A program made the position numbers and the translations under genes. The notes below the pieces were generated by a model. It saw nothing but the letters and a program-made list of their open reading frames with translations. It searched no databases and was not told the DNA's origin. From the NCBI GenBank assembly GCA_947258695.1, contig CAMYJG010000013.1:1-62626 (forward strand): a stretch of DNA of 62,626 nt. The letters are read 5' to 3'. The DNA comes from an uncultured Ectothiorhodospiraceae bacterium (GTDB lineage Bacteria; Pseudomonadota; Gammaproteobacteria; UBA6429; Thiohalophilaceae). Shown in pieces: positions 1-62,626 of this stretch; positions within the stretch are counted from its first letter, which is position 1; each line of letters starts with the position of its first letter.

Positions 1-563
1 AATGTCGTCATTTTAATCGTGACTAATATAAACCATAAAACAAATAGTGTATTACGAAGTTGCTCAGCAGCAACATTACGCATATATACCGCAACCATTA
101 AGGGGGCGCCGGTCAGTGAAGTCCCTGCAACATAGCCGCCAGTAGCTAACAAAAATCGATCTAGCCACTTATTGTTACTCCTTATATTTAAATTAAGGAA
201 CCATATAAAGGCATAAAAAAGCGTAACAGAATAGATGAAAATAATTAGCCAGTTATTTGGCAGGTTGAGCAAGCCTAAAACACCAATAAGCGCAGGGGGG
301 ATAATAAAAATACTGGATCTTCTTAAGTACAACCAGTCAACGTTATTTAATCGTGATCGTAGTGTTAACGAAGTAAAAAATAATAAATGCGCACCAATAA
401 TCGGTAACCAGTAAACAGGCTGATTATAAATAAACAGCATTAGTGGTAAGCCTAATGCGGCACCTCCAAAACCTAAACCGCTACGTACAAATCCTGTCCA
501 GATAAAAATGAGTGAAATCAGGATGATTTCGATATAAGTAAAATCGATTGAGAAAGGCTGCAT
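1..563 (-). CDS. TauE/SafE-family membrane permease, C-terminus cut off by window edge
   Basis: The minus-strand reading frame opens at an ATG at 563 and runs off the left edge without a stop, giving about 187 residues. The translation is highly hydrophobic. An early glycine-rich stretch (GFVRSGLGFGGAALGLP) is typical of the first half-repeat of TauE/SafE (sulfite exporter/anion permease) proteins. A later TGGYVAGTSLTGAPLMV segment matches the start of the second half-repeat. Members export or import sulfonates, sulfite or related anions across the inner membrane; the substrate here cannot be told. It starts 18 bp upstream of the end of the DUF445 gene on the same strand, so the two may be cotranscribed. 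Confidence 0.75.
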   Translation of the reverse strand, partial: MQPFSIDFTYIEIILISLIFIWTGFVRSGLGFGGAALGLPLMLFIYNQPVYWLPIIGAHLLFFTSLTLRSRLNNVDWLYLRRSSIFIIPPALIGVLGLLNLPNNWLIIFIYSVTLFYAFIWFLNLNIRSNNKWLDRFLLATGGYVAGTSLTGAPLMVAVYMRNVAAEQLRNTLFVLWFILVTIKMTT

Positions 564-580
564 TTAATACGATAACTTAT

Positions 581-1288
581 TTAAACTGTAATAAGTGCCG
601 CAGTAAAACCGATTAAGCCGCCAAAGACACCACCCCAAACGACTAACCAGCCTAGGTGTTGTTTGATCATCGCCTGAACGATTTCCTTAACGAGTTTTGG
701 GGTCAGCTCTTCTAAGCGCTTTTCTATTATATCTTCTACTTTTTCCCGGATGTCTTCCATTACATCTGGTTGTTCTATTTCATTTCTTAATAATTCAAGA
801 AATGATTCAGTTTGAGTCAAATCAATGAGTGACTGCTTCATATTCTTAATGAAGGGTTCTTTCAACGGCGTCAAGGCATCTTGTCCACCAAACATACCTA
901 ACATTCCACCGAAGGAAGACTCCATAATCACCTTAACTAATGAGTCAAATGACGGGCTCAGATCTACTTTTTCAATTACCGGGGTTAAATGTAGATCGGG
1001 TTTTACACCCTCGGAAGCACGTAAAAAGCGATCGATGTTCTCTTCACTAAAAAACTGCTCCATCATCAGGCTGCGAATCGCACTTTTGAAATCTTCGAAG
1101 CGAGCTGGAATCACGCCAGAGCCATACAAACCGGGAACCTTCTCAAATAACATATGAACAGCAAGCCAGTTAGTAATCGCACCAGACAGGGCAAATAATC
1201 CGATGGTTAAAACCAGCTCATTTTTTATGGCTATACCGATAATCACAACTAAAATGGCTAAACTATTAGTAATAAAACTTTTATCCAC
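581..1288 (-). CDS. DUF445 family membrane protein
   Basis: 235 residues. An N-terminal hydrophobic pair (about 7-45) ends in a GAITNWLAVHMLFEKVPGLY segment, the hallmark of DUF445 proteins (G-x-x-TNW-x-A-V-x-MLF). A charged, helical central part (about 60-205) follows, and a C-terminal membrane helix (WLVVWGGVFGGLIGFTAALI) closes the protein. The family is widespread, with no settled biochemical role. The protein should sit in the inner membrane with its helical domain on one side. The start is the first ATG of the frame. The next gene downstream on the same strand is the TauE/SafE permease. Confidence 0.75.
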   Translation of the reverse strand: MDKSFITNSLAILVVIIGIAIKNELVLTIGLFALSGAITNWLAVHMLFEKVPGLYGSGVIPARFEDFKSAIRSLMMEQFFSEENIDRFLRASEGVKPDLHLTPVIEKVDLSPSFDSLVKVIMESSFGGMLGMFGGQDALTPLKEPFIKNMKQSLIDLTQTESFLELLRNEIEQPDVMEDIREKVEDIIEKRLEELTPKLVKEIVQAMIKQHLGWLVVWGGVFGGLIGFTAALITV

Positions 1289-1516
1289 CGTAAATCCCCT
1301 AAATTCTATGAAACCGAATTATCTAATAATCCGGAGATATAGACAAATTTGTTGATTTTTTTGCCCTCTTTATTAGTCACTAAATATTTTCATGATTTTT
1401 TAAAAACTGAGCGGTTGTACGGGAAAATTTTGCAGAATTTAGCATAATTTCATGCTATAAATACTATCACTACTGGGTAGTTATGCTTGCAGTTTAGAGT
1501 GAAATATGAGGGTGGT

Positions 1517-2122
1517 ATGTCTGAAAATGAGCTTGTTTTAAAGCAGCGCAATGCGCTGGGTTTAGATCTTCAAATTAAACTTATCGATGGTCGTGAATTA
1601 CAAGTTTCAAGTAAAGGTAATAAGATTGAACAGAGCTATTCAATTGATATACTTTCACTTCAGGATAAAAGTAAAAAATCAATTTATATTGCCTGGAAGT
1701 GGTTGATTTCAGCTATTTGCTTTTTTCTATTCATGCTATTACTGTTGAAAGTAATGCCAGGCTACCTTCCAGAAAACAAAAACCTTTATCTGGCTATTAT
1801 TTTATTCACAGGTGTTATTGGCAGTTTATTATGTTTATTCCAGTTCTGGAAGCATACATCTATCCGGCAAGTTTTTTATTCACGTAACGCACGTGTCCCG
1901 CTTATTATATTAAGCGTTGGTAAACCCTCTAAAAAAGATTTTTCTTCATTTGTAGCTGCACTTGAAAAAAGAATTGAAAAATTTCGAAATCATATGGATG
2001 TTGCTGAAGATAAACAATTAACAGGCGAAATGAAGATGTTACGACGTCTCAGCGATGATGATATTATTAGCAAGGACGTGTATGAAAAAGCCAAAACTAA
2101 ATTATTAAGTGGTTTTTCATAG
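1517..2122 (+). CDS. Membrane protein with C-terminal SHOCT-like segment
   Basis: 201 residues from the ATG at 1517, chosen because a GAGGG Shine-Dalgarno lies 5-6 bases upstream. A TTG start at 1487 would add ten residues without a visible ribosome site. The protein has a hydrophilic N-terminal domain (about 1-55), two close transmembrane helices (about 65-120), a short soluble part, and a C-terminal MLRRLSDDDIISKDVYEKAK segment. That last segment resembles the SHOCT domain (short helix pair ending in K-x-K-L-L). SHOCT tails occur on many membrane proteins as oligomerisation or targeting modules. No enzymatic motif is visible, and no function is assigned. Confidence 0.7.
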   Translation: MSENELVLKQRNALGLDLQIKLIDGRELQVSSKGNKIEQSYSIDILSLQDKSKKSIYIAWKWLISAICFFLFMLLLLKVMPGYLPENKNLYLAIILFTGVIGSLLCLFQFWKHTSIRQVFYSRNARVPLIILSVGKPSKKDFSSFVAALEKRIEKFRNHMDVAEDKQLTGEMKMLRRLSDDDIISKDVYEKAKTKLLSGFS

Positions 2123-2172
2123 CTGCTTTGCCAATCGCTAATAGAATAAATTTGAAATAAAAACAGCTTGAG

Positions 2173-3201
2173 ATGAAAAAAATAGAATCACTGATATCCG
2201 TGATTATGCCAGTACGCAATGCGGGTAGTTATCTTGAAGATGCAGTTGCCAGCATCTTAAATCAGTCTTACTTAAATATAGAGCTTATCCTGGTTGATGA
2301 TCACTCGGTTGATAATGCGATAGAGCAGTTGCCCGGATACTTGACTAAAGATATTCGTTTGAAGCGGTTTATCTCTGAAGGCCATGGCGTTGTTGCTGCG
2401 ATGGCAACAGGTTACAGGCAATCACAGGGTATGTACATTGCACGTATGGATGCGGATGATATTGCTTTAGCTGGGCGATTAGAAAAGCAATTTAATTTTT
2501 TACAACAATTCCCCGAAATCGATATCGCAGGTGGACAAATCAAGATTATTGCTGAAACTGGCATTGATCAGGGATTTCTATTATATGAACAATGGTTAAA
2601 TTCATTGTGTTCACCTCATGATATTGAGCGTGAACTTTTTATTGAAAGTCCTATTCCTAACCCCACTGCCTTTTTTAGAAGAGAGTGTTATGAAGCCTTG
2701 AACGGGTATCATGATTCAGAGTGGGCTGAAGATTATGATATTTTTTTACGTGCACATGCGGCAGGTTTTAAAATGGGTAAGCCAGAAGGTGTGCTATTAC
2801 AGTGGCGTGAGCATGACAAACGTTTAACGCATTGTGACAGTCGCTATGAAAACAAGTTATTCATGAAAGCTAAAGCCTATTACCTGGCACATAGCGATTA
2901 TTTCCTGGAAAATAGAAAAGCTATTATATGGGGCACCGGGCCAACAGGTATTTACTTTCATGATATTCTAACCAGTCATAACATTGAGGTGATATCTTTT
3001 ATTGATGTTAATCCGCGCCGGGTTGGAGGAATTAAAAGAGGCTTACCTGTCTATCATTTTACGGAAATAAAAGAGTATACTCGGGATAAAGATGCATTAA
3101 TTGTTGGCGCAGTTGGTGCGCGTGGTGCGCGTAAAAAAATGCGCCAGGCATTGGTTGAAATGGGTAAAGCAGAAGGCATGGATTTTCTGTTTGCTGCCTG
3201 A
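2173..3201 (+). CDS. Family 2 glycosyltransferase with C-terminal nucleotide-binding-like domain
   Basis: 342 residues. The N-terminal GT-A fold shows the GT2 opening SVIMPVRNAGSYLEDAV, the nucleotide-binding VDDHSVD (about 41-47) and the metal-binding DADD at 93-96, plus a WAEDYDIFLR acceptor-side segment (ED motif). From about residue 247 comes a Rossmann-like start IIWGTGPTG, seen in some sugar-transfer or epimerase-type C-terminal domains. It probably transfers an activated sugar to a surface glycan or lipid carrier at the inner face of the membrane. It is followed after 9 bp by the exonuclease gene. Acceptor and donor cannot be inferred. Confidence 0.85.
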   Translation: MKKIESLISVIMPVRNAGSYLEDAVASILNQSYLNIELILVDDHSVDNAIEQLPGYLTKDIRLKRFISEGHGVVAAMATGYRQSQGMYIARMDADDIALAGRLEKQFNFLQQFPEIDIAGGQIKIIAETGIDQGFLLYEQWLNSLCSPHDIERELFIESPIPNPTAFFRRECYEALNGYHDSEWAEDYDIFLRAHAAGFKMGKPEGVLLQWREHDKRLTHCDSRYENKLFMKAKAYYLAHSDYFLENRKAIIWGTGPTGIYFHDILTSHNIEVISFIDVNPRRVGGIKRGLPVYHFTEIKEYTRDKDALIVGAVGARGARKKMRQALVEMGKAEGMDFLFAA

Positions 3202-3210
3202 TAACAATAA

Positions 3211-4122
3211 ATGACAAAGAAAAAAATTATGGATGAAACCGAATATACTAAATGCATCGAACAACTGACTCAATCAGGTAACTATAAAGTTATTAAACGA
3301 TTCGAAGCTGTTGAATATTATAATGAAAATTCAGTCGATGATCTTAAGCTTGGTATTTATCTCGATACAGAAACAACCGGGATGGATGCTGATGAAGATG
3401 AAATTATTGAATTAGCCATGGTTCCTTTCGAGTTCGATAAAAATGGAAATATTTATCGATTATTACCGGCATATAATGGCTTTCAGGATCCAGGCTTACC
3501 CATTCCAGAGTTAATTACTCAAATAACGGGTATTACGGATGACATGGTAAAAGGCCAGTCACTTGATCTGGAACAAATATCTAAGATGTTATCAGAAGCG
3601 GTTATTGTGGTTGCTCATAATGCAAGATTTGATCGTCCGTTTGTTGAAAATTTACTTGATGATTTTAGTGATATAGCCTGGGCATGTTCAATTGCGGATA
3701 TTGAGTGGAATAAGGAAGGTTTTGAAGGCGTGAAGCTTGAGTATTTAGCATATAAGTTTGGCTTCTTTTATGAAGGACATCGAGCCACTATCGATTGTCA
3801 GGCAGGTATTGAAATCTTGAGCAGAAAATTTCCCAATAGTGGGGAACAAGTCTTGAATCAATTATTAAAAAATGCTCGCCGTACAGATATTCGCTTATGG
3901 GCAGAAGGTGCACCATTTGATCGCAAGGATGTATTAAAGAAAAGAGGCTATCGCTGGTCACCCGGGGAGAATGGTAAACGAAAAGCCTGGTATAAAGATT
4001 TAGCAGAAAGTGAACTGGAAGAGGAAATGAAATATCTCAATGATAGTATTTATCCTCGTGCTGTTGGGGTGTTACCAACAGACAAATTTAATGCAAAAAT
4101 TCGGTATTCGAAACGACTTTAA
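3211..4122 (+). CDS. DnaQ-like DEDD 3'-5' exonuclease
   Basis: 303 residues. The exonuclease motifs are in order: Exo I LDTETTG (D52, E54), Exo II VAHNARFDRPF (D141), and Exo III GHRATIDCQAG (H190, D195), making it a DEDDh enzyme. These hydrolyse DNA or RNA 3' ends using two metal ions. About 100 residues remain after the catalytic domain, with an R-G-Y-R-W-S-P-G-x-N-G-K-x-K-A-W segment often found C-terminal to stand-alone bacterial PolC/DnaQ-type exonucleases. It is not the replicative epsilon subunit by length and tail. An alternative in-frame ATG lies at 3229. The gene follows the glycosyltransferase closely. Confidence 0.85.
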   Translation: MTKKKIMDETEYTKCIEQLTQSGNYKVIKRFEAVEYYNENSVDDLKLGIYLDTETTGMDADEDEIIELAMVPFEFDKNGNIYRLLPAYNGFQDPGLPIPELITQITGITDDMVKGQSLDLEQISKMLSEAVIVVAHNARFDRPFVENLLDDFSDIAWACSIADIEWNKEGFEGVKLEYLAYKFGFFYEGHRATIDCQAGIEILSRKFPNSGEQVLNQLLKNARRTDIRLWAEGAPFDRKDVLKKRGYRWSPGENGKRKAWYKDLAESELEEEMKYLNDSIYPRAVGVLPTDKFNAKIRYSKRL

Positions 4123-4307
4123 AAATTCATTAGTCACTAAGTGGAATAGTCTTTAAGACTGACTAAATATAAGGTTATTGATTGCTAACAGTACAAAATA
4201 CTGAATATAATCGATTTGCGAGACATTATTAAAGAAATACTAGCGCTCGTCGATAAAAGATACATAGGTAATTATACTTAATCAAAATACTGCTTGAGCC
4301 AAGAATA

Positions 4308-4670
4308 ATGACGAAAATACTGCTAGTTGAGGATAATGAAGATAATCGTGATATGTTATCTCGACGCTTAGAGCGAAAAGATTTTGTCGTCTCTTTAGCG
4401 GTTGATGGAGAGGATGGCGTCACCAAGGCAAAAGATGAAATCCCGGATTTAATTTTAATGGATATGAGTTTACCCGTCATGGATGGCTGGGAAGCAACAA
4501 GATGTCTTAAAGCTGAGACAGCAACCGAAAATATTCCCATAATTGCACTAACTGCTCATGCAATGTCCAGCGATCGTGATAAAGCAATTGCTGCAGGTTG
4601 TGATGACTATGATACCAAACCTGTCGATTTTCAGCGCTTGCTGGAAAAAATAGCTAAGTTAACCGCTTAG
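4308..4670 (+). CDS. Stand-alone response-regulator receiver (DivK/CheY-like)
   Basis: 120 residues, a single receiver domain with no output domain. Visible residues are the acidic pair E8/D9, phospho-acceptor D52 in LILMDMSLPVMDGW, switch T82 in ALTAHAM and K104 in DTKP. The MDMSLPVMDGWEATR stretch is typical of receivers that act with hybrid kinases or as diffusible relay proteins. It has 185 bp of non-coding DNA upstream, and asnB converges on it from the other side. No kinase partner is adjacent, so its input is unknown. Confidence 0.85.
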   Translation: MTKILLVEDNEDNRDMLSRRLERKDFVVSLAVDGEDGVTKAKDEIPDLILMDMSLPVMDGWEATRCLKAETATENIPIIALTAHAMSSDRDKAIAAGCDDYDTKPVDFQRLLEKIAKLTA

Positions 4671-4740
4671 TTATTTTAAAATTTAATCCAGCTGAGTGCT
4701 TCGCGATTTATCTACCCGACTTTATTCTTAACGACTATTT

Positions 4741-6759
4741 TTAGGCTTGCCAACCTAATTCGGCCGCCTTTGCTTGAGCTTGTGCCGGTACATCATTGTC
4801 AACAAAATGCTGATGCAACACCTGGACACCAATCATGTGATTGATTACAGCATCCAGTTGTACCTGTGTTGAAACCGGCGTGTCATCAGCTTCATGCAAT
4901 GCAAACAACGCTTTAACGCCTGCCTTATCGAGAAGGCCAGCCTTATCAACCGCTTCATCTGATAAATATTCATCCGCCAATGCTTTCATCGCCGCCCATT
5001 TTTTTGGATCGGTATGAGCCGGTGGCGCCATAAAAGCAAACTTCTCACGCTCATACAATGTTTTGGGAAGTACACCTTTCATCGCTTCACGCAATACGTA
5101 TTTTTCTGTCTTACCCTTAATACGCATTGTTGGAGGAATTTTGGTAGCAAACTCTGCCAGGTGATGATCCAGAAATGGTGGCCGTGCTTCCATCGAGTTC
5201 GCCATATCAACCCGGTCACCACCCCAGGTTAGTATTTGTCCTTCCAGCATAGTTTTAATCCAGACATACTGCGCTTTATCCAGAGGATGACGACCTTCTA
5301 ACATATCAGCATCGAGTGCATCAGCTATCGCTTTACCCGGTTGGTAGCCACTTAACTGTTCACGCAGTTGTGTATTTAATAAACCTGGAACGTGCTCAGC
5401 CGAAGCCAACCATGGTTGTAAACACGACGGGGTAAATCCAACGACATCATTTAATGCCGGGTCACTGACCTCATCTTCTGCAAGCATTGCACCTTTAAAT
5501 AGCTTATTGGCTTCAGCGAGTAACGCCTCCCATTCGGCGCGTTCAGCAGCTGATAATGTATCCATACCGTGCAGGAACATATCACGTCGAAATGCCGGGT
5601 AACCAGCAAACAATTCATCTGATCCTTCACCGGTTACAACGACTTTATAATTCGCTTTATTAACATGGCGGCTCATTAATAACTTGGCAACACCCAGCGT
5701 GTTATAAATCGTCCTTTCAGTATGCCAGAGTGTTTCGACAAAGTTATTATAAAGATGGTCTGCCTTGAGTAACATCACATCCTGGTCAGCGCCTACCGAC
5801 TCAGCCATTTCACGCGCAATCGGTGTTTCATCATAATCACTATCATCAAAACCAATGGTAAAGGCTTTTACTGATGATTGCTGGCTGGCGGCAGACATGC
5901 CTAATATTGAACAGGAGTCGATACCTCCAGATAAATAACAGGCAACAGGTACATCAGCTTCAAGACGCAACTGAACCGCCTCGAGTAATTTTTCTTTTAC
6001 ACCATTTACATAATAAGACTCATCATCTTTATCTTGTTGTTGTCTTTCTTCCAGTAATGGAAAATCCATATCCCAGTAGCGCTGTTCACGAATAGAAAAC
6101 TTGCCATGATTGCGTTCAATAATGACAGCATGTCCCGGTTTAACCTGGTGAATATTTTCAAATGCGGTACTGCCTGGTACGATTGTTTGCATGAGCTGGT
6201 GATAAACACCCTGTGCATTAAATTTACGCTCAACATCAGGGTCAGAAAAAATAACTTTAAGTTCTGAACCAAAAACAATTTTGCCATTGGTTTCAGTCCA
6301 GTATAACGGTTTAATACCAAAACGATCCCTGACCAGCATTAAGCGATCATGTTTTTTATCAAACAGCGCAAAAGCAAATTCACCACGTAAATGTTCGAGC
6401 ATATCCTCGAGGCCGTAACGCGGATAAAGATGAAGTATCAGCTCCGAATCACTTTTAGTCGCAAAACGTGCACCATCAAGCGTCAAATTTGCACGCAGTC
6501 TTTTGTAGTCGTAAAGTTCTCCGTTTTGTGCAAGCAACAGGTTATTATCTTCTGAAGCAAAAGGTTGTCTCGCCCGGTTTTCATTCAGATCAATAATCGA
6601 AAGACGGGCATGACTAAATCCAACACCCTGGTCATCCATGATCTTATAACCAAAACCATCAGGACCACGGTGATACTGGATCGCCGCCATGTTAACTAAA
6701 AGCTGTGGATCGATTTTATTACTGGGATTACTGTGAAAAATACCGGCTATGCCACACAT
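4741..6759 (-). CDS. asnB: Asparagine synthase (glutamine-hydrolysing)-type amidotransferase
   Basis: 672 residues. The N-terminal Ntn glutaminase domain starts MCGIAGIF with catalytic Cys2, RGPDGFG (31-37) and NGELYDY (79-85). The C-terminal ATP-pyrophosphatase domain has the PP-loop SGGIDS at 277-282 and a VTGEGSDELFAGYP segment. It should hydrolyse glutamine and transfer ammonia to an acyl-adenylate, classically aspartate. It is about 100 residues longer than E. coli AsnB. It lies 77 bp downstream of the carbamoyltransferase-like gene, separated by a terminator-like hairpin. Its place beside a carbamoyl-metabolism operon leaves open a substrate other than aspartate. Confidence 0.85.
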   Translation of the reverse strand: MCGIAGIFHSNPSNKIDPQLLVNMAAIQYHRGPDGFGYKIMDDQGVGFSHARLSIIDLNENRARQPFASEDNNLLLAQNGELYDYKRLRANLTLDGARFATKSDSELILHLYPRYGLEDMLEHLRGEFAFALFDKKHDRLMLVRDRFGIKPLYWTETNGKIVFGSELKVIFSDPDVERKFNAQGVYHQLMQTIVPGSTAFENIHQVKPGHAVIIERNHGKFSIREQRYWDMDFPLLEERQQQDKDDESYYVNGVKEKLLEAVQLRLEADVPVACYLSGGIDSCSILGMSAASQQSSVKAFTIGFDDSDYDETPIAREMAESVGADQDVMLLKADHLYNNFVETLWHTERTIYNTLGVAKLLMSRHVNKANYKVVVTGEGSDELFAGYPAFRRDMFLHGMDTLSAAERAEWEALLAEANKLFKGAMLAEDEVSDPALNDVVGFTPSCLQPWLASAEHVPGLLNTQLREQLSGYQPGKAIADALDADMLEGRHPLDKAQYVWIKTMLEGQILTWGGDRVDMANSMEARPPFLDHHLAEFATKIPPTMRIKGKTEKYVLREAMKGVLPKTLYEREKFAFMAPPAHTDPKKWAAMKALADEYLSDEAVDKAGLLDKAGVKALFALHEADDTPVSTQVQLDAVINHMIGVQVLHQHFVDNDVPAQAQAKAAELGWQA

Positions 6760-6797
6760 AAAAAACTATAAACCTCAAAATTTAAATAAAAAATAAT

Positions 6798-6834
6798 TTC
6801 AGAACGTCGAATCGGTAAGCGCTATCGTTCTGAA
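6798..6834 (-). terminator. Hairpin with T-rich tail between the carbamoyltransferase gene and asnB
   Basis: Nine-base perfect arms TTCAGAACG (6798-6806) and CGTTCTGAA (6826-6834) enclose 19 bases. Read on the minus strand, the stem is followed by ATTATTTTTTATTT, as in an intrinsic terminator. It lies right behind the stop of the carbamoyltransferase gene and before asnB, so it could end the upstream operon or attenuate readthrough into asnB. Confidence 0.6.
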
Positions 6835-6836
6835 TA

Positions 6837-7886
6837 TCAGAATCGAACCAGGCTGGACATCAATGCCATACGAGCAAAAACAGCACCACGAGCCTGGGCA
6901 AAATACCAGTTATGTTCAGTATCATCCAGATCAGTTGACAACTCTTCGCCACGTGCCAGTGGATGAAGCACAATAGATCCTTGTTTCAGAGGAGAAGATT
7001 TACTTAGCTTGTACTCAACGCCATGTTCTTCATAGGTGTTACCTACCCAGGCAATCGCGTTGATGTAAGTGATATCAAAGGCAGGTAACTCTTTATTCAG
7101 ATCATGAGAGACACGTAACTTTAAGCCTTCGGCTTCAAGTTCTTCACGTTGCCCATCATTAAATGATTCAGGTGAATTACTTATAATGACAACTTCATTA
7201 ATCGCCTGGCTAATACGGGATAAAAATATTAATAAACTACGTACAGTACGCATTCGGCTCGGATTGCCGATAATACCAATGGTGATTTTATTTTCTGTGC
7301 TGACTTCGTCCATCATTAATTCAGGCCGCCATTTAAAAATGGCATACATATCTGCTAATGCCTGGGTCGGATGTTCATCGGTACCATTACCAGCATTGAT
7401 AATGGGTATGCGAAGTACTTCGAGCATTTCATAAATAGCCCTTTCATTTGAGTCGCGTAATACCACCACGTCGCCATAATGGTTCATCATTTCGCCGACA
7501 TCTTTCAATGATTCACCTTTTGCAATACCGGTGGTTGAAGGATCCGTTATTGAAATAATATCACCACCGAGCCGGTGCCAGACACTTTCAAACGAAAGGC
7601 GAGTACGTGTACTTGGCTCATAGAACGCGCTGATAAGAATTTTTCCGGTTAATGGAAACTGGCCAAAGCTTTGTTGAGTTTCAAACTTTGCCGCTAAGCG
7701 ACAAAGTTGTATAAGTTGCACGCGACTAAATTGCTTGGCAGAAATGACCGAGTGATTAGCCAGCTCTGCTGTTGCAGCAAAATCTTCATCGATTTGATTC
7801 ATCAATGCTAAAGGCTGATCAATCCCTTCGGTCCAGTTTTCAGCTTCAATCGGTTCTTCGAGTTTTGGGTGTACTTTTTTTACCAT
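6837..7886 (-). CDS. Aspartate/ornithine carbamoyltransferase-family protein, divergent acceptor site
   Basis: 349 residues. An N-terminal extension of about 40 residues precedes a carbamoyltransferase fold. The carbamoyl-phosphate site is intact: STRTR at 92-96, GKGESL-type loop with K123, HPTQALADMYAI from 172, and HPLARG from 308. The C-terminus (WYFAQARGAVFARMALM) is ATCase-like. However, the region where ATCase carries R-V-Q-x-E-R for aspartate binding reads INAIAWVGNTYEEHG (275-289), so the acceptor is probably not aspartate. It may form or phosphorolyse an N-carbamoyl compound. Its ATG overlaps the stop of the upstream microprotein gene (ATGGTAA), implying translational coupling. Confidence 0.8.
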   Translation of the reverse strand: MVKKVHPKLEEPIEAENWTEGIDQPLALMNQIDEDFAATAELANHSVISAKQFSRVQLIQLCRLAAKFETQQSFGQFPLTGKILISAFYEPSTRTRLSFESVWHRLGGDIISITDPSTTGIAKGESLKDVGEMMNHYGDVVVLRDSNERAIYEMLEVLRIPIINAGNGTDEHPTQALADMYAIFKWRPELMMDEVSTENKITIGIIGNPSRMRTVRSLLIFLSRISQAINEVVIISNSPESFNDGQREELEAEGLKLRVSHDLNKELPAFDITYINAIAWVGNTYEEHGVEYKLSKSSPLKQGSIVLHPLARGEELSTDLDDTEHNWYFAQARGAVFARMALMSSLVRF

Positions 7887-8002
7887 AACTGACCCTTTTT
7901 CCAGTCCTTAATCCATAAGATAACTAAAACAATTGGTGCGATAATTGTTACCGTTAATGCAATAGTTACCATCACACTGAGGAAACCCGATGACACAATC
8001 AT
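7880..8002 (-). CDS. 40-residue single-helix membrane microprotein (symporter accessory type)
   Basis: A short frame on the minus strand from the ATG at 8002 to the TAA at 7880 encodes MIVSSGFLSVMVTIALTVTI followed by IAPIVLVILWIKDWKKGQLW. It is one long hydrophobic helix with a positively charged Trp/Lys tail. Its start overlaps the symporter stop (ATGA), and its stop overlaps the next gene's ATG, so it sits in a fully coupled set. Tiny one-helix proteins encoded directly behind SSS-family symporters are annotated in other bacteria as symporter small accessory proteins. The role here is inferred from position and shape only. Confidence 0.7.
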   Translation of the reverse strand: MIVSSGFLSVMVTIALTVTIIAPIVLVILWIKDWKKGQLW

Positions 8003-9453
8003 AATGCTTTCTCCCCGGTTAATTGATTCGCGTTTTCATTTAATCTTTCCCATTCAAAGTTGTCCGGTATTAACCACATACTGATTAATACGATAGACAT
8101 AGAGACTACCGCTGAAACCAGTGCCGCTACATAGAAGCCGATACTGAAGAAAGCCCAGATACCACTCAGGGTGCCAAGTAACATGGCGAGAAATGCACCT
8201 GTTGAATTGGCTTTTTTCAGATACAGGCCGGCTGCTATTGGCCAGATGGTACTGGCAACAAAGGCGCCAAGGTATTGTAATAAACTACCTAACGTCGCGA
8301 TGCGTGGTAAACAAATTAGCCAGGTAATAATGCCAAGTAAAACGATAATTATTTTTGCTATACGACGCAGTTGTTCATCACTGGCCTGGGGATTAATATG
8401 GCCACGGTAAATATCCTGAAGAATTAAATCACTTGTTGCGGCAAGTAATGAATCAAGACTGGATGCGAGGGAAGAGAAGACAACAATAAACACAATTACC
8501 GCACCAGTAAAACCAAGCAACTTGGCCGCTACCATTGGGCCGACCATATCAGCAGCTGGAACATTTAGGCCAAGTGAGGAAACCGATAGCGCAATAAATC
8601 CTGCAACAATCGGTATCGGAGCCCAGATAATGCCGGCCAGTAAATATGCTTTGCTGCCTACACCTTCACGGAAGGCAAAGGCACGCGACCACCAGACATT
8701 GGAATGAAATATTTCACCTATACCGAACAATAAATTATTAAACAGGAACATAATGGCCGCAGGCATTAAAAGATTAAGTAATTCCGGTTGCTCTGACAAA
8801 ACATCCTTGTGCATTTTCTCAAAACCAATTTCACTAATTGTCAGAACGGCGAGAATAATAACGCCAACAAGAATAAGAATAGTTTGTATAAAGTCAGTAC
8901 CAATGACTGCGCGTAATCCACCGAGTAAGGTGTAAGTCACACATATAATAAGAATAACAGTCATGCCGTACTGGTAATCGATTCCAGTCAAAGCATGTAT
9001 TAACACTCCACCGGCCATACCCATACTAATTAGCCAGCCGACGGCATAACACATGGAAATCAAAAGAAATAAACGCCAGGTCCAGACGCCATAACGCAAG
9101 CGAATAAAGTCACCACTGGTATAGCCATGAGGTACCAGGCTGCGGATTCGTTTTACCAGCGGAGCAAATAAAATTAAGCCAATACAACCCAGTGAATATC
9201 CCAACATACCCCAGATACCGAGTTGTAATGCAAACTGCGGCGCAACAAGCGTGGTGTTACTGGTTACCCAGGTAGCCATCGCCGTTGCGGTTCCCAATGC
9301 CATGCCCACGTTACGACCAGCAAGCATAAAATCATCCAGTTGCTTGGTTTTCCGCCCCCAGAACCAGCCGAGAAAAATCCAGATGGCACTAAAGATTGCC
9401 AGGATTATCCAGCCCGTGTTGGCATCAAGAATGGCGGAGTTAACATTATTCAT
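7999..9453 (-). CDS. Sodium:solute symporter family transporter, DUR3/urea-transporter-like
   Basis: 484 residues with about 13 predicted membrane helices. The LDDFMLAGRNVGMALGTATA opening, followed by MATWVTSNTTL and GYTSGDFIRLRYG, is typical of the SSS branch that contains the fungal and plant DUR3 urea permeases. It should take up a small uncharged or weakly charged solute with a cation across the inner membrane. Neighbouring N-carbamoyl hydrolases suggest a ureide, urea or hydantoin-like substrate, which is inference. The start overlaps the isochorismatase stop by 4 bp and the stop overlaps the microprotein start. Confidence 0.85.
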   Translation of the reverse strand: MNNVNSAILDANTGWIILAIFSAIWIFLGWFWGRKTKQLDDFMLAGRNVGMALGTATAMATWVTSNTTLVAPQFALQLGIWGMLGYSLGCIGLILFAPLVKRIRSLVPHGYTSGDFIRLRYGVWTWRLFLLISMCYAVGWLISMGMAGGVLIHALTGIDYQYGMTVILIICVTYTLLGGLRAVIGTDFIQTILILVGVIILAVLTISEIGFEKMHKDVLSEQPELLNLLMPAAIMFLFNNLLFGIGEIFHSNVWWSRAFAFREGVGSKAYLLAGIIWAPIPIVAGFIALSVSSLGLNVPAADMVGPMVAAKLLGFTGAVIVFIVVFSSLASSLDSLLAATSDLILQDIYRGHINPQASDEQLRRIAKIIIVLLGIITWLICLPRIATLGSLLQYLGAFVASTIWPIAAGLYLKKANSTGAFLAMLLGTLSGIWAFFSIGFYVAALVSAVVSMSIVLISMWLIPDNFEWERLNENANQLTGEKAL

Positions 9454-10199
9454 GTCGCTGCATGTTCCTTGATATCATTGACAGCTTGTTCTGTTGTCAT
9501 GACACGCGCATAACGATCGCGAATGGTTTCAATGGTGGCGTTATGAAGTTGAGGCGTCACCGTGGCGCAGGCATCATTAATCAACGTGGTATAAAAGCCG
9601 CGGTCACAGGCATCACGTACCGTGGTGGAAACACATTCATTGGTATAAACACCACATATAAACAAACCGGTAATTCCCATGTTTCTTAAAATATATTCAA
9701 GATTGGTCGCGTTAAACACACCACTTGCTGTCTTATTGATGATAAGTTCATCGCCTTTAGGTGCTATTTCAACAAGGAACTCCGACTCTTTTGAGCCAGG
9801 TGCTGCATGTAGATTAAGTCGTTTATGACCCGCACTTCGTTCTCTGCCATCCTGGGTCATTGACATAATACGGGTATGTATCACTTCCATATTTAAATCG
9901 CGAAACTTATCCTGTAGTTTGCGTACATTAGGTAACACCATATGATCGAGTCGTTTAAAATAATATTCCTGAGCCTCTTTGGGCACACCCGATTTTTCAG
10001 CATCGGCAAATACACCAAATCCTGGCGCGGCATCAAGATACTGCAGGTCAATTACCAGTAATGCGGTTTTATGTTTTTCTATAGATTCAACAACACCTGG
10101 GGCTTCGGCAATGGATTCGCGATAACTATCTTCTAACGGATCCACATGGAGAAATTCTTTATTATCAATATCAAGGTCGGTCTTTTTCAAATCACTCAT
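9450..10199 (-). CDS. Isochorismatase-fold cysteine hydrolase (carbamoyl/ureido amidohydrolase type)
   Basis: 249 residues. The catalytic triad of the family is present: D51 in LLVIDLQ, K156 in INKTASGVFNAT and C189 in GVYTNECVSTTVRDA. The G-V-x-T-x-x-C-V arrangement is that of amidohydrolases such as N-carbamoylsarcosine amidase, ureidoacrylate amidohydrolase (RutB) and biuret hydrolase, not of isochorismatase proper. It likely releases ammonia and CO2 from a carbamoylated amine in the cytoplasm. It overlaps the upstream hydrolase gene and the downstream symporter gene by 4 bp each, so all three are translationally coupled. The substrate is unknown. Confidence 0.85.
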   Translation of the reverse strand: MSDLKKTDLDIDNKEFLHVDPLEDSYRESIAEAPGVVESIEKHKTALLVIDLQYLDAAPGFGVFADAEKSGVPKEAQEYYFKRLDHMVLPNVRKLQDKFRDLNMEVIHTRIMSMTQDGRERSAGHKRLNLHAAPGSKESEFLVEIAPKGDELIINKTASGVFNATNLEYILRNMGITGLFICGVYTNECVSTTVRDACDRGFYTTLINDACATVTPQLHNATIETIRDRYARVMTTEQAVNDIKEHAAT

Positions 10200-11440
10200 A
10201 AATGGCCTCCGGCAATTCGATACATCGAGTTAAGTGCCACATTGGCGCCTTTTTCTATATCATCCATATCGGTCCATTCTGCGATCGAATGGCTACGGCC
10301 GTCTTTACTCGGCACAAAAATCATACCGGCACGAGTAATATTGGCCATCATCTGTGCATCATGAGCTGCACCACTGGCCATTTGTAAAAAAGGTATCTTC
10401 AATGATTTGCATACATTTTCGATAGTCTCAACAATACCGGCATCACTTTTAACCGGCGTTATTTCACTAAGAACACGAAACTCAAACATCAGTTCATGCT
10501 TACGGGCAATGGCGGATAACGATTTCCGAAATGCATTGGCAAGATCATCCAGTGTGTCTGGATTGGTATCGCGTGCTTCGAGTGAGAATTCGACCTTACC
10601 TGGGATAACATTGGCTGCTCCAGGACTGATTTCCACCCGTCCAATCGTTGCAACACTGCGCGGGCTACCACTTTCATCAATTAGTCGTTGTAACTGGGAT
10701 GCAAATTCACTTAAGCCCATGAATGCATCTTTACGCATATCCATGGGCGTGGTTCCAGCGTGATTTGCGGCACCTGTTAAGATAACATCCCATTTAAATA
10801 AACCGGCAATGGCATCAACATTGCCGATACCAATACTCATATCATCCAGCATGGGCCCCTGTTCAATGTGTAATTCCAGGTAAGCATAAATTGAATCCGG
10901 CTGACGCCTGGCATGTAATGCATCCATCGCATCCAGACCGACATTTTTCATTGCCTCTGTAATGGTGACACCATTAAGATCGGTGGCATTAATAATTTTT
11001 TCTGGTGTTAACATGCCGGTAATCGCCTGCGAACCCAGCATGCCACCGAAACGACCCTCTTCATCACTAAAAGCCACGGCTTCAAGGGGAAAATCGATTT
11101 TAAGATTCTGTTCTTTTATGCAGCGCAAACATTCCAGCGCAACAATCACTCCCAAGGCACCATCAAGGTGACCTGCTGCGGGCACGGTATCCATATGTGA
11201 TCCCATCATCACTGAGGGACGTTTTTCATCCCACTGATAACGCGCATGTAAGTTGGCTGCACCATCCTGGTAAAATTCAAGACCTGCTTCCTCGGCCTTT
11301 TGTTTAAACCACGCCCGAGCTTGCATATCGCCTTCACTGAACGCCATGCGATAAATACCATAATCTTCATTACGTCCGATATCGGCCAGTGTTTCTATAT
11401 CAGATTGCAATCGTTCGCGGTTAATATTAAGAATATTCAT
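10196..11440 (-). CDS. M20-family N-carbamoyl-amino-acid / allantoate amidohydrolase
   Basis: 414 residues, the usual length for the AllC/HyuC/beta-ureidopropionase group. Metal ligands and catalytic residues are visible: MGSHMDTVPAAGHLDGALGV (H82, D93), AFSDEEGRFGG (E127/E128), LELHIEQGP (H191) and a C-terminal ASGAAHDAQMM His. The TTPMDMRKDA segment belongs to the dimerisation lid. It should hydrolyse an N-carbamoyl group to amine, CO2 and ammonia. It is the first enzyme gene of the cluster and overlaps the amidohydrolase gene by 4 bp (ATGA). Allantoate, N-carbamoyl-amino acid and ureidopropionate remain equally possible. Confidence 0.85.
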   Translation of the reverse strand: MNILNINRERLQSDIETLADIGRNEDYGIYRMAFSEGDMQARAWFKQKAEEAGLEFYQDGAANLHARYQWDEKRPSVMMGSHMDTVPAAGHLDGALGVIVALECLRCIKEQNLKIDFPLEAVAFSDEEGRFGGMLGSQAITGMLTPEKIINATDLNGVTITEAMKNVGLDAMDALHARRQPDSIYAYLELHIEQGPMLDDMSIGIGNVDAIAGLFKWDVILTGAANHAGTTPMDMRKDAFMGLSEFASQLQRLIDESGSPRSVATIGRVEISPGAANVIPGKVEFSLEARDTNPDTLDDLANAFRKSLSAIARKHELMFEFRVLSEITPVKSDAGIVETIENVCKSLKIPFLQMASGAAHDAQMMANITRAGMIFVPSKDGRSHSIAEWTDMDDIEKGANVALNSMYRIAGGHL

Positions 11441-11447
11441 AGAGTCT

Positions 11448-11969
11448 TTAGTTATTTTCCTTTGTGTTACCTTTTACGATCAAAATGATGATCGAAACGA
11501 ATACAATCGCACCGGCAATAAAAAATAAAATGGCATTTTTAAGTGGGTGATGCGCAACCGTCACTTTAACCACATCACTTGTATATGATTGGTTATCACG
11601 GCTCGTCTTTAAACGATAAAAATATTGTCCATCAGATTTACCGCTCATGACACGAGCGAGGTCCTTACCTTGGTAAATAATATTGAATGTTCTGAAGTCA
11701 GGTGTTGTTGATTCTTGTAACTGGAAAACGCTGTCTTTTCCAGACCAGTTTAACTGGTAATAGCCTGCTGTTGATACTTGTGAATCTGTACTGAGTTGAA
11801 GTGCAAACGAATACTGAGCTGTCGAGAAAAATAATAGCCCGATACTAAAAAGTAATTTTGTGTGGGGGGGGGGATTTCGAACAAGCAGGAGCGCGCAGCT
11901 GCACCCAAAAATAGGAAGGAACAGAAGCCTGCCCCAACGGGCAATCCGGCTTGTTACCTTTAAAATCAT
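11448..11969 (-). CDS. Membrane-anchored beta-sandwich-like protein with disturbed N-terminus
   Basis: The frame gives 173 residues. A signal-peptide-like helix (KLLFSIGLLFFSTAQYSFA) is preceded by about 38 residues read through a G+C-richer stretch with a ten-G run (C10 in the coding strand). It is followed by a fibronectin-III-like part (YYQLNWSG, FQLQEST, YFYRLKT) and a C-terminal membrane helix (NAILFFIAGAIVFVSIIILI). The natural start is probably near the signal helix. The upstream part looks foreign, or the gene has been cut or shifted at the homopolymer. It ends 7 bp before the M20 hydrolase start, so it likely heads that operon. Function is unknown. Confidence 0.55.
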   Translation of the reverse strand: MILKVTSRIARWGRLLFLPIFGCSCALLLVRNPPPHTKLLFSIGLLFFSTAQYSFALQLSTDSQVSTAGYYQLNWSGKDSVFQLQESTTPDFRTFNIIYQGKDLARVMSGKSDGQYFYRLKTSRDNQSYTSDVVKVTVAHHPLKNAILFFIAGAIVFVSIIILIVKGNTKENN

Positions 11970-12146
11970 CTAAACCCTAAAGTACCGATAACTCCACTAC
12001 ACACAGGAAATAAACTATCATCTAAGTAATTATTACATTAGTGGAGTACAATTTATTTGTTAGTAGTATGCCACAATAGAAATGCAATTTCACATTATCA
12101 AGCCGTGAAATGTATCTAAGTTATCATACTAAAGTGCTATTTTAGA

Positions 12147-12223
12147 TGGCGTCCCCGGCAGGAATCGAACCTGCAACCTACGCCTTAGGAGGGCATTGCG
12201 CTATCCAGTTGTGCCACGGGGAC
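12147..12223 (-). tRNA. tRNA-Arg (anticodon CCT)
   Basis: On the minus strand the gene folds as a full cloverleaf: acceptor GTCCCCG/CGGGGAC, anticodon stem ATGCC/GGCGT with loop CTCCTAA giving anticodon CCT, and T arm GCAGG-TTCGATT-CCTGC. Discriminator G and an encoded CCA (12147-12149) follow. The D stem has one A-C mismatch. It reads AGG codons. It stands alone between the ureide-type operon and the flagellar brake gene. Confidence 0.95.
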
Positions 12224-12270
12224 AATTCAGGCGATATAATATCAGAGTTAGTTATATTATTGATTATAAA

Positions 12271-12969
12271 TTAGATATTTTCTGAACGATAAATAAATTG
12301 TTGGATGCTTTTCTCTATAGCAGGATTTTGTTCAAGAATTTCTAATCCTAGTGAAATATTATTGTAGTTGTTTACTATTCGTGAGTTTTTAATTTTTGCA
12401 GAGACACTAAATCCGGTTTGTTTAGGTAACTGGATATAAATATCGTTAATCACCTGTTTTGATTGAAATGCTTTTGCGAAAGCATAAGGTAATTGCAGGT
12501 TAAGTCCGTTCAAAGATATATTCATTAGCTTACATGTCAGTCTTTTCTCTGAGGACAAAAATATAGTGGTATCTATGTCTTTAACAAAATCGGTACTAAA
12601 ACGATAGAACTTTCTATTTTGTGGGTAATAGATTTCAGTTGGAAAGGGTGCGCGTAAGCTGCTGTCGGTATCAGTATTCAGCAAAGATAAGCTTGTTGTA
12701 AAGCTAACGGGTAATTGTTCATATTTTAATGAGAATTGCGCATTATTTGCTAACGCCATTAATTTGCTATTAAGTGCTGGATTTGGCTCATCCAATAATA
12801 GTGTCTTTTTATTATGGTTTACTTCAAGTAGCGATGTTAAGGACTGTGGATAGTTCGAGCCAAAAGATACGGCAATGATTTGTCTGGATTTTTGTATATT
12901 TTTTAATAAATTATAGATTTCTATCGGATTCTTAATGTAGGCCGTATTTATGTCTTTCTGGTGAAACAT
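12271..12969 (-). CDS. ycgR: YcgR-like PilZ-domain flagellar brake
   Basis: 232 residues. An N-terminal YcgR-type domain (about 1-120) is followed by a PilZ domain. The PilZ domain starts with the c-di-GMP-binding RKFYR (R-x-x-x-R) at about 121-125 and includes NISLNG (the D/N-x-S-x-x-G motif). Such proteins bind c-di-GMP and act on the flagellar motor or stator to slow swimming. It is the last gene of the minus-strand set flgA-flgM-flgN-ycgR, 15 bp after flgN, which fits a motility role. Confidence 0.8.
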   Translation of the reverse strand: MFHQKDINTAYIKNPIEIYNLLKNIQKSRQIIAVSFGSNYPQSLTSLLEVNHNKKTLLLDEPNPALNSKLMALANNAQFSLKYEQLPVSFTTSLSLLNTDTDSSLRAPFPTEIYYPQNRKFYRFSTDFVKDIDTTIFLSSEKRLTCKLMNISLNGLNLQLPYAFAKAFQSKQVINDIYIQLPKQTGFSVSAKIKNSRIVNNYNNISLGLEILEQNPAIEKSIQQFIYRSENI

Positions 12970-12984
12970 AAATGAATAAATACA

Positions 12985-13452
12985 TTATACATGGGCGAGC
13001 GTGTTGGATTGGTATTGGCTGATATTCTCACCAGAAGCGGAATAAGTCAGTTCACCAGCTGGTGTAGCTGCACTAAGGATTTCTATTTGTGTTTGCACGC
13101 GGCGACGGTTGCCATAAATTACCATGCCGTTTATTTGATTTTGCTTTTGTGCTTGTTCAGATAAAGTTTTAATTTCTGACCAGATTGAAATGAGTTTGTT
13201 GTTTGATAACCATTGAGTTGGTTCGTTTGGATTGAATGATTGTGTGGTCAGGTGTTGAACACGTTGCTGCTCATTTTTTTCGAGTTGCTCAGTTAATGAG
13301 ATTTTTTTCAGGGTAATACTTTCCAGCTCTTCAATATCATTTTTTTTGAATACAGAACTTTCATGTTTTAGCAGCTCAACCAATAGCTGCATTTTTTCTT
13401 TGGTAGAAATTAAGATTGTTTCAAGTAAAAGAGTATGGGGAGCATGTTGCAT
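12985..13452 (-). CDS. flgN: Flagellar export chaperone FlgN
   Basis: 155 residues, predicted almost fully alpha-helical, with the family's N-terminal long helix pair and a C-terminal stretch containing Q-I-N-G-M-V-I-Y-G-N-R-R-R (about 108-120). That stretch fits the conserved NG-x-x-I/L segment of FlgN. FlgN escorts the hook-filament junction proteins FlgK and FlgL to the export gate in the cytoplasm. Its ATG lies 2 bp after the flgM stop, so both are one transcription unit. Confidence 0.8.
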   Translation of the reverse strand: MQHAPHTLLLETILISTKEKMQLLVELLKHESSVFKKNDIEELESITLKKISLTEQLEKNEQQRVQHLTTQSFNPNEPTQWLSNNKLISIWSEIKTLSEQAQKQNQINGMVIYGNRRRVQTQIEILSAATPAGELTYSASGENISQYQSNTLAHV

Positions 13453-13454
13453 AA

Positions 13455-13766
13455 TTATTTATTCATAAAATCTTCAAAAGCCAGCATTTTATCTGCTATG
13501 CGATCATTATCTACGGTGTAGTCACCACTTGAAATTGCACTTTGAACTTCAGCAACACGTGCATTGTCAATCGATGATGAGCTGCTTAACTGCTGTTCAA
13601 TGTCTTTTAAACGAGAAGCCGTATCGGTTAAGGTAACACGATCACCCATTGAGCTGGCATTCGAGCTACTATTTTCCTCTTTGGCTTCATTTCTGTTTTT
13701 AACGGAGCTAGTCTGATTTGAATTCAGATGAGCCCGGTTTGAATTAATATTTGTAATATCATTCAT
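13455..13766 (-). CDS. flgM: Anti-sigma-28 factor FlgM
   Basis: 103 residues. The N-terminal half is low-complexity and likely disordered (Asn/Ser-rich). The C-terminal half carries the sigma-binding helices with VTLTDTASRLKDIEQQL and IADKMLAFE. FlgM holds FliA inactive until it is exported through the completed hook-basal body. Its target fliA is encoded at the other end of the locus (54765). Order flgA-flgM-flgN is canonical, and about 110 bp separate it from flgA. Confidence 0.85.
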   Translation of the reverse strand: MNDITNINSNRAHLNSNQTSSVKNRNEAKEENSSSNASSMGDRVTLTDTASRLKDIEQQLSSSSSIDNARVAEVQSAISSGDYTVDNDRIADKMLAFEDFMNK

Positions 13767-13878
13767 CGCTTAACTCCTACCATACATAGTCTTTCATAAC
13801 TGTTAGCGTCTGTTTTCTAGAAAACTTTAGTGCTATCTTTAATAGTATATAAATATCAATAACTTATCTATTAATTTG

Positions 13879-14592
13879 CTAATAATTCACCCTAACTACA
13901 CCGGCCGAAACGACCTGGGCATAGAGGAGTTTTTTACTATTTAAATTGGATACTTTTATCGTTTGGCCCTTGAAGCCGTCCATCAGGGCTTTTCCTTTAA
14001 CTCTGAGGTTTAGCCCACCACTTTGGGCAACAATGGTAATGTGCTGACCACGCAGGACTAACTTTTGTGCTTTTACGACAGCAGGAGTCAAAATCTGCCC
14101 GGTTTTAATATTGCGTTTGGCTTCCATGTTCTGGAGTAAGCTCGCGGATGCATAATACCCATGATTTAGTTGTGAATAACGGCGTAAAACGAACTCAAGA
14201 TTCACTTCCTCGAATGCCGTTCCTCTTGGAATAGGGTGGCGAGCAATGAGTGCATTGACTTCGCCATCGACATGGGCGGCGACATGAATTTTCCATTGTT
14301 GAGGTGAATCACAGCTTACCGCCAGGCTGGTGTTACCGAGTAGCTTTGTGCCTGGTGCCATCGATACTTGTAATGCTTTGCCACATTTGGGCAGAACTAA
14401 CTGGTTGTTCAAAGAGGTTAAAGTGACCTGCAAGTTTTTTAATGGCACATTCTGGCCTTTTATGAACTGTTTTACCGCGTTAGCGATGGCAGAATGGCTT
14501 TGTAGCGAACTGGCGTGAACCAGTGCGTGGCAAGAAAACGTCAAAAAAGAGACAATTACTGCCGTATTTAGCCATGTTTGCTGTTTATTCAT
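13879..14592 (-). CDS. flgA: P-ring assembly chaperone FlgA
   Basis: 237 residues with an N-terminal signal peptide (about 1-27, cleavage near HAS). It carries SAF-type and flagella basal-body P-ring formation domains, with VLRGQHITIVAQSGGLNLRVKGKA-like features near the C-terminus. It acts in the periplasm to help FlgI polymerise around the rod. It is read divergently from cheV, and a sigma-54-like promoter lies at 14672-14686 upstream. Confidence 0.85.
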   Translation of the reverse strand: MNKQQTWLNTAVIVSFLTFSCHALVHASSLQSHSAIANAVKQFIKGQNVPLKNLQVTLTSLNNQLVLPKCGKALQVSMAPGTKLLGNTSLAVSCDSPQQWKIHVAAHVDGEVNALIARHPIPRGTAFEEVNLEFVLRRYSQLNHGYYASASLLQNMEAKRNIKTGQILTPAVVKAQKLVLRGQHITIVAQSGGLNLRVKGKALMDGFKGQTIKVSNLNSKKLLYAQVVSAGVVRVNY

Positions 14593-14671
14593 CTCTTATT
14601 CCAGTTAATTCGTCATTTATTCGTTCAAACCCATTATTTTCAGGGGTTAAACTCTTCTAATAGTCTTAAAT

Positions 14672-14686
14672 GCAATGTATATGCCA
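14672..14686 (-). promoter_or_regulatory. Sigma-54-type promoter upstream of flgA
   Basis: Minus-strand TGGCAT-N5-TTGC matches the -24/-12 consensus TGGCAC-N5-TTGC with one change. It lies about 80 bp before the flgA start in the divergent flgA/cheV gap and fits FleQ- or FleR-controlled flagellar operons. Confidence 0.6.
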
Positions 14687-14720
14687 GAAATACTATATTA
14701 GAACTGTCAAAAATTAGATT

Positions 14721-14747
14721 TAAGTAACTTCAGCATTGAGCCGATAA
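14721..14747 (+). promoter_or_regulatory. Sigma-28 (FliA)-type promoter upstream of cheV
   Basis: TAAG at 14721-14724, 15 bases, then a perfect GCCGATAA at 14740-14747. This matches the FliA consensus TAAA-N15-GCCGATAA with one base off. It lies 31 bp before the cheV GTG start, placing cheV-cheR among class IV genes. Confidence 0.75.
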
Positions 14748-14778
14748 TAAGAAAGTAATTTTGAGAGGAGTGATTCCT

Positions 14779-15705
14779 GTGGCTGGTGTTTTAGATCAAG
14801 TCGATCAACGTACAAATTTAGTAGGCGAGAATCGACTGGAAATTCTCATGTTCCGTTTAAATGGACGGCAAGTGTTTGGTATTAATGTTTTTAAAGTTCA
14901 GGAAGTTTTATCCTGTCCAGCATTAACTAAAATTCCACAAGCTCATTCAGCAACTCGCGGCCTGGCAACCCTTCGAAAAATCACGATACCTGTGATTGAT
15001 CTGGCTGCGGCAATAGGGCAGCGTCCACTTGAAGCCAGTCCAGATAATTTATTGATTATTACAGAATACAACGGGACTGTTCAGGCATTTTTAGTAAAAG
15101 CGGTAGAACGTATTATCAATTTGAACTGGCAGGATATTAAAGCACCACCAAAAGGTGTTGGTAATAATAATTACCTGACAGCAGTAACGGAAGTAGATAA
15201 TAAGCTGGTTGAAATTATTGATGTCGAAAAAATTCTGGCTGAAATTGTGGGTGCAGATATGCATCTTGAGAATGCAGAACCTTTACTCGATAAAGATGGC
15301 AATACAATGAAGTTTTTAATTGCTGATGATTCATTAGTGGCTCGCAACCAGGTACACCGAACGCTCACACAAATTGGTATCGACAGTATTGTTACCACAA
15401 CGGGTAAAGAAGCCTTTGATGTATTGACTGATATGGTAAGTGAAGGCATTGATGTAGAAAAAGAAATTAGCCTTATTATATCCGATATTGAAATGCCTGA
15501 AATGGATGGTTATACCTTAACATCTGCTATCAGAGCAAATGATCGTATGAAAAATCTAAATATCATGTTGCATTCGTCTTTAAGTGGAGGCTTTAATGAT
15601 AGTATGACTGAAAAAGTGGGGGCGGATAAATTTATACCAAAATTTAAAGCCGAAGAGCTAGTTACAGAAGTTAAGTCATTACTGTCTGAAAAAGGCGTGA
15701 CTTAA
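14779..15705 (+). CDS. cheV: Chemotaxis coupling protein CheV
   Basis: 308 residues from the GTG at 14779. A GAGAGGAG ribosome site lies about 8 bases upstream and the resulting MAGVLDQVDQRTNLVG start is typical of CheV. The TTG at 14761 is rejected because it lies before that site. An N-terminal CheW-like domain (about 20-165) is followed by a receiver domain (about 185-305) with ADDS, SDIEMPEMDGY phospho-acceptor Asp and IPKF lysine. It couples receptors to CheA and adapts through phosphorylation. A sigma-28 promoter precedes it and cheR follows. Confidence 0.92.
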   Translation: MAGVLDQVDQRTNLVGENRLEILMFRLNGRQVFGINVFKVQEVLSCPALTKIPQAHSATRGLATLRKITIPVIDLAAAIGQRPLEASPDNLLIITEYNGTVQAFLVKAVERIINLNWQDIKAPPKGVGNNNYLTAVTEVDNKLVEIIDVEKILAEIVGADMHLENAEPLLDKDGNTMKFLIADDSLVARNQVHRTLTQIGIDSIVTTTGKEAFDVLTDMVSEGIDVEKEISLIISDIEMPEMDGYTLTSAIRANDRMKNLNIMLHSSLSGGFNDSMTEKVGADKFIPKFKAEELVTEVKSLLSEKGVT

Positions 15706-15739
15706 ATTAATAATGAATAAATAAGAATTAAGGTATCAA

Positions 15740-16570
15740 GTGGATCAATCTCCAATAGCAGTCAATGAATACGATACTTTCAGGCGATACCTGGAAGATG
15801 CCTGTGGTATTGTTTTGGGTGAAAATAAACACTACCTTGTGACCAGTCGTTTAAAACGGGTCACTGAAGAATTTTCTTTTCCATCCCTTTCTGAAATGAT
15901 GGCAACCCTGGTTAAAGGCAATGACCGCAATCTGCGGGAGAAAGTGATAGATGCTATGACCACCAATGAAACCATGTGGTTTCGTGATATCTATCCTTTT
16001 GAGATTCTTACCAAGGAACTGTTGCCTGAGTTAGCAAAAAATAAAAGCCCGATTAGAATATGGTCCGCTGCCAGCTCTACAGGACAGGAAGCGTATTCTA
16101 TTAGTATGGCGATTAGTGAATTTCAACAGTCTAACCCGGGAAAATTGTCATCCAATGTTGAGATCGTTGGCACTGATATTTCACAAACCGTGGTTAATAA
16201 AGCTAAACAGGGCCATTATGATGAGTTGAGTGTAGTACGTGGCTTGGAACAACAACGACGCGATAAATTTTTTACTCACAAAGATGATGGCTGGGTGGTA
16301 AACCCCGATATCAGGAAACGGACTCGCTTTACGGAATTAAATTTATTAAATAATTATTCTTTATTGGGGCAGTTCGATATTATATTTTGTCGTAATGTTT
16401 TAATTTATTTTTCTTCGGAAATGAAAAAAGATATTCTTGAACGCATGGCAAAAATATTAAAACCTGGTGGAACCCTGATTCTTGGTGGCTCTGAATCACC
16501 AACTGGGTATACAAAAGCTTTTGGTATGAAACGTTATCCTGATGGCGTTGTTTACCGCTTAAATGAATAA
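15740..16570 (+). CDS. cheR: Chemotaxis protein methyltransferase CheR (first copy)
   Basis: 276 residues from a GTG start. An N-terminal helical domain precedes the SAM-dependent methyltransferase domain: SAASSTGQEAYSISM (motif I; usual form is S-A-G-C-S-T-G-E-E-P-Y), GTDIS, LLNNYSLLGQFDIIFCRNVL and GGSES near the end. It methylates glutamates on chemoreceptors using S-adenosylmethionine. It follows cheV by 34 bp. The changed motif I residues (A-S for G-C, Q for E) are shared by the cheV-linked CheR type but differ from the second CheR at 51965. Confidence 0.88.
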   Translation: MDQSPIAVNEYDTFRRYLEDACGIVLGENKHYLVTSRLKRVTEEFSFPSLSEMMATLVKGNDRNLREKVIDAMTTNETMWFRDIYPFEILTKELLPELAKNKSPIRIWSAASSTGQEAYSISMAISEFQQSNPGKLSSNVEIVGTDISQTVVNKAKQGHYDELSVVRGLEQQRRDKFFTHKDDGWVVNPDIRKRTRFTELNLLNNYSLLGQFDIIFCRNVLIYFSSEMKKDILERMAKILKPGGTLILGGSESPTGYTKAFGMKRYPDGVVYRLNE

Positions 16571-16608
16571 TTCTAGGTTTATAAATTCAATATAATTTTC
16601 CCCGCTTT

Positions 16609-16631
16609 CAGAGCATATGGATAGGGCTCTG
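16609..16631. other. Hairpin downstream of cheR
   Basis: CAGAGC (16609-16614) and GCTCTG (16626-16631) form a six-base stem that can be lengthened with small bulges using the flanking GCTTT and AAATGC. There is no strong T tract, so a terminator role is only possible. Confidence 0.35.
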
Positions 16632-16687
16632 CAAATGCTTTACCTCTTTACTATTTAATGGAAATCACTTTTAAGTCTGGCAATATT

Positions 16688-16699
16688 CTTGCCGGCAAG
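16688..16699. repeat. 12-bp perfect palindrome upstream of flgB
   Basis: CTTGCCGGCAAG is fully self-complementary. It lies about 70 bp upstream of the sigma-54 -24 element of flgB, within the usual range for an activator site. No known consensus is matched. Confidence 0.4.
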
Positions 16700-16768
16700 G
16701 CTTGTTTTTGCCGCTCTACCAAGCCATATCATTTCCTTAACTCATTGATATTACTCACTTAAGTTGTT

Positions 16769-16783
16769 TGGCACGGCTGTTGC
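16769..16783 (+). promoter_or_regulatory. Sigma-54 promoter of the flgB operon
   Basis: TGGCAC-GGCTG-TTGC is a perfect -24/-12 element ending 32 bp before the flgB ATG. It should drive flgBCDEFGHI under FleR or FleQ. Confidence 0.85.
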
Positions 16784-16815
16784 AATTAATTCTGTAGACA
16801 ATCGAGGAATTAATA

Positions 16816-17223
16816 ATGGCAATTAGTATAGACAAAGCTTTTGGTATTCATGAGAACGCGATGCACTTGCAGGCTCGACGTGCACAGTTACTTTCTCAAA
16901 ACCTTGCGAATTCTGATACCCCAAATTACAAAGCTAAGGATATTGATTTTAAATCTGCGCTTAAATCAGTAGCTAATGGTACAACTGGTGTCGCTTTAAC
17001 CGCAACACAAAGCGGTCATATTCAGCCCAAAGGATTTTTAATGGGGCTAGCAGGAACAGAACAACTTTATCGTCAACCCATGCAGCCATCTCTGGATGGG
17101 AATACGGTTGAACCGCATGTAGAAATGGCTGAGTTTACTGACAACTCGATGCGTTACCTTATGACATTAAGATTTATGTCAGGAAAAATCAATGGCATGT
17201 TATCTGCGATTCGAGGTGAATAA
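16816..17223 (+). CDS. flgB: Flagellar proximal rod protein FlgB
   Basis: 135 residues, usual length. The N-terminal rod motif LLSQNLANSDTPNYKAKDIDF and the C-terminal VEMAEFTDNSMRYLMTLRF-type helix are typical of FlgB. It is exported by the flagellar type III system and forms the first rod layer. First gene of the sigma-54-controlled rod/hook operon, with flgC starting 2 bp after its stop. Confidence 0.93.
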   Translation: MAISIDKAFGIHENAMHLQARRAQLLSQNLANSDTPNYKAKDIDFKSALKSVANGTTGVALTATQSGHIQPKGFLMGLAGTEQLYRQPMQPSLDGNTVEPHVEMAEFTDNSMRYLMTLRFMSGKINGMLSAIRGE

Positions 17224-17225
17224 GA

Positions 17226-17642
17226 ATGTCTTTATTTAATATTTTTGATGTATCTGGTTCTGCTTTAAATGCACAAACCCTGCGTTTAAATACCACATCC
17301 AGTAACCTGGCAAATGCAAATAGTGCAAGTAGTAGTAGCGATCAAATTTATCGTGCCCGTCAACCTGTATTTGCCACCATGTTAAGTAATGAATTTGAAG
17401 CTGAGGATGGCAGTGTAGGTGTTCAGGTCTTGGGTATTGTTGAAAAACAAGATCCGGCGCGTGCTGAATATAACCCGGGTCATCCATTAGCCGATGAAGA
17501 AGGCTATGTTTATATGCCAAATGTCAATGTGATTGAAGAAATGGCGAATATGATTTCGGCTTCCCGTTCTTATCAAACAAATGTTGAAGTTATGAATACC
17601 GCAAAACAAATGTTAATGCGTACGATATCGTTGGGTCAGTAA
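17226..17642 (+). CDS. flgC: Flagellar proximal rod protein FlgC
   Basis: 138 residues. It has an N-terminal coiled segment with TTSSNLANANS, a central MPNVNVIEEMANMISASRSY stretch and a C-terminal helix ending LMRTISLGQ, all standard for FlgC. It stacks on FlgB in the periplasmic rod. Tightly packed between flgB and flgD. Confidence 0.93.
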   Translation: MSLFNIFDVSGSALNAQTLRLNTTSSNLANANSASSSSDQIYRARQPVFATMLSNEFEAEDGSVGVQVLGIVEKQDPARAEYNPGHPLADEEGYVYMPNVNVIEEMANMISASRSYQTNVEVMNTAKQMLMRTISLGQ

Positions 17643-17674
17643 GTAAAGTATAGATTTTAACCAGGAGTATTAAG

Positions 17675-18352
17675 ATGGACAGTATTAATAAACCTAACAT
17701 ACAGGCACTGGAAAACCTCGGTTTAGCAAAACCAAAAGAGGCGATGAAAGAGCAAAAGCTGGGTCAGGAAGATTTTATAAAATTAATGACGACACAAATG
17801 AATCATCAGGATCCAATGAAACCGATGGAGAATGGTGAATTCTTAAGTGAAATGGCGCAATTCAGTACGGTGTCAGGTTTAAAAGAGATTAAAGATTCGT
17901 TTAATAGCTTAGCCAGCTCGTTGAAATCAAGCCAGGCGTTACAGGCTTCAAGTATGGTCGGTCGTAATGTATTGGTGCCGGGTTCAATGAGTACTTTCTC
18001 AGAAGGTACAGAAATGAAGGGCGCGGTTGAATTAGATAAAAGTGTTTCTGATTTAAAAGTCAGCATTATTGATGATAAAGGTGCATTGGTTAAAGAAATC
18101 CAGTTGGGAAATAAAATGGCAGGTGTCGCGCATTTCTCATGGGATGGAATGTTGAATGCGGATCAGAAAGCAATGTCAGGTAATTACTCAATTCGGGCTG
18201 TAGCTACGGTTGATGGGAAATCTGAATCATTAAAAACATTAATTACTGACACAGTACAAAGTGTTTCATTAGGTCAGGGCGGTCAGGGTGTGTCATTAAC
18301 TTTGGCTAATGCAGGTTCAGCTGGTTTAGCTGATGTTAAAGAAATTCTATAG
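17675..18352 (+). CDS. flgD: Hook-capping scaffold protein FlgD
   Basis: 225 residues. The N-terminal FlgD motif QEDFIKLMTTQMNHQDPMKP with MAQFSTVSGL is followed by FlgD Tudor-like and Ig-like domains containing FSWDGMLNADQKAMSGNYS. It caps the growing hook while FlgE polymerises and is later replaced by FlgK. Order flgC-flgD-flgE is canonical. Confidence 0.93.
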   Translation: MDSINKPNIQALENLGLAKPKEAMKEQKLGQEDFIKLMTTQMNHQDPMKPMENGEFLSEMAQFSTVSGLKEIKDSFNSLASSLKSSQALQASSMVGRNVLVPGSMSTFSEGTEMKGAVELDKSVSDLKVSIIDDKGALVKEIQLGNKMAGVAHFSWDGMLNADQKAMSGNYSIRAVATVDGKSESLKTLITDTVQSVSLGQGGQGVSLTLANAGSAGLADVKEIL

Positions 18353-18383
18353 TAACAGAGATTGATATAAGAGGAGATTCATC

Positions 18384-19652
18384 ATGCCATTTCGTTCAGC
18401 ACTCAGTGGTATTAATGCAGCAGCACAAGAGTTACGTATTATTGGTAACAATGTATCTAATGCCGGTACCACAGGTTTTAAACAATCGCGGGCAAATTTT
18501 TCAGATGTGTATGCTGCATCAAGCTCGGGTGGTACCGCTAACTCAATTGGTGCCGGGGTTCGCCTGTCTTCAGTTGATCAGTTGTTTACCCAGGGTAATA
18601 TTGGTTTTACTGATAGTAAGCTGGATATGGCCATTAATGGTGGTGGCTTCTTCATTCTTGAAGATAATGGTTCCAGAGTATATTCACGTTCAGGGCAATT
18701 CCAGGCTGATCGTGATGGATTTATTGTCAACTCAAACGATCAAAAAATGATTGTTAATGTGGCAGATGAAAATGGTTCGATTACCGGTGCAGCGGGTCCT
18801 TTGCAATTAGATTCATCGAACATTCCGCCAAGTTCAACCACATTAGTTGAAGCGTCGGTTAATCTTGATAGTGGTAAAGAGCCACCTACCACATATCCAT
18901 TTGACCCGGAAAGACCATCATCGTTTACGCATTCAACATCGTTAACCATATATGATTCATTAGGTACACCGCATTTACAAAGTTTGTATTATGTTAAATC
19001 GCCAAATGCAAACGAATGGGAAATGCATACCTTTGTCGACGGCAAACATTTAAAAGGACCCGTTGATCCAGCTACAGGTCTTTATAACCCTGACAAGATT
19101 ACGTTTGATGGTGCTGGTGCATTAGCTACCATCAATGGGGTTGCTGTTCCGCCAGGAAAAATTTCTTATGCACCATTTGACACTGGCTCAGGTGCCGATC
19201 CAATGGAAATTACCATGGATCTACAGGGTGCGATCCCCATCACCCAGTTTGGTGGTGCATTCACAGTTAATGGTATTAAACAAAATGGTTATACCTCAGG
19301 GCGTTTAACCGGTATTGATATTGATGATACCGGTATTGTTCGTGCACGTTTTACCAATGGGCAAAACAGAACATTAGGCCAGGTCACATTAGCCAACTTC
19401 TCCAATCCTAATGGTATGCGTCAGTTGGGTGATTCTAACTGGGCAGAAAGTTTTGACTCTGGTCCGGCATTAATCGGTACACCTGGTTCGGGTAGTTTAG
19501 GTTTGATTCAATCAGGTGCACTGGAAGGTTCCAATGTTGATCTTACCGGACAACTGGTCAACATGATTACCGCGCAAAGAAATTTTCAGGCAAATGCTCA
19601 GGTAATCTCGACAGCAGATACCGTGACACAAACGGTTATTAATATTCGTTAA
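18384..19652 (+). CDS. flgE: Flagellar hook protein FlgE
   Basis: 422 residues, a common length. N-terminal rod/hook motif LRIIGNNVSNAGTTGFKQSR, central FlgE D2 region, and C-terminal SNVDLTGQLVNMITAQRNF with a closing helix. It polymerises into the extracellular hook. A GAGGAG ribosome site precedes the ATG. Gene lies 31 bp after flgD. Confidence 0.94.
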   Translation: MPFRSALSGINAAAQELRIIGNNVSNAGTTGFKQSRANFSDVYAASSSGGTANSIGAGVRLSSVDQLFTQGNIGFTDSKLDMAINGGGFFILEDNGSRVYSRSGQFQADRDGFIVNSNDQKMIVNVADENGSITGAAGPLQLDSSNIPPSSTTLVEASVNLDSGKEPPTTYPFDPERPSSFTHSTSLTIYDSLGTPHLQSLYYVKSPNANEWEMHTFVDGKHLKGPVDPATGLYNPDKITFDGAGALATINGVAVPPGKISYAPFDTGSGADPMEITMDLQGAIPITQFGGAFTVNGIKQNGYTSGRLTGIDIDDTGIVRARFTNGQNRTLGQVTLANFSNPNGMRQLGDSNWAESFDSGPALIGTPGSGSLGLIQSGALEGSNVDLTGQLVNMITAQRNFQANAQVISTADTVTQTVINIR

Positions 19653-19683
19653 GTCTAAATAGAAATCAAAGCAGGATAAGAAT

Positions 19684-20427
19684 ATGGATCGTATGTTGTA
19701 CGTCGCTATGTCAGGTGCCAAACAAAATATGTTGGCACAAGCAGTTAACTCTAACAATCTGGCAAATATAGCAACCACCGGTTTCCGTGCTGACTTAGCG
19801 GCTGCGAGGAGCATGCCATTATATGGCGGCCCAGGACATCCAACCCGGGTTTATTCGATGACTGAAAATCCGGGTATAGATTTTAAGCAAGGTGCAATGA
19901 GTACGACAGGTCGGGATCTTGATATTGCTGTTGCAGGCAAAGGCTTTATTTCTGTTGAGGCTGCTGACGGAAGCGAAGCCTATACTCGAGCCGGTGACTT
20001 AACCACCGATAATGCAGGCGTCTTGCAAACAGGTGCCGGATATAAAGTATTAGGTGGAGGTGGACCCATTACCATTCCAGAAGCGGCAAAAGTCGATATT
20101 GGAAAAGACGGAACAATAAGCATTACGCAAGTTGGTGCGGCAGGTGGCGGATCAACAGTTATTGACAGATTAAAGTTGGTAAATCCTGACGTAAAAGAAT
20201 TAAAACGTAATGAGAACGGGTTGTTTGTTTTAAAAAATGGCCAGGCTGCAGATGCTGATGACGAGGTCTCTGTTATTTCAGGAACCATTGAAACAAGTAA
20301 TGTGAATGCCGCTTCCGCATTGGTCAACATGATTGAATTAGCACGACAATTTGAGATGCAGATTAAAATGTTGAAAACAGCGGAAGAGAACAATGCCCAG
20401 GCTACACAAATGTTAAAGCTGGGATAA
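19684..20427 (+). CDS. flgF: Flagellar proximal rod protein FlgF
   Basis: 247 residues. Typical FlgF opening MDRMLYVAMSGAKQNMLAQA then NNLANIATTGFRADL, and C-terminal ETSNVNAASALVNMIELARQ. Builds the rod between FlgC and FlgG. It is the fifth gene of the rod/hook operon, with 67 bp to flgG. Confidence 0.93.
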   Translation: MDRMLYVAMSGAKQNMLAQAVNSNNLANIATTGFRADLAAARSMPLYGGPGHPTRVYSMTENPGIDFKQGAMSTTGRDLDIAVAGKGFISVEAADGSEAYTRAGDLTTDNAGVLQTGAGYKVLGGGGPITIPEAAKVDIGKDGTISITQVGAAGGGSTVIDRLKLVNPDVKELKRNENGLFVLKNGQAADADDEVSVISGTIETSNVNAASALVNMIELARQFEMQIKMLKTAEENNAQATQMLKLG

Positions 20428-20494
20428 ATTTTAACTTGGCATATTAAATGCATTTTTATCGATGTAATGAAAATTAAGTTCTGGAGATTTTAAA

Positions 20495-21280
20495 ATGAGT
20501 CAGGCACTTTGGATTGCAAAAACAGGATTAGAAGGACAACAGAACAGGTTATCTGTTGTCAGTAATAACCTGGCTAATGTAAATACCACAGGTTATAAGC
20601 GAGCACGCGCTGTTTTTGAAGATCTGTTATATCAAAATCTTCGCCAGGCAGGTGGTCAAAGTAGCCAGGAGACTGAACTTCCAACTGGCTTAAGTCTGGG
20701 TACCGGTGTTCGTACCGTTGCTACACAAAAACTGCATACACAAGGCAATTTAATTCAAACAAATAATACTTTTGATGCGGCTATTCAAGGAAAAGGTTTT
20801 TTTCAAATATTAAAACCAAATGGTGATATTGCCTATACACGAAATGGTGAGTTCCAGGTTAACTCAACCGGACAACTGGTTAACTCGGCGGGCTACCGAG
20901 TACAACCTGATATCATTATTCCAGAAAACTCGCTGAGTATAACAATTGGTTCTGATGGGGTTGTTTCTGTTACTCAACCCGGTAATCCTGCGCCGGCACA
21001 AGTTGGTGTAATCCAAGTTGCTGATTTCGTAAATCCGGCCGGTCTGCAGTCAATTGGTGGCAATTTATATGTTGAAACCGGTGCCAGTGGTGCACCTGTA
21101 GTAGGTAGCCCGGATACGAATAACCTGGGTTCATTAATACAAGGCTCAATTGAAAGTTCAAATGTCAATGTGGTAGAAGAGCTGGTGAATATGATTGAAA
21201 CACAACGAGCCTATGAAATGAATTCTAAAGCAATATCAACGGCTGATCAGATGTTGCAATATGTTAATAACAATCTTTAA
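20495..21280 (+). CDS. flgG: Flagellar distal rod protein FlgG
   Basis: 261 residues, matching the near-invariant family length. Motifs: [40 protein letters not shown], and the C-terminal [20 protein letters not shown]. It forms the distal rod crossing the P and L rings. An AGTTCTGGAG ribosome site lies upstream of the ATG. Confidence 0.94.
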
Positions 21281-21299
21281 TAAAGGCAATTAAGCTTAA

Positions 21300-21992
21300 A
21301 TGAAAAATACATATTATAAATTCGTTGTTATTCTGTTTGCCTTTTCATTTGTATTAACAGGTTGTTTAAAGCCGCTCAGTGTAAAAAAAACGCCAACTAA
21401 TTTCAAGCCAAAAAAACAACAGGCTTTGAATATAAGATATAAAGATAATGGTGCTATCTATCAACAGGGTATGCGAGTTGGCTTATTTGAAGATACAACC
21501 GCAAGATACATAGGTGATGTATTAACCATTATTTTGACAGAGAATACTAATGCAAGCGCTACTTCAAACACGAACAGTTCTAAAGATAATAAAGTTGAAT
21601 TACCAGGACCTACTTTAGCCGGCTCAAAAGTAACTAAGAAAGGCGTGGAAATCCTGACCAATAAATTTAATGGCGAAAGAGAGTTTAGTGGCCAGGGCAC
21701 CAGTGCAATGAATAGTAGTTTTAACGGCAAAATATCTGTCACCGTAGCCGAGGTACTACCTAATAATAACCTGGTAGTACGCGGTGAAAAAATGATGATG
21801 CTAAATCAATCAGATGAATATGTGAGATTTATCGGCATTGTTCGTCCTAAAGATATTGAGCAGGATAATACAATTGAATCTACCCGTGTTGCCAATGTAC
21901 ATGTTGCTTATGGGGGCAAGGGTGCTCTTTCTTCAGCGAATAAAATGGGACCATTGGGTCGTTTCTTTCAAAGCCAGGCATGGCCATATTAA
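21300..21992 (+). CDS. flgH: Flagellar L-ring lipoprotein FlgH
   Basis: 230 residues. Signal peptide with lipobox LTGC (Cys22), so it is anchored in the outer membrane. The domain shows GLFEDTTARYIGDVLTIILT and the conserved VRGEKMMMLNQSDEYVRFIG region. It forms the outer-membrane bushing around the rod, consistent with a Gram-negative envelope. It follows flgG by 19 bp. Confidence 0.93.
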   Translation: MKNTYYKFVVILFAFSFVLTGCLKPLSVKKTPTNFKPKKQQALNIRYKDNGAIYQQGMRVGLFEDTTARYIGDVLTIILTENTNASATSNTNSSKDNKVELPGPTLAGSKVTKKGVEILTNKFNGEREFSGQGTSAMNSSFNGKISVTVAEVLPNNNLVVRGEKMMMLNQSDEYVRFIGIVRPKDIEQDNTIESTRVANVHVAYGGKGALSSANKMGPLGRFFQSQAWPY

Positions 21993-22026
21993 ACAGTCTG
22001 TGTAACGGTTATAACAGGAGCTAACA

Positions 22027-23145
22027 ATGTTATCTGGAAAAGATTTAAGTTTTACTGTTTTTGCGGGCATTCTTTTATTACTGAGTATCAGTTCAGGATC
22101 AGCCAATGCAGAAAGAGTAAAAGATTTATCAAGAGTTGAAGGTGTACGCAGTAACCAATTGATAGGTTATGGTTTGGTTGTTGGCTTAAATGGAACTGGT
22201 GATGGTTCAGGTGAAGTTACTACACAAAGTTTAAGAAGTATGATGTCACGACTCGGCGTAACTATACCGCCGGGTGTTACGATGCAGGCTAAAAATGTCG
22301 CCGCGGTGGCAATACATGCTGAACTCCCTGCGTTTTCAAAAGTGGGGATGAAGATTGATATTACTTTATCGTCAGTCGGTAGCGCAAAAAGTTTGCGTGG
22401 TGGTAGTTTGTTAATGACACCACTAAAAGGGGCTGATAATAAAATTTATGCACTTGCCCAGGGTAACGTGGTGGTAAGCGGTTTTGGCGCTGAAGGTAAC
22501 GATGGCTCACGTATCACGGTTAATGTTCCCAGTGTGGGGCGAATTCCAAATGGCGCAGTGGTTGAACGAAGTATCGATACGCCCTTTGGCTTGAACCGCG
22601 AGGTTGTTTTAAACCTTAATCAACCTGATTTTACGACTGCTAATCGTTTGGTTAAGGTTATCAATAATACCGTTGGACCAGGAACATCATACGCAAGAGA
22701 TGCGGCATCTATAGTGGTGAGTGCACCTGAAGATACATCACAACGTGTTGCATTTATATCCTTACTGGAAAATTTAACACTTAAACCTGCAGAGTCTTCT
22801 GCGCGAGTGATTATTAACTCTAGAACAGGCACCGTTGTTATTGGCAAACATGTACAGGTGCTACCTGCCGCAATTTCTCATGGTAATTTAATTGTGACGA
22901 TTACTCAAACACCCCAGGTTAGTCAGCCGGCACCACTTTCACAAGGACAAACAGTAGTGGTACCTGGTTCAGAACTTCAGCTTAAACAGGAAAATAATCG
23001 CATGTTTAAGTTTAACCCGGGAATATCGTTAGATCAGATTGTCGAAGCAGTCAATAAAGTCGGTGCAGCACCGGGAGATTTAGTGGCAATTCTTGAAGCA
23101 CTCAAAGAAGCGGGTGCATTGCATGCGGAACTGATCGTTATATAA
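22027..23145 (+). CDS. flgI: Flagellar P-ring protein FlgI
   Basis: 372 residues with a cleavable signal peptide (about 1-28, ending SANA). The mature start ERVKDLSRVEGVRSNQLIGY with GLVVGLNGTGDG is the FlgI signature. It assembles in the periplasm into the P ring at the peptidoglycan with FlgA help. It is the last gene before a 297-bp gap that carries an inverted repeat and a new promoter. Confidence 0.94.
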   Translation: MLSGKDLSFTVFAGILLLLSISSGSANAERVKDLSRVEGVRSNQLIGYGLVVGLNGTGDGSGEVTTQSLRSMMSRLGVTIPPGVTMQAKNVAAVAIHAELPAFSKVGMKIDITLSSVGSAKSLRGGSLLMTPLKGADNKIYALAQGNVVVSGFGAEGNDGSRITVNVPSVGRIPNGAVVERSIDTPFGLNREVVLNLNQPDFTTANRLVKVINNTVGPGTSYARDAASIVVSAPEDTSQRVAFISLLENLTLKPAESSARVIINSRTGTVVIGKHVQVLPAAISHGNLIVTITQTPQVSQPAPLSQGQTVVVPGSELQLKQENNRMFKFNPGISLDQIVEAVNKVGAAPGDLVAILEALKEAGALHAELIVI

Positions 23146-23201
23146 AACAAGTTTTCTATAAGGTAATGAGCGCAAAGAAATATTTGAACTCTAATAATAT
23201 G

Positions 23202-23282
23202 TAAGACATAGTTGTAAATAGTTACAGGCCAGAACCTTGATATAGAGATTTATCGTTACGTTTTCCCTGTGACTATGTCTTA
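23202..23282. repeat. Inverted-repeat element between flgI and flgJ
   Basis: Perfect 11-base arms TAAGACATAGT (23202-23212) and ACTATGTCTTA (23272-23282) flank 59 bases. After a ten-base bulge the pairing can continue through an ACAGG/CCTGT pair. It may be a folded 3' end of the flgI transcript, a small structured RNA, or a remnant of a miniature inverted-repeat element. The rest of the 297-bp gap holds only the flgJ promoter. Confidence 0.5.
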
Positions 23283-23396
23283 GTGCCTTCTGTACTATAG
23301 AACTGCTAGGCGTTTCGTTCAGTTTTACTCTAACTTACTCCGTAAATTCTGGCATCGTTAAAGTCTTTTAACTTCCATATAACCACAATCTAAAAC

Positions 23397-23411
23397 TGGC
23401 ACGGTTTCTGC
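23397..23411 (+). promoter_or_regulatory. Sigma-54-type promoter upstream of flgJ
   Basis: TGGCAC-GGTTT-CTGC matches the -24/-12 consensus except for C in place of T at the start of the -12 element. It ends 31 bp before the flgJ ATG and would drive flgJKL separately from flgB-I. Confidence 0.65.
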
Positions 23412-23442
23412 AACTTACTAGTTGAATAACTGAGGCAGAAAT

Positions 23443-24447
23443 ATGCAAAGTTCAGCGCTTAACCAAAATTACACAGACTTTAGCGGATTAAATGAAATGC
23501 GTGCCCAGGCTCGGGTTGATCCACAGGCCTCGTTAAAACAGGTTGCCAAACAATTTGAGGGTATTTTCATTCAAATGATGCTCAAAAGTATGCGAGATGC
23601 CAGCATGGGTGATGCCATTTTTGATAGTGACCAGTCTGAGTTGTACCGAGATATGTTTGATAAGCAAGTAGCACTGAACATGGCAAATAGTAAGGGAATT
23701 GGTATTGCCGAATCGCTGGTAAGACAACTTGGTAAGAATACAGAAGACAACAACAAGCCAGAGACATTTATGATTAAGCCTGCTGTGCACAATGAGACAC
23801 TGATAAACGGCAAAATGTTGCCGCTTTCCATGCGCCGTTTAAATATTGTTGATAACACCTCAGTACCCGGTCTTTCCAAAAACGAGTTACCTGCGCTTAA
23901 ACCGGTACAGGATAAAACTGAATTTAAATCACCTGAGGAATTTACTAATCATATTATGCCTTATGCACAAAAAGCAGCTAAAGAACTGGGCGTATCACCA
24001 CTGGTTCTGGTTGCTCAAGCTGCTTTAGAAACTGGCTGGGGCAAAGCAGTGACTCGCCATCAAGATGGATCTAGTAGTTTTAATTTATTCAATATTAAAG
24101 CAGATAAGCGTTGGGATGGCGAACATATTATTAAATCAACTCTGGAGTATGACAATGGTTTGGCAAAATATGAGAAAGCTTCTTTTCGAGCCTATGATTC
24201 TTATGCTGATAGCTTTAATGATTATGTTGATTTTCTTCGGACGAATACTCGTTATGGCGATGCATTACGTAATCAATCGAGTCAAGGTAACGATCAATTA
24301 TTTATCCAGGATTTACACAAAGCGGGATACGCAACCGATCCAGATTACGCGGATAAAGTCATAGATATTTTAAATCGTGAATCAATGCAAGTTCATGCAG
24401 CGGCTTCTCATGGTTTAAATGCAGGCGAGTATCATGGCAACGTCTGA
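23443..24447 (+). CDS. flgJ: Flagellar rod-cap / peptidoglycan hydrolase FlgJ
   Basis: 334 residues in two domains. The N-terminal rod-binding domain (about 20-105) contains AKQFEGIFIQMMLKSMRDAS. The C-terminal glucosaminidase domain (about 165-320) has VLVAQAALETGWGKAV with the catalytic Glu, and SSFNLFNIKADKRW. It caps the growing rod and opens the peptidoglycan. Its 3' end overlaps the flgK start by 14 bp. The two-domain form is that of gamma- and betaproteobacteria. Confidence 0.93.
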   Translation: MQSSALNQNYTDFSGLNEMRAQARVDPQASLKQVAKQFEGIFIQMMLKSMRDASMGDAIFDSDQSELYRDMFDKQVALNMANSKGIGIAESLVRQLGKNTEDNNKPETFMIKPAVHNETLINGKMLPLSMRRLNIVDNTSVPGLSKNELPALKPVQDKTEFKSPEEFTNHIMPYAQKAAKELGVSPLVLVAQAALETGWGKAVTRHQDGSSSFNLFNIKADKRWDGEHIIKSTLEYDNGLAKYEKASFRAYDSYADSFNDYVDFLRTNTRYGDALRNQSSQGNDQLFIQDLHKAGYATDPDYADKVIDILNRESMQVHAAASHGLNAGEYHGNV

Positions 24448-26566
24448 TGTCTTATCAATAGGCCTGTCAGGCGCATTATCGTCTGAACGAGCGTTAGCGA
24501 CTGCAGGGCATAATATTGCGAATGCACAAACGGAAGGTTTTTCACGTCAACGTGTCGAAGTAGATACTCGCCCTCCTCAATTATCGGGTGTGGGTGCTAT
24601 CGGTACTGGTGTTCAGATTAATAATATAAAACGCATCCATGATGATTTCGTTACCTCAGAAATGCGTAGTAATGCTTCTACTGCGAATGGTTTAGAAACT
24701 AATTATGAATTTACCAGTCAAATTGACAATATGTTGGCTGATCCAAATGCGGGACTTGCACCAACGTTACATCAATTCTTTAGTGCAATTAATGGAGTGT
24801 CGAATGCACCCTCTTCGCAATCAGCAAGACAGGTATTAATTGGTGAAGCAAAATCGCTAGGGGAGCGCTTAAGCTATTTAGATGACCGGTTTGACAGTCT
24901 GCGTAAAGGGGCAAATGAAACATTAAAAAGTCATATTAATGATGTAAATCATCTCGCAAAAGGTATTGCGGATGTTAACTGGAAAATTGTCTTAGCAAAG
25001 GGTATTACTCAAGGCGAACCGAATGATTTAATTGATCAGCGTGACCGGTTATTACATCAATTGTCGGAGAAAGTCGTAACAAGTCATAACGAACAAGAAG
25101 ATGGTTCGATAAATGTTTTTATTGGAAATGGTCAAACGTTAGTTTTGGGTAAGCGATCGTCAGAACTTGCTTTGAAATCTAATATTCATGACCCATCGCA
25201 GCTGGAAGTTGTTTATAAAACCCAGGGTGGTGGAGATTCTGTTGTAACGAAATATTTGAAAGGTGGTTCAATTGGAGGCTTACTGGATTTTCGTGAAAAC
25301 ATGTTAAGTACTTCGCAAAATGAATTGGGGCGTATTGCACTTGGTATATCGAAAACATTTAACGAGCAACATCATAAAGGTATGACATTGGATAATGAGT
25401 TGGGTGGTGATTTTTTTAAAGCAATTGATCAATCATCGCCCTTAACATTATCGAGTTCTTTGAATAGTGGTGATTATGAACTGAAGACGACTATAACAAA
25501 TGTTGATAATTTAACGTTGAGTGATTATACATTAAACTATAATGCCGGGACGTATACTTTAATTAGAGAGCAAGATGAAGAAATTATAGGTAAATTTAGT
25601 TCATTACCTCAATCTATTCAAAGCGAAGGCTTTACAGTTGAGATAGAGCGCGGAACAAAGATAGAAAACGGGGATAGTTTTTTAATTCGTCCAACCCGAG
25701 CAGCAGCAAGCGAATTTTCTGTAGATATTGAACGTACAAACGATATTGCAGCAGCTTCGCCAGTTCGTGTTCGAACTTCAGTTCATAATATGGGGGATGT
25801 TAAAGCAACATTACAAAGTGTAGCCGATATCAATACACCAAGTTTTACGGCTATGAAAGGGATGTTATCTCCTTCAATAACGGTTCGTTTTCTTGATGAA
25901 AATCACATTGAACTACTAGATGACAAAGGCAAAGTTATTCAATCACAACAACTAAATGAACAAAATAAAGCTATTCCTGCAACGCCTGCTATACCGGGTG
26001 AACGTGGTTCGCCTGCCACACCGGCAATCCCTGCTACACCCGCAACTGGGAAAGGAAGCCATAAAGCAGATGATGATACTAGTTTAGAAGTGAAGCCGAT
26101 AGAAAAAGGTATTCTTTATGACCCGGATAAAGGTATTAATTTATTCCCTACACCAACTGGAATGAATACGGGATATAACGTGCAATTATCGGGTAAAGCT
26201 AAAGCTGGAGATACCTTTGTTATTGAATTTAATACTGATGCGTCTGGAGATAATGTTAATGCACTTGAGCTTGGTGAGTTGCAGAGTAAAGCAACATTAG
26301 CGAATGGAACTTCAAATTATACTGAAGTTTATAGCCAGTTAGTGAGTCGTGTAGGTAGTAAAACACATGAACTTGATGTTAATCGTGAGGCACAGAATAT
26401 TTTATATAGTCAGGCAAAAGCACAACGGGAAGCGGTATCAGGTGTAAACCTGGATGAAGAAGCGGCGAACCTGGTTAAATTTCAACAAGCATATCAGGCA
26501 AACGCGAAAGTTATTAGTACAGCACATGAAATGTTTAATACACTTATTGGTGTTTTGAAGAGATAA
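24434..26566 (+). CDS. flgK: Hook-filament junction protein FlgK (HAP1)
   Basis: 710 residues from the ATG at 24434, chosen because an AGGCGAG ribosome site lies about 6 bases upstream and the product then starts MATSDVLSIGLSGALSSERA. An ATG at 24419 would give five extra residues. Conserved ends: ATAGHNIANAQTEGFSRQ at the N-terminus and EEAANLVKFQQAYQANAKVI at the C-terminus. It is longer than many FlgKs. Residues around 515-545 form a Pro/Ala-rich, collagen-like stretch (ATPAIPGERGSPATPAIP). It joins hook to filament and is escorted by FlgN. Confidence 0.92.
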   Translation: MATSDVLSIGLSGALSSERALATAGHNIANAQTEGFSRQRVEVDTRPPQLSGVGAIGTGVQINNIKRIHDDFVTSEMRSNASTANGLETNYEFTSQIDNMLADPNAGLAPTLHQFFSAINGVSNAPSSQSARQVLIGEAKSLGERLSYLDDRFDSLRKGANETLKSHINDVNHLAKGIADVNWKIVLAKGITQGEPNDLIDQRDRLLHQLSEKVVTSHNEQEDGSINVFIGNGQTLVLGKRSSELALKSNIHDPSQLEVVYKTQGGGDSVVTKYLKGGSIGGLLDFRENMLSTSQNELGRIALGISKTFNEQHHKGMTLDNELGGDFFKAIDQSSPLTLSSSLNSGDYELKTTITNVDNLTLSDYTLNYNAGTYTLIREQDEEIIGKFSSLPQSIQSEGFTVEIERGTKIENGDSFLIRPTRAAASEFSVDIERTNDIAAASPVRVRTSVHNMGDVKATLQSVADINTPSFTAMKGMLSPSITVRFLDENHIELLDDKGKVIQSQQLNEQNKAIPATPAIPGERGSPATPAIPATPATGKGSHKADDDTSLEVKPIEKGILYDPDKGINLFPTPTGMNTGYNVQLSGKAKAGDTFVIEFNTDASGDNVNALELGELQSKATLANGTSNYTEVYSQLVSRVGSKTHELDVNREAQNILYSQAKAQREAVSGVNLDEEAANLVKFQQAYQANAKVISTAHEMFNTLIGVLKR

Positions 26567-26568
26567 TA

Positions 26569-27804
26569 ATGCGAGTTTCAACTAATCAAATGCAACAAGG
26601 GGCGATTGATTCTATGCTGAAACAGCATACTAAGTTAGCTCGCACCCAACAACAGGTAGCAACCGGGCAAAAAATTTTTAAGCCTTCGGAGGATCCTGTA
26701 GCAGCATCTCGAGTTGTAAATCTGAAGGATACACTTGCATCTATTGATCAACATCAAGCAAATGTCGATGCCGCGCGGGCACGCATTACCTTCACTGAAG
26801 GTATGCTCGGAAATGTAGTGGAAGGACTGCACCGCGTGCGAGAATTAACGGTTCAGGCAAATAACGATTCGCAAAATGACAGTACACGATCTTTTATTGC
26901 GGCTGAGATTGAACAGATTCAGGATGAAATATTAAGTATCGCAAATAGCACCGATAGTAATAATGAATATGTATTTTCAGGATCATTGAGCGCCTTTAAA
27001 CCTTTTGTTCGTAATGAGGCGGGTGACTTTGAATATAAAGGTGATGAAAGTCATCGTGAAATTCAAATTAGTAGCACTCGTCGAATTACTGTTGATGATC
27101 CGGGTTCAGATGTTTTTCTTGAAATAAAAAATGGTAATGGTGTTTTTAGTACCTTCGATGGCATGAAAAATAAAGGTAGTGGAATAATTGAGCCTGGATA
27201 TGCATCAGGTGATTATGTATCTGATACTTATGCCATTATTTTTAATAAAACGATTTCTACTCCTGACGGCGAATCAAAATTTGGAGAGGTGCCGCTTTCT
27301 TACAACGTTGTTAATTCTAAAGGCGTCGTGCTTGCAGCAGGAATACCTTTTGAGTCAGAAAAGGAAATTGTCTTTAATGGTGTACATACTTCAATCAAGG
27401 GACAACCCGAGGTGGGTGATTACTTTGTCGTTCGTCCCAGTCAACACCAGGATCTGTTTACGACATTACAAAAATTGATTAATGCACTTCAAGCAAAAAA
27501 TCCTGAAGCCGATGACAAAATCAGTTTTCATAATGCGATCAACCGATCATTAACTGATCTGACTCAGTCACTTGACAATATTTTAGAGATTGAAGGAAAT
27601 ATAGGTGCACGATTAAATACTCTTGATAGACAAGAAACAATTAATGATACGTATCGTCTTCATGTTCGAGAGATCCTTTCAAATGTTGAGGATCTGGATT
27701 ATGCCGAAGCTGTGAGTCGTTTAAATCTTGAATTGACCGGGCTTGAGGCTTCACAAAAAGCGTTTACTCGCGTTCAGGATATTTCTTTGTTTAATTTCCT
27801 ATGA
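26569..27804 (+). CDS. flgL: Hook-filament junction protein FlgL (HAP3)
   Basis: 411 residues. N-terminal flagellin-like helix (MRVSTNQMQQGAIDSMLKQ), QVATGQKIFKPSEDPVAASR, and a C-terminal flagellin-like helix (LDYAEAVSRLNLELTGLEAS). It joins FlgK to the filament. It starts 2 bp after flgK. A 368-bp gap follows before the flagellin gene, with no clear terminator. Confidence 0.93.
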   Translation: MRVSTNQMQQGAIDSMLKQHTKLARTQQQVATGQKIFKPSEDPVAASRVVNLKDTLASIDQHQANVDAARARITFTEGMLGNVVEGLHRVRELTVQANNDSQNDSTRSFIAAEIEQIQDEILSIANSTDSNNEYVFSGSLSAFKPFVRNEAGDFEYKGDESHREIQISSTRRITVDDPGSDVFLEIKNGNGVFSTFDGMKNKGSGIIEPGYASGDYVSDTYAIIFNKTISTPDGESKFGEVPLSYNVVNSKGVVLAAGIPFESEKEIVFNGVHTSIKGQPEVGDYFVVRPSQHQDLFTTLQKLINALQAKNPEADDKISFHNAINRSLTDLTQSLDNILEIEGNIGARLNTLDRQETINDTYRLHVREILSNVEDLDYAEAVSRLNLELTGLEASQKAFTRVQDISLFNFL

Positions 27805-28172
27805 GTTAATGTTTCAACATAACCATGAGCAGCGCTGGGCTAACTGGTAATAAATTTTAACTTTATACCTTAATTCCCCTGTTAATTTTCTGTGTTATTG
27901 AGGCCTTTTTTCTTATTATCTTTCATTAATTTTTACCGATATATTTATTTCTAATAAAATCAAATACTTAGGTGATGCTTAAGTGGCCATGATTCTTACT
28001 TTTTTCTCTATTTCACCCTAAAGGAAAAAAATAGCCGGACGCTAGTGTTGTTGGGAGCGGTGAATATATTGATTAAATGTATATCCGCTAGTAGATAAAT
28101 GTCTTTTGAATTATGCATAGCTTTTAGTGCAGATAAATAGTTCAGAGGGTTAATAGTTAAGGAGAGTGCGTC
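27805..28172. other. Non-coding leader region between flgL and fliC
   Basis: 368 bp with no credible reading frame. Holds a GCAGATAA box (28129-28136) resembling a sigma-28 -10 element and a GGAGAG ribosome site just before fliC. Another sigma-28-like pair (TAAA near 28019 and GCCG at 28034) has the wrong spacing. No clear terminator for flgL is seen. Confidence 0.5.
28129..28136 (+). promoter_or_regulatory. Possible sigma-28 -10 element for fliC
   Basis: GCAGATAA differs from GCCGATAA in one base and lies 36 bp before the fliC ATG, a normal distance. The expected TAAA 15 bases upstream is not seen (ATTA), so this is a weak call based mainly on the -10 box and on flagellin genes usually being FliA-dependent. 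Confidence 0.35.
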
Positions 28173-29630
28173 ATGCCTCAAATCATTAACAGTAATATCA
28201 TGTCGCTGAATTCACAGCGTAACTTGAATTCATCCCAGGACGCCTTGCAAACATCATTGCAACGTTTGTCATCTGGTTTACGTATTAATAGTGCTAAGGA
28301 TGACGCAGCGGGTTTAGCGATTTCAGAGCGATTTACTTCACAGATTCGTGGTTTGAATCAAGCGGTACGAAATGCCAATGATGGTATTTCTCTGTCACAA
28401 ACAGCTGAAGGTGCGTTATCTGAATCAGGTAATATCTTGCAACGTATTCGTGAACTGGCAGTACAGTCTGCGAATGCCACTAACTCAGCATCCGATCGTC
28501 AAGCGCTTCAATCTGAAGTAGGTCAATTAGTATCAGAATTGGATCGTATTGCATCATCAACTGAATTTAATGGTCAGAAGTTACTCGATGGTACTTTTGG
28601 TACTGCTATTTATCAGGTGGGTGCCAATGCTAACCAGACTATTCAGGCAACAACCGCTAATTTCCGCACCAGTAACTTTGGTAACTATCGTATTGAAGGT
28701 GCCGATACGTCAGCCGGTGCTGCTTCACGTCTTGGTGGTGAAACATTAAATATATCAGGTTCTTTAGGTGCCCAATCGCTTACGATTGAAGCAGGTACTA
28801 GTGCACGTGATGTTGCCGATCTTGTAACTTCAAAAAGTAATAATACGGGTGTAAAAGCCTTTGCTTTAACTGAGACAACGGCAACATTTAGTGATGCTGG
28901 TGCTTATGTTGTTAATGTTCAGTCAGATAATGCTGCACCACAACAAATTGCCTTCACGATTAGTGATACAAATGGTAATGATGGCTTGGTTGGCGCAATC
29001 ACCGCGTTCAACGACGTAGCATCAAAGACAGGCGTCACTGCACGTATTAATGATGATGCGAGCGGCATTATTTTAAGTAATGCAACCGGTAATAACATTA
29101 CAGTGTCCGAAGTGGCGGGTAATACAAATACTGGTAATTTGAATATCGCTGGCTCAGTAATACGTTCAGGTGCACAGTCAGCTGAAGCAGGTCCTGATTC
29201 ACCATTAAGCGGAACTGTCGTAACCGGTCAGGTGACATTTGATTCTGATAAGTCATTTAGTGTTTCTGGTGATGCTGGTGAAACGGTAACAAATACGACT
29301 GAAGCATCAATGATCAATTCAGTTGCAAATATGGATGTGAGTTCTGTTGCAGGCGCTAACCTGGCTTTAGCCACAGTTGATGCGGCTTTAAATACAGTAA
29401 ACAGCCAACGGGCAGAGTTTGGTGCGATACAAAGTCGTTTTGGTTCAACCATTGCGAATTTATCGACTAACTCTGAAAACCTCAGTGCTGCACGTTCACG
29501 TATTCGTGATGCTGACTTCGCGCAGGAAACTGCTTCGTTGACCAGAGCGCAAATACTGCAACAGGCTGGTACTGCTATGTTGGCGCAAGCCAATGTTGCA
29601 CCTCAAAACGTACTGACTTTACTTCAGTAA
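28173..29630 (+). CDS. fliC: Flagellin FliC
   Basis: 485 residues. The conserved D0/D1 N-terminus ([39 protein letters not shown]) and C-terminus ([20 protein letters not shown], ending NVLTLLQ) flank a variable centre rich in Thr, Asn, Gly and Ala. It polymerises into the filament after export with FliS. It is the only flagellin gene in the window. An AGGAGAG ribosome site precedes the ATG. flaG, fliD and fliS follow, as in Pseudomonas and Vibrio. Confidence 0.95.
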
Positions 29631-29691
29631 GTTTAACGTAGTTGAAGATGACTTTAGGGTCTTTCTTTAATAACCGATACGAGGTGACATA

Positions 29692-30093
29692 ATGGCGACT
29701 CAGTCTATTACCAATGTGGCTTTACTGGCGAGTTCGGTTGACAACAACCGTACTGGTTCTAGTAATTCCACGAGCAAGGTGGCCGCTCAGCGGCAAAGCT
29801 TTGCCGTGGAAGTAGCAGAGGTAGAGACAAAAGAAGTTGATGTCGAACTCTCCCAGGAAGCCTTGGAGAAAGTAGTCAGCCAGTTAAATGCTTACATTCA
29901 AAATACGCAACGAGATATGGACTTTAGCGTCGATGACGCAACAGGACGTGTTGTGGTGAGAGTGGTTGATTCAACAACGGAAGAAGTTATACGCCAGATA
30001 CCATCTGAAGAGATGTTGGCAATCTCCCGTCATTTATTAGAAAGTTTGGAATCAGAACAACCCAAAGGATTTCTAATAGAACTGAAGGCATAA
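29692..30093 (+). CDS. flaG: FlaG family flagellar protein
   Basis: 133 residues. The C-terminal half carries the FlaG signature (LNAYIQNTQRDMDFSVDDAT, VVRVVDSTTEEVIRQIPSEE). The N-terminal half is low-complexity. FlaG proteins influence filament length in polar-flagellated bacteria; the mechanism is not settled. The gene lies between fliC and fliD, and a terminator follows it. Confidence 0.88.
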   Translation: MATQSITNVALLASSVDNNRTGSSNSTSKVAAQRQSFAVEVAEVETKEVDVELSQEALEKVVSQLNAYIQNTQRDMDFSVDDATGRVVVRVVDSTTEEVIRQIPSEEMLAISRHLLESLESEQPKGFLIELKA

Positions 30094-30120
30094 ATTGGTA
30101 TTGAATTTGCATTCTTCAAT

Positions 30121-30160
30121 AATAAAGACCGGTTACGGCAACGTTGCCGGTCTCTTATTT
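30121..30160 (+). terminator. Intrinsic terminator after flaG
   Basis: AGACCGG (30126-30132) pairs with CCGGTCT (30147-30153) around a 14-base loop, and the stem extends outward as AATAA/TTATT. A CTTATTT tail follows. It should end fliC-flaG transcription, and from its symmetry may act in both directions. Confidence 0.8.
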
Positions 30161-30210
30161 AAATTAAAGCTGTTTTCTAATAGTAGAAAATAGTCAGTTA
30201 GAGGAAAGAA

Positions 30211-32238
30211 ATGCCAACGATTACACCAACAAGCTCAGGTTCAGGACTCGATGTCCGCGGCCTTGTCGACCAACTTGTTGCTGCAGAAGCTGGCCCGGTA
30301 ACTTCACGACTTGACCGAAAAGAAGTTAACATTCAGGAAGGATTAACAGCCATTGCGACCTTTAAAGGTGCCTTACTTGATTTTCAAGCTTCATTAACAC
30401 CTTTACGTAAAGCTGATGCCTTTAAATCTATAAAGGCGACATCATCAAATGAAGACAAGTTATTAGTGATTGCAGATGAAAATGCAATTCCTGGCTCATA
30501 TAACATTGATATATCACAACTTGCTTCATCCCAGAAATTAAAATCACAATCATTCGAATCCGAATTTGATCCAATTGGTACCGGTACCATAAGTATTGAG
30601 TTTGGAAAAAATAACACAACAACAAACTCTTTTGATGTCAATGCAAAGATACCCTTGCAACGTATAGTTATTGATGAAGAAAGTAATTCCTTAAGAGGGA
30701 TACAAGAGGCAATCAACCAGTCGAACATTGGTGTGCGTGCCAATATTATCAATGATGGCACAGGGTACTTGCTGGTTTTAAATGCGGAGGAAACCGGTGC
30801 AGAAAACAGTATGCGAATTTCAATTGCTGATAACGATGGTAATGATAACGATGTAAAAGGATTGTCGGCGTTTGCATATAACTCAGTATCTACTGATGCC
30901 GGTGGTAATGCCAACACCAGAGCAATGAATCTTGAAGAAACCTCAAGTGCAAGGGATGCAATCGTTAGTATTGATGGAATTAATATTTCAAGTGCTCGAA
31001 ATGAAATTAAAAATAGTATCCCCGGTGTTAGTTTAACAATTAATCAATTAACAAATGACAATATAGAATCTTTTGTAGTTGAAAAAGATATATCGGGAAT
31101 TAAGGAATCAATAAAAACATTTGTTAGTAGCTATAACGAACTTATCAATACCGTTTCAACATTAACAGGTTTTGATCAGGAGACAGGGCAGTCTGGACCA
31201 TTGTCAGGTGATTCTTCAATAAGAGGTATTGTTGAACAAATCAGACAACGTCTTGGTACATCGTTTAATGGAATTAATGAAAATTTAGGCTCACACTCCA
31301 GTATCGGTATTGATACCAGTCGTGATGGTACTTTAACTCTGGACGAAGTTAAGTTGGAGCATGTCCTACAACGACACGAAAATGAAATTATACATTTATT
31401 CTCTGCCGCAGCGACATCATCGGATAAAAATATTCGTGTCTCGAGTGAAAAAGTACCGGCGATTAATGGTGTATATGAGATTAATATTACTCAAGCGCCA
31501 ACAAGTGGAAAATATATTGGTCAGGCAAGCGCTTTTTTTCCATTAACGATAGATGATTTGACAAGCAGCATCGCACTAACGGTTGATAATGTAACAACAG
31601 GTAATTTAAGACTGCCGCAACGGACTTATTTTAGCGGTGAAGAATTTGCCAGTGAATTACAACGTGTAATAAATCAGGACTCAGAATTAAGACGGAATAA
31701 TATTTCGCTAACGGTAAGCTTTGAAAATAATGCCATTGAAATTAAATCAGACACTGTCGGCAATACTTCCAGTGTTGCAGTATCATCCATTAGCAATAAT
31801 TTAGCTGCAGCGACAGGTATTTTTGTCGGACAAGGTTCACATGGTATGGCGCTAAAAGGACGTATCAACAATTCAGAAATTAACGGAACAGGAACAAAAC
31901 TTAAATTAGACGGTGAATTAGAAGGAATTGTTCTGGATGTTCAAGGTAAACAGACAGGTAACCGTGGAACCTTGGTAGTGACTAACGGTATTGCAGCAAG
32001 ACTTGATGAACTAACAGAAAGTTATTTAGCGAGTACAGGTTTGCTAGAAGGACGTATAGATGGTTTTAACACACGTATCAAGGATATTGAAAAACAACGT
32101 GAGGATCTGGTCCGAAAACTTGGTGTTTCTGAGGAAAGATACCTAAAGCAATTCTCAAATCTGGACGCTATGTTAGGTAAGATGCGTTCAACTAGTAATT
32201 TTTTGGCAGAGAAACTTTCTACCGCACCTGTTAAATAG
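30211..32238 (+). CDS. fliD: Filament cap protein FliD (HAP2)
   Basis: 675 residues. It has N-terminal FliD domain features (SGSGLDVRGLVDQLVAAEAG) and a C-terminal FliD domain with a coiled-coil end (GFNTRIKDIEKQREDLVRKL). Many FliD proteins have about 450-480 residues, so the central domains (about 240-560) are enlarged here. It caps the filament and folds incoming flagellin. fliS and fliT follow. Confidence 0.92.
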   Translation: MPTITPTSSGSGLDVRGLVDQLVAAEAGPVTSRLDRKEVNIQEGLTAIATFKGALLDFQASLTPLRKADAFKSIKATSSNEDKLLVIADENAIPGSYNIDISQLASSQKLKSQSFESEFDPIGTGTISIEFGKNNTTTNSFDVNAKIPLQRIVIDEESNSLRGIQEAINQSNIGVRANIINDGTGYLLVLNAEETGAENSMRISIADNDGNDNDVKGLSAFAYNSVSTDAGGNANTRAMNLEETSSARDAIVSIDGINISSARNEIKNSIPGVSLTINQLTNDNIESFVVEKDISGIKESIKTFVSSYNELINTVSTLTGFDQETGQSGPLSGDSSIRGIVEQIRQRLGTSFNGINENLGSHSSIGIDTSRDGTLTLDEVKLEHVLQRHENEIIHLFSAAATSSDKNIRVSSEKVPAINGVYEINITQAPTSGKYIGQASAFFPLTIDDLTSSIALTVDNVTTGNLRLPQRTYFSGEEFASELQRVINQDSELRRNNISLTVSFENNAIEIKSDTVGNTSSVAVSSISNNLAAATGIFVGQGSHGMALKGRINNSEINGTGTKLKLDGELEGIVLDVQGKQTGNRGTLVVTNGIAARLDELTESYLASTGLLEGRIDGFNTRIKDIEKQREDLVRKLGVSEERYLKQFSNLDAMLGKMRSTSNFLAEKLSTAPVK

Positions 32239-32294
32239 AAGAGAAATTATAAGTTAAACATGAATGTGATTCGATCACGCAATAGGAGTTAACT

Positions 32295-32753
32295 ATGAAT
32301 ATGGCTAAAATGCATAAAGCTGTACAGCAGTACAATAGAGTAGGCGTTTCCTCTAGTGTTGAAGCAGCAAGTCCTCATCGATTGATAGAAATGTTAATGA
32401 GCGGTGCACTGGAAAAAATATCTTTTGCTAAAGGTTATATGGAGCGTGGCAACATATCTGAAAAAGGCGGACATATTAGCTGGGCTATCTCTATTGTAGA
32501 AGGTTTACGTGCCAGTCTTGATTTGAAAACAGGTGGTGAAATAGCACAAAACCTGGATGATCTTTATGACTATATGACACGCCGTCTTGCACGCGCAAAT
32601 GTTGAAAATAATCCGGATATTCTTGATGAAGTCTCTTCTCTAATGAGTTCGGTTAAAAATGCCTGGGAGCAGGTACCTGCAGAGTTAGGTGAGCAGGGAT
32701 TGAGTCAGCATTCAACAAATCTCAGCAACCACGCGCAACATAAAAGTCTGTAA
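32295..32753 (+). CDS. fliS: Flagellin export chaperone FliS
   Basis: 152 residues, helical. The typical family region AASPHRLIEMLMSGALEKIS is at about 24-43, and EGLRASLDLKTGGEIAQNLD follows. It binds the flagellin C-terminus in the cytoplasm and prevents early polymerisation. An AATAGGAG ribosome site lies before the ATG. It is 5 bp upstream of the fliT-like gene. Confidence 0.92.
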   Translation: MNMAKMHKAVQQYNRVGVSSSVEAASPHRLIEMLMSGALEKISFAKGYMERGNISEKGGHISWAISIVEGLRASLDLKTGGEIAQNLDDLYDYMTRRLARANVENNPDILDEVSSLMSSVKNAWEQVPAELGEQGLSQHSTNLSNHAQHKSL

Positions 32754-32758
32754 TATTT

Positions 32759-33085
32759 ATGACTAAAAATATCAGTTACATGCAGCCAAAGCATTATGCC
32801 AAAGTTGTGCTGCGTTTAAGTAAAAAAATTGCTGATTTAGCGCAAAGGCAGGAGTGGCAGTCAGCGAGAAAGCTGGAAGCTGAACGTCATTCCGCTATGC
32901 AGGAATTATTTTCTCATCCGGATATCAATGAAGCATTACCTTCAATGACATCGATACTACATGAAGTCATGCAGCTTGATGCAGAAGTCATTTTAAAAGG
33001 TGAATCTGAATTGCAACAAATATCCGAACAACTTAATGAGCTGGGTAAAGGTAAACGGGCAGTTAATGCTTACTTGAAAACCTGA
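32759..33085 (+). CDS. fliT: FliT-like flagellar chaperone
   Basis: 108 residues, helical and charged, with no strong motif. Position directly behind fliS, length and helical pattern (LSKKIADLAQRQEWQSARKL) support the FliT family, which chaperones FliD and modulates flagellar regulation. The assignment rests mainly on context, since FliT sequences diverge widely. Confidence 0.65.
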   Translation: MTKNISYMQPKHYAKVVLRLSKKIADLAQRQEWQSARKLEAERHSAMQELFSHPDINEALPSMTSILHEVMQLDAEVILKGESELQQISEQLNELGKGKRAVNAYLKT

Positions 33086-33230
33086 AAATAGTTACTGTCT
33101 ACAACATTTGTTGCTCTACTTTCTAAAACATAATTTTAGTAGCACATTCTAGTAATAGATCCGTTTTTCCTCCCAATTGTTACATCTTCGTAAACTCTGC
33201 CAAAACAGGCCGGTATTTGATGCCAAGATT

Positions 33231-33259
33231 TTGACATCAATAAATTCGCTATCTAATAT
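33231..33259 (+). promoter_or_regulatory. Sigma-70 promoter of fleQ
   Basis: TTGACA (33231-33236), 17-base spacer, TAATAT (33254-33259). The -35 is perfect and the spacing ideal. It lies 61 bp before the fleQ start, consistent with housekeeping transcription of the flagellar master regulator. A TTGATG/CATCAA inverted repeat (33217-33240) overlaps the -35 and could be an operator. Confidence 0.75.
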
Positions 33260-33320
33260 ACTGATTTATAACACTGTTTGTTTTCGTGATTTTTTATTCG
33301 CATTATAGGGGTTTACGCCA

Positions 33321-34760
33321 ATGGCTCTGGAAGTCGTAAAAGATAAAACTATTCTAGTTATAGAGCCCGACTTAGACTCACGTATTAAAATTAAAGCTAT
33401 TTTCGATTTTATTGAATATGGTTCACTTAGCTTTTCAGATTCGATCGAAGATAATTCACTTACCGAAGATCCTTACTTTATTGTTGTTGATAAAATCGAT
33501 AATGAAGAAGAAATGTTACAGCAATTAGAAGCAATAAATAAAAAGTATAATAAACAAATACCCGTACTGGTTTTTTCAGAGACACCACTTTCTGCACCGG
33601 TAGAAGCATTAGTCACCGATACTCTTGGTTTTCCACCTACTTATAAAGACCTACGTATTGCATTACAAAACATAAAAATGTTTTATCTTGAACAAAGCTC
33701 GGGTGAATCACGCTCATCGATTTTGTTTAGAAGTTTAGTGGGGATTAGCGAGTCAGTATCTAAAGTAAGAAAATTAATCGAACAGGTAGCAGATACTGAT
33801 GCCAATGTACTAATCCTTGGTGACTCAGGCTCGGGAAAAGAAGTTGTTGCCCGTAATTTACATTTTCATTCTGATCGCAAGGAAAAACCATTTGTCCCCG
33901 TTAATTGTGGAGCCATTCCGCCTGACCTGTTAGAAAGTGAATTGTTTGGGCATGAGAAGGGTGCATTTACCGGTGCCATAACTGCTCGACAGGGGCGGTT
34001 TGAGCTTGCAAATGGTGGCACGTTATTTTTAGATGAAATTGGTGATATGCCTCTCGCGATGCAAGTGAAGTTGTTACGCGTTATTCAGGAACGTGTCTTT
34101 GAGCGCGTCGGTAGTAATAAAAGTATTACTGCAAATGTACGCATTATTGCCGCAACACACCGTGATCTCGAGAGTGAAATTAAAGAGGGGCGTTTCCGGG
34201 AAGATTTATTTTATCGTTTGAATGTTTTCCCTATTGAAATGCCGTCGCTGTCTGAACGGGTTGAAGATATTCCTTTATTGCTGGAAGAACTGATTGTCCG
34301 TATGGAAAACAATAAGCGCGGTTCTGTCCGTTTAACCACAGCAGCGATTGCAGCATTACAACAATATAGTTGGCCGGGGAATGTCCGTGAACTTTCTAAT
34401 TTAGTTGAACGGTTGTTGATAATGTTTCCTAATGGTGTGGTTGATGCACATAATTTACCGGAAAAATACCGACAGGGGATCAATCTTGATGTTCCTGTGT
34501 CACCGCAACAACCATCAAATGATGCAGCGGCGGTTAATCCTCATATCGTTGATAAAGCCACCGCGGATGACGTGTTACCATCAGAAGGGATTGATCTCAA
34601 AGCGCACTTATTAAACCTTGAATCTAACCTGATTAAGCAGGCCCTGGATGACGCTAACGGTGTTGTCGCTCATGCCGCACAACGCCTGAACATGCGTCGT
34701 ACAACCCTGGTAGAAAAAATGCGTAAGTACGGGCTGCAACGTGTGGCGAATGCGTCTTAA
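33321..34760 (+). CDS. fleQ: Flagellar master regulator, sigma-54-dependent activator FleQ/FlrA
   Basis: 479 residues. The N-terminal receiver-like FleQ domain (about 8-125) lacks a clear phospho-acceptor set. The AAA+ domain has Walker A GDSGSGKE (167-174), GAFTGA (214-219) for sigma-54 contact, and [11 protein letters not shown] as Walker B. The C-terminal Fis-type helix-turn-helix ends [20 protein letters not shown]. FleQ activates fleSR and early flagellar operons and in relatives responds to c-di-GMP and FleN. A sigma-70 promoter precedes it, and the sigma-54 promoter of fleS lies behind it. Confidence 0.92.
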
Positions 34761-34919
34761 AAATATTATACGATGTTTCTCCGCATAATCTGATTTCTTA
34801 CCCAATATACTCTTTCCTCACTTCTTATTTTTACCAGTTACACCAAATAGCGTGTCGGTTATTTGACTCGATAAAAACAAATATATTGTAACTTATTGAT
34901 AATAAAGAAAATCTGTTTT

Positions 34920-34934
34920 TGGCGCAGTTCTTGC
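34920..34934 (+). promoter_or_regulatory. Sigma-54 promoter of fleSR
   Basis: TGGCGC-AGTTC-TTGC matches the -24/-12 consensus with one change and ends 47 bp before the fleS ATG. FleQ-dependent expression of fleSR is the established arrangement in polar-flagellated gammaproteobacteria. Confidence 0.75.
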
Positions 34935-34981
34935 TCTTTGTATTCATAGCATTTAGCTTTTTGACATTATGAGTGTTTACA

Positions 34982-36241
34982 ATGAAACAGCCACAGCTAC
35001 AAAAAACGAATGAATTACCGGGTAGTCCATCATTCCCTATGCAAGCGCAAGAGTTACAGGATGCGTTTGGCGCTTTTAACCAGTTATCAGAACAACTCAC
35101 TCAGTCATATCAACAATTAGAAGTACGGGTTGCCGGGTTAACTGAATCATTAGAAGCTGAACAAGATGAGCGCATTAAAGAACTGACAGAAAAGGAGCGC
35201 GTAGCCAGTCGCTTGGCGAGCTTATTACATGCTTTACCGGGTGGTGTCGTGGTCATCGATGAAAAAGGCAATGTACAGGAACATAACCCTGCCGCAGAAT
35301 TATTATTAGGACAACCTTTGTTAGGTCTACCCTGGTCTGACATTATTCAACGTTCATTTTTACCCCGTAGTGATGACGGTCACGATATTTCATTGGTTGA
35401 TGGACGAAAAGTCAATATATCAACATGTCCCTTAGGTTCTGAACCGGGGCAGATTTTATTGATCACAGATGTCACTGAAATTCGTTATTTACAGGATCGT
35501 ATGGGGCAGCAGCAACGATTAGCTGCAATGGGAAAAATGGCGGCATCACTTGCACATCAGATTCGTACACCACTTTCTTCAGCATTACTTTATGTTTCTA
35601 ACCTTAAACGTCAGGTTATTTCAGATGACGATCGTTTTGCGATGACGGATAAATTAACCTCACGCTTACGTCATCTTGAGCAGCTTATTGAGGATATGTT
35701 GATGTATTCAAGAGAAGGTAAAGTTGGCGAAGAGTTTTTTACCTCGCAACAACTGGTTGATGATTTATACCAGGGGCTGGAGCCACACCTGGAGCTCACA
35801 GAAACACGTTTTTCAAGTAAAAATGAAGACCGGGAATTACTTATTCATGGAAATCGTCAGATGCTGCTTAGTGCTTTAACTAACCTGGCAATGAATGCAA
35901 TGCAGGCAATGAAAGAGAGCAAACAAACTAGTGCAGCAAAAATTGAGGTTGTTATAAGCCGGGAAGATGACAATGCATGTATCTCAATAAAAGATAACGG
36001 TCCTGGTATTCCTGCTGAATTACAACAACAAATTTTTGACCCGTTTTATACCACACGTACCCAGGGTACGGGTTTAGGATTGGCTGTGGTTCAAGCAGTT
36101 GCAAAAGCGCATGATGGAAAGGTCGAGCTTAAATCAATAACACAACAGGGCAGTGAATTTAAAGTGACTTTACCGTTGAATAAAGTTGCATACAATCAAG
36201 TCGAATTACAAACAGAAATTCAACAGCAGCAAATAGCTTAA
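34982..36241 (+). CDS. fleS: Flagellar sensor histidine kinase FleS/FlrB
   Basis: 419 residues from the ATG at 34982. A GTG at 34973 would add three residues, and neither start has a strong ribosome site. No membrane helix, so it is cytoplasmic. A coiled N-terminus is followed by a PAS domain (about 85-170), the HisKA H-box SLAHQIRTP with H192, and an ATPase domain with N-box NLAMNAMQAM, DNGPGIP and GTGLGLAV. It phosphorylates FleR, encoded 17 bp downstream, to switch on class III genes. Confidence 0.92.
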   Translation: MKQPQLQKTNELPGSPSFPMQAQELQDAFGAFNQLSEQLTQSYQQLEVRVAGLTESLEAEQDERIKELTEKERVASRLASLLHALPGGVVVIDEKGNVQEHNPAAELLLGQPLLGLPWSDIIQRSFLPRSDDGHDISLVDGRKVNISTCPLGSEPGQILLITDVTEIRYLQDRMGQQQRLAAMGKMAASLAHQIRTPLSSALLYVSNLKRQVISDDDRFAMTDKLTSRLRHLEQLIEDMLMYSREGKVGEEFFTSQQLVDDLYQGLEPHLELTETRFSSKNEDRELLIHGNRQMLLSALTNLAMNAMQAMKESKQTSAAKIEVVISREDDNACISIKDNGPGIPAELQQQIFDPFYTTRTQGTGLGLAVVQAVAKAHDGKVELKSITQQGSEFKVTLPLNKVAYNQVELQTEIQQQQIA

Positions 36242-36258
36242 TGGTAATGAGGTGATAT

Positions 36259-37647
36259 ATGAAGGGTTCAACAATTTTAGTCGTTGAAGATGATCAAGCG
36301 TTAGCTGAAGCGCTACAAGATACATTGTCTACAGCTGGTTATGATGTGGTTATGGCTGAAAATGGAAAAGTAGCTTTAGCTCACCTTGAAACAACAGTAG
36401 TTGATTTGGTCGTTAGTGATATTAATATGCCTCAAATGAGTGGTGATGTCTTACTGAAACGCGTTAAAACACTTTATCCGGATATTCCGGTTATGCTGAT
36501 GACGGCATACGGTACGATTGAACAAGCAGTAGATGCGATGCGTGACGGTGCTGTTGATTACATGGTCAAACCATTTGAAGCTGAAGTGCTAATTAATATG
36601 GTAAGCCGTTATGTTGGTGAGTCAGGTGAAGAGACTGACATGGTTGCCGTTGATAGTTCATCAAGTGAATTAGCCATTATGGCTAAACGTGTTGCTGACA
36701 GTGATGCTTCAATTCTGATTACAGGTGAAAGTGGTACGGGTAAAGAAGTGTTAGCGCAATTTATTCATAAAAATTCACCGCGATTAGAACAGCCTTTTGT
36801 TGCCATTAATTGTGCCGCAATTCCTGAAAACATGTTGGAAGCCACTTTATTTGGTTATGAAAAAGGTGCCTATACCGGTGCTTACAAGGCAAGCCCAGGT
36901 AAGTTCGAACAAGCGCAGGGAGGAACAATCTTACTTGATGAAATATCTGAAATGGATATTGGTTTACAAGCGAAATTATTACGTGTGTTGCAAGAGAAGC
37001 AGGTTGAACGTTTGGGCAGTAGTAACATTATTGAGCTGGATGTACGTGTGTTAGCCACTTCTAACCGTAATATGCAGGATGTAGTGGCTGAGGGCAAATT
37101 CCGTGAAGATTTATACTATCGATTAAATGTATTCCCACTGCATTTGTTGCCACTAAGTGAACGTAGTGATGACATTATTCCTTTAGCTAAAAGATTATTT
37201 GAAAAGCATGCGATGAGCTCGCATCGCGCGATACCAGAAATTACCGAAGCTGCGGCGAATAAATTACTTTCGTATAGCTGGCCGGGAAATGTGCGTGAAC
37301 TGGATAATGTTGTGCAGCGGGCTCTGATTCTTCAACCTGGTGATCAAGTGATGGAGAATGATATTCATTTTGAAACGGCAAGACGAGAAAAAGATAAGGT
37401 TAAAGGAGCTACAGAGTCTATTACAGCTGAGGCTGAAGACACCAGTGCTGAGTCATTAACCGGTGATCTTAAGCAGCGGGAATGGAACTTGATCCTGGGT
37501 GCCATTAAATCTGCAAAAGGCAGTCGAAAGATGACAGCAGAGAAGCTTGGTATAAGCGAACGAACACTCAGGTACAAATTAGCACGTATGCGTGATGCCG
37601 GAATCACGGTACCGGATGCATCTGGTTCATCTGCATCGACAGGGTAA
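36259..37647 (+). CDS. fleR: Flagellar response regulator FleR/FlrC
   Basis: 462 residues. Receiver domain with D54 (SDINMPQM), T82 and K104. AAA+ domain with Walker A GESGTGKE (156-163) and the sigma-54 loop as GAYTGA (203-208), a tyrosine variant of GAFTGA. Fis-type C-terminal helix-turn-helix (MTAEKLGISERTLRYKLARM). Phosphorylated FleR activates sigma-54 promoters of rod, hook and basal-body operons. It forms an operon with fleS. Confidence 0.92.
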   Translation: MKGSTILVVEDDQALAEALQDTLSTAGYDVVMAENGKVALAHLETTVVDLVVSDINMPQMSGDVLLKRVKTLYPDIPVMLMTAYGTIEQAVDAMRDGAVDYMVKPFEAEVLINMVSRYVGESGEETDMVAVDSSSSELAIMAKRVADSDASILITGESGTGKEVLAQFIHKNSPRLEQPFVAINCAAIPENMLEATLFGYEKGAYTGAYKASPGKFEQAQGGTILLDEISEMDIGLQAKLLRVLQEKQVERLGSSNIIELDVRVLATSNRNMQDVVAEGKFREDLYYRLNVFPLHLLPLSERSDDIIPLAKRLFEKHAMSSHRAIPEITEAAANKLLSYSWPGNVRELDNVVQRALILQPGDQVMENDIHFETARREKDKVKGATESITAEAEDTSAESLTGDLKQREWNLILGAIKSAKGSRKMTAEKLGISERTLRYKLARMRDAGITVPDASGSSASTG

Positions 37648-37721
37648 TCATCATGCTGTATGGCGCGAAATCTGCATACAGTCATAACAAGAGAAAAAAA
37701 CAGCAGTGATTGACAATTTAT

Positions 37722-37736
37722 TGGCACTCAACCTGG
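37722..37736 (+). promoter_or_regulatory. Sigma-54-like promoter upstream of fliE
   Basis: TGGCAC-TCAAC-CTGG has a perfect -24 element and a weak -12 (GG where GC is expected). It ends 21 bp before the fliE ATG, fitting a start of the fliEFGHIJ operon. Confidence 0.5.
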
Positions 37737-37757
37737 TATTTCTAGAAGGTAAATATT

Positions 37758-38081
37758 ATGAATAACACTATTAGTCCTGATACTTTATTAGCGCAAATGC
37801 GAGCAATGGCAGCACAAGCGCAAGGAAAGACAGAGGAAACAATTAGTGCGACAGGCCAATCTGAATTTTCGGATATTCTTAAACAATCCGTTGATAAGGT
37901 CAATGAAACCCAGGCAGATTCAAAACGATTACAGGAAGCGTTTCAGTCTGGTGATCCAAATGTACAGGTATCTGAAGTCATGGTGGCAATGCAAAAATCT
38001 AATGTTTCGTTTCAGGCTATGTTACAGGTAAGAAATAAACTGGTTAGTGCTTACCAGGAAATTATGAATATGCAAATTTAA
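37758..38081 (+). CDS. fliE: MS-ring/rod junction protein FliE
   Basis: 107 residues, normal length. The C-terminal region VSEVMVAMQKSNVSFQAMLQ with RNKLVSAYQEIMNMQI is the FliE signature. It links the FliF ring to the FlgB rod. First gene of fliEFGHIJ, 47 bp before fliF. Confidence 0.92.
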   Translation: MNNTISPDTLLAQMRAMAAQAQGKTEETISATGQSEFSDILKQSVDKVNETQADSKRLQEAFQSGDPNVQVSEVMVAMQKSNVSFQAMLQVRNKLVSAYQEIMNMQI

Positions 38082-38127
38082 TATTATTATTTAATCAGTA
38101 ACTTATAAATTTCAACGTGAGAAAAAT

Positions 38128-39753
38128 ATGGACTTAGTAAAAGCTGAAAATGTTAGCGTTCCTTTCCAGGGAATGTCGACATTGCCAATTTTACGGCAAT
38201 TGGGCTTATTAATTGGGCTGGCTGCAAGTATTGCCTTAGGTGTCGCCATTGTTTTGTGGATGCAAACACCCAACTATACCCGGCTGCCGGGTCAGTTGTC
38301 GGGGCAAACCCTGAATGATGTGATCACTGTTCTGGAACGTAACAATATTCGCTATAACGTGGATCCTGGCACAGGTTCAGTGATGGTAGATTCGGCTAAA
38401 GTCAATGAAGCCAAGTTAAAGTTAGCATCTGAAAACCTTAGTCTCACGACAGGTCATGGCTTTGAGATGATTGAAAAAGATCAGGGTTTTGGCACCAGTT
38501 CATTTTTACAAAAAGCACGTTATAAGCGAGCTCTTGAAGGTGAATTAGCACGTACAATAACTTCTATGCGCTCTATTCAGACTGCACGAGTACACTTAGC
38601 ATTACCAAAAGATTCTGCTTTTATTCGCAACAAACGTGAAGCATCGGCTTCGGTCTTTGTAAATATGGTACCGGGTCATAGCATAGAGAAAAATCAGATT
38701 GCGGCAATTACCAACCTGGTTGCATCAAGTATATCCAGCCTGAAAACCAGCCAGGTAACCATTGTTGATGACAAAGGAAAATTACTTTCTAATGCTGAGT
38801 CAGCTGAAATGATGGGATTAACAACATCACAGTTAGACTATACGAGAAATATCGAGAAAACATATGCTGCAAGAATTGAACGTATGTTAAACCCTATTGT
38901 CGGCTTAGGGAATGTACGGGCGCAAGTGACTGCGGAAGTTGACTTTACCCAAACAGAATCTACCCAGGAAACGTTTAATCCAGATTTGCCCGCGGTGCGC
39001 AGTGAACAAAGCAGTGAAGAGCAATCGCAAGGCGCTAGCCAGGGTGGAATCCCCGGTGCATTAACAAATCAACCACCAGCAAATGCAGCGGCTCCTCAAC
39101 AGGCGAATCAACAAGCGGCAGCCACCACACAACAAGGTTCAAACCGAACAAGCCGTCGAAGTACTAAAAACTATGAGCTGGATAAAACCATTAGTCATAC
39201 CCGAAACCGTGCTGGCTCAGTTAAACGGTTATCTGTCGCCGTGGTATTGAATAACAAAATGGCGGGTAAAACTGAAGGTGGTAAGGCAGGAGCATCTCTT
39301 CCTTACACACAACAGGAACTGGAACGTATAACGACTTTGGTTCGCGAAACCGTTGGTTTTAATAATTTACGAGGTGACTCGGTTAACGTAACTAATGTTC
39401 CTTTTTCTAAAGTTGAAATTGAACCCTTACCTGAAGAAGCAATTTATGAGCAGGCATGGGTCTGGGATGTGGTTAAGCAGGTTTTAGGTGGGCTGGCAGT
39501 GTTATTTATGATATTTGGCATATTAAAACCCGTCATGAAAAATCTGGCAGTTGCGCCACCAGTCACAAAAATTATTTCCGAAAATGGTGAAGAACTCGAT
39601 GAAGATCAGCTAAGCTTAAGTGGTCCTGATGAGAAACAGCGTCAGGCACAACTGGCTAGTTACGAAGAAAATCTGCAATTAGCTCAATCACTGGCTGCAC
39701 AAGAACCTAAACGGGTTGTGCAGGTAGTTAAAAACTGGATGGAAGAAAAATAA
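38128..39753 (+). CDS. fliF: Flagellar MS-ring protein FliF
   Basis: 541 residues. Membrane helix at about 26-46 and a second near 445-467. Ring-building motifs follow the first helix (YTRLPGQLSGQTLNDVITVL, ARVHLALPKDSAFIR). A Gln/Ala/Asn-rich periplasmic insert lies at about 290-340, and the cytoplasmic FliG-binding tail ends VVQVVKNWMEEK. It forms the inner-membrane ring that nucleates the flagellum. fliG starts 11 bp later. Confidence 0.94.
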   Translation: MDLVKAENVSVPFQGMSTLPILRQLGLLIGLAASIALGVAIVLWMQTPNYTRLPGQLSGQTLNDVITVLERNNIRYNVDPGTGSVMVDSAKVNEAKLKLASENLSLTTGHGFEMIEKDQGFGTSSFLQKARYKRALEGELARTITSMRSIQTARVHLALPKDSAFIRNKREASASVFVNMVPGHSIEKNQIAAITNLVASSISSLKTSQVTIVDDKGKLLSNAESAEMMGLTTSQLDYTRNIEKTYAARIERMLNPIVGLGNVRAQVTAEVDFTQTESTQETFNPDLPAVRSEQSSEEQSQGASQGGIPGALTNQPPANAAAPQQANQQAAATTQQGSNRTSRRSTKNYELDKTISHTRNRAGSVKRLSVAVVLNNKMAGKTEGGKAGASLPYTQQELERITTLVRETVGFNNLRGDSVNVTNVPFSKVEIEPLPEEAIYEQAWVWDVVKQVLGGLAVLFMIFGILKPVMKNLAVAPPVTKIISENGEELDEDQLSLSGPDEKQRQAQLASYEENLQLAQSLAAQEPKRVVQVVKNWMEEK

Positions 39754-39764
39754 AGTATTAAGTT

Positions 39765-40787
39765 ATGGCTGAAGAAGAAAATAAACCAACATCCTACAGT
39801 GGTCTGGAAAAGGCCGCTATTTTATTGCGTAGTCTTGGCGATCAAGAAGCGGCTGAAGTTTTAAAACTGATGGGCCCAAAAGAAGTGCAAAAAATTGGCG
39901 AAGCTATGGCAGCCATGTCCAATATTAACCGTGAAGCATTAGATGATGTTTTGACAGACTTTCATGAAGAAGTAGGTGATCAAACAGAACTTGGTGTGGG
40001 AAATGAAGATTATTTACGTAGTGTATTAGTGAATGCACTGGGTGAAGATAAAGCGGGTAATATTATTGATCGCATTCTAATGGGGCATAATGCCAAGGGA
40101 CTGGAAACATTAAAATGGATGGAACCACGTGCAATTGCAGAAATTATTCGCTTAGAACACCCACAGATTATATCAATTATTCTTTCTTACCTGGAAAGTG
40201 ATCAAGCGGCCTCGGTATTGCAATCGTTACCTGAAAACATGCGTACCGATGTATTACTACGTGTAGCGACGCTAGATGGAATACAACCCAGCGCCCTCTA
40301 TGAACTTGATGAAATGCTGGAGAAACAGTTTTCGGGTAACACCGATTCAATTAAATCTTCAGGAGTAGGGGGGTTGAAGACAGCGGCTAACATGCTGAAC
40401 TTTATGGATTCATCTTATGAAGCAGCATTAATGGAAGATGTAAAGCAGATCGATGAAGAAATTGGCGATAAAATTCAGGACTTAATGTTTGTCTTTGATA
40501 ACCTGATTGATGTTGATGATCGTGGTATACAATCATTACTACGTGAAGTCTCATCTGAAAATTTAATTGTTGCTCTAAAAGGTGCGGATGAATCTGTCAA
40601 AGAAAAAATACTGAAAAATATGTCAAAACGTGCATCAGAAATGTTACGCGATGATCTTGAAGCCAAGGGCCCGGTCAAGGTTAGTGAAGTTGAAGCAGCA
40701 CAAAAAGAAATATTATCCATCGCCCGTCGTATGGCAGAAACAGGTGAAATTAACCTGGGCGGAAGTGGCACTGATGACTATATCTAA
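39765..40787 (+). CDS. fliG: Flagellar motor switch protein FliG
   Basis: 340 residues. N-terminal FliF-binding domain (LEKAAILLRSLGDQEAAEVL), middle domain with EHPQIISIILSYL (EHPQ motif), and C-terminal torque domain with the charged helix VDDRGIQSLLREV. It couples the stator to rotation and binds FliM, whose gene is not in this window. Its end overlaps the fliH start by 14 bp. Confidence 0.94.
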   Translation: MAEEENKPTSYSGLEKAAILLRSLGDQEAAEVLKLMGPKEVQKIGEAMAAMSNINREALDDVLTDFHEEVGDQTELGVGNEDYLRSVLVNALGEDKAGNIIDRILMGHNAKGLETLKWMEPRAIAEIIRLEHPQIISIILSYLESDQAASVLQSLPENMRTDVLLRVATLDGIQPSALYELDEMLEKQFSGNTDSIKSSGVGGLKTAANMLNFMDSSYEAALMEDVKQIDEEIGDKIQDLMFVFDNLIDVDDRGIQSLLREVSSENLIVALKGADESVKEKILKNMSKRASEMLRDDLEAKGPVKVSEVEAAQKEILSIARRMAETGEINLGGSGTDDYI

Positions 40788-41397
40788 GGCATCTGATAGC
40801 GAGGATTTAACAGCATACGAGCGTTGGGAGTTACCGCATGTTAGTGGTAAAACCGTTTCATCAACTGCAAAAGAATTAGAGACTATTCAAAAACAGGCTT
40901 ATGATGAAGGCTTTGCTTTAGGGCAGAAAGAAGGTTTCGAAACAACTAAGCTTGAACAGGAACAAAATACCGCTGCATTGCGTTCAATTATTGAATTATT
41001 AACTGAACCTTTAAAAGAACTTGATGATGAAGTTGTTCAGCAACTTGCACAATTATCCATGGCCGTAGCAAAACAAGTTGTACGACGTGAATTGCATACA
41101 GAAGAAGGTGAAATAGTTGGTATCGTGCGTGAAGCTATGACGGCATTGCCAGCCAGTACACGTAAGGTTAATTTAAATATTCATCCGGATGATGCAGAGT
41201 TAGTTCGACACGCTTTTTCTTTAAATGATGAAACTGAAAGCGAAGAATTACGCTGGAAAATAACTGAAGACCCAATGCTTAGCCGTGGAGGTTGTAAAAT
41301 TAGCAGTGAAAATTCCAGTATTGATGCAACGGTTGAAGGCCGCTTGAACAGGGTAATCAATACCATGTTAGGTGGTGAGCGCGACTCTGATGAATAA
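40774..41397 (+). CDS. fliH: Flagellar export ATPase regulator FliH
   Basis: 207 residues from the ATG at 40774, with a GGAAG ribosome site about 8 bases upstream inside the end of fliG. The frame is open further upstream only as out-of-frame fliG sequence. [16 protein letters not shown] is the typical G-x-x-x-G region of FliH, and the C-terminal half ([17 protein letters not shown]) resembles the ATP-synthase stalk subunits. It tethers and inhibits FliI at the export gate. It overlaps fliI by 8 bp. Confidence 0.88.
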
Positions 41398-42799
41398 CCC
41401 ATTGTATTCAATACACTGTAAAACATGGAAAGAACAGTTAGCACAAGTTCAGTCAAGGCTTAACCAGGTCGAACCTGTTGTGGTTGAAGGTCGCTTAAAT
41501 CGAATGGTTGGCTTAACACTGGAAGCGGTTGGTTGCCAGGCAGTAATAGGTTCAAGATGTTTAGTCAAAAGTCAGAATACTAAACCGGTTGAAGCTGAGG
41601 TCGTGGGTTTTTCCGGTGAAAAATTATTTCTTATGCCTACCGGTAATATTCGTGGTATTCATCCAGACGCAACTGTTATTCCAACACAACAAATTTATGA
41701 AGCACAGGTTGGTGATGCTTTATTAGGCCGGGTACTTGACGGACGAGGTATCCCAATTGACGATAAAGGTCCTATAGTAACAAATGAATATCGCGCTTTA
41801 ACAGGTGAGCCAATCAATCCTCTTAATCGGGAACCTATTGATAAACCTCTTGATGTTGGTGTGCGTGCTATTAATAGTTTATTTACGGTTGGACGTGGTC
41901 AACGAATGGGACTGTTTGCCGGAAGTGGTGTGGGTAAAAGTATGTTGCTTGGCATGATGACAAAATATACATCGGCTGATGTTATTGTTGTTGGTTTAAT
42001 TGGTGAACGTGGCCGTGAAGTAAAAGAATTTATAGAAGATATTCTCGGCGATGAAGGAATGCAACGTGCAGTGGTTGTTGCTGTGCCCGCTGATCAACCA
42101 CCTGTAATGCGAATGCATGGTGCATACCAGGCGACCAGTATCGCAGAACACTTTCGTGATGAAGGTAAGGATGTCTTACTGTTAATGGATTCACTGACTC
42201 GTTTTGCACAAGCGCAACGTGAAATTGCTTTAGCGATTGGTGAACCACCAGCAACCAAAGGGTATCCACCTTCTGTTTTTGCACAACTACCACAGTTGGT
42301 AGAGCGAGCTGGTAATGGTAAAAAAGGTGGTGGTTCAATAACTGCATTTTATACTGTATTAACCGAAGGTGATGACCAACAAGATCCTATTGCCGATAGC
42401 GCACGTGCAATTCTTGACGGACATATTGTGTTATCACGAGAGTTAGCAGAAAGCGGACATTACCCAGCTATTGATGTCGAAGCATCAATCAGCCGGGCAA
42501 TGAACGCCGTTGTATCTGATGAGCATTTAGTATCAGCACAAAAATTCCGGCAGATATATTCTGTATACCAGCAAAATAAAGATTTAATTAATGTTGGTGC
42601 ATATGCGGAAGGCACAAGTCCCGAGGTCGATGAGTCAATTCGCTTACATAGCAGTCAGCAGAATTTTTTACGGCAAGACAGGCAACAAGCCGTAAGTTGG
42701 CAAAATAGTCTTGAGCAACTGGCAGACTTATTGCAGCACTCAAAAGTACAAGCTGAAACTGAAGTCGCAACTGAAACAGCTTTAATACCAAATTTTTAA
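41390..42799 (+). CDS. fliI: Flagellum-specific export ATPase FliI
   Basis: 469 residues from the ATG at 41390, which overlaps the fliH stop and gives a typical-length product. An in-frame GTG at 41372 would add six residues. F1-type ATPase: Walker [22 protein letters not shown], Walker [19 protein letters not shown] and [16 protein letters not shown]. It energises protein entry into the flagellar type III gate. fliJ follows after 48 bp. Confidence 0.94.
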
Positions 42800-42847
42800 G
42801 CGTCATTTAAATTTAACAATGACTATACATAAAAGGTTCCAAATAAT

Positions 42848-43297
42848 ATGTCCTTAAAACGTTCAGATCGCTTTAAACCAATTCACAATCTAGCGCAAAA
42901 AAATGAAGATATGGCGGCGCAAACACTGGGGAAAATACAGCGCGAATTGTCTGAACACCATTTAAAATTATCTGAACTAATGAAATATTACCAGGATTAT
43001 ACTACTCGCTTTAATGAAAAAGCTGAGCAGGGAATGAGTATTACCCAGGTTCAAAGTTACCAGAAATTTATTTCACAGCTAGAAGTGGCCATCGAAGAGC
43101 AAAAAAAATATATATCACGAGTATCCGAGGCTTGTGACTCAAGTCGAGCTGAATGGACAGTGGAACGGCAAAAAACACAAGTGCTTGAAAAAGTCATAAC
43201 GCGTTATAAAAAACAGGAACAACAAGTATCAAACCGGCAAGAACAACGCCTGTCAGATGAACAAGTCGCTAACCGTTTATGGCATAAGAACAAGTAA
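42848..43297 (+). CDS. fliJ: Flagellar export protein FliJ
   Basis: 149 residues forming one long antiparallel coiled coil, rich in Gln, Glu and Lys, with YTTRFNEKAEQGMSITQVQS in the middle. FliJ sits inside the FliI ring and activates the gate protein FlhA. The position after fliI and the length match the family. Sequence conservation in FliJ is low, so context carries much of the weight. Confidence 0.85.
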   Translation: MSLKRSDRFKPIHNLAQKNEDMAAQTLGKIQRELSEHHLKLSELMKYYQDYTTRFNEKAEQGMSITQVQSYQKFISQLEVAIEEQKKYISRVSEACDSSRAEWTVERQKTQVLEKVITRYKKQEQQVSNRQEQRLSDEQVANRLWHKNK

Positions 43298-43326
43298 ACA
43301 TTACTTAACGCAAACTTGGTAAAGTT

Positions 43327-43341
43327 TGGCACAACCCTTGC
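43327..43341 (+). promoter_or_regulatory. Sigma-54 promoter of fliK
   Basis: TGGCAC-AACCC-TTGC is a perfect -24/-12 element ending 39 bp before the fliK ATG. It makes fliK a separate transcription unit from fliE-J. Confidence 0.85.
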
Positions 43342-43380
43342 AAATTTCATAGTTGGATAGATTTAATATGCGAGGATGTT

Positions 43381-44439
43381 ATGAGTACTTCAATTCAAAT
43401 TACGCCGTCAACAAATACCAATAACGGCCAATTAAAGCTTTCTTCTGCAGAATCAGCAAGTAATACAGCAACATCTGATGATCCAGCTGGGTTTACCGCC
43501 GTTTTTGCCAGCTATACAGAGGCTGAGCCAGCTGTTGCTGAACAGCGCATTGATGAAAACATTAGTGATATTTTAAACCAATTGCTGCCGCAAGAAATGC
43601 TGACTGATGGCAATAATTTGCCGCAAGCGGATGATGCAGTTATGTGGCAGGCATTGTTATTAATGCAACCTGATGAGAATCTAATATCTAACACTCCGGT
43701 GAATGCGCTGCAGGGGGCGGGTTTGTTTGATAGTCAGCATAAGCCTGCATTGAATTCTTCCATGCTAAATCAGAATTTTCTTAATACTTTAACTATGCAG
43801 CCTAAAGAACCGGGAACCTCCATTCCTGCCGGGCTCGCAGCAAATAATATTACAGCGCAACTTGCCGCAGCGCATTTTATTCCAGATAACAACGATGCCT
43901 TGTTAGCTAATGTGAATGAACAATTACTACCTATTCAGGGAACAAACTCTAATTTATCACAAAGCTTGGCTGCTGTTGGCTTAGGTAGTGCAACTCAGGC
44001 TGCGACAACTCAAGCACAAATGGCACCTCTTAACCTGGGGCAAAATGCCTGGGAATCTAATTTAGGCTCACGTTTACAGATGATGGTTGGAAAAAATATC
44101 CAGGCCGCAGAAATTCGACTTGATCCTCCTGAATTAGGCAGTCTGGATATAAAAATAAAAGTTACCAATGATGTTGCTTCCGTCAATATCACTAGTCCAC
44201 ATACACAGGTTCGTGAAGCACTAGAAACTGCAGTTCCAAGATTAAGAGAAATGTTTGAGGAAAGTGGTTTATCGCTAGGTGATGTTAATGTCCGACAAGA
44301 ATCATTTGCGCAGCAGGAGAATAATGCAGATGAAGAAGGTCATATTTCGACAAATAACACCGAAGCAGGTATGGATGAAGAAACTTTAACGGTAACCAGA
44401 CAAATAGTGAGTGATAGTTTGCTTGATACGTATGCCTGA
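43381..44439 (+). CDS. fliK: Hook-length control protein FliK
   Basis: 352 residues. The N-terminal two thirds are low-complexity (Gln, Ala, Asn). The C-terminal domain has the FliK core AAEIRLDPPELGSLDIKIKV and VNITSPHTQVREALETAVPR. It acts as a secreted ruler and switches export specificity at the gate protein FlhB. In relatives fliLMNOPQR-flhB follow directly; here they do not, and a chemotaxis cluster begins instead. Confidence 0.9.
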   Translation: MSTSIQITPSTNTNNGQLKLSSAESASNTATSDDPAGFTAVFASYTEAEPAVAEQRIDENISDILNQLLPQEMLTDGNNLPQADDAVMWQALLLMQPDENLISNTPVNALQGAGLFDSQHKPALNSSMLNQNFLNTLTMQPKEPGTSIPAGLAANNITAQLAAAHFIPDNNDALLANVNEQLLPIQGTNSNLSQSLAAVGLGSATQAATTQAQMAPLNLGQNAWESNLGSRLQMMVGKNIQAAEIRLDPPELGSLDIKIKVTNDVASVNITSPHTQVREALETAVPRLREMFEESGLSLGDVNVRQESFAQQENNADEEGHISTNNTEAGMDEETLTVTRQIVSDSLLDTYA

Positions 44440-44543
44440 ACGTTATCAATTGTTAACAAACATTAACTCTATGATACATAAAAACAAAATATTAAAGCTA
44501 ATTCTCATTTGGACGATTAAATAGAATAGGAAGTAAAAACTGG

Positions 44544-44565
44544 CTTGCATGGATTTTTATGCAAG
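44544..44565. other. Seven-bp-stem hairpin in the fliK-STAS gap
   Basis: CTTGCAT (44544-44550) and ATGCAAG (44559-44565) are perfect arms around eight bases. No T tract follows. It lies about 85 bp before the STAS gene and could be an operator or a leader hairpin. The rest of the 209-bp gap shows no sigma-54 or sigma-28 site. Confidence 0.4.
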
Positions 44566-44648
44566 TAGAAGAAATACTGGGACAAGAATTATGGGATTTT
44601 GGAGTTCAAAAATAATCCGGGAATGATGAATTAGAAGGTGAAGCCTCA

Positions 44649-44930
44649 ATGTCAGATACCACAGTAATTAACTTCGGTGAAGTTCTGGATATTTCATTTG
44701 CAGCAAAATTACACTCTCAACTAAAAGATGATGTAAAAAAAAATAGCACGGTTAAATTTGTTAGCTCTGAATTAAGCCGTATTGATGCAAGCTGTCTGCA
44801 AGTTTTGTCAAGTTTTATGCGCTACGCAAAAGAAAATGAGATTAAGGTTGAATGGGATAACGTCGGGGATGTTATTAAGGAAGCATCACGCTTAACAGGT
44901 TTAACAGAAATTTTAGAGATAAGTAAATAA
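44649..44930 (+). CDS. STAS-domain protein of the chemotaxis cluster
   Basis: 93 residues, a single STAS (anti-sigma-antagonist-like) domain. The key region LSRIDASCLQVLSSFMRYAK holds the serine/threonine-type regulatory helix (D-A-S-C). Small STAS proteins head many che clusters with cheY-cheA-cheW and may act as a phosphorylation-controlled binding partner. The exact target is unknown. It is the first gene of the cheY-cheA-cheW set, 30 bp before cheY. Confidence 0.8.
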   Translation: MSDTTVINFGEVLDISFAAKLHSQLKDDVKKNSTVKFVSSELSRIDASCLQVLSSFMRYAKENEIKVEWDNVGDVIKEASRLTGLTEILEISK

Positions 44931-44960
44931 CGATCTGAGATAAGTTAGGAGATTTTTTAA

Positions 44961-45320
44961 ATGGCGAAAATATTAGCAGTAGACGATTCTGCTTCAATGC
45001 GACAAATGGTGTCTTTCACTCTAAAAGGTGCAGGACATGAAGTTGTTGAAGCAATTGATGGTGTTGATGCTTTAGCAAAGGCTAAAGGCGCTAAATTCGA
45101 TCTTGTTGTTTCAGATGTGAATATGCCAAATATGGATGGCATAACATTAATTAAAGAATTAAGAACGTTACCTGATTTTAAATTTACACCGATGCTGATG
45201 TTAACAACAGAAAGCACCGGAGATAAAAAACAACAAGGTAAAGCCGCCGGTGCAACGGGTTGGATCGTAAAACCATTTAATCCGGATCAATTGTTAGCAA
45301 CGATTGGAAAAGTTCTCTAA
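44961..45320 (+). CDS. cheY: Chemotaxis response regulator CheY
   Basis: 119 residues, single receiver domain. Residues seen: acidic pair D8/D9, phospho-acceptor D52 in VSDVNMPNMDG, switch Thr in MLTTES, and K104 in IVKPF. It carries the signal from CheA to its target, normally the flagellar switch. No cheZ phosphatase gene is present nearby. An AGGAGA ribosome site precedes the ATG. Confidence 0.9.
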   Translation: MAKILAVDDSASMRQMVSFTLKGAGHEVVEAIDGVDALAKAKGAKFDLVVSDVNMPNMDGITLIKELRTLPDFKFTPMLMLTTESTGDKKQQGKAAGATGWIVKPFNPDQLLATIGKVL

Positions 45321-45338
45321 TAACAGGGTTAAAGAATC

Positions 45339-46454
45339 ATGACTTTTGACATGTCTCAGTTTTTAGCAACCTTCTATGAAGAAAGTTTTGAAGGGCTGGA
45401 CATTATGGAGTCAGAGTTACTCGCATTGGATGTGGGTGAAGCCGATCTCGAGACAATAAATACAATTTTCCGTGCCGCTCATTCTATTAAGGGGGGTAGT
45501 GGAACATTTGGTTTGGATGACGTAGCAAATTTTACTCATGTCATGGAAACCTTGCTTGATGAAATGCGTGAAGGAAATCGCGAAGTCACACAAAATGCAG
45601 TCAATATTTTACTTGAATCAGTTGATGTTTTACGTGAGATGTTATCCGCTCTCCAGGCGGAAACAGAGTTAGATGAGGCTCGAATTGCATCAGTCAAACA
45701 GCAACTTGATGATCTACTGGCTGGTAACTCAGGTCAAAGCACGGTTTCAGAATCACCTGCGGTAGCAAGCGAAGCCGTGACTGAGCAGGATAAGAACTCA
45801 CCTACTTCAGGTTGGGTGATAAACTTTAAACCTCATGAGAATATGTTACAAACAGGTAATGATCCTGTTCGTATGATCAGAGAACTTGGCATATTAGGTG
45901 ATATTTCAGTTTCTGCGGATACTGACTTATTGCCTGATTTTTTATTAATGGAACCTGAAAATAGCTGTTTGTCATGGAAAATAACATTAACCGGTGACAT
46001 TGAAGAGTTTGCTATTAAAGAAGTATTTGACTGGGTTGAAGATGAGTGTGATTTAACCATTACACCTTTACTAGCAGATAATAATGAGGTTCAACACCAA
46101 GAAGTTACTGAGGCAGAATTTATTTCTGAAGTTGCAGAACCGGTAACTGAAGAAGTAAAAGAGCAGGTCGTAACACCAGCACCAACTCCTTCTGCTGAGT
46201 CAAAATCAACTGCTAAAAAAGCCAAGCCTAAAGCCTCTACCGAAGCATCTTCAATTCGTGTTTCTATTGATAAGGTAGATGAACTAATTAATATGGTTGG
46301 TGAGTTGGTTATTACTCAGTCAATGTTAAGCCAGTTAGGTGAGGATGAAGAGTTTGGTGAACATCAAATAGAAAAATTAAAAAATGGTTTAATGCAATTA
46401 GAACGAAATACGCGTGAAATGCAGGAAAATGTTATGCGCGTTTCCCACGTTTAG
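45339..46454 (+). CDS. cheA: Chemotaxis kinase CheA, N-terminal part (P1 to P3) ended by a frameshift
   Basis: 371 residues. The P1 histidine phosphotransfer domain has H48 in FRAAHSIKGGSGTFG. A P2-like region lies at about 165-250, followed by an acidic Lys/Glu/Pro linker. The P3 dimerisation helices run from IRVSIDKVDELINMVGELVI to QENVMR (367). CheA normally continues R-M-x-P-x-x-x-x-F-x-R-F-P-R; here that segment is missing, and from 46439 the RFPRLVHDLSG continuation is in the next frame. The frame closes at TAG 46452-46454, which overlaps the GTG of the C-terminal frame. Either a true split or frameshifted gene, or an assembly error. Confidence 0.85.
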   Translation: MTFDMSQFLATFYEESFEGLDIMESELLALDVGEADLETINTIFRAAHSIKGGSGTFGLDDVANFTHVMETLLDEMREGNREVTQNAVNILLESVDVLREMLSALQAETELDEARIASVKQQLDDLLAGNSGQSTVSESPAVASEAVTEQDKNSPTSGWVINFKPHENMLQTGNDPVRMIRELGILGDISVSADTDLLPDFLLMEPENSCLSWKITLTGDIEEFAIKEVFDWVEDECDLTITPLLADNNEVQHQEVTEAEFISEVAEPVTEEVKEQVVTPAPTPSAESKSTAKKAKPKASTEASSIRVSIDKVDELINMVGELVITQSMLSQLGEDEEFGEHQIEKLKNGLMQLERNTREMQENVMRVSHV

Positions 46455-47422
46455 TGCATGATCTCTCAGGAAAACTGGATAAAAAAATAGAGCTTAAATT
46501 ATCTGGTGAAGCAACTGAACTTGATAAAACGGTAATGGAAAAGATTGGCGATCCTCTCGTTCATTTAATAAGAAATTCTTTAGACCATGGTATAGAAACA
46601 CCAGAGGTCCGTATTGCTGCTGGGAAACCTGAAACAGGTGAAATACATCTGAATGCTTATCATGAAGGTGGAAACATCGTTATTGAAATTACCGATGATG
46701 GTGCCGGCCTTAATCTCAACAAAATTTTATCAAAAGCTAAAGACGGTGGCCTTGTATCTGATAATAATAATTTATCAGATGAAGAAATTGCAGACTTGAT
46801 ATTTCAACCAGGATTTTCAACCGCGGATGTGGTTAGTGATGTTTCTGGTCGTGGTGTTGGCATGGATGTGGTGCGTCGTAACATACGTGCGTTAGGCGGT
46901 ACTGTAGATGTTAAAACAACAACAGGTCAGGGTAGTGTGTTTACTATTAGACTACCATTAACCTTGGCCATTTTAGATGGCCAATCAGTCGTTGTTGGTG
47001 ATGAAGTTTATATTGTACCGTTGGTGGCAATTATTGAATCAATACAAGTTGAATCAGGGTTAGTTAATGGTATTACCGGACAAGCAGAAGTCTATCGGCT
47101 GCGCGATGAATATATTCCTATCGTAAAACTTTATGACATATTTAACGTGAAACCACTTAATGAGAGCCTGGAAGATGGTCTGTTGGTAGTTGTAGAAGCT
47201 GAAGGAAAGAAAGTTGCCTTGTTAGTAGATGATTTACTTGGTCAGCAACAAGTAGTAATTAAAAGTTTAGAAACAAATTTCAAAAGTGTAGAAGGCATAT
47301 CAGGTGCAACCATTCTGGGTGATGGCACGGTTGCACTTATTCTGGATGTGTCCGGCTTAATATCTATTTCAAAAAAGAACACAAGCGGCATTAAAAGTGC
47401 TAATGCTAATGTAGCTGCATGA
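46454..47422 (+). CDS. cheA: Chemotaxis kinase CheA, C-terminal part (P4-P5)
   Basis: 322 residues if started at GTG 46454 (MHDLSGKLDKKIELKL). The frame is open upstream only to the frameshift. ATP-binding P4 domain: N-box HLIRNSLDHGIE, G1 ITDDGAGL, G2 DVSGRGVGMDVVRRNIRALG and TTTGQGSVFTIRLPL. The P5 CheW-like regulatory domain (about 175-320) completes the kinase. The stop and start share one base (TAGTG), so re-initiation could in principle yield two chains, but the dimerisation-kinase junction would still lack its conserved segment. cheW follows by 11 bp. Confidence 0.85.
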   Translation: MHDLSGKLDKKIELKLSGEATELDKTVMEKIGDPLVHLIRNSLDHGIETPEVRIAAGKPETGEIHLNAYHEGGNIVIEITDDGAGLNLNKILSKAKDGGLVSDNNNLSDEEIADLIFQPGFSTADVVSDVSGRGVGMDVVRRNIRALGGTVDVKTTTGQGSVFTIRLPLTLAILDGQSVVVGDEVYIVPLVAIIESIQVESGLVNGITGQAEVYRLRDEYIPIVKLYDIFNVKPLNESLEDGLLVVVEAEGKKVALLVDDLLGQQQVVIKSLETNFKSVEGISGATILGDGTVALILDVSGLISISKKNTSGIKSANANVAA

Positions 47423-47433
47423 GGGTATAAAAT

Positions 47434-48003
47434 ATGGCAACATCAGATCAAAATATAGGGGCAGTTGATGCAGCAAGTACAAGTTTACAATCTGAACAAT
47501 CCATTATTGGTAGTGCTGAATTAGATGAAAATACTCAGCAATTTTTAACCTTTATTCTTGCAGGTGAAGAATACGGGGTCGATATTTTGCGGGTACAGGA
47601 AATTAAAGGCTGGGATGCAGTAACACAGGTTCCTAATACACCAGAGTATGTTCGTGGTGTCATAAATTTACGTGGCACCATTGTTCCTATTATTGATTTA
47701 CGTATTCGATTTGACATGGAACAGCTTGAATATGGCCCAACCACTGTTGTTATTGTTCTCAAAGTACTATCTGGTGAAGATAATAGCAGAATCATGGGTA
47801 TCGTGGTTGATGGAGTTTCAGATGTATACAATATAAAAAAAAATGAGATTAAAGCAGCACCTGATTTTGGTGAAGGGGTTGACTCAAGTTTTGTTAGTGG
47901 ATTGGCTACAGTTGGTGACAAAATGGTAATTATCTTAGATATTGACCATATGCTGAACTCTAAAGAACTGGCAAAAGTGAACAAGATTGCTGAAGAGGAA
48001 TAA
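47434..48003 (+). CDS. cheW: Chemotaxis coupling protein CheW
   Basis: 189 residues. About 35 extra N-terminal residues precede a CheW domain with FILAGEEYGVDILRVQEIKG, RGVINLRGTIVPIIDLRIRF and GIVVDGVSDVYNI. It bridges chemoreceptors and CheA at the array baseplate. It sits between cheA and the parA gene with gaps of about 10 bp. Confidence 0.92.
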   Translation: MATSDQNIGAVDAASTSLQSEQSIIGSAELDENTQQFLTFILAGEEYGVDILRVQEIKGWDAVTQVPNTPEYVRGVINLRGTIVPIIDLRIRFDMEQLEYGPTTVVIVLKVLSGEDNSRIMGIVVDGVSDVYNIKKNEIKAAPDFGEGVDSSFVSGLATVGDKMVIILDIDHMLNSKELAKVNKIAEEE

Positions 48004-48012
48004 GGGAGAAAT

Positions 48013-48771
48013 ATGCGAATGATTGCAGTAATTAATCAGAAAGGTGGGGTAGGTAAAACAACGACAACGTTAAACCTTTCTCATGCTTTAGCGCAATCAG
48101 ATAAAAAAGTTTTAGTTATTGATCTTGATCCTCAGGCGCATTTATCTGCTGGTTATGGTGTGTTAAGACAAGAACAACAGGGAATTGCCGATGTTTTACT
48201 GGGTGAGTTAGAGGTAAAAGACGTAATAGAAGAAGTTCGTGAAAATGTTTTTATTATCCCTGCTGGTTCCCGTTTAGGTGAGCTCGAGCATTTAACAAAA
48301 GGTGGAGCTAAGCGTGGTTTTTTATTAAAAGAAGCGCTAAAAAATAAAATACGGAAGTTTGATTTTGTTTTAGTTGATTGTCCGCCTTCATCTGGGATCT
48401 TAGGTATGAATGCCTTGTTAGCCTCAGAGGAAGTGCTTGTCCCGGTATCAGGTGATTTTTTTGCCTTGCAAGGGCTATCACGTTTAATGAGTATTTTTCA
48501 GCACATCGAAGAAACCTTAAAACGAAAAACAAAGAAATGGGTTGTGTTAACCCGTTTTCATGAGCGCAGAAAATTAGCCAAAGAAGTAAAGGGAAAAATA
48601 TTATCTTATTTTCCTGACTGTGTTTTCCAGACGGCAATAAGAGAAACAGTTGCTTTAGCTGAAAGCCCAGGTTTTGGGCAAACGATATTTGAATATCAGC
48701 CGAAATGTAATGGAGCTAATGATTATATGGAATTGGCCGCTGATGTAATAGACAACAGACTTTTAAGTTAA
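48013..48771 (+). CDS. ParA/Soj-type ATPase of the chemotaxis cluster (ParC/PpfA-like)
   Basis: 252 residues. Deviant Walker A KGGVGKTTTTLNL at the N-terminus, LVIDLDPQAHLSAGYG, and Walker B DFVLVDCPPSSG. It lacks an N-terminal DNA-binding domain. In Vibrio and Rhodobacter such ATPases position chemotaxis arrays at the pole or cell centre. Location after cheW and before a cytoplasmic receptor supports that. It is not FleN, because it has the classic KGGVGKTT ParA form and lies outside the flhF context. The usual ParP partner is not seen. Confidence 0.82.
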   Translation: MRMIAVINQKGGVGKTTTTLNLSHALAQSDKKVLVIDLDPQAHLSAGYGVLRQEQQGIADVLLGELEVKDVIEEVRENVFIIPAGSRLGELEHLTKGGAKRGFLLKEALKNKIRKFDFVLVDCPPSSGILGMNALLASEEVLVPVSGDFFALQGLSRLMSIFQHIEETLKRKTKKWVVLTRFHERRKLAKEVKGKILSYFPDCVFQTAIRETVALAESPGFGQTIFEYQPKCNGANDYMELAADVIDNRLLS

Positions 48772-48790
48772 CTATTGTAGAGATTTCAAG

Positions 48791-48955
48791 ATGTTAATAG
48801 TGAAAATTAAAGCAGCAACAAAAACAGGTTTACTGAGTCAGACTGACTCGATGGGTAAGCGTCATTGTAATAATGAATCTTTTTCGCTGGAACCAAGAAA
48901 TAACAATAAAGATTACGTTAATGAAATATTTGCCGGTTTAATGTGGCTAGGCTAA
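48791..48955 (+). CDS. Possible 54-residue protein between parA and the chemoreceptor gene
   Basis: An ATG frame of 54 codons, MLIVKIKAATKTGLLSQTDS and onward, ends LMWLG. No membrane helix or known motif. The ribosome site is weak (AGATTTCAAG). It fills the gap between two same-strand genes, with about 20 bp on the left and 28 on the right, so it may be a real small gene or a remnant of a longer CheW/ParP-like gene. Confidence 0.35.
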   Translation: MLIVKIKAATKTGLLSQTDSMGKRHCNNESFSLEPRNNNKDYVNEIFAGLMWLG

Positions 48956-48983
48956 CCAGGTAGAACAATTTTAGGAAAAAGTT

Positions 48984-51851
48984 ATGGCAACAAAAAAAAC
49001 AAAATTGGGATTCGATCCTTTAGCCTGGATGCAGGATGAAGAAGAAACTAAACCTGCAGCTAAACCTAAGGCAGTTAAGTCAACAGCTGAAAAATCGACA
49101 AAGAATGCAATTGGTTTAGAAGCGGATATCTTACGTAATTCATTTGAGCTTCTTGCGCCGCAAGCTGAGCAGGTTGTTTCGCGTTTTTATGATGAACTGT
49201 TTTCTCGTTTTCCTGATGTCAAACCTATGTTTGCAAATACCACCAAAGCGAAGCAAATGAAAAAATTGCTAGCAGCATTAAAACTGGTTATCGCAAACTT
49301 AGACAATCCAGATGTATTAGTCCCTGCTTTACAGGAAATGGGGAAACGACATAAAGGTTATGGTGCAGCGCCCGAACATTATGGAGCTGTAGCGGAAACA
49401 TTATTAATTGTTATGAAAGAATTTGCAGGTAAAGCATGGACTAAAAAAGTTCATACGGCCTGGAGTGATGCACTAAATTTGGTAGCCGAGACTATGCTCG
49501 GTAGCTACGGCGACGAAACAGAGGATAAAGCAATGGCAACAAATACAGCAGTAATGGATAGTGACGACAACGAAGAGTTGATAAAGTTACGCACAGCATT
49601 TGACAGTGTTACCACAAACTTAATGATGTGTGATGAAGACTTAAATATTACCTATGCTAATCCGGCTGTTGTTAAAATGCTTGCAGCAAGGCAAGAAGAA
49701 CTACGTGCAGTATGGCCTGGAATGGATGCTTATAATCTGATTGGTCAGAATATCGATCAATTTCATCGTAACCCGGCACACCAGCGATCATTACTATCTG
49801 ACCCATCGCGATTACCGGCTAGCGCAGAAATTCAGGTAGGTGATTTAGAGTTTGAAGTGAATGCGTCTATGATTCAGGGCGCTAACGGTGAATACCTGGG
49901 TAATATTGTAGAATGGAAAGACTTGACCGATTCTAATAAACAAAAACGTAATGTCGCACGTTTACAATCAGCGGTAGATGGTTCCACCTCAAATATTATG
50001 ATGTGTGATGCTGATTTGACTATTGTTTATGCCAATCCCTCAGTAGTCGAAATGTTAAAAGCACGTCAGGCTGAACTACGTTCTGTCTGGCCAGGTTTAG
50101 ATGTAGATAATTTAATTGGGCAATGTATCGACCAATTTCATAAAAATCCTGCACACCAACGCGCTTTACTTTCAGATCCCCATAGATTGCCAGCCAAAGC
50201 TGAAATCTCAGTTGGCGGCGTAGAGTTTGAAGTTAACGCAACCTATGTAGCTGGTCCTAATGGCGAATACATGGGTAATATGGTTGAATGGAAAGACTTG
50301 ACTGAATCAAATAAACAACTGCGTGAAGTAGCCAGGTTACAATCTGCGGTGCAAGGTTCAACATCAAATATTATGATGTGTGATGCAGATTTGAATATTA
50401 CTTATGCCAATCCTTCTGTTGTCGCAATGTTAGCTTCTCGCCAAAATGAATTAAGAAAAGTTTGGCCTTCTCTTGATGCAAATAATCTAACGGGTCAATG
50501 TATTGATCAATTCCACCGCAATCCAACTCATCAACGTACCTTGTTGGCAGATAAAAACAGGTTGCCTGCGAAAGCTGAAATTAGTATTGGCGATGTTGAG
50601 TTTGAAGTAAATGCAACTTACGTTGCAGGTCCTAACGGTGAGTACATGGGCAATATGGTTGAATGGAAAGATATTACCGAAGAAAAAGATGCGGAACGTC
50701 AAATTCAAGCTTTGATTGATGCCGCGACTGAGGGACAACTTGATACGAGAATTGATGCGACAAATTATGATGGCTTTATGAAAAACCTGGGTAATGGTAT
50801 CAATAATTTAATGGAAGCTGTCGTTGAACCGCTTAAAGAAGGTAAGCGTGTTATGACTTCGCTGGCTGAGGGTGACTTAACACAAACGATGTCAGGTGAG
50901 TTTAAAGGTGAATTTGCTGAACTACGTGATGCCATTAATACCAGTGTCACCAACTTGTTGAACATGGTGAATGACATTAATCTAGCCTCGGGTAGTATAT
51001 CTTCCGGAGCATCAGAAATTGCAACCGGTAATACTGACTTGAGTCAACGTACAGAAGAGCAGGCTTCAAGCCTGGAAGAAACGGCTTCCAGCATGGAAGA
51101 AATGACTTCAACAGTTAGACAAAATGCAGATAATGCGCGAACTGCAAATACACTCGCATCAACTGCCAGCGATCAAGCATCTAAAGGTGGTGAAGTAGTT
51201 AGTAATGCCGTTGCGGCCATGAGTGAGATTAATTCCAGTAGTAAGAAAATTTCAGACATTATTGGTGTCATTGATGAAATTGCCTTCCAGACAAATGTAC
51301 TTGCCTTGAATGCTGCAGTTGAAGCCGCAAGAGCCGGTGAGCAAGGTAGGGGCTTCGCGGTTGTTGCCGGTGAAGTGCGTAACCTGGCGCAACGAAGTGC
51401 CGGTGCAGCTAAAGAAATTAAGAGCCTGATTAATGACAGTGTTGAAAAAGTCGATGAAGGTTCAAAACTGGTAGATGAATCTGGTAAGACATTAGAAGAA
51501 ATTGTAGAAGCAGTTAAGAAAGTGAGTGACATTATTGCTGAAATAGCTGCTGCGAGTCAGGAACAATCTTCAGGTATTGAAGAGGTTAATAAAGCAATTT
51601 CTCAAATGGATGAAATGACACAGCAAAATGCAGCATTAGTTGAAGAAGCGGCATCAGCTAGTGAGTCAATGGAAGAACAATCTAAGAATATGATTGAGCT
51701 TATGCGCTTCTTTTATACCGGGCAGCAAGTAGCTGCGCCAACACAAGCACGACGGGCAGCTCCTGCTGCCCGTTCACCTGCTTCACGACCTGCAGTTAAA
51801 CGTAAACCACCTGCTAGCACAGGGGGGGATGATGAGTGGGAAGAGTTTTAA
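48984..51851 (+). CDS. Soluble globin-coupled chemoreceptor with three tandem PAS domains
   Basis: 955 residues, no signal peptide or membrane helix. A short Lys/Ala-rich N-terminus is followed by a haemoglobin-like globin (about 43-175) with proximal-type H123 ([13 protein letters not shown]) and Q91 at the distal side. Three PAS repeats of exactly 125 residues follow (equivalent MMCD starts at M214, M339 and M464), each with YANP and QFH-x-NP-x-HQ. A HAMP-like segment (about 595-650), the MCP hairpin ([20 protein letters not shown] at the tip) and a C-terminal EWEEF pentapeptide complete it. Likely a cytoplasmic oxygen or redox receptor. The tail fits CheR/CheB docking, and cheR-cheD-cheB follow. 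Confidence 0.9.
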
Positions 51852-51964
51852 GTAAAACTCGCTACTTATAATTGTCATTGCGATGGAATAATACAGCTGA
51901 AGCAAGAATCAATACTTGGTAGTTCCTCGCACTGACAGTCAACTTAACTTAGCCAGGAATACAT

Positions 51965-52819
51965 GTGATTAATAATGCTATTGATGAAAAAGAAAGGGAG
52001 TTTCACTTTACTGATAAAGAATTTAAATTTATCAGTAAACTGATTGGAGAGAGAACCGGTATAGTTTTATCTGATGCGAAACGACAAATGGTATATGGCC
52101 GTTTATCTCGTCGTCTACGCCAACTGAAGCTCACTAAATTTTCAGACTATTGTGATATGTTAACCAATGGTCATGAAAGTGAGCTAATCGAATTCACCAA
52201 CGCGATAACGACAAATCTCACCGCTTTTTTTCGTGAAAATCACCATTTTGACTTTTTGAAAAAGACTGTTTTGCCTGAGTTAATAAGGAAAAACTTAAAT
52301 ACTAAGCGTTTACGTATCTGGTCTGCGGGCTGTTCTTCCGGTGAAGAACCTTATTCCATTGCGATGTGTGTGCGTGAAGCAATTCCAAATTTATCAAGTT
52401 GGGATGTAAAAATCCTGGCAACTGATCTTGATTCCAATATGGTACAACGAGGTAAGAGTGGTATTTATACCAGTGAGCGAGTTGAAGGGTTGTCTGATTC
52501 AAGAATGAAGAAATGGGTGGAGCGAGGTAAGGGTGATAAAAGTGATAAGGTCAGGATGTCTGAAAAATTAAGAGAGCTTATTACATTTAAAGAACTTAAT
52601 TTAATGGAAGGTTGGCCAATGAAAGGGCCATTTGACTTTATGTTTTGCCGTAATGTAGTGATATATTTTAATAAAGAAACACAACGTGAATTATTTGATC
52701 GATATGCAGATTTACTTCGTAATGATGCGTATTTGTTTATTGGTCATTCTGAGTCGTTAAATAAAGTGACAGATCGCTTTAACTTGCTTGGTAAAACTAT
52801 CTACCAGAAGGTGAAGTAG
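51965..52819 (+). CDS. cheR: Chemotaxis protein methyltransferase CheR (second copy)
   Basis: 284 residues from a GTG start. N-terminal helical domain (FKFISKLIGERTGIVLSDAK), substrate-arginine area TNAITTNLTAFFREN (the usual T-T-N-x-T-x-F-F-R-E), and SAM motif I SAGCSSGEEPYSIAM, then MFCRNVVIYF. It is the canonical CheR form, unlike the cheV-linked copy. It stands directly after a receptor with an EWEEF tail and before cheD-cheB, so it should methylate that receptor. Confidence 0.92.
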   Translation: MINNAIDEKEREFHFTDKEFKFISKLIGERTGIVLSDAKRQMVYGRLSRRLRQLKLTKFSDYCDMLTNGHESELIEFTNAITTNLTAFFRENHHFDFLKKTVLPELIRKNLNTKRLRIWSAGCSSGEEPYSIAMCVREAIPNLSSWDVKILATDLDSNMVQRGKSGIYTSERVEGLSDSRMKKWVERGKGDKSDKVRMSEKLRELITFKELNLMEGWPMKGPFDFMFCRNVVIYFNKETQRELFDRYADLLRNDAYLFIGHSESLNKVTDRFNLLGKTIYQKVK

Positions 52820-52821
52820 TC

Positions 52822-53472
52822 ATGCAGCTTAATGCGCCGCCAGCATCAGAGAAAATGCAGAAATGCCTGAGAGGTTTCCATGATATTAATCGATATTGGG
52901 ATAAAACACATGATACTTTTGCTGCAAAAATATTACCGGGTGAATACTATGTCACTACAAATAAAGAAGCGATTGTGACAGTACTTGGCTCATGTGTTTC
53001 TGCCTGTATAAGAGATAAGGTATTTGGTATAGGTGGAATGAATCATTTTATGTTGCCAATTAATAAAAATATGAGCAATGTAGATATATCGGCAATGAGC
53101 AATGCAGGACGTTATGGCAATTTTGCAATGGAAAAAATGATTAATGATATATTAAAGCATGGTGGTACTCGTGAAAACCTGGAGGTGAAGATTTTTGGTG
53201 GAGGCCGGGTATTACAAAATATGCAGTCGTTGGATATTGGAAACGGTAATGTTAATTTTGTTCGTGAATACATCAGAACAGAAAATTTAAATCTTGTTGG
53301 TGAAGATGTTGGCGATATATTTCCACGCAAAGTGATTTTTTTTCCTTTAACTGGAAAAGTGAGGGTTAAGAAATTAAGACAAATGCATAACAGAACCATT
53401 TTAGAACGTGAAAATAATTATATGTCGTCACTTGAAACTCAACCTTCCGAAAGTGATGTTGAGTTATTTTAG
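52822..53472 (+). CDS. cheD: Chemoreceptor glutamine deamidase CheD
   Basis: 216 residues. CheD core: VTVLGSCVSACIRDKVFGIG with the catalytic Cys, GMNHFMLP with the catalytic His, and KIFGGGRVL. It deamidates receptor glutamines and can interact with phosphatases. It starts 2 bp after cheR. The C-terminal tail of about 30 residues is acidic and unconserved. Confidence 0.92.
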   Translation: MQLNAPPASEKMQKCLRGFHDINRYWDKTHDTFAAKILPGEYYVTTNKEAIVTVLGSCVSACIRDKVFGIGGMNHFMLPINKNMSNVDISAMSNAGRYGNFAMEKMINDILKHGGTRENLEVKIFGGGRVLQNMQSLDIGNGNVNFVREYIRTENLNLVGEDVGDIFPRKVIFFPLTGKVRVKKLRQMHNRTILERENNYMSSLETQPSESDVELF

Positions 53473-53487
53473 GTTACTATAACTATA

Positions 53488-54582
53488 ATGAGTAAAATAA
53501 AAGTAATAATTATTGATGATTCTGCATTAGTCAGACAGGTTATGACCGAGGTGTTGAATTCCGATAAGGCGATAGAAGTTGTTGGAACAGCACAGGATCC
53601 ATATGATGCACGTGAAAAAATAAAAAAATTAAAGCCTGATGTTTTAACACTTGATATTGAAATGCCAAAAATGGATGGTATTACATTTTTGGCAAATTTA
53701 ATGCGTTTACATCCATTACCAGTGGTAATGGTGTCGACCTTAACTCAACATGGCGCGGATGTGACTTTTGAGGCGCTGGAGTTAGGTGCAATTGATTTTG
53801 TCTCTAAGCCAACTATAAATGTCGCTGAAGGACTTGGTGAGTATTCCGAAGAAATCTGTGATAAAGTCAAAATAGCGGCAACAGTAAATGTTACTAATAT
53901 CTCTGACAGGCATGCACGCCGGGCAGCGAGTTCAAGTCGTGCAAAGTCTGTCCCACCAAAATTAAGTGCAGATGCAGTAATTCAAAAACGGCAGGCGCCT
54001 AAAACGACACTGAAAACAACGGATAAAATTATTGCTTTGGGCGCTTCTACTGGTGGAACAGAAGCGATTAAAGAAGTTTTAATACGAATGCCAGCAAATA
54101 GTCCCGGTATAGTTATTTGTCAACACATCCCTGAAGCCTTTAGTAAACCCTTTGCCCTAAGAATGGATAAAAATGCGGCAATGACGGTCCACGAAGCCGT
54201 CGATGGGCAGCAAATCTTACCTGGTCACGTCTATATTGCTCCAGGAAATCGCCATTTAATCGTTGAACGCAGTGGCGCGCGTTATATTTGTCGTTTAAAT
54301 GATGGGCCGCCAGTAAATCGTCACAAACCAAGTGTTGATGTGATGTTTCGTTCGGTTGCCCAAAACGTTGGTCCGAATGCAATCGGTGTCATTCTCACCG
54401 GTATGGGCACAGATGGTGCTGCTGGACTCAAAGAAATGTTAGAAAGTGGCGCGAATACGTTTGTACAGGACGAAAAAAGCTCGGTAGTCTGGGGAATGCC
54501 CGGTGAAGCTTTCAAAATAGGCGCCACAAAAGATCAGTATCCACTGGAAACAATTGCAAACGAATTGTTAAAAAGAAGTTAA
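53488..54582 (+). CDS. cheB: Chemotaxis methylesterase CheB
   Basis: 364 residues. Receiver domain with D56 (TLDIEMPKMDG), a Lys/Arg-rich linker, and the esterase domain with catalytic S187 (GASTGGTEA), H213 (CQHIPEAF) and D309 (GMGTDGAAG). It removes methyl groups from chemoreceptors for adaptation. It completes cheR-cheD-cheB. fliA follows after 182 bp. Confidence 0.93.
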   Translation: MSKIKVIIIDDSALVRQVMTEVLNSDKAIEVVGTAQDPYDAREKIKKLKPDVLTLDIEMPKMDGITFLANLMRLHPLPVVMVSTLTQHGADVTFEALELGAIDFVSKPTINVAEGLGEYSEEICDKVKIAATVNVTNISDRHARRAASSSRAKSVPPKLSADAVIQKRQAPKTTLKTTDKIIALGASTGGTEAIKEVLIRMPANSPGIVICQHIPEAFSKPFALRMDKNAAMTVHEAVDGQQILPGHVYIAPGNRHLIVERSGARYICRLNDGPPVNRHKPSVDVMFRSVAQNVGPNAIGVILTGMGTDGAAGLKEMLESGANTFVQDEKSSVVWGMPGEAFKIGATKDQYPLETIANELLKRS

Positions 54583-54725
54583 TGACTCAATCTTTCGTTT
54601 TACTGATCTATACTTAATACTGACTGTTTTAATGGGAAAATATTAGGCATGGATTGTGCATTATTTAACTTATGATGAATGGATAAAGTCAAAACGTTAA
54701 ATAAGGATATCTTTTGTTAATAAAT

Positions 54726-54738
54726 GGACAATTTGTCC
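54726..54738. repeat. 13-bp perfect palindrome upstream of fliA
   Basis: GGACAA-T-TTGTCC is a perfect inverted repeat with a single central base, 26 bp before the fliA ATG. The short loop and the GTTTTT that follows are compatible with a weak terminator, but the symmetry and position look more like a repressor or activator operator for fliA. Confidence 0.5.
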
Positions 54739-54764
54739 GTTTTTAAAGGTAGGAAAGGCGAAAA

Positions 54765-55487
54765 ATGTATCCAATAGCCGAGCCAACTATGGCTGATAAT
54801 TTAATAGCAGAACATTCGGGGTTAGTTTCTCGCATCGCATACCACCTGGCGGCAAGATTGCCGGCAAGTGTTGTCATTGATGACCTTATCCAGGTGGGCA
54901 TGATAGGTCTACTTGACGCTTCACAACAGTATGATGCCTCTCAAGGTGCGGCTTTTACTACTTATGCCACAATTCGAATTCGTGGTGCCATGCTGGATGA
55001 GTTACGGCGCAACGATTGGGCACCAAAATCAGTGCATAAAAGGCACCGAGATTTACTCAAAGTGGTTTCTAAAATAGAAACTAAAACTGGCCGGGAAGCG
55101 AGACCAAAAGAAGTTGCTACTGAAATGGGCATCTCGTTGGATGAATATTTTGAGTTAATTCAGGAAACCAATTCCTGTCGTATTTTAAGCTTTGTCGATG
55201 TAGGTACGGATGATGACGCCTTACGTGACAACAGCAATGTCTCTTCTTTGAATCCGGTTGAAGGAATACAAAAACAACAGTTTAAGGAACAACTGGTTTC
55301 TGCAATAAATATATTACCTAAGCGTGAAAAATTAATTATCAGTTTGTATTACGATGAGGAATTGAATTTGCGAGAGATAGGTGACGTGCTTGAGGTCAGT
55401 GAGTCTCGAGTTAGTCAATTATTAGCGCAGGCTCACTTACGAATGAGAAAGTTTATTTCTGAAAAATTCCCTCAAATATCAGAATAA
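54765..55487 (+). CDS. fliA: Flagellar sigma-28 factor FliA
   Basis: 240 residues, normal length. Region 2 has LIAEHSGLVSRIAYHLAARL, DDLIQVGMIGLLDA and FTTYATIRIRGAMLDELRR. Region 4 has LPKREKLIISLYYDEELNLR and SESRVSQLLAQAHLRM. It directs late flagellar and chemotaxis genes such as cheV and is held by FlgM. In relatives it follows flhF-fleN and precedes cheYZAB; here it follows cheB. A GGTAGGAAAGG ribosome site precedes the ATG. Confidence 0.95.
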   Translation: MYPIAEPTMADNLIAEHSGLVSRIAYHLAARLPASVVIDDLIQVGMIGLLDASQQYDASQGAAFTTYATIRIRGAMLDELRRNDWAPKSVHKRHRDLLKVVSKIETKTGREARPKEVATEMGISLDEYFELIQETNSCRILSFVDVGTDDDALRDNSNVSSLNPVEGIQKQQFKEQLVSAINILPKREKLIISLYYDEELNLREIGDVLEVSESRVSQLLAQAHLRMRKFISEKFPQISE

Positions 55488-55500
55488 CCATCGTTAAATA

Positions 55501-55530
55501 ATTGTTTGCTAATAAGCTAAACAAGACAAT
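55501..55530. other. Hairpin behind fliA
   Basis: TTGTTTGCT pairs with AGC-T-AAACAA (one bulged T), and outer ATTGT/ACAAT can add to it. It is A+T-rich without a clear T tract and might act as the fliA terminator. Confidence 0.35.
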
Positions 55531-55711
55531 AATTAATAAGCATCTATACTTTCAATACTTAACAATATTTAAATAGCACTCATTAATAGCATATATATAA
55601 AGAGTGTAAGAACATCCTGTGATACGTTTCTCGGTTTATTTAGGTATTCCTCGCTAAACTCTATGAGTATTAGTGAACTCAGTTTTTGCTGGTCTATATA
55701 GGGGGTCAGAA

Positions 55712-57160
55712 ATGACGTTAAATGATGTGTTTATGATAGTACCATCAAGTGCCGGCTTGTCAGGCGCGATCTGGTTTGTCGTGTTAGTGGTCATATTATA
55801 TGTGGCTCGAAACCATGCCCATAAAGGTATTCTTTCATTCAGCGAAGCAATCCATAATGGCTTTCGTCTAAGTGCGCGTTCAGTAAAACTACTTCGCGAT
55901 ATATTAGTTGTTCGTAACCGTGATGTGTTGTTAGCACAAGGCCGGGAAGCAACCGAACGAATAATTGAACGAGAATTTGAACGTATTGATGCAACTGTAC
56001 GAAAAGACTTATCTGAATACCCTGCGTTACATCGTCATTTAAATGAAGAAGTTACTGCGATTGATGAAAGCTTTAAAGATAGTACCGATGTACCACCAAC
56101 ACCACCTGCATGGGTTAAGGCGGTAGAAGCGGTAGCCAAAATCCCGGCTGCTAAAGGTGATCCTACAGTCGGAAATATCCTTGAAGACATTCATCAGTCT
56201 TTAGTCAAATCCAGTACTCGTGCTTTAGAAGAATACCGTAAAGCCAGCAGTAAACGTCATCAGCTATTACAAAAAATGATGCCACACTGGCGTAATGTTT
56301 TAAAATCTTTAACCCAAGTCGATAAGTCGGTGAATAGTTTATTAGAACGTTCGGTGACAATTGATCGTTTAATGCATGACTATGAAGACATTTTAAAGGG
56401 TACTGAAAAAGCACAGCGCATGTTGTCATCGTCTTCGATGACCCAGTTTTTTATCGCTGGTTTTGTACTGGCGATTGCCGTTGGTGGTGCATTTATAAAC
56501 TTTAACTTAATCGCCCGACCTATGCAGGAAATGGTGGGTGGCTCGAACATGCTGATGGGATTCAAAACATCCAGTGTCGCTGCACTCGTTATTATTCTTG
56601 TAGAAATTTCACTTGGTTTGTTTTTAATGGAATCATTACGAATTACCCGGCTGTTTCCGGTGATAGGGGCGTTAAATGATAAAATGCGGATAAAAATGGT
56701 ATGGATAACCTTTATCTTCTTATTTGCATTAGCATCGGTTGAAGCAGGTTTAGCCTATATGCGTGAAATTTTGATGGAAGATAGTCAGGCAACACTGGCA
56801 CTATTGAGTGATAGTGGAGGGGTTGAAGTAACACAAAACTCAGCACTTTGGATAACAACGGCCTCACAAATGGGATTAGGATTTATATTACCTTTTGCCT
56901 TAACCTTTGTTGCTATACCTCTTGAATCATTTATCCATTCAATGCGTACTGTGTTAGGTAGCGCTACTGCTGCTTTTTTGCGTGGATTAGAATGGGCATT
57001 AAGGTTAGTGGGAACCTTGGTTAGATCGTCTGGCAAAATATTTGTTCATGTTTATGATTTTGTAATATTACTTCCCCTGGGAATAGAAAAGAAAAAAAAA
57101 AAAGAAGGTGGTGAAAAATCAACTACCTCGTCAAGTTCAAACGTGGGAGGCGTGTTATGA
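55712..57160 (+). CDS. Multi-spanning membrane protein paired with a VWA lipoprotein
   Basis: 482 residues from the ATG at 55712, with GGGGG about 7 bases upstream. A GTG at 55673 lacks a site. One N-terminal membrane helix (about 12-30), a long helical cytoplasmic part (about 50-245) with several coiled segments, then four hydrophobic stretches (about 250-275, 295-320, 340-365, 395-420). The tail is amphipathic and ends in a Lys-rich run and a Ser/Thr stretch. It belongs to no family I recognise. The topology, one helix plus a helical body and a four-helix bundle, suggests a scaffold or channel. Its stop overlaps the lipoprotein start (ATGA). Confidence 0.8.
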   Translation: MTLNDVFMIVPSSAGLSGAIWFVVLVVILYVARNHAHKGILSFSEAIHNGFRLSARSVKLLRDILVVRNRDVLLAQGREATERIIEREFERIDATVRKDLSEYPALHRHLNEEVTAIDESFKDSTDVPPTPPAWVKAVEAVAKIPAAKGDPTVGNILEDIHQSLVKSSTRALEEYRKASSKRHQLLQKMMPHWRNVLKSLTQVDKSVNSLLERSVTIDRLMHDYEDILKGTEKAQRMLSSSSMTQFFIAGFVLAIAVGGAFINFNLIARPMQEMVGGSNMLMGFKTSSVAALVIILVEISLGLFLMESLRITRLFPVIGALNDKMRIKMVWITFIFLFALASVEAGLAYMREILMEDSQATLALLSDSGGVEVTQNSALWITTASQMGLGFILPFALTFVAIPLESFIHSMRTVLGSATAAFLRGLEWALRLVGTLVRSSGKIFVHVYDFVILLPLGIEKKKKKEGGEKSTTSSSSNVGGVL

Positions 57161-57825
57161 AAATAGGATTTAAGCCCTATTTGATACTTTTAATTTCTGT
57201 TTCATTCTTTTTGCAGTCATGCAGTGATGAGCCAGTTGTACCCAATACACGCGGTGTGTATATGTTGATGGATACATCTGGAACCTATACTAAAGAATTG
57301 AAACAAGCTCAGAAGGTCATTAACTATATTCTTTCTGAATTAGGCCCCGGTGATTCTTTTGCCGTTGCTCGAGTTGATACGGGTAGTTTCAGTGAAAAAG
57401 ACATTGTTTCCAAAGTGACTTTTCAAGATCGCCCAAGTATGACAAATCAGCAAAAACGTGTGTTTCGTGAAAAAATTGATAAGTTTGTAAAAACAGTAAA
57501 AGGAAGTGCTTATACTGATATTACCGGGGGTATTTTACAGGGTATTGAGTTTTTGAATGAAGCAGAAACCGGCCATAATACTATTTTGATATTCTCTGAC
57601 TTAAAAGAAGAGTTACGAAAAGGCTATAAACGCGATATTCCACTTTCTTTAAATCGCTATTCAGTGGTAGCCCTGAATGTCACGAAATTACGTTCTGATA
57701 ATGTTGATCCAAAAGAATATCTTGATAGGCTGGCTAACTGGCGCTTAAAAGTCGAGTCAGGTGGCGGAGAATGGCGTGTTATCAACGACATGGCACGGTT
57801 GGAAAAAATACTCAAACAAAAGTAA
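57157..57825 (+). CDS. VWA-like lipoprotein
   Basis: 222 residues. Signal peptide with lipobox LQSC (Cys22). The mature part is a von Willebrand A-like fold with MIDAS-type residues: D39-T-S-G-T (VYMLMDTSGTY), T in SAYTDITGG, and D in LIFSDLKEE. It probably binds a metal ion and a partner in the periplasm. The ATGA overlap with the upstream membrane protein makes a coupled pair, so they likely form one complex. A strong terminator follows. Function is unknown. Confidence 0.8.
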   Translation: MKIGFKPYLILLISVSFFLQSCSDEPVVPNTRGVYMLMDTSGTYTKELKQAQKVINYILSELGPGDSFAVARVDTGSFSEKDIVSKVTFQDRPSMTNQQKRVFREKIDKFVKTVKGSAYTDITGGILQGIEFLNEAETGHNTILIFSDLKEELRKGYKRDIPLSLNRYSVVALNVTKLRSDNVDPKEYLDRLANWRLKVESGGGEWRVINDMARLEKILKQK

Positions 57826-57858
57826 CACTATTTAACATTGTAGAAAGTAGTAGATTAA

Positions 57859-57890
57859 CAAAGCCTGATAATATCAGGCTTTGTTGTTTT
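57859..57890 (+). terminator. Intrinsic terminator after the VWA lipoprotein gene
   Basis: A perfect 12-base stem CAAAGCCTGATA (57859-57870) and TATCAGGCTTTG (57872-57883) with one base between, followed by TTGTTTT. It is the strongest hairpin in this part of the window. Confidence 0.85.
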
Positions 57891-57968
57891 ATAATGTTGA
57901 GAAATTATTAAAGAGTATTACAATATAAGCCGACATATTGTATGTATTAGTTTGAAGGATATTAGGCT

Positions 57969-58391
57969 GTGAGTCATACTTTAGAACAAACACGCAACAA
58001 ACAGCCCATGTGGCTGTTTGAAAGAAACTATAGTTATCTCCGGGTCATTTTCCCCGAGATTATTGATCTACACACGAGCACGCTGGTTTATCGTGATGCA
58101 CTAAAAGAGGTGAAGGTACACTGTTTAGAAGTAAGCCGCTATACCACGTTAATAGGACTAAAATTAACTTTTACGCAATGTCCACAAATACCACCAGTAG
58201 AAATGACGGTTCGTTTATATCATGATGCAGAGGTCGCCGATGTCATTTCGTATCAAAATATTACGCGATTAGTCGCGCCGTATTTCTCTGAAGAAAAAGA
58301 AACAGATAAAGATCATAAACGACAGGCAAATATATTACTTTATGAATTATTATCGGGCTGCCTGAAAAAAAGGTCTATTGAAATTGCATAG
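57969..58391 (+). CDS. DUF1249 family protein (YqiB-like)
   Basis: 140 residues from a GTG start. Typical features are an early ERNYSYLRVIFP, the central VEMTVRLYHDAEVADVISYQ, and NILLYELLSGCL near the end. The family is common in gammaproteobacteria, usually beside nudF/cpdA in other genomes, and has no known biochemical role. The protein has no signal or membrane helix. It stands alone between the terminator and the SPOR gene. Confidence 0.85.
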   Translation: MSHTLEQTRNKQPMWLFERNYSYLRVIFPEIIDLHTSTLVYRDALKEVKVHCLEVSRYTTLIGLKLTFTQCPQIPPVEMTVRLYHDAEVADVISYQNITRLVAPYFSEEKETDKDHKRQANILLYELLSGCLKKRSIEIA

Positions 58392-58417
58392 TAATTATTA
58401 TTAAGGATGTTTCATCG

Positions 58418-58840
58418 ATGGAATTGATTTCGATCAAAAGCTTAAAAAATTTAACCATATCGGTTTTTATCTTAATACCATTTCAAGTAAATGCTGTCAC
58501 GGTTACTGACGCGATAAATGCAAACAAAAATAACAAGTCAGTTGAAGCGGTAAAAATACTAACGCAACTTGCTAACTCCGGAAATACCGTCGCACAATAT
58601 AATTTAGCAAACCATTATAGCGCTGGTATAGGTGTACAAATCGATGAAGAGATCGCTGAGGAATGGTCAAAAGACGCGGCTCGCAAAGGACTCATACAGG
58701 CTTATTTAAACTTAAACAGCCAGGCTATCAAACCGGCTAACGGTATCTCCCTGACTTTTACGGTTAGTCCAAGTAGCTGGCTTTCAAAACAAGAGCCGAA
58801 TAGATATACCATTCAACTTGCCAGTAGTCAAATCGTTTGA
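58418..58840 (+). CDS. Sel1/SPOR-domain protein, N-terminal part before a frameshift
   Basis: 140 residues. An N-terminal signal-like helix (about 10-25) is followed by Sel1-like repeats (about 45-95; AQYNLANHYSAGIGVQIDEE). A linker and the start of a SPOR domain (WLSKQEPNRYTIQLASS) come next. The frame then stops at TGA 58838-58840, while the rest of the SPOR domain reads in the +1 frame. SPOR domains bind peptidoglycan at division sites or septa. The stretch 58731-58799, encoding the linker and the start of SPOR, is repeated exactly at the right end of the window. Confidence 0.75.
   Translation: MELISIKSLKNLTISVFILIPFQVNAVTVTDAINANKNNKSVEAVKILTQLANSGNTVAQYNLANHYSAGIGVQIDEEIAEEWSKDAARKGLIQAYLNLNSQAIKPANGISLTFTVSPSSWLSKQEPNRYTIQLASSQIV
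58731..58799 (+). repeat. 69-bp direct repeat, internal copy (inside the Sel1/SPOR gene)
   Basis: Begins AACCGGCTAACGGTATCTCC and ends CAAGAGCCGA. It is identical base for base to 62558-62626. Here it reads in frame as linker plus WLSKQEP ahead of YTIQL, the normal SPOR entry, so this copy appears native. Confidence 0.95.
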
Positions 58841-59039
58841 AGATAATAATTTAAAAGGCAAGGGTGGTTATTATCATTATGTTCGCGATGGTGTTAACCG
58901 TTATGCCTTAATCTATGGAGCATATAAAACTGTGGCTGAAGCCAATATTGCAATGAAAAAGCTGCCTGAAAAGTTAAAAAAGAAAACGCCCTGGGTTCGT
59001 AAAATTAAATCTCTGCAAAAAATTAGTAAAGATAAATAA
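58818..59039 (+). CDS. Sel1/SPOR-domain protein, C-terminal part after the frameshift
   Basis: 73 codons open from a TTG at 58818 in the +1 frame relative to the upstream part. The sequence VKSFEDNNLKGKGGYYHYV and ALIYGAYKTVAEANIAM completes a SPOR domain (beta strand, helix, then the G-x-Y/A-x-x-x-E-A helix). It joins the YTIQLASS of the first part if one base is lost or two are gained near 58822-58835. It is not likely to be translated alone. Either a decayed gene or a base-call or assembly error. Confidence 0.65.
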   Translation: MPVVKSFEDNNLKGKGGYYHYVRDGVNRYALIYGAYKTVAEANIAMKKLPEKLKKKTPWVRKIKSLQKISKDK

Positions 59040-59439
59040 CATTATTAAACAATACGTCACTTATTACGATTTTAAATAATATCTTCGTCTGTTGTCACAG
59101 TTTTTTCATTTTTCCAATACTTGTAAAACATAAGTATAAGCTACTAGCTATATTCTTAGGCTAGAGGCTAACTTATGTTAATGACGGTTTCTTTAAAATC
59201 GCTAAAGTGAGATTACCAAATTCTTTTACCAGGCAATTCAGAATTATTATCCATCCGTCTCGATGATCACTTTGTGATTCTTCTGTGGAAGAAGTTTATG
59301 GATAAGAGTAAGCTCACAAGACTTAGGTCCTTGTGCTAGTCGAGAAATAGTAACCAGTGACTCTAGATTGCTTGTATTGGTGTGTCAGAGACTAGCTTAT
59401 AAGATACAGATTGTGTTTGTTAATACATTTTTATTGCGA
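59040..59439. other. Non-coding gap between the SPOR gene and the convergent cytochrome b gene
   Basis: 400 bp, A+T-rich, no credible reading frame. A small inverted repeat ATCAC-TTT-GTGAT lies at 59266-59278. No T-tailed hairpin was found for either converging gene. Nothing else is recognised. Confidence 0.5.
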
Positions 59440-60270
59440 TCAATGTAACACAATAAACTGGCTATAGTAGATAGCAGCACCAATAAAATAAAAACCCGAT
59501 GCGATCACGGCATAGCCAAACACAAAATACAGTCTGCGGTACCAGGTGACGGGAGGTTCGGCCTTGAGTTGTTGCATTTGACCTGTTTTTGATAAACGTT
59601 CAATCCAGTCTGCTTTTTCTTTTGCTTCTTCTTCAACAGAGACACTTCCTGAGAACATGGTTTCATTTAATGGGAAGGTCGAACGTCTAAAATGTCCGAC
59701 TAAAAGGTGAATAACAATAATGTAGGAGATGGCAAGGATGGCTTCTGCGCGATGTAACAATAATGCAATGTTGAGCGTCCAGCCCGGCAAAAAACGACTT
59801 GTTTCGATAGGGTAGATAAGCATCAGGCCAGTGATAAATAATAGCGGTATACCCCAAAATACTGCCCAGTAATCAAATTTTTCCCAGTAGGTCCAACGTT
59901 CAAACTTAGGGGCATTGCCAATTCCAAAGAACCAGAGAACACGTTGGCCAAACTCACGGAAGTCACGGGCTGTTGGTATAAGAGAATCTGGTCCAAACAG
60001 ACTGAGTTTCCATGAACGCCAATCCAGGCGTGTTAGCACCAGTAAGATATGTACTATAAAACCTAGCGTCATTAACCAGCCAGCCCAGATATGAATAATT
60101 GTGGCAGATGTATAACCACCAAACCAGGATAAGATTGCAGTACCCCAGTCAGTGTTGAAATATAACCGTCCAGCACCTGTAATGGATAGTAAGGAAAATG
60201 TCAGGATCAACCCAAGATGAGTAATTCTATCGATGACAGTGAAGCGAGTTATTCTTGTAACAGTATTCAT
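59440..60270 (-). CDS. Di-haem cytochrome b (cytochrome b561 / FdhI-like membrane subunit)
   Basis: 276 residues with about five membrane helices. Histidines suited to haem b ligation are in DRITHLGLILTF, TIIHIWAGWLM, GFIVHILLVL, LLLHRAEAIL and YIIVIHLLVGHF. The layout resembles the membrane anchor of formate dehydrogenases and related quinone-reactive cytochromes b. It would pass electrons between the quinone pool and the c-type cytochromes encoded upstream. It starts 2 bp after the trihaem gene and ends the three-gene operon. Confidence 0.82.
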   Translation of the reverse strand: MNTVTRITRFTVIDRITHLGLILTFSLLSITGAGRLYFNTDWGTAILSWFGGYTSATIIHIWAGWLMTLGFIVHILLVLTRLDWRSWKLSLFGPDSLIPTARDFREFGQRVLWFFGIGNAPKFERWTYWEKFDYWAVFWGIPLLFITGLMLIYPIETSRFLPGWTLNIALLLHRAEAILAISYIIVIHLLVGHFRRSTFPLNETMFSGSVSVEEEAKEKADWIERLSKTGQMQQLKAEPPVTWYRRLYFVFGYAVIASGFYFIGAAIYYSQFIVLH

Positions 60271-60272
60271 TA

Positions 60273-60917
60273 TTATTTTCCTCGCCGTTTATTCATCAGC
60301 CAATCACGGATCCACCACAAAATACTGTGGGGTAGGAACACTACGAAAACACCAATAATCAGAAATAACATAAGGTAATGACTGTAGTATAACGTCGGGA
60401 AAGAACTCCTGGTTTTTGCATCACCGGCGGCAGGCGTATGTACTACAAAAGTTGCAAACGAGGGGGTAGCACCTTGATGGCACTTGGCACAGACATAAGC
60501 ATGTTTGCGAATTGAATTCATTGGCGCATAATAAAAGTCTGCACCGGCTATCGGATCCAGACCATGACATTGTCGACAGGTTATATTCCCGCGCACTGTG
60601 TGTAGATTGTCAGCTTTATTCACATGACATGATGTGCAGCGAATTTTGCCGGAGTAATCTTTGACCAGGCGATGCACATCGGCATATCGCCCGGTTCTTT
60701 TTGTTGTGTTTGCAGGTGAGCCCGGCAGGGTTCTTTTGTGTGGCATGACCTCAATATCGTCTTCATAGTAGCCACTACTTGATTCCTGCAAGCTATATCG
60801 ACGTGCGTCAGTTGTGACATCAGTTGAGGCAAATACCCAGCCTGATGTACAGGCCGGTATCATTGCTAAAACCAACAACAGTCTACTAACATTATGCATT
60901 AGATGACTACCGTTCAT
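60273..60917 (-). CDS. Membrane-anchored trihaem c-type cytochrome
   Basis: 214 residues. Signal sequence at about 8-30, then three CXXCH motifs (CTSCH, CRQCH, CAKCH), and a C-terminal membrane helix (HYLMLFLIIGVFVVFLPHSI) ending in a basic tail. Haems are attached in the periplasm. It probably relays electrons between the cytochrome b and the octahaem lipoprotein. An internal ATG at 60899 also precedes the signal sequence and could be the true start. Gap to the octahaem gene is 7 bp. Confidence 0.82.
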   Translation of the reverse strand: MNGSHLMHNVSRLLLVLAMIPACTSGWVFASTDVTTDARRYSLQESSSGYYEDDIEVMPHKRTLPGSPANTTKRTGRYADVHRLVKDYSGKIRCTSCHVNKADNLHTVRGNITCRQCHGLDPIAGADFYYAPMNSIRKHAYVCAKCHQGATPSFATFVVHTPAAGDAKTRSSFPTLYYSHYLMLFLIIGVFVVFLPHSILWWIRDWLMNKRRGK

Positions 60918-60924
60918 GGACGGT

Positions 60925-62151
60925 TTACCGCTTTGTCAGTTTATCGTATTTTTTTTGTAACTCTCGCAGATCTTCATTCTTATGTTTATGGCATGTCTGG
61001 CATGAGTTAGGAACCTTTGGATTTGCCAGTGTGTCTTTAGGCAACAGGGTTACAAAGACATGACTGTGAATGTCTCCAGATTCTGCACTCTTGGCGATAC
61101 GTGGCATATGGCAGCCGACGCAGTTAGCAAACGAATGGATCGCATGAGGTCCTTTCTTATTGACCTGTTCGTGACATTCGAAACACACTTTTGAACCCTT
61201 ATTGTAGGTTTGTGAACGGCTAGCACCACGACCAATTTCATGTGAGTAATGACACGAAGTACAGGTAACACCTTCTTTAGCATGTTTTGACATTTTCCAG
61301 TCAAGGTATTGCTGGTGATGCCCTTTTGCAAACTCGTTAGCATAAACGTGTTTTACATCACCGTCTTTGAAAGTAGTAGAGCGATAGTATGATTCGAGTG
61401 ATTTACCCGGCTCATAACCAACGGGCCAACTTGAACCTTTAACATGTTTAGACTTTCCGCGGTTATGGCATGAACCACAGATCTCAACCGACACACCCAT
61501 GGTTAACTTGGCTGGATTAATAATGGTGTTGCGTTTTTCATAGAGTTTCGATTTAGGTAAAGCAGCATGCCAGGATCCTTTTCCATGACAGGCCTCACAG
61601 CCGACACCAGGTTCGACAAAAGTTTTCTTTTTAAGATCAACTCCTGTCGTATGACACCCTGCACACTTCTTCAGCCAGGGTCGCTTATCCCAGTCGTGTT
61701 CGTGATAGTTTACAAAACGATTTTGATCTGCATTGAATTGTACAGGCGAAATGTAGAGGTCACCGTTCTTCTCAACGACATAACGTTGTTTCCACTGGCT
61801 ACCAATGGTGTACTTGATTTCATCCACTTTCGGAATGTAGATTTCATCCAGGGGTACTTTGAGTTTCTTTTCTATTTTTTTAAAATCTTCTCTAATCTTT
61901 TTCTCATCAAGTTCTGTGATGATTACATCCTTGTTTGCTGTAGCATCTTGGGTCATTCTGCTATGTAATGTCATCTTCCATGAATCATAATGTTCAAGAT
62001 GGCAAGTCTTACAGACTTCTGAACCAACATAATGTTTCGGTTGTGATAAGACGGTATCGACATCGGTATCCCCCTTATCACCAACACAGCCCGTTAATAA
62101 AAGCATTGAGTATGCCGTGATTAACACGCCTATATTAGTGTTGATTTTCAT
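60925..62151 (-). CDS. Octahaem c-type cytochrome lipoprotein
   Basis: 408 residues. Signal peptide with lipobox LTGC (Cys22), so it is anchored to a membrane on the periplasmic side. Eight CXXCH motifs are seen in order: CKTCH, CAGCH, CEACH, CGSCH, CTSCH, CFECH, CVGCH, CQTCH. The arrangement recalls the cytochrome c554/NrfA-like multihaem group, but no catalytic lysine-type haem motif (CXXCK) is present, so an electron carrier or an unknown reductase/oxidase is equally possible. First gene of the three-gene operon, with 330 bp of upstream DNA. Confidence 0.82.
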   Translation of the reverse strand: MKINTNIGVLITAYSMLLLTGCVGDKGDTDVDTVLSQPKHYVGSEVCKTCHLEHYDSWKMTLHSRMTQDATANKDVIITELDEKKIREDFKKIEKKLKVPLDEIYIPKVDEIKYTIGSQWKQRYVVEKNGDLYISPVQFNADQNRFVNYHEHDWDKRPWLKKCAGCHTTGVDLKKKTFVEPGVGCEACHGKGSWHAALPKSKLYEKRNTIINPAKLTMGVSVEICGSCHNRGKSKHVKGSSWPVGYEPGKSLESYYRSTTFKDGDVKHVYANEFAKGHHQQYLDWKMSKHAKEGVTCTSCHYSHEIGRGASRSQTYNKGSKVCFECHEQVNKKGPHAIHSFANCVGCHMPRIAKSAESGDIHSHVFVTLLPKDTLANPKVPNSCQTCHKHKNEDLRELQKKYDKLTKR

Positions 62152-62481
62152 CTTGCCCCCTAACTAAAGTCATGTTCCATTGATAGTCTTAATTTAAAGG
62201 CTACAATAACCATGCCAGATTTATGATTTTATACTCTGGGAAATATAAGTTATTGAAATTTAGAAAAAACATAGCGAGGTTCGTAAATAATCTATGATTT
62301 CAGTCGGCTTTATCATGCTCTTAAATGATGCATAGCGATGTAGTTATCACAATTATGGTGCGTAGGTTGTTTTTATCGCGATTATTAATGCGTGAATATT
62401 TCAGAGTGATTATGTGTTGGGATTTTTTGAATATACTTTGAATTACGTAGGTCATGCTCGATGAAGCTCGAAGAGGTTCAT
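62152..62481. other. Non-coding region upstream of the octahaem gene
   Basis: About 330 bp, A+T-rich, no reading frame of note. It must hold the promoter of the cytochrome operon. I looked for FNR-type TTGAT-N4-ATCAA and sigma-54 boxes and found none. A GCTCGA direct repeat (near 62457-62472) lies beside the ssrA fragment. Confidence 0.5.
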
Positions 62482-62557
62482 AAGTGCGGTGGGAATCGAA
62501 CCCGCGTCCACAAATCCTCTGCTCTTGGCTTTACATGCTTATTCTGTCTTTAAATTT
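62482..62557 (-). ncRNA. ssrA: 3' fragment of tmRNA (ssrA), broken at both ends
   Basis: Read on the minus strand it gives AAAGACAGAATAAGCATGTA, then GAGGATTTGTGGACGCGGGT and TCGATTCCCACC. This is the typical tmRNA end, the 3' strand of helix 2 plus the T arm. The T stem GCGGG/CCCAC has one mismatch. The acceptor that follows (CGCACTT) lacks the usual CTCC form and there is no encoded CCA. Upstream, tmRNA likeness stops at or soon after 62557, where an exact copy of SPOR-gene DNA begins. A decayed fragment, an integration-site remnant or a chimeric contig end are all possible. Confidence 0.7.
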
Positions 62558-62626
62558 AACCGGCTAACGGTATCTCCCTGACTTTTACGGTTAGTCCAAG
62601 TAGCTGGCTTTCAAAACAAGAGCCGA
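62558..62626 (+). repeat. 69-bp direct repeat, terminal copy at the window edge
   Basis: Identical to 58731-58799 inside the SPOR gene and ending at the last base of the window. On the minus strand its first bases (AGCCGGTT then AAATTT) could form a CGGTTA/TAACCG pairing like the last pseudoknot of tmRNA, so part of it might also be tmRNA. The WLSKQEP coding part argues for a SPOR origin. Confidence 0.9.

Follow-up and report, generated by a model that had tools for sequence, protein, structure and literature searches.

The minus strand of the window (the whole stretch of 62,626 nucleotides analyzed here) carries a seven-gene cluster encoding an FN3-like membrane protein, an M20 enzyme, an amidase, an SSS symporter, a microprotein, a carbamoyltransferase (CT), and an AsnB-like enzyme (AsnB), with a conserved leader at its upstream end:

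4741..6759, minus strand: AsnB-like glutamine amidotransferase, 672 aa (Pfam Asn_synthase and GATase); proposed N-carbamoyl-glutamine alpha-amide synthetase
6837..7886, minus strand: carbamoyltransferase CT, 349 aa (OTCace_N/OTCace); proposed glutamine N-carbamoyltransferase
7880..8002, minus strand: single-helix microprotein, 40 aa, with a C-terminal Trp (ORF); proposed symporter accessory subunit
7999..9453, minus strand: SSS-family sodium/solute symporter, 484 aa (Pfam SSF over cut-off); proposed solute uptake
9450..10199, minus strand: isochorismatase-fold cysteine amidase, 249 aa (Pfam Isochorismatase); proposed alpha-amide hydrolysis
10196..11440, minus strand: M20 N-carbamoyl-L-amino-acid amidohydrolase-type enzyme, 414 aa; proposed carbamoyl release
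11448..11969, minus strand: FN3-fold protein with a C-terminal membrane helix, ORF of 173 aa; proposed symporter accessory protein
11858..11960, minus strand: conserved leader of the operon; candidate for a structured RNA, a leader peptide, or a regulatory site

ATGA overlaps join M20 to the amidase, the amidase to the symporter, and the symporter to the microprotein, whose end is overlapped by CT; a 77-base gap separates CT from AsnB downstream. The one-strand packing given in a preliminary description was confirmed: the six larger ORFs lie on the minus strand at the coordinates above, several of them with ATGA overlaps, the microprotein is a 40-aa one-helix ORF between symporter and CT, and Pfam and NCBIfam agree with the families of the four enzymes and the transporter. 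Alignment indicates that the true start of the FN3 gene probably lies downstream of 11969. An nhmmer model of the leader built from seven sequences matched, at sites upstream of the FN3 gene, those seven and three more distinct relatives. In these 10 sequences, 6 of 13 consensus pairs show two-sided change, a modest covariation, and the fold of the single sequence is unexceptional (z = -1.27). A search of 901 bases against Rfam returned nothing over the gathering score except the upstream tRNA, the gap between CT and AsnB folds no better than shuffles, and promoter-like sites occur at chance level. Terminator-like sites numbered 13, compared to a mean of 6.6 in shuffles, and most lie inside genes.

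CT scores under all 17 NCBIfam cut-offs listed, including those for ATCase, OTC, and putrescine carbamoyltransferase, with 186 bits (cut-off, 263) and 185 bits (cut-off, 237) against the ATCase models; its structure model is ATCase-like (pLDDT 82.4). It is the third carbamoyltransferase of the window organism's genome, which has three PF02729 places, as does each of five other cluster genomes. We aligned 100 non-identical CT sequences (99 plus that of the window, with orthologues defined by at least 50% identity, sequences under 250 aa left out, and some genomes present twice via two loci) with 34 other rows of PyrB, ArgF, and intermediate type. The carbamoyl-phosphate residues STRT, R105, H134, and Q137 are kept in 99 or 100 of the 100 CTs, the exceptions being one gap at STRT and one K at Q137, and the K84 and R167 positions are also kept. 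At the positions of R229 and Q231 (E. coli numbering), which in ATCase bind the side-chain carboxylate of aspartate, the same sequences have A, S, or T in 99 (69 A, 23 S, 7 T, and 1 K) and mostly A (96 A, 2 V, 1 L, and 1 S), respectively. Residues N276, W280, and A311 of the window CT are invariant in all 100. Judged by sequence, CT is a dedicated carbamoyltransferase, separate from both ArgF and PyrB, in which the predicted carbamoyl-phosphate site is retained and the residues presumed to hold a side-chain carboxylate are lost. A spare PyrB or ArgF was ruled out by the cut-offs, the residues, and the separate genes.

AsnB exceeds the generic asparagine-synthase model TIGR01536 (436.5 bits; cut-off, 267.1) and falls below the cut-offs for XrtA (393 bits versus 817), AsnB-B (280 bits versus 499), and the amidotransferase TIGR03104 (300.6 bits versus 570.1) of N-acetylglutaminylglutamine amide (NAGGN) synthesis. 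Cys2 is present in all 144 cluster-type homologues reaching the start and SGGxDS in all 142 covering that motif (duplicates included; no filter on the start motif was applied), the signature expected of an intact glutamine-hydrolyzing, ATP-using amidotransferase. In a 24-row tree, cluster rows form one clade with support of 100/100; given a program warning about long branches that meet, we draw nothing from this tree beyond the unity of those rows. Identity with the NAGGN or XrtA enzyme was rejected on the missed cut-offs, the separate enzymes scanned, and the tree. Those scanned XrtA and NAGGN enzymes also pass TIGR01536, so passing this model does not settle the substrate of AsnB. An ordinary asparagine synthase would be compatible with sequence alone, including the TIGR01536 score, and is judged unlikely because AsnB travels with CT and the amidase. 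The cluster AsnB is the sole strong AsnB-type match in the genomes of Kangiella and Idiomarina.

The amidase is below the curated cut-offs for the biuret hydrolase BiuH (83 bits versus 370) and RutB (59 bits versus 378) and, on its sequence, is placed outside both; D51, K156, and C189, presumably its catalytic triad, are invariant in 10 aligned sequences. M20 passes TIGR01879 (386 bits versus 204) and PRK09290.1-5 (538 bits versus 399), which assigns it to the allantoate amidohydrolase/N-carbamoylase M20 family, and falls below ErtE, N-carbamyl-L-glutamate amidohydrolase (380 bits; cut-off, 520). Its residues H82, D84, D93, E127, E128, H191, H227, R290, and H384 are invariant in 11 aligned sequences and, we assume, include those of the metal site. 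The symporter scores above the Pfam SSF cut-off and below that of TIGR00813 (137.5 bits versus 184). The preliminary description had called it DUR3-like; the NCBIfam models matched are SSS-superfamily, PanF-, PutP-, and other symporter types, all below cut-off, and do not point to DUR3 specifically. Of 534 confirmed relatives, the best 80 were named; the microprotein is present in 67 of these 80 loci and ends in Trp in all 67 and in Leu-Trp in 58; Pfam and NCBIfam searches at an E value of ≤1 gave no match to it. The FN3 protein reached no sequence family cut-off in Pfam or NCBIfam, and its structure model (pLDDT 82.7) matches FN3 folds (best E = 2e-4; TM-score, 0.41). We propose that the FN3 anchor and the Trp-ended microprotein are small accessory proteins of the symporter.

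Orthologues of CT, AsnB, and the amidase occur in the same 23 of 369 class genomes, spanning 15 families (E values of ≤1e-100, ≤1e-180, and ≤1e-120, respectively). The CT and amidase cuts were set after scoring, in visible gaps (next scores, 1e-74 and 1e-54), and the AsnB cut was fixed ahead of its search. In 77 of the 80 named loci, AsnB follows CT on the downstream side; these being the best 80 of 534 relatives, absence from the named list means nothing. The conserved co-occurrence that the preliminary description had suggested as a check is seen for CT, AsnB, and the amidase, with identical presence and absence in the 369 genomes, and gene order is conserved in the named loci; the neighbors on which its pathway idea depended are conserved. 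It had also allowed that each enzyme might fall in a well-known unrelated subfamily; CT is below every listed NCBIfam cut-off, and AsnB is above the generic TIGR01536 but below the XrtA, NAGGN, and AsnB-B cut-offs. The cluster genes occur in many genera, with gain and loss of modules (missing parts being scored within flanks of about 9 kb or less). Seven Ectothiorhodospira loci among the named 80 have CT and AsnB and are missing the symporter, microprotein, and FN3 protein, and loci of Kangiella, Idiomarina, and Aliidiomarina have CT and AsnB without the amidase. MarR-type genes occur in 28 of the named loci and glutamine synthetase in seven from Thioalkalivibrio (best 80 of 534 relatives). 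In the window, queries for sucrose synthase, MarR, PfkB, and glutamine synthetase gave no match at an E value of ≤1. Ectoine synthase, used here as an osmoadaptation marker, was not enriched in cluster genomes (2/23 versus 48/346; Fisher P = 0.75), and this line of support for an osmotic role failed.

The cluster is present in the type strain of E. marismortui, a species reported to accumulate the osmotic solute N-carbamoyl-glutamine amide (CGA) (PMC1224877, PMC3857566). Its description dates from 1991 and is credited to Galinski and Oren by PMC3857566, which calls CGA a minor solute known so far from one organism. Type strain DSM 4180 corresponds to genome FOUO00000000 (PMC8877833). Its locus (L107, NZ_FOUO01000006.1) has the order M20-amidase-CT-AsnB, and of its three carbamoyltransferase places, the two besides CT look ArgF- and PyrB-like in the alignment. 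We take this type strain to be the strain of the CGA discovery. CT was found in all 10 genomes searched of the genus, once as a partial match. Since 5 of the 8 AsnB-type matches in the E. marismortui genome are strong, assignment of the cluster AsnB rests on linkage. Its neighbors in E. marismortui are sucrose synthase (TIGR02470, 1,182 bits versus 810), a MarR-type gene, and a PfkB kinase, each of which has a homologue inside all seven named Ectothiorhodospira loci (best 80 of 534 relatives); sucrose is itself named as a compatible solute (PMC7824335). In the open literature searched (subscription papers and preprints being outside the scope), we found no gene assignment for CGA and no salt study naming these cluster genes. 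Thiorhodospira sibirica, which PMC7824335 leaves without annotated osmotic-stress genes, carries its CT and AsnB orthologues apart, at two unlinked sites, and none of the other cluster parts was found in the 16 kb around either. Because a NAGGN amidotransferase of this species (L184) passes its own cut-off, the solute of T. sibirica need not be CGA.

Considering the observed gene content, co-occurrence, intact catalytic residues, altered side-chain pocket of CT, and module gain and loss, we infer, with a probability of about 0.7, that the cluster makes, takes up, and recycles CGA as a salt-stress protectant of some salt-loving bacteria. CT would move the carbamoyl group of carbamoyl phosphate onto the alpha-amino group of L-glutamine, and AsnB, using ATP and a second glutamine, would convert the alpha-carboxyl to a carboxamide, yielding a neutral solute in a step resembling the part of the AsnB-type enzyme in NAGGN synthesis. 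The symporter, microprotein, and FN3 protein may recover external solute, and the isochorismatase-fold enzyme could strip the alpha-amide and M20 the carbamoyl group, returning glutamine. We also lean toward the wider view that CT, AsnB, the amidase/carbamoylase branch, and the three-part symporter are the missing CGA gene set, spread among many marine and haline bacteria, with CGA, a solute reported from one species, a common osmolyte.

Several points were counted against a CGA assignment: its description as a minor solute of one organism, yet with cluster genes in many genera; the score of AsnB above the generic asparagine-synthase model; the several strong AsnB-type matches in E. marismortui; the lack of ectoine synthase enrichment; the window's lack of matches to the sucrose synthase, MarR, PfkB, and glutamine synthetase queries; the NAGGN amidotransferase of T. 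sibirica; and the predicted amino acid substrate of CT, which might instead be asparagine or some other neutral amino acid. It is conceivable, if unlikely, that CT and AsnB make the N-carbamoyl alpha-amide of such an amino acid, still as an osmolyte, since the pocket change indicates only the loss of a clamp on acidic side chains, and the identity of the named CT orthologues (best 80 of 534 relatives) to the window CT, 56 to 91%, leaves room for drift in substrate. However, the known solute of this type reported from a cluster-bearing organism is a glutamine compound, and N276, W280, and A311 do not vary among the CTs.

The preliminary description had weighed assembly of a carbamoylated metabolite, an idea that is supported, with CGA as candidate product, against ureide breakdown. 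In the latter, the symporter would import a ureide, the amidase and M20 would strip it, and CT would run in reverse to give carbamoyl phosphate, from which ATP would follow. A precedent exists in oxamate carbamoyltransferase, and two carbamoyl/amide hydrolase families accompany a symporter here. However, the intact AsnB would have no role, loci that have lost the symporter or the amidase still retain CT and AsnB (including those of T. sibirica), and carbamate kinase is not among the cluster genes; given the module conservation and an AsnB without a role, we consider ureide catabolism very unlikely. A nitrogen-storage, signaling, or specialized metabolite unrelated to osmotic stress would suit a nitrogen-rich product, the glutamine synthetase in the Thioalkalivibrio loci, and the lack of ectoine synthase enrichment, but seems highly improbable against the sucrose synthase, MarR, and PfkB neighbors in Ectothiorhodospira and the reported osmotic role of CGA in E. 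marismortui.

If CGA synthesis is correct, having two candidate enzymes that are clearly recognizable by sequence would allow solute prediction from genomes and makes synthesis testable in E. coli. It would explain a conserved operon with generic names (aspartate carbamoyltransferase, asparagine synthase, and allantoate amidohydrolase), suggest what T. sibirica might use as a solute, and draw attention to a symporter that has a pair of small accessory proteins.

Among known systems, CGA of E. marismortui is linked to the cluster by the type-strain genome, and the two kinds of enzyme that its structure would require, carbamoyltransferase and AsnB-type amidotransferase, are each encoded once in the cluster; the solute is known chemically, and for the window organism it is a predicted product. 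CT shares with PyrB the fold and the carbamoyl-phosphate site but differs in its replaced side-chain carboxylate residues, a change of HPLP to HPLA, the missed ATCase cut-offs, and a separate PyrB-like gene in its own genome. Pseudomonas aeruginosa is reported to use an AsnB-type enzyme together with a MarR regulator for the solute NAGGN (PMC8070244). That asnO-ngg type cluster (PA3459-PA3461; MarR regulator, PA3458) likewise has an AsnB-type amidotransferase forming a terminal glutamine amide and a MarR-type neighbor, but the present cluster has a carbamoyltransferase instead of the GNAT acetyltransferase, and a genome bearing the cluster AsnB has a separate NAGGN enzyme (938 bits). Oxamate carbamoyltransferase and allantoin-type catabolism also bring carbamoyltransferase-fold and M20 carbamoylase genes together; here, in contrast, the enzyme that constantly accompanies CT is an AsnB-type synthetase.

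The gene cluster placed at 4741 to 11969 by the preliminary description is real at those coordinates. It has seven genes and most likely represents, as judged from sequence, a conserved synthesis, uptake, and recycling set for an N-carbamoylated, alpha-amidated amino acid, with N-carbamoyl-glutamine amide (CGA) as the product. What appears to be new is the gene assignment, a carbamoyltransferase (CT) subfamily whose pocket has changed, and a three-part symporter. The genes are listed below in transcription order, after the two upstream features.

12147-12223, minus strand: tRNA-Arg(cct), directly upstream of the cluster
11858-11960, minus strand: conserved leader of the operon; hairpins are predicted and covariation is modest
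11969-11448, minus strand: FN3-like membrane protein, 173 aa, first in transcription order
11440-10196, minus strand: M20 enzyme (Pfam and NCBIfam)
10199-9450, minus strand: isochorismatase-fold enzyme, here the amidase (Pfam and NCBIfam)
9453-7999, minus strand: SSS symporter (Pfam and NCBIfam)
8002-7880, minus strand: microprotein between symporter and CT, 40 aa, one helix, C-terminal Trp
7886-6837, minus strand: CT (Pfam and NCBIfam)
6759-4741, minus strand: AsnB-like enzyme, last in transcription order (Pfam and NCBIfam)

Among the Pfam and NCBIfam models, the symporter had no DUR3-specific match, and family models gave no match to the microprotein. In the window, as in nine distinct relatives, the leader precedes the FN3 gene; it may act as a regulatory RNA, encode a leader peptide, or contain a binding site.

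The CT active site was compared in an alignment of 100 sequences, using E. coli numbering. The carbamoyl-phosphate positions (STRT, R105, H134, and Q137) were kept throughout except for one gap and one K, and the K84 and R167 positions were likewise retained. The R229 position was occupied by A (69), S (23), T (7), or K (1), the Q231 position by A (96), V (2), L (1), or S (1), and the P268 position by A in 100/100; N276 and W280 of the window CT were invariant. We take R167 to contact the alpha-carboxylate and R229 and Q231 to contact the side-chain carboxylate, in this numbering. Our reading of these residues is that the substrate would be an L-amino acid whose alpha-carboxylate is free and whose side chain is not acidic, with carbamoylation preceding amidation. 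A structure model of the CT (14 alignment rows) had a pLDDT of 82.4. Among the solved structures listed as matches to it, the best 50 were ATCases. Four loci (L072, L073, L075, and L077) encode intermediate carbamoyltransferases with 32 to 37% identity to the CT; these retain the R167 position, align as unlike both ATCase and the CT around R229/Q231, and are possibly another carbamoyltransferase group.

Catalytic residues were also conserved in the other enzymes. Cluster-type AsnB sequences had Cys2 in 144/144 and SGGxDS in 142/142 (duplicates counted), the amidase D51/K156/C189 set was conserved in 10/10 aligned sequences, and the M20 H/D/E/H/H set was conserved in 11/11. Relatives of the M20 enzyme included ErtE, an N-carbamyl-L-glutamate hydrolase (380 of 520 bits).

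Of 57 other relatives searched, 13 had a CT orthologue (61 to 91% identity), after which the next best match dropped to 37%. Within the genus, one of seven other genomes, some of them incomplete, had the CT (89%) and six had none; this patchy presence, together with the adjacent tRNA-Arg(cct), may mark an insertion site. Across 369 genomes of the class, the CT (E<=1e-100; next score only at 1e-74), AsnB (E<=1e-180), and amidase (E<=1e-120; next score only at 1e-54) were each found in 23, and these were the same 23 genomes, spanning 15 families. A phylum-level search of 398 genomes (E<=1e-80) gave just two matches, the window genome and a second one, labelled as the same phylum but not the same class, which had FN3-symporter-microprotein-CT-AsnB at 28 to 56% identity and an M20 gene (45%) nearby in the opposite direction.

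From 534 confirmed relatives, a scan of named genomes retained the best 80. These 80 included Ectothiorhodospira, Thioalkalivibrio, Thiorhodospira, Thiohalophilus, Thiohalobacter, Thiodiazotropha, and Thiogranum, as well as Kangiella, Idiomarina, and Aliidiomarina, which are largely marine, halophilic, or soda-lake genera, together with a handful of bins carrying labels such as Spirochaetes, Leptospiraceae, and Planctomycetota. In 77 of these best 80 loci, AsnB and the CT shared a strand with AsnB downstream, and M20 and amidase genes intervened in three of the 77 (L141, L149, and L150); two of the remaining three loci were records ending <=130 bases from the CT, and the third was T. sibirica, where CT (60%) and AsnB (75%) were ~0.7 Mb apart and the other cluster parts were absent from the 16 kb around each. 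All seven parts were present in 49 of the best 80. The seven loci from Ectothiorhodospira, like L093 and L132, had M20-amidase-CT-AsnB without FN3, symporter, or microprotein. In Kangiella, Idiomarina, and Aliidiomarina, the arrangement was FN3-symporter-CT-AsnB, in most cases with the microprotein and lacking the amidase, and two Kangiella loci had a more distant M20 gene (46%) nearby in the opposite direction. Parts are gained or lost between loci, so the CT and AsnB form a constant core, accompanied by a degradation module and a transport module. Within the transport module, no FN3 gene was seen lacking a symporter partner among the best 80 of 534, and the microprotein was found in 67 of these 80, ending in Trp in 67/67 and in Leu-Trp in 58/67.

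CGA is described from E. marismortui in PMC1224877 and PMC3857566, and the type strain, DSM 4180, is FOUO00000000 according to PMC8877833; the L107 record, from this strain, belongs to the FOUO00000000 family. The CT was found in 10/10 Ectothiorhodospira genomes searched (one a partial match). The E. marismortui genome has three carbamoyltransferase places, of which the two besides the CT align as ArgF- and PyrB-like (L165 and L170), and eight AsnB-type matches. Five of these are strong: the CT neighbour, an XrtA enzyme (L180), an NAGGN (N-acetylglutaminylglutamine amide) enzyme (L186), L194, which passes the generic model only, and L197. Counted against CGA as the product are that the cluster AsnB passes a generic asparagine-synthase model and that CGA is reported in PMC3857566 as a minor solute of one organism. 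Within the open literature searched, with subscription papers and preprints outside its scope, CGA turned up in three papers (PMC1224877, PMC3857566, and PMC7824335), and the portions covered name no genes for it.

Beside the cluster, L107 encodes a sucrose synthase that scores over its cut-off, a regulator of the MarR type, and a PfkB kinase, in an apparent compatible-solute locus; at L107:3879-13152, the cluster sits between the sucrose synthase and the PfkB-type kinase. Homologues of all three were inside 7/7 named Ectothiorhodospira loci, with the kinase several kilobases further out in two. Among the best 80 of 534 named loci, MarR homologues (E<=1e-8) were found in 28, PfkB kinase in 15, sucrose synthase in 9, and glutamine synthetase in 7, each of them from Thioalkalivibrio. 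Two further results speak against the proposal: these four queries gave no match at E<=1 in the window, and ectoine synthase was not enriched in cluster genomes (2/23 versus 48/346 others; Fisher p 0.75).

A separate NAGGN amidotransferase (938 bits versus a cut-off of 570) is encoded elsewhere in the window genome, ~5 kb from its ArgF-like gene (G000:C17:24813-30882), and the two genes are likewise ~5 kb apart in Thiohalophilus (G406:C8). T. sibirica was left in PMC7824335 with no osmotic-stress genes annotated; its genome also has an NAGGN amidotransferase over its cut-off (L184). In P. aeruginosa, the AsnB-type NAGGN operon is repressed by a MarR regulator, according to PMC8070244. The general logic of the cluster is that of AsnB-type osmolyte clusters.
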